From an uncultured Lysobacteraceae bacterium (GTDB taxonomy: Bacteria; Pseudomonadota; Gammaproteobacteria; Xanthomonadales; Rhodanobacteraceae): 11,648 bases of DNA. Of this stretch, positions 1 through 11,648 are shown piece after piece. Position 1 is the stretch's first letter. Each line of letters starts with the position of its first letter. Location: NCBI GenBank assembly GCA_946480705.1, contig CAMLLF010000048.1, positions 1 to 11,648 of the forward strand, in the 5' to 3' direction. Made by a program: the position numbers and the translations under genes. The notes beneath the pieces are model-generated. The model had not been told where the DNA came from. It ran no database searches and was given only the letters and a program-made list of their open reading frames with translations.

Positions 1-989
<989 letters not shown>

Positions 990-1084
990 TGATTACATCG
1001 CCGCAAGAATGAAGTGCATGATGCCGTATTCGTCGCCGCGCACGCACGTATTAGGCTGCGCCCTCCGTCTTCATGGAGCCGCTC
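990..1084. promoter_or_regulatory. Divergent LysR / nitronate monooxygenase intergenic region
   Basis: These 95 bases separate two divergent starts, the arrangement in which a LysR regulator typically binds and controls both its own gene and the neighbour. A TATTAG element at 1049-1054 could be a weak -10 for the rightward gene, but no good -35 lies 17 bases upstream. An A/T-rich segment near 990-1010 (ATTAC ... AAGAAT) loosely resembles a T-N11-A LysR box. Both element calls are weak; the regulatory role is inferred from arrangement. Confidence 0.35.
1075..1078 (+). promoter_or_regulatory. Shine-Dalgarno GGAG fixing the start at 1085
   Basis: GGAG lies 6 nt before the ATG at 1085. The in-frame ATG four codons upstream (1073) overlaps this motif and has no ribosome binding site of its own, so the start giving M-S-W-T is preferred. 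Confidence 0.6.
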
Positions 1085-2188
1085 ATGTCCTGGACTGAAA
1101 CCGATTTCACGCGCCGCCTCGGCCTGCGTCTGCCGATCGTGCAGGGGCCGTTCGGCGGCGGTCTGTCGGCGGTCGATCTCGCGGTCGCGGTCAGCGAAGG
1201 CGGCGGCCTCGGTTCGTTCGGCGTGCATCACCTCGACGGCGCCGGTATCCGCGAGATCGCCTCCGCGATTCGCGCGCGCACCGCGCGGCCGTTCAATCTG
1301 AACCTCTGGATCCCGTTCCGGGGCAGCGACGAACTCAGCGCCGACACGGCGACGTTCGACGCGTGGCTTGCGCCGCTGCGCGGCTTTTTCGACGAGCTCG
1401 GCGTTGCGCTCCCGACACCGCCGGAGCGCTACGCACCGGCCTACGCCGAGCAGATCGACGCGGTCCTCGACGCGCGGCCCGCGGTATTCAGCTTCGTCTA
1501 CGGCATCCCGTCGGCCGAAGTGCTTGCGCGCTGCCGCGAACTCGACATCGTCACGCTCGGCGCGGCGACCACGCCGGCCGAAGCGCGCGCGCTGGCCGCG
1601 GCCGGTGTCGACGCCGTCGTCGCGACCGGCATGGAAGCCGGCGGCCATCGCGTGTCGTTCCTGCGCGACGCCGAGCAGGTGCTGACCGGCGGCCTTGCGC
1701 TCGTGCCGCAGGTCGCCGACGCCGTGGACCTTCCGGTCGTGGCCGCCGGCGGCATCGCCGACGGTCGCGGCATTGCCGCGGCGCTGACGCTCGGCGCGCA
1801 GGCCGTGCAGATCGGCACCGGCTTTCTCGCCTGCCGCGAATCCGGTACGCACGATGCGCACCGCATGGCGCTGCTCGGTCCCGCGGCGGAGGACACCGGC
1901 CTCACGCGTGCGTTCAGCGGCCGCCTTGCGCGCGGCATCCGCAACCGTTTCATGCAGGAAATCGGCGCCGGGCCGCTCGCGCCGTATCCGGCGCAAGGCT
2001 GGCTCAGCGGCCGGCTGCGCGCCGCGGCCATCGCGCAGGAACGCACCGACCTCATGTCGCTGTGGTGCGGCCAGGCCGCGCCGCTGCTCGGCCGCAGCGG
2101 GTCCGGCGCGATTCCGGCCGCTGCCGGCTATCTGCAGCGGCTCGTCGCGGAAACCGACCGAGCCTTCGCCCGGCACGGGCCGCGTTGA
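1085..2188 (+). CDS. Nitronate monooxygenase (2-nitropropane dioxygenase family)
   Basis: The gene encodes a 367-residue FMN-dependent TIM-barrel enzyme of the nitronate monooxygenase family, which oxidises alkyl nitronates to carbonyl compounds and nitrite and thereby detoxifies compounds such as propionate 3-nitronate. Visible family features are the N-terminal P-I-V-Q-G-P-F-G-G-G segment (residues 17-26), the E-A-G-G-H motif at 184-188 with the presumed active-site His188, the A-A-G-G-I segment at 220-224, and Q-I-G-T-G-F at 242-247, which forms part of the FMN phosphate site. Length is within the usual 320-380 range and the frame is intact. It is divergently transcribed from the LysR gene and separated by 189 nt from the methyltransferase gene downstream. 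Its link to the peptide genes is doubtful. The physiological substrate cannot be read from the sequence, and related enoyl-reductase-like members of the superfamily are an alternative. Confidence 0.88.
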   Translation: MSWTETDFTRRLGLRLPIVQGPFGGGLSAVDLAVAVSEGGGLGSFGVHHLDGAGIREIASAIRARTARPFNLNLWIPFRGSDELSADTATFDAWLAPLRGFFDELGVALPTPPERYAPAYAEQIDAVLDARPAVFSFVYGIPSAEVLARCRELDIVTLGAATTPAEARALAAAGVDAVVATGMEAGGHRVSFLRDAEQVLTGGLALVPQVADAVDLPVVAAGGIADGRGIAAALTLGAQAVQIGTGFLACRESGTHDAHRMALLGPAAEDTGLTRAFSGRLARGIRNRFMQEIGAGPLAPYPAQGWLSGRLRAAAIAQERTDLMSLWCGQAAPLLGRSGSGAIPAAAGYLQRLVAETDRAFARHGPR

Positions 2189-2195
2189 CACGACC

Positions 2196-2272
2196 GCGAC
2201 GTTCGTTGCTTCGAAATACCTGTTGCGTTGCAGACGGAATTCGGTTCATTTCGCACGAAGCAACAACGTCGC
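2196..2272. repeat. Long imperfect inverted repeat in front of the methyltransferase gene
   Basis: An 18-base left arm (2196-2213, beginning GCGACGTT and ending TTGCTTCG) and a 17-base right arm (2256-2272) are reverse complements except for one extra C at 2204 in the left arm. The 42-nt spacer is A/T-richer than the surroundings. There is no T tract after the right arm, so a simple intrinsic terminator is unlikely. A second shorter inverted pair, AGACGGAA (2232-2239) and TTCCGTCT (2303-2310), interleaves with the first. The element may be a regulator binding site, an RNA leader structure or a small mobile-element remnant. Confidence 0.55.
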
Positions 2273-2367
2273 ACTTGCCGCGCCGCGCCGGTTGCGCATA
2301 AGTTCCGTCTCCAGCGGTACGGACCGACGCGGCAACATGCCCGCACCGGGGAGCGGACGGACCGGAC

Positions 2368-2376
2368 GGAGGGGAG
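2368..2376 (+). promoter_or_regulatory. Very strong Shine-Dalgarno of the methyltransferase gene
   Basis: The purine run GGAGGGGAG ends 1 nt before the ATG at 2378, with the GGAGG core 5 nt upstream. It decides the start: the frame stays open to an upstream ATG at 2228, but that stretch lacks family similarity and a ribosome binding site. Confidence 0.7.
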
Positions 2377-2377
2377 C

Positions 2378-3175
2378 ATGGCGCACGAGGGCAGTCTGGT
2401 CTGTGTGGGCCTGGGCATGACGTTGGGCTCGCATCTGAGCCCGCTTGCACGCAGCCATATCGAACAGGCCGATGTCGTTTTCGCCGGCGTTTCCGACGGC
2501 GTGGTCGAACTCTGGCTGCAGGGCATGCATCGCGACGTGCGCAGTCTGCAGCCGTATTACCGCGAAGGCATGTCGCGGCTGCGCACGTACGAGCGCATGG
2601 TCGAGGCCATGCTGACCGAGGTCCGCGCCGGCAAGAAGGTCGTCGGCGCGTTCTACGGGCATCCCGGCGTGTTCGCGCTGCCGCCGCATCGCGCGATCGC
2701 ACAGGCGCGCGCCGAGGGCTACGCGGCGCACATGGACCCGGGCATCTCGGCCGAGGACTGCCTGTATGCCGACCTCGGCATCGATCCGGGCCGCGTCGGC
2801 TGCCAGCACTTCGAAGCGAGCCAGTTCATGTTCTACCGGCGCCGCGTCGACACGTCCGCCTACCTCGTACTGTGGCAGGTCGGCATCGCCGGCGACCGCT
2901 CGCTCGCGCGGTTCTCCACGCCGTCGCAGTACCGCGAGGTGCTCGTCGACGTGCTGGCGCAGGACTATCCGCGCGACCACCCCGCGATCATCTACAAGGT
3001 CGCGACGCTGCCGATCCACGCGCCGCGCATCGACCACACGACGATCGCGGGTCTCGTCGACGCCGACATCGACCTGCATGCGACCGTCGTGCTGCCGCCC
3101 GCGCGCGAACTCGAACCGAACCGGGACGTGCTGCGCCGGCTCGGCGAACTCGATCAGGCGCTGGGCTACGCATGA
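2378..3175 (+). CDS. Borosin-type peptide alpha-N-methyltransferase (split, SAM-dependent)
   Basis: The 265-residue protein has the tetrapyrrole-methylase fold, in the subgroup that methylates peptide backbone amides with SAM (fungal OphMA and bacterial SonM). Key segments are visible: V-G-L-G-M near residue 10; Y-Y-R-E-G-M-S-R-L-R-T-Y-E-R-M (60-74), in which R67 and Y71 appear to match the catalytic Arg and Tyr of OphMA; Y-G-H-P-G-V-F (93-99), whose Tyr is also conserved there; and P-G-I-S-A-E-D-C-L-Y-A-D-L-G (121-134). The protein ends shortly after the catalytic domain with no fused core peptide, so it is the split type acting on a separate precursor, here the 93-residue product of the gene at 3911. 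The next gene starts within its stop (ATGA overlap). A cobalamin-pathway methylase is less likely: the peptide-methylase motifs fit better and no corrin genes are nearby. Cytoplasmic. Confidence 0.88.
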   Translation: MAHEGSLVCVGLGMTLGSHLSPLARSHIEQADVVFAGVSDGVVELWLQGMHRDVRSLQPYYREGMSRLRTYERMVEAMLTEVRAGKKVVGAFYGHPGVFALPPHRAIAQARAEGYAAHMDPGISAEDCLYADLGIDPGRVGCQHFEASQFMFYRRRVDTSAYLVLWQVGIAGDRSLARFSTPSQYREVLVDVLAQDYPRDHPAIIYKVATLPIHAPRIDHTTIAGLVDADIDLHATVVLPPARELEPNRDVLRRLGELDQALGYA

Positions 3176-3684
3176 GCGCCGCCGGCGCGATCGCGTTCGA
3201 AACGCAGCGGCTGCTGCTGCGCCCGCTCGGCGACGGCGACGAAACCTTCTATTGCGACATCTACGGCGATGCGGAAATCCTGCGTCACGTCGGTCCGCCG
3301 CTCACGCCGGAACGCGCGCGGCGCAGCTTCGTCGCGGCGCTGCGCCATACCCGCGCGCAGGCGCCGCGCGAGATGTTCGGCGTGCTTGCGCGTCGCGGCG
3401 ACGGTGCCCGCTTCGGCCTGTGCGGACTGCGCGCGATCGATCTCGCGGCGCGTCGCGCGGAAGCCGGCATCCTGCTGGCGGCGCCGGCGCGCGGACTCGG
3501 CCTGGCCGCCGAAGCGCTCGGCGGACTGGTGGCGCGCGCGTTCGCGACGCTGCCGCTCGAGGAGATCTATCTCGATTACGCGCCGCAGAACGCGGCGATG
3601 GCACGGCTTGCGCATCGTGTCGGCTTCACGGCGGCCGAGGCGCCCGGCGCGGCCCGCCGCGCGGTCCGCCGGCGGGCCGCATGA
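3172..3684 (+). CDS. GNAT-family N-acetyltransferase
   Basis: A 170-residue single-domain GNAT protein of the RimJ/RimL-like type, expected to move an acetyl group from acetyl-CoA to an amine. Evidence is the opening E-T-Q-R-L-L-L-R-P-L segment (about residues 9-18), the acetyl-CoA pyrophosphate-binding R-G-L-G-L-A (107-112) and the C-terminal N-A-A-M-A-R-L-A-H-R-V-G-F segment. The C-terminal tail is strongly basic. The ATG overlaps the methyltransferase stop by 4 nt with only a weak ribosome binding site, so translation is probably coupled. That coupling suggests a role in the same pathway: acetylating the released peptide's N-terminus or a side chain, or protecting the host from the product. 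The substrate cannot be deduced. The frame is open far upstream, but similarity begins at this start. Confidence 0.85.
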   Translation: MSAAGAIAFETQRLLLRPLGDGDETFYCDIYGDAEILRHVGPPLTPERARRSFVAALRHTRAQAPREMFGVLARRGDGARFGLCGLRAIDLAARRAEAGILLAAPARGLGLAAEALGGLVARAFATLPLEEIYLDYAPQNAAMARLAHRVGFTAAEAPGAARRAVRRRAA

Positions 3685-3701
3685 CAGGCAAGGCTCTTCA
3701 C

Positions 3702-3726
3702 CTGGCGGCCGTGGTAGTGCCGCCAG
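3702..3726 (+). other. 8-bp perfect hairpin in the precursor leader
   Basis: CTGGCGGC (3702-3709) and GCCGCCAG (3719-3726) form a perfect stem with a 9-nt loop, just after the GNAT stop. No T run follows, so it is not a standard terminator. It could be an mRNA-stability or processing element that lets precursor and enzyme levels differ, which is common where a peptide precursor follows its enzyme genes. Confidence 0.4.
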
Positions 3727-3835
3727 CGATCCACGGACGGATCGCACGAGAATCGGCCGCAGTCGGGTCGGCTTTCGGGATACCGCGCGGACGGCTGCCA
3801 GCCGGTCGCGCCGCTGCAACCAACAGGGGGACGAG

Positions 3836-3853
3836 GCGGGCCGCTCTGCCCGC
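3836..3853 (+). other. 6-bp hairpin upstream of the precursor gene
   Basis: GCGGGC (3836-3841) pairs with GCCCGC (3848-3853) around a 6-nt loop, 57 nt before the precursor start. It lies in the 226-nt non-coding stretch between the GNAT and precursor genes. In DNA this GC-rich such short stems arise often by chance. Confidence 0.25.
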
Positions 3854-3910
3854 GGAATCCCGGCTCACTCACTTCGCACCATCAGATCGCCGTTGAATCA
3901 GGAGAACACC

Positions 3911-4192
3911 ATGTCGAACGTCATCGAATTCCTGGACGCGATGGGCCGTAACGCACAGCTGCGCCATGCCGGCGCCGCCGATCTCGCGCTCGCGCTCGAA
4001 CAGGCGCAGCTCGATCCGGCGCTGCGCGCCGCCATCCTGTCCGGCGACCAGTCCCGCCTCGAAGCGCTGCTCGGCGCACGCACCAACGTGATCTGCGGCT
4101 TCGCACCGGCGCAGGACGACGAGGATCAGCAGGAAGCGCCGAACGAGGACGAGGAGATTGTCGCGCGCGCCAGCGCCGTCCGTGTCGCCTGA
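3911..4192 (+). CDS. Split-borosin precursor peptide (SonA-like)
   Basis: A 93-residue peptide, probably the substrate of the methyltransferase encoded at 2378. Residues 1-55 are leader-like and helical: V-I-E-F-L-D-A-M-G-R-N-A-Q-L (4-17) then L-D-P-A-L-R-A-A-I-L-S-G-D-Q-S-R-L-E-A-L-L-G (34-55). This matches the layout of the SonA borosin-binding domain (F-x-x-x-L-G-x-D-A-Q-L ... G-D-x-x-x-L-x-x-L). A short hydrophobic stretch follows, T58 to A67 (T-N-V-I-C-G-F-A-P-A), where SonA has its methylated core, so V60 and I61 are the best methylation candidates. Residues 69-82 are strongly acidic (9 of 14 are D or E), and 83-93 are hydrophobic and basic. A clear AGGAG lies 6 nt before the ATG. The open frame extends upstream into the GNAT gene but without similarity. 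Its 3' end overlaps the probable start of the next gene. C62 is the only cysteine. Confidence 0.8.
   Translation: MSNVIEFLDAMGRNAQLRHAGAADLALALEQAQLDPALRAAILSGDQSRLEALLGARTNVICGFAPAQDDEDQQEAPNEDEEIVARASAVRVA
4145..4156 (+). promoter_or_regulatory. Purine-rich ribosome binding site inside the precursor gene
   Basis: GAGGACGAGGAG lies just before the TTG at 4158 and also encodes the acidic stretch E79-E82 of the precursor. The first GAGGA is 8 nt from the TTG, a good distance. It favours the TTG over the in-frame GTG codons at 4182 and 4212, which lack a Shine-Dalgarno sequence. Confidence 0.4.
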
Positions 4193-6023
4193 CACGACGC
4201 CACTGCTGTGTGTGATCCAGGCGGTCGGCCGGCGTCTGCAGCCGGCCGGCCGCCTGATCGTGCTCGCGCTCGCCGCGCTGTTCGGCTCGGCGCTTGCGCT
4301 GCAACCCGATGAAGTCGACCGGCTGCTCGCCCAGGCCGACACGATCAAGAGTTCCGACTATCGCGAATTCGGCCGCATCCTCGACCAGCTCGAGGAAGCC
4401 GCGCCGCTGGCGCGCACGCAGTCGAGCCATCTCGCCTACCTGCAGGCGTGGCGGCGCGGCTATGCCGGCGAGTACGACGTCGCGATCCCGATGTACCAGG
4501 AAGTCATCAAGAATTCCGGCGACGCGACGCTGCAGTTCCGCGCGACCGCGAGCATGGTCAACGCGCTCGTCATCGCGCGCCGCTACCACGAGGCCTTCAC
4601 CTACCTCGACCTGCTCGTCGAGCGGCTGCCGACGATCGAAGACCGCATCGCCCGCTCGCAGGCCTACCACATGGCGGCCTACCTGAATAACCAGGTCGGC
4701 CAGTACGAGCTTGCCGAGGACTTCAGCGAAAAGCTCATCGCCGAAAGCCCCGACGGCCGCGGCGAGTGCATGGGCCGGCAATTGCAGGTCGAGTCGCTGT
4801 ACAAGCAGAAGCGGCTCAACCCCAACGGCGAGGAAGTGCGTCGCGCGCTGCAGGCCTGCGCGCGGATCAACGAGGTCGTGTTCGGCAATTTCGCGCGCCA
4901 GTTCGCCGCGCGCGAACTGCTCGACCGCCAGCAGTTCCGCGAAGCCGCGGACATGATCAGCGCGGTCTACGACGAGGTCCAGAACACGCGCTACCCGCAC
5001 CTGATCGCGCAGGTCGACGTCGTCATGGCCCAGGCCTACTGGGGACTGCGCGACCTCACCCAGGCACGCATGTACGCCCTGCGCGCGGTCGAGCGGCGCG
5101 TGCCGAGCCAGGCCACCGAACCGACCGTCGCCGCGTATTTCCTGCTCTACAAGATCGCCCAGGAGCAGGGCGACGCGCGCGCCGCGCTGAGCTATCACGA
5201 AAAATACGCCGAAGCCGACCGCCGCAACTTCGACGACGTCAGCGCCCGCTCGCTGGCCTACCAGATGGCGCGGCACCAGTCGATCGCGAACAAGCTGCAG
5301 ATCGACGCGCTGAACAAGCAGAACCAGGTGCTGCAATTGCAGCAGGACCTCGGCGCCAAGGCCGCCGAGACGAGCCGGCTCTACATCGGGATGCTGGTTG
5401 CCGGGCTGCTGCTGGTGTTTCTGTGGGCGTTCTATACCAAGCGGCGCCAGCTGCATTTCCGCACATTGTCACAACGTGACGGTCTGACGCAGATCGCGAA
5501 CCGGCCGTATTTCCTCGAACTGGCGCAGCATGCGCTCGACGAATGCCGGCGCACGCGCCAGGAAGCCGCGGCGATCCTGTTCGATCTCGACCATTTCAAG
5601 ATCATCAACGACCGTTGCGGCCACGCCGCCGGCGACCACGTGCTGCGCAAGGTCGCCGCGGTCTGCTCGACCTATCTGCAGGCCAACCAGTATTTCGGCC
5701 GCATCGGCGGCGAGGAATTCGCGATCCTGCTGGTCGGCTGCGACGAGGATCGCGCGGTCGGGCTCGCCGAGATGCTGCGCAACGCCGTGCGCGCCTCGGA
5801 GGCCGGCGACGTGCTCGACGACCGGCCGGTCACCGCGAGCTTCGGCGTGACCTCGACGACCAAGGCCGGCTACGAGCTGCACCACCTGCTCGCCTGTGCC
5901 GATGCGGCGCTCTACAAGGCCAAGCGCGAGGGACGCGACCGCGTCGCGCGCTATGACGCGACGCTGATGACGGCGCGGCGTTCGCCCTACGACATCACGC
6001 CGGGAACGGCGCGCGGTACCTAG
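4158..6023 (+). CDS. TPR-GGDEF diguanylate cyclase, membrane-anchored
   Basis: 621 residues counted from a TTG start. A signal-peptide-like segment (R25-R26 ... hydrophobic 33-45 ... A-L-A at 45-47) is followed by a helical TPR-like region (about 50-380), a coiled coil (about 380-405), one membrane helix (about 409-429) and a cytoplasmic GGDEF domain (about 440-605). The cyclase signature is complete: D-G-L-T-x-x-x-N-R, F-D-L-D-H-F-K-I-I-N-D (475-485) and G-G-E-E-F (517-521). It should make cyclic di-GMP from GTP under control of the periplasmic region. The product-inhibition RxxD I-site expected five residues before G-G-E-E-F is absent (Q-A-N-Q there). The TTG has a ribosome binding site and overlaps the precursor gene by 35 nt; a GTG start at 4212 would give a more usual signal peptide and no overlap. 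No EAL domain is present. Its role beside a peptide cluster is unknown. Confidence 0.85.
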   Translation: MSRAPAPSVSPDTTPLLCVIQAVGRRLQPAGRLIVLALAALFGSALALQPDEVDRLLAQADTIKSSDYREFGRILDQLEEAAPLARTQSSHLAYLQAWRRGYAGEYDVAIPMYQEVIKNSGDATLQFRATASMVNALVIARRYHEAFTYLDLLVERLPTIEDRIARSQAYHMAAYLNNQVGQYELAEDFSEKLIAESPDGRGECMGRQLQVESLYKQKRLNPNGEEVRRALQACARINEVVFGNFARQFAARELLDRQQFREAADMISAVYDEVQNTRYPHLIAQVDVVMAQAYWGLRDLTQARMYALRAVERRVPSQATEPTVAAYFLLYKIAQEQGDARAALSYHEKYAEADRRNFDDVSARSLAYQMARHQSIANKLQIDALNKQNQVLQLQQDLGAKAAETSRLYIGMLVAGLLLVFLWAFYTKRRQLHFRTLSQRDGLTQIANRPYFLELAQHALDECRRTRQEAAAILFDLDHFKIINDRCGHAAGDHVLRKVAAVCSTYLQANQYFGRIGGEEFAILLVGCDEDRAVGLAEMLRNAVRASEAGDVLDDRPVTASFGVTSTTKAGYELHHLLACADAALYKAKREGRDRVARYDATLMTARRSPYDITPGTARGT

Positions 6024-6098
6024 TACTGCTGCTTGCAGGCGAAGGACAGCCGGCTTCCATCCACGGTGTAGTCCATTCGCGATTCTGCAGGGGTAGCG

Positions 6099-9000
6099 AT
6101 GGCAAACGAAGTGAACGGCGCGGCCTGGCCGGCCGTGGTCGCGGCGTCCGACGCCGTCGACGATCCTGTCGTCACCTGCGGTGCTGCCGACGGCGCCGTT
6201 CCGCTTGCGCTCGCCCAGCGCCGACTGTGGTTTCTGTCGACGCTGGGCCGCGCCGCCGCGCGCGCCTACGTCATGCCTGCCGGGATGCGCCTGCGCGGCG
6301 CGCTCGATGTCCCGGCGCTGCGGCGCGCGCTCGACCTGCTCGTGCAGCGGCACGATGCGCTGCGTACCCGCTTCGGGCTCGCCGACGGCGAGCCGGTGCA
6401 GTCGATCGCGGCGGCGGCCGGCGCGCGTTTCGCGCTCGTCGAACACGACCTGCGCCGCGACGCCGATGCCGAGGCCGCGCTGGACGCGCTCGTCGAGCAC
6501 GAATCCGCCGCGCCGTTCGATCTCGAGCACGGACCGCTGATTCGCGGCCGCGTCGTCGCACTGCCCGGCGACGAGCACGTCTGGCTGCTGTCGGCGCATC
6601 ACGCGATCTTCGACGGCCGGTCGATGGAACGCTTCGCGCACGAACTCGCGGACCTCTACCGCGGGTTGCGCGACGGCGCCGCCGTGGTGCTGCCGCCCGC
6701 GGGCCGCTATGCGGACTGCGTCGCGATCCAGCGCACCGACGCCTTCGCCGCGACGCTGCGCGAGCAGTCGGCCTACTGGCGCGAGGCGCTGCGCGACGCG
6801 CCGCCGACATCGACGCTGCCGGCCGATCGCGCGCGCGGCGCGCGGCACGACTTCGCCGGCGGACTCGTCGACGGACGGCTCGATGCGACGCGGACGGCAC
6901 GGCTGCGCGCACTCGCGCGGCGCCACGAAAGCAGTCTGTTCGGCGTGCTGCTCGCGGCGTGGGTCGTGCTGCTGCAGCGGTTGAACCGGCAGGACGAGGC
7001 CGTCGTCGGCGTCACGACCGACGGGCGCACGCAGCGCGAATACGACGGCGTCGTCGGCTGCTTCGTCGGCACGGTGCCGGTGCGCGTCACGCGCGCGTCG
7101 ACACCCGCGGCGGCGATCCGCGCGACGGCGCAGCGGTTGCGCGCGGCGCGCGCGCATCAGGATCTGCCGTTCGATCAGATCGTCGAGGCGGCACACGCCG
7201 AGCGCAGTCTTGCGCAAAATCCACTATTCCAGACCGCGCTGACGTGGTACGGCAGCCGCATCGAATCCTTCCGCTTCGACGGCACCGAGCCGTCGGCGCT
7301 GCCTGCGGTCGCGCGGCGCTACGGCGTCGCACCCGACGGCGCGTCGCGCGATGCGCTGATCCTGTACGGCGGCATCGGCGATCGTGTGCATGCCAAGCAC
7401 GACGTCACGCTGCTGCTCTGGGAAGCCGGCGGCAGCATCCATATCGGCGCCGAATACGCCACGGCGCTCTACGATCGCGACACGATCGCGCGCTGCCTCG
7501 GCTACTGGACGCGCCTGCTCGACGCGTTCGCCGATGACGACGCGCAGCCGCTTGCGCGCATCGCGCTCGTCGATCCCGTGGAGCGCCGGCAGCTCGTCGA
7601 CGGCTGGAACGCCACCGCCGTCGCGCGGCCGGCGACGACCTTGCCGGCGTTGTTCGCGCAGACCGCTCAGGCGATGCCCGGGGCGCCCGCGCTGAACTGC
7701 GGCGGCGCCATATTGAGCTATGCCGAACTGCAGCGCCGCGTACGTCGCGTCGCACAGCGGCTCGCGGCGCACGGCATCGGCCGCGGCTCGCGCGTCGGCG
7801 TCGCGATGGCGCGGCGCAGCGAACTCGTCGTCGCGCTGCTCGCGGTACTCGATGCCGGTGCGGCCTACGTGCCGCTCGATCCGTTGCATCCGCCCGAGCG
7901 GCGCGCACACATCCTGCGCGACGCCGGTGTCGCGGCGCTGCTGGTCTGCGGCGACGAATCCGGCACCGACGGGCGCGATGCCGTGCCGCGGATCGACGTC
8001 TCCGCCGCCGACGGCACCGATGCGCCGGACATCGCGCAATCACCTGCGGCGCCCGGCGATCTCGCCTACGTGATCTACACCTCGGGCACGACCGGCAAGC
8101 CGAAGGGCGTGGCGATCGGACATGCCGCGCTCCTGAACCTGCTGCTCGCGATGCGCGACGAACTCGCGATCGCCGCGGGCGACCGCGTGCTCGCGCTGAC
8201 GACGATCGCGTTCGACATCGCCGCGCTCGAACTGTTTCTGCCGCTGATCGCCGGCGGCTGCGTCGTGCTCGCCGACCGCGCGGCCGCGCAGGATCCGCGC
8301 GCGCTGGCCGCGCTGCTCGAACGCGAACGTGTCGACGTCATGCAGGCGACGCCGACCGGCTGGCGCGTGCTGCTCGACGGCGGCTGGACCGGCCGCGCCG
8401 GACTCAAGGCGCTGTGCGGCGGCGAAGCGCTGCCGAGCGAACTCGCGCGTCGCCTCGCCGCGCGCGTCGGCACATTGTGGAATGTGTACGGTCCGACCGA
8501 AACGACGATCTGGTCGACGATCCAGCGCATCGACGCGGGCTGTGCAGCGGCTACGACCGCCTGCATCGGCCGGCCGCTGGCCAACACGCAGGCCTACGTA
8601 CTCGACGGCGGCGGCGAACTCGCGCCGACCGGTATCGTCGGCGAGCTGTATCTCGGCGGCGCCGGGCTCGCGCGCGGCTATGTCGGGCTCGACGCACTGA
8701 CGCGCGAGCGCTTCGTCGCGAACCCGTTCGCCGCGGGCGAGCGCCTCTATCGCACCGGCGACCTGGCCTGGCGCGATCGCGACGGCCGCCTGCATCACGC
8801 CGGGCGGACCGACGCGCAGATCAAGCTCAACGGCTACCGGATCGAACTCGAAGAGATCGAGGCGCAGCTCGCGATGCACGCAGCCGTGCGCGAAGCGGCC
8901 GTCGCGCTGCGTCGCGACGCGGCCGGCTATGCGCGGCTCGTCGGCTACTGCGTGCTCGCCGACGAACGCGGCGACGCCGCGGCCGACCGCACCGACGAAC

Positions 9001-11648
9001 TGCGTGCGCATCTGCTGACGTCCCTGCCGAGCTACATGGTGCCCGAGGCGTTCGTCGTGCTCGAACACCTGCCGGTGTCGCCGAACGGCAAGACCGACCG
9101 GGCCGCGCTGCCCGAACCGCTCGCGATCGCGCGCGGCGGACACGAAGCGCCGCGCCCCGGCGTCGAGAGCGAGGTCGCCGCGGTCTGGAGCGAGCTGCTC
9201 GACGGCCGCGTGATCGACCGCCGCGATCATTTCTTCCGTCTCGGCGGCCACTCGCTGCTCGCCGTGCGCGTCCTCGTGCGGCTGCGCCGTGCGCTCGGCG
9301 TGGAAGTCGACGTCGCCGAGCTGTTCGCGCATCCGACGCTCGACGCGTTCGCCGCCGCGGTCGCGCGCGCCGGGCGCTCGGCCTTGCCGCCGATCGTTCC
9401 GGCGGCGCGCAGCGGCGACCTGCCGTTGTCCTCGGCACAGCAGCGGTTGTGGTTTCTCGCACAGACCGGCGCGGACGCGAGCCGCGCGTATCACATGCCG
9501 GTCGTGCTGCATCTGGACGGCGCGCTCGACCGCGATGCACTGCGGCGCGCGATCGCGGCGATCCTCGCGCGGCACGAGGCGTTGCGAACCGTGTTTCCGG
9601 CGCGCGCCGGGCGGCCCGTGCAGCAGATACGCGACACCGCAGACATCGCGCTGCCGTGGCGCGACGCGGCGTTCGACGACGACGCATCCGCGGTCGATAC
9701 GGCGATCGCGGCCGAAGTCGCGCGCGCGTTCGACCTGACCTGCGCGCTGCCGCTGCGCGTCGCGCTGCTGCGGTGCGGGCCGCGCGCGCACATTGCCGTG
9801 ATCACGATCCATCACATCGCCTGCGACGGCTGGTCGCTCGCGCTGTTCCTGCGCGAGCTGCAGGCGCATTACGCCGCCGCGTGTCGCGGCGACACGGCGG
9901 CCTTGCCGGCTCTGGCCGTGCAGTACGCCGACTACGCGCAGTGGCTGCAGAACGTGCAGGGCGCGACCGGTTTCGCGCTCGCAACGGCGTACTGGACGCA
10001 GCGTCTCGCCGATGCGCCGGCACTGTTCGAGCTGCCGTCGGACCGGCCGCGTCCGGCGCAACAGGACTATTCCGGCGATCTCGTGGCCTGCACGATCGGC
10101 GCGGACCTCACGCGCGGCCTGCACCGGCTCGCCGAGCAGTGCGGCGCGACGCTGTTCATGACGGCGCTCGCGGCCTGGGTCGCGCTGCTCGCGCGCCTGT
10201 CGGACGCGCGCGATTTCGTGCTCGGCATGCCGAGCGCGAACCGCGACAGCGCCGAAACCGAAGCGCTGATCGGATTCTTCGCGAACACGCTCGCGCTGCG
10301 TTTCGAACTCGGCGCCGATCCGACCGTCGCCGAACTCGTCGCGCTGACGCGCGACGAAGTGCTCGCCGCGCAGCAACATCGCGAACTGCCGTTCGAGCAG
10401 CTCGTCGAGGCGCTGAATCCGCCGCGCAGCGCAGCCTGCACGCCGTTGTTCCAGATCGCGTTCGCCTGGCAGAGCGTGCCGCCGGTCGATCTCGCGCTGC
10501 CCGGCGTGTCGACGACGCAGCGGCCCCTTTATCGCGCCGGCACCGCGAAGTTCGACCTGACCCTGTATCTGTGGCAGTCGGGCGATACGCTGCGCGGCGG
10601 CGTCGAATACGCGACTTCGCTGTTCGACCGGGCGACGATCGAGCGCTATCTCGCGCACTGGAACGTGCTGCTGCGGGCATTCGTCGCGGATCCGCAGCGC
10701 CGGCTCATGGCGTTGCCGCTGCTGACGCCGGCGCAGCGCGAGGCGTTGATCGGCGTCGCCTGCGGTCCGCGCGTCGCGTTCGGCGAGGGCCGCGTGCACC
10801 GGCTCGTCGAGGTGGCGGCGCGCCGCGAACGCGATGCGCCGGCCGTCGTGCAGGGCGCGCGCAGCCTCAGCTATGCGGAACTCGACCGGCGCGCGACTGC
10901 GCTCGCGCAGCGCTTGCGCGCGCACGATCTCGGCGCCGGCGCGCGCATCGGCGTGCTGATGCGCCGCAGTCCGGAATTGATCGTCGCGCTGCTCGGCGTA
11001 CTCAAGTGCGGCGCGGCCTACGTGTTGCTCGACACAGCGGCGCCGGCACAGCGTATCGCGGGCCTGCTCGTCGATGCGCAGGCACGCGCCGTCGTCGGCG
11101 ACGGACCGGAACCGCTCGAACTCGGCGACGGCGCGCTCGCGCTGCCGCGCTTCGTCGTCGCGCCCGGCGACGACGCGATCCCCGGGCGGGATCCCGCGCC
11201 CGCGCCGGCAGTCGAGCGCGACGACGACATCGCCTACGTGGTGTTCACGTCGGGCTCGACCGGTACGCCGAAAGGCGTGCTCGTCGGGCACCGCGGCTTC
11301 GCGAACTTCGTGCAGGCGATGCGCGATGCGCTCGGGCTGCAGCGCGGCGATCGCGTGTCCGGCGCCTGCGGCCTGGGCTTCGATGCGAGCCTCATCGATA
11401 TCTGGCCGACGCTCTGCGCCGGCGCGACGCTCGTGCTGACGCCGGTCGAACCCGCGCAGGACGCCGACGCATTCCTGCGCTGGTGGCGCGCCGAACGGCT
11501 GCATTGCAGCATGCTGCCGACGCCGCTCGCGGAGATCGTGCTCGCGCACGGCATCGTGCCGCCGACGTTGCGCACGCTCGCGACCGGCGGTGCCGCGCTG
11601 ACGCGGCGTCCGCCGGCCGGCGCGACCTATCGACTGCTCAATGCCTAC
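6099..11648 (+). CDS. Nonribosomal peptide synthetase, C-A-T-C-A(partial), 3' end beyond window
   Basis: An uninterrupted frame of 1850 codons runs from ATG 6099 (AGGGG upstream) to the window edge. Domains: C1 (about residues 30-470, H-H-A-I-F-D-G at 167-173); A1 (about 505-1000, Y-T-S-G-T-T-G-K-P-K-G at 660-670, Y-G-P-T-E at 797-801, N-G-K at 996-998); T (about 1015-1085, G-G-H-S with phosphopantetheine Ser1052); C2 (about 1105-1545, H-H-I-A-C-D-G at 1238-1244); A2 (from about 1555, F-T-S-G-S-T-G-T-P-K-G at 1716-1726), cut inside motif A5. By alignment to GrsA I read the A1 code as D706-I707-L710-Q749-C773-G775-V796-I804-W805-K998, close to the glycine code DILQLGLIWK. The A2 code is incomplete (D-A-I-M-A-G-A) and unassigned. 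Both C active sites are intact and no epimerase is seen. Beginning with a C domain implies either acyl-starter loading or an upstream partner synthetase. It starts 75 nt after the GGDEF gene, same strand. Confidence 0.95.
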   Translation, partial: MANEVNGAAWPAVVAASDAVDDPVVTCGAADGAVPLALAQRRLWFLSTLGRAAARAYVMPAGMRLRGALDVPALRRALDLLVQRHDALRTRFGLADGEPVQSIAAAAGARFALVEHDLRRDADAEAALDALVEHESAAPFDLEHGPLIRGRVVALPGDEHVWLLSAHHAIFDGRSMERFAHELADLYRGLRDGAAVVLPPAGRYADCVAIQRTDAFAATLREQSAYWREALRDAPPTSTLPADRARGARHDFAGGLVDGRLDATRTARLRALARRHESSLFGVLLAAWVVLLQRLNRQDEAVVGVTTDGRTQREYDGVVGCFVGTVPVRVTRASTPAAAIRATAQRLRAARAHQDLPFDQIVEAAHAERSLAQNPLFQTALTWYGSRIESFRFDGTEPSALPAVARRYGVAPDGASRDALILYGGIGDRVHAKHDVTLLLWEAGGSIHIGAEYATALYDRDTIARCLGYWTRLLDAFADDDAQPLARIALVDPVERRQLVDGWNATAVARPATTLPALFAQTAQAMPGAPALNCGGAILSYAELQRRVRRVAQRLAAHGIGRGSRVGVAMARRSELVVALLAVLDAGAAYVPLDPLHPPERRAHILRDAGVAALLVCGDESGTDGRDAVPRIDVSAADGTDAPDIAQSPAAPGDLAYVIYTSGTTGKPKGVAIGHAALLNLLLAMRDELAIAAGDRVLALTTIAFDIAALELFLPLIAGGCVVLADRAAAQDPRALAALLERERVDVMQATPTGWRVLLDGGWTGRAGLKALCGGEALPSELARRLAARVGTLWNVYGPTETTIWSTIQRIDAGCAAATTACIGRPLANTQAYVLDGGGELAPTGIVGELYLGGAGLARGYVGLDALTRERFVANPFAAGERLYRTGDLAWRDRDGRLHHAGRTDAQIKLNGYRIELEEIEAQLAMHAAVREAAVALRRDAAGYARLVGYCVLADERGDAAADRTDELRAHLLTSLPSYMVPEAFVVLEHLPVSPNGKTDRAALPEPLAIARGGHEAPRPGVESEVAAVWSELLDGRVIDRRDHFFRLGGHSLLAVRVLVRLRRALGVEVDVAELFAHPTLDAFAAAVARAGRSALPPIVPAARSGDLPLSSAQQRLWFLAQTGADASRAYHMPVVLHLDGALDRDALRRAIAAILARHEALRTVFPARAGRPVQQIRDTADIALPWRDAAFDDDASAVDTAIAAEVARAFDLTCALPLRVALLRCGPRAHIAVITIHHIACDGWSLALFLRELQAHYAAACRGDTAALPALAVQYADYAQWLQNVQGATGFALATAYWTQRLADAPALFELPSDRPRPAQQDYSGDLVACTIGADLTRGLHRLAEQCGATLFMTALAAWVALLARLSDARDFVLGMPSANRDSAETEALIGFFANTLALRFELGADPTVAELVALTRDEVLAAQQHRELPFEQLVEALNPPRSAACTPLFQIAFAWQSVPPVDLALPGVSTTQRPLYRAGTAKFDLTLYLWQSGDTLRGGVEYATSLFDRATIERYLAHWNVLLRAFVADPQRRLMALPLLTPAQREALIGVACGPRVAFGEGRVHRLVEVAARRERDAPAVVQGARSLSYAELDRRATALAQRLRAHDLGAGARIGVLMRRSPELIVALLGVLKCGAAYVLLDTAAPAQRIAGLLVDAQARAVVGDGPEPLELGDGALALPRFVVAPGDDAIPGRDPAPAPAVERDDDIAYVVFTSGSTGTPKGVLVGHRGFANFVQAMRDALGLQRGDRVSGACGLGFDASLIDIWPTLCAGATLVLTPVEPAQDADAFLRWWRAERLHCSMLPTPLAEIVLAHGIVPPTLRTLATGGAALTRRPPAGATYRLLNAY

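Follow-up and report, generated by a model that had tools for sequence, protein, structure and literature searches.

What might the product of a split borosin locus do for the cell that makes it? Split borosins, documented in many bacteria as enzyme and precursor, their borosin-binding domain (BBD) and types IV–X are already known (PMC8429565, PMC11395268, PMC11285071), and in the accessible text of the split-borosin literature we found no function stated for their products. The locus considered here lies in an 11,648-nucleotide stretch of DNA from an uncultured Lysobacteraceae bacterium (contig CAMLLF010000048.1; hereafter the window), whose forward strand encodes, in this order, a nitronate monooxygenase, a methylase, a GNAT acetyltransferase, a borosin precursor, a TPR-GGDEF protein and the start of a large NRPS, the latter beginning 75 bp 3' of the TPR-GGDEF gene (Table 1). 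The initial annotation had described a methylase–precursor pair spanning positions 2378–4192. Both genes do lie in that span and the pair holds, but the GNAT gene between them was overlooked and the TPR diguanylate cyclase just outside the span was left out.

Table 1. Features of the borosin locus and its neighbours in the window.
Feature	Position	Strand	Basis
Nitronate monooxygenase gene	1085–2188	+	
LysR gene	upstream of methylase	opposite	
Borosin-type peptide backbone alpha-N-methyltransferase (SonM homologue), 265 aa, ATG start	2378–3175	+	Pfam TP_methylase 5e-20; PDB SonM 3.5e-78
GNAT acetyltransferase, 170 aa, optional cassette member	3172–3684	+	Pfam Acetyltransf_3 2e-23
Shine-Dalgarno-like AGGAG 5' of precursor	3900–3904	+	direct sequence reading
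Borosin precursor, 93 aa: BBD leader (1–54), hydrophobic core with Cys62, acidic tail	3911–4192	+	homologues, profile, model
Putative core ARTNVICGFAPAQDD, residues 56–70, likely N-methylated stretch	4076–4120	+	analogy with SonA
TPR-GGDEF protein, about 600 aa, longest ORF	4158–6023	+	Pfam GGDEF 5.6e-38; hydropathy topology
TPR sensor domain, 357 aa	4302–5372	+	alignment of 83 sequences; AlphaFold2 model
Membrane helix, located between the TPR and cyclase domains	5376–5438	+	hydropathy; in 82/82 homologues
GGDEF domain	5472–5942	+	Pfam; intact GGEEF at 5706–5720
NRPS, N-terminal part	6099 to window end	+	

In a PDB search the methylase matched SonM of Shewanella oneidensis at E = 3.5e-78 (266 bits), OphMA-type enzymes at E of about 1e-54 and the best precorrin methylase, a precorrin-2 methylase, at E = 0.03 (17 bits). 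The SonM and OphMA-type matches, together with 5956 homologues at E ≤ 0.001 among 7997 scored candidates, argue that this is not a chance ORF. R67, Y71 and the segments YGHPGVF (residues 93–99) and PGISAEDC (residues 121–128), from which the enzyme had initially been recognised, are all present, and Y61, R67, Y71, Y93, F99, E146, W166 and Q167 correspond to SonM Y58, R67, Y71, Y93, F99, E146, W166 and Q167. As described in the main text of PMC8429565, Y58, R67, Y71 and Y93 are important active-site residues of SonM, with F99, E146, W166 and Q167, and F99, W166 and Q167 are its lock residues. Judged by the search scores, the enzyme is a homologue of SonM and OphMA and not of the tetrapyrrole methylases, and it keeps both the active-site and the lock residues of a type IV split-borosin enzyme. 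Pfam and some source names call the protein a tetrapyrrole or precorrin methylase, and in NCBIfam the YabN and precorrin-3B methylase models match it weakly, at scores that fall far short of the cut-off. All this would suit a tetrapyrrole methylase of the corrin, siroheme or YabN type beside an unrelated small ORF. The gap between the SonM and precorrin-2 methylase scores refutes that assignment, which the kept borosin residues and the adjoining precursor also oppose, making it extremely improbable; the clustering with corrin or siroheme enzymes that the initial annotation had named as its counter-case does not appear in these scores.

The small ORF had been proposed to follow the SonA BBD layout. 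Of 92 candidates, 80 are homologues (weakest 6.5e-6), including a near-identical precursor (P0001, 99%). A single-sequence PDB search with the 93-residue peptide did not recover SonA, and a profile of the precursor family (22 sequences: the window peptide and 21 homologues) matches SonA chains at 2.8e-5; because the single-sequence search missed SonA, the layout is confirmed by the profile only. The 80 homologues and the profile match argue against a chance ORF. In an AlphaFold2 model built from 59 sequences, five helices occupy residues 3–54 and are followed by no ordered structure, with pLDDT of about 79–87 over the first 50 residues and a mean of 70.6. The ten top PDB fold matches of this model comprise SonA chains, LigAB and a dbOphMA structure, with the SonA chains best, at a weak level throughout (best E 0.25, none below 0.001). 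The relative found for the leader is the LigA-like BBD of SonA, and profile and model together point to a separate precursor with a five-helix BBD. With homology, active-site residues, BBD and adjacency in agreement, the split borosin identity first proposed for this locus stands, and that it encodes a borosin methylase and its precursor is very likely.

The BBD is followed by a short hydrophobic stretch, NVICGFAP (residues 59–66), and then by an acidic tail; the portion beyond residue 62 has a median of 32% Asp/Glu over 109 locus precursors of at least 60 aa. Cys62 is invariant in 59 aligned close homologues, and 87 of the 109 precursors carry a Cys at residues 53–70. As SonA is described in the accessible text of PMC11285071 to be methylated at residues 63 and 65, residues 58–67, which the initial annotation had guessed, are by analogy the likely methylation target. 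The window shares with SonM–SonA, a type IV system, a separate methyltransferase with a BBD-led precursor, the active-site residues and the BBD, and differs in its core, with NVxC and the acidic tail, and in its GNAT gene, whose start overlaps the methylase stop (ATGA). A methylase–GNAT fusion exists as a database protein (P0200), and the main text of PMC8429565 contains neither the term acetyltransferase nor GNAT and gives no match for borosin with GGDEF. Among split borosins we regard this one as type IV-like, and we do not take the signalling reading set out below for a new class.

The TPR-GGDEF gene may start at GTG 4182 or GTG 4212, overlapping or lying just past the precursor stop. Hydropathy gives its product a signal-like N-terminus, a predicted periplasmic TPR domain, a membrane helix and a cytoplasmic diguanylate cyclase. 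The TPR domain was modelled by AlphaFold2 with a pLDDT of 92.7, and two of its cysteines (ORF residues 204 and 234) are invariant in 83 sequences. Its fold matches include the pheromone receptors Rap, NprR and AimR among other TPR proteins and are unspecific, the best rows being eukaryotic, which weighs against reading the domain as the receptor of a peptide ligand. The GGEEF motif is intact in the window protein and in 82 of 82 homologues, consistent with an active diguanylate cyclase; the I-site RxxD, common in relatives, reads QANQ in the window.

The partnership of these genes was followed across genomes. Among GTDB genomes, a search with the methylase alignment confirmed at least 568 loci, of which 80 were kept; the closest among the matches listed belong to Tahibacter and other Rhodanobacteraceae/Lysobacteraceae. 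A precursor and a TPR-GGDEF homologue both lie downstream of the methylase in 78 of the 80, and in the remaining two (L031, L052) the contigs end at the methylase. Counted more loosely, anywhere in the locus, the precursor is found in 77, a GGDEF homologue in 79 and a GNAT homologue in 45 loci, the GNAT being directly downstream of the methylase in 29. All 82 full-length TPR-GGDEFs (GGDEF ORFs of at least 560 aa, E < 1e-70, from 71 of the 80 loci) have a precursor upstream. The other genes of the window were rejected as cassette members: nitronate monooxygenase homologues occur anywhere in the locus in 3/80 and LysR homologues in 14/80, and no loci but the three nearest (L001–L003) have an NRPS homologue directly downstream, with a weak upstream match in L080. 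On this distribution we treat the NRPS as a neighbour outside the cassette. When ORFs of 80 aa or more lying within 8 kb were clustered all against all, with a simple greedy gene choice, no further family, whether exporter, protease or other, was conserved in more than 10 of the 80 loci, cassette families apart; an opposite-strand ORF cluster in 35 loci was taken for antisense ORFs.

A profile of the TPR domain alone (83 sequences) yielded 23 matches at E ≤ 1e-20 in 15 genomes. Judged by count and spacing, 20 of these are known cassettes, and the other three each adjoin a methylase and a precursor. Among these three methylases is Shewanella atlantica's orthologue of SonM (6.8e-140), whose TPR neighbour is distant (1.6e-29); as this orthologue adjoins a TPR-GGDEF, a partner of this kind also accompanies the structurally studied type IV family in S. 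atlantica. Among 200 genomes of the order, the TPR subfamily occurs in 105 and the methylase in 95, with both in 90 (Fisher p = 5e-34). Within the matches listed, 80 of 85 methylase places at E ≤ 1e-100 have a TPR place no more than 6 kb away, the five others being explained by TPR fragments (L141, L144), contig ends (L142, L143) and one true absence (L140); 122 of the 127 methylase places listed were used, and the five left out, which include one on the L131 contig, are partial matches or matches to a second domain. Conversely, 97 of 125 TPR places (used from at least 150, E ≤ 1.4e-48; matches listed) have a methylase within 6 kb. Upstream of the other 28 lies a precursor-like ORF in 16 cases, none in 10 and a contig start in 2; such ORFs were accepted to E 0.05 with the database size set to 5000, several of the 16 are weak, and one of the 16, L131, has a methylase fragment at the contig edge. 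Loci L085–L113 were left out. In four genomes (L145–L148) TPR, GGDEF and methylase are fused in one ORF of 846–863 aa with a SonA-like precursor upstream. A class-wide draw of 229 genomes, with the TPR in one and the methylase in four, was too sparse for use; three of its four methylase matches (E 2e-63 to 9e-47) lack a TPR match, so the partner is not obligatory for distant methylases. That the locus forms a functional unit with the TPR-GGDEF is very probable.

Because the TPR diguanylate cyclase accompanies the methylase just as regularly as the precursor does (78/80 each), we favour signalling over a generic natural product, and the gene arrangement suggests that the peptide acts as a signal and not as an antibiotic. 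We therefore hypothesise that this locus is a peptide-signalling cassette in which the N-methylated core would be a ligand of the TPR domain that tunes c-di-GMP, a reading to which we give a rough probability of 0.53. By analogy with SonM–SonA, the methyltransferase would dock the BBD and methylate the core at backbone amides around residues 59–66. A protease would then cut off the leader, the GNAT may acetylate the freshly exposed N-terminus, and the N-methylated peptide would reach the periplasm. There it would bind the TPR domain of the cyclase encoded by the adjacent gene and shift c-di-GMP output, a step, and our main claim, modelled on the RRNPP systems of Gram-positive bacteria, where peptide pheromones control TPR receptors. 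A receptor-like protein that in this group is nearly always encoded beside the precursor would give the split-borosin product a concrete role, ligand in and c-di-GMP out. Export is the main gap in this scheme: a secretion-like N-terminus, as scored by hydropathy, is found above threshold in 1 of 109 precursors, the window precursor falling below it, and this together with the lack of a further family in more than 10 of the 80 neighbourhoods weighs against a periplasmic ligand. That 10 of the 28 TPR-GGDEFs without a nearby methylase also lack a detectable precursor weighs against the ligand reading as well.

Eleven loci contain two precursor/TPR-GGDEF pairs each. Within a tandem locus the TPR domains differ at 31–69% of residues, on average 54%, against 4–30% (mean 15%) for the cyclase domains. 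In most loci the change falls near residue 340–370, before the membrane helix; in L021 and L030 the drop is spread out gradually and in part turns back. Part of it is ordinary conservation, because pairs from other loci at like TPR distance show median cyclase differences of 26–52%. The tandem cyclase difference nevertheless falls below the other-locus median in 10 of the 11 loci and within the lowest 5% in 7, L021 being unremarkable (86 of 168 other-locus pairs are as similar). From these figures and the swap ranks given below we read precursor and sensor as what may be one exchangeable module placed before a homogenised output domain. This bears on a rival account, in which the locus makes an ordinary borosin product, such as a metabolite, a toxin or a metal binder, and the TPR-GGDEF, acting via c-di-GMP, controls the synthesis of that product or the way in which the cell responds, and binds no peptide. 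Co-localised regulators are common in biosynthetic loci, the core Cys, invariant in close relatives and present in most locus precursors, could bind metal together with the acidic tail, and the lack of a conserved exporter or uptake family across the 80 loci suits such a product. A pathway regulator, however, need not change its sensor along with the precursor in tandem copies, nor adjoin precursors that have no methylase, and no other family recurs in more than 10 of the 80 neighbourhoods; we regard an ordinary product as unlikely, with a chance somewhat short of one in three.

The pairing of the tandem copies was assessed by exchanging partners within tandem loci in all 2048 arrangements. 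The true arrangement ranked 1st for core and TPR, 4th for BBD and TPR, 15th for core and cyclase and 894th for BBD and cyclase. The positive control, which compared the TPR and cyclase domains within one protein, came only 499th and did not recover this known link, which fits homogenised cyclases but also means that the control failed its purpose, and a test that misses even this link weighs against the ligand reading. Over all 82 pairs the core correlates with the TPR at 0.507 and with the methylase at 0.509 (partial 0.23), and the BBD with the TPR at 0.84 and with the methylase at 0.70; that the core follows the TPR no better than it follows the methylase is likewise a point against a ligand. 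In a coarser matching test the cyclase agrees with the BBD in 14/14 and with the core in 13/13 cases where contrasts sufficed, and the TPR with the BBD in 22/29 and with the core in 26/32. The test does not separate TPR from cyclase, and full agreement for the cyclase beside partial agreement for the TPR again counts against the ligand reading. Physical linkage alone could account for the agreement between precursor and TPR, as BBD and core do about equally well.

The same near-equality of BBD and core, with the BBD the stronger over all pairs, would also fit a scheme in which the whole precursor or its BBD is a protein partner of the TPR-GGDEF, with methylation as a switch or stabiliser and no released peptide. 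The fusions that join methylase and cyclase in one chain agree with this, as does RcbA–RcbB of Vibrio vulnificus, described in the accessible text of PMC12282931 as a TPR-GGDEF cyclase controlled by the product of the neighbouring gene. This neighbour-gene control resembles our proposal, and the differences are that RcbA and RcbB are both predicted cytoplasmic, that the partner is a TPR protein and that no methylase is named in that text. Against a protein partner stand the predicted periplasmic position of the TPR domain in the window and the docking of the BBD to the methyltransferase (PMC8429565, main text), an enzyme that has no known reason to exit the cytoplasm; we consider this alternative improbable, more so than an ordinary product.

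Returning to the peptide ligand, we extend the proposal, tentatively and with somewhat more doubt than belief, to BBD-precursor split borosins in general: these would be N-methylated signals, each matched to an adjacent periplasmic TPR receptor-cyclase, with precursor and sensor evolving and being exchanged as one specificity module before a common c-di-GMP output, and would form a Gram-negative, RiPP-based counterpart of RRNPP systems. If true, backbone N-methylation would serve a signal peptide, through protease resistance and conformation, Gram-negative bacteria would own a genetically encoded, diversifying peptide–receptor code, and some periplasmic TPR cyclases would gain a candidate ligand. 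The signature of RRNPP systems (Rap, NprR, PlcR, AimR), as given in the accessible text of PMC10075063, is a small propeptide gene adjoining a TPR receptor gene. The window has this arrangement, with a propeptide of 93 aa, inside the 10–100 aa range, whose ORF overlaps that of the putative receptor, and the model of the putative receptor shows a TPR fold. It differs in being Gram-negative, in pairing the propeptide with a methyltransferase, in the lack of a secretion signal by hydropathy, as in all but one of the 109 precursors, and in its putative receptor, which at about 600 aa with a TPR domain predicted extracytoplasmic is unlike the intracellular receptors of 250–500 aa and has a diguanylate cyclase as output. 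Borosin and GGDEF were found together in the open-access literature searched only in PMC11395268, whose Fig. 1 legend names a GGDEF domain in a borosin architecture by abbreviation, with no type given there; the GGDEF domain is common to that architecture and the window, and the accessible text of the paper states no receptor role for it. Among the matches listed, in a search covering open-access and not subscription papers, no proposal of a peptide-receptor role for borosins was found.

Some relatives offer a candidate for the leader-cleavage step in a pepsin-like A1 protease. Shewasins are pepsin-like A1 proteases, and shewasin A is reported to cleave a borosin precursor. In 7 of the 80 loci a pepsin-like gene precedes the methylase by no more than 2 kb, PF00026 being confirmed in all five that were scanned; the window contains none. 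In the draw of 200 genomes, all 22 carriers of PF00026 have the TPR subfamily (p = 2.3e-7) and 20 of the 22 have the methylase (p = 1.5e-5), with PF00026 unmatched in 75 of the 95 methylase genomes and a control search matching in 0 of 14 genomes. Shewasin D is described in the accessible text of PMC4814920 as mainly cytoplasmic. In Tahibacter aquaticus (G001, the genome of L004), a pepsin-like gene is found on another contig.

The window's cassette is followed by a large non-ribosomal peptide synthetase (NRPS) gene, of which the start falls within the stretch. Among the loci listed (genome regions around methylase or TPR matches, numbered L), NRPS homologues lie directly downstream only in the window's three closest relatives, L001-L003, where the NRPS might be co-transcribed or co-regulated with the cassette. 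The window's diguanylate cyclase lacks the RxxD inhibitory site at 5679-5690; the site is present in 73 of 82 relatives.

A cysteine-free precursor core, roughly PQxxQxPGHEE, was found in loci of Dyella, Frateuria, Fulvimonas and relatives (L036-L039, L041, L043, L054, L056, L065, L072). These precursors form a separate core class that shares the borosin-binding domain and the TPR-GGDEF neighbour. One precursor in L004 has a repeated acidic tail. Gene order seems to differ in the Shewanella loci L046, L049, L059, L061 and L069, where distances indicate that the GNAT homologue apparently lies upstream of the methylase and not between methylase and precursor.

In L140 the methylase is flanked by two precursor-like ORFs, and no TPR-GGDEF gene was detected in the 7 kb of sequence covered. 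In 19 of the 127 methylase matches listed from the draw of 200 genomes of the order, the aligned stretch contains one or two stop codons, which may reflect pseudogenes, gene ends or assembly errors.

Features by locus
Feature	Location	Strand	Remarks
NRPS, start only	window, 6099-11648	same as TPR-GGDEF	C-A-T-C-A; 75 bp gap after TPR-GGDEF
Precursor	L004, 11340-11789		140 aa; acidic tail repeated four times around DEEEIR-like unit
Methylase with flanking precursor-like ORFs	L140, 3032-4995	(-)	precursor-like ORF on each side
Double methyltransferase	L152, 2327-3964	(-)	545 aa; two tandem borosin methyltransferase domains

The TPR domain, GGDEF domain and borosin methyltransferase are joined in single ORFs of 846-863 aa in L145-L148, with a SonA-like precursor immediately upstream. 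A tandem double methyltransferase ORF like that of L152 also occurs in genome G406.
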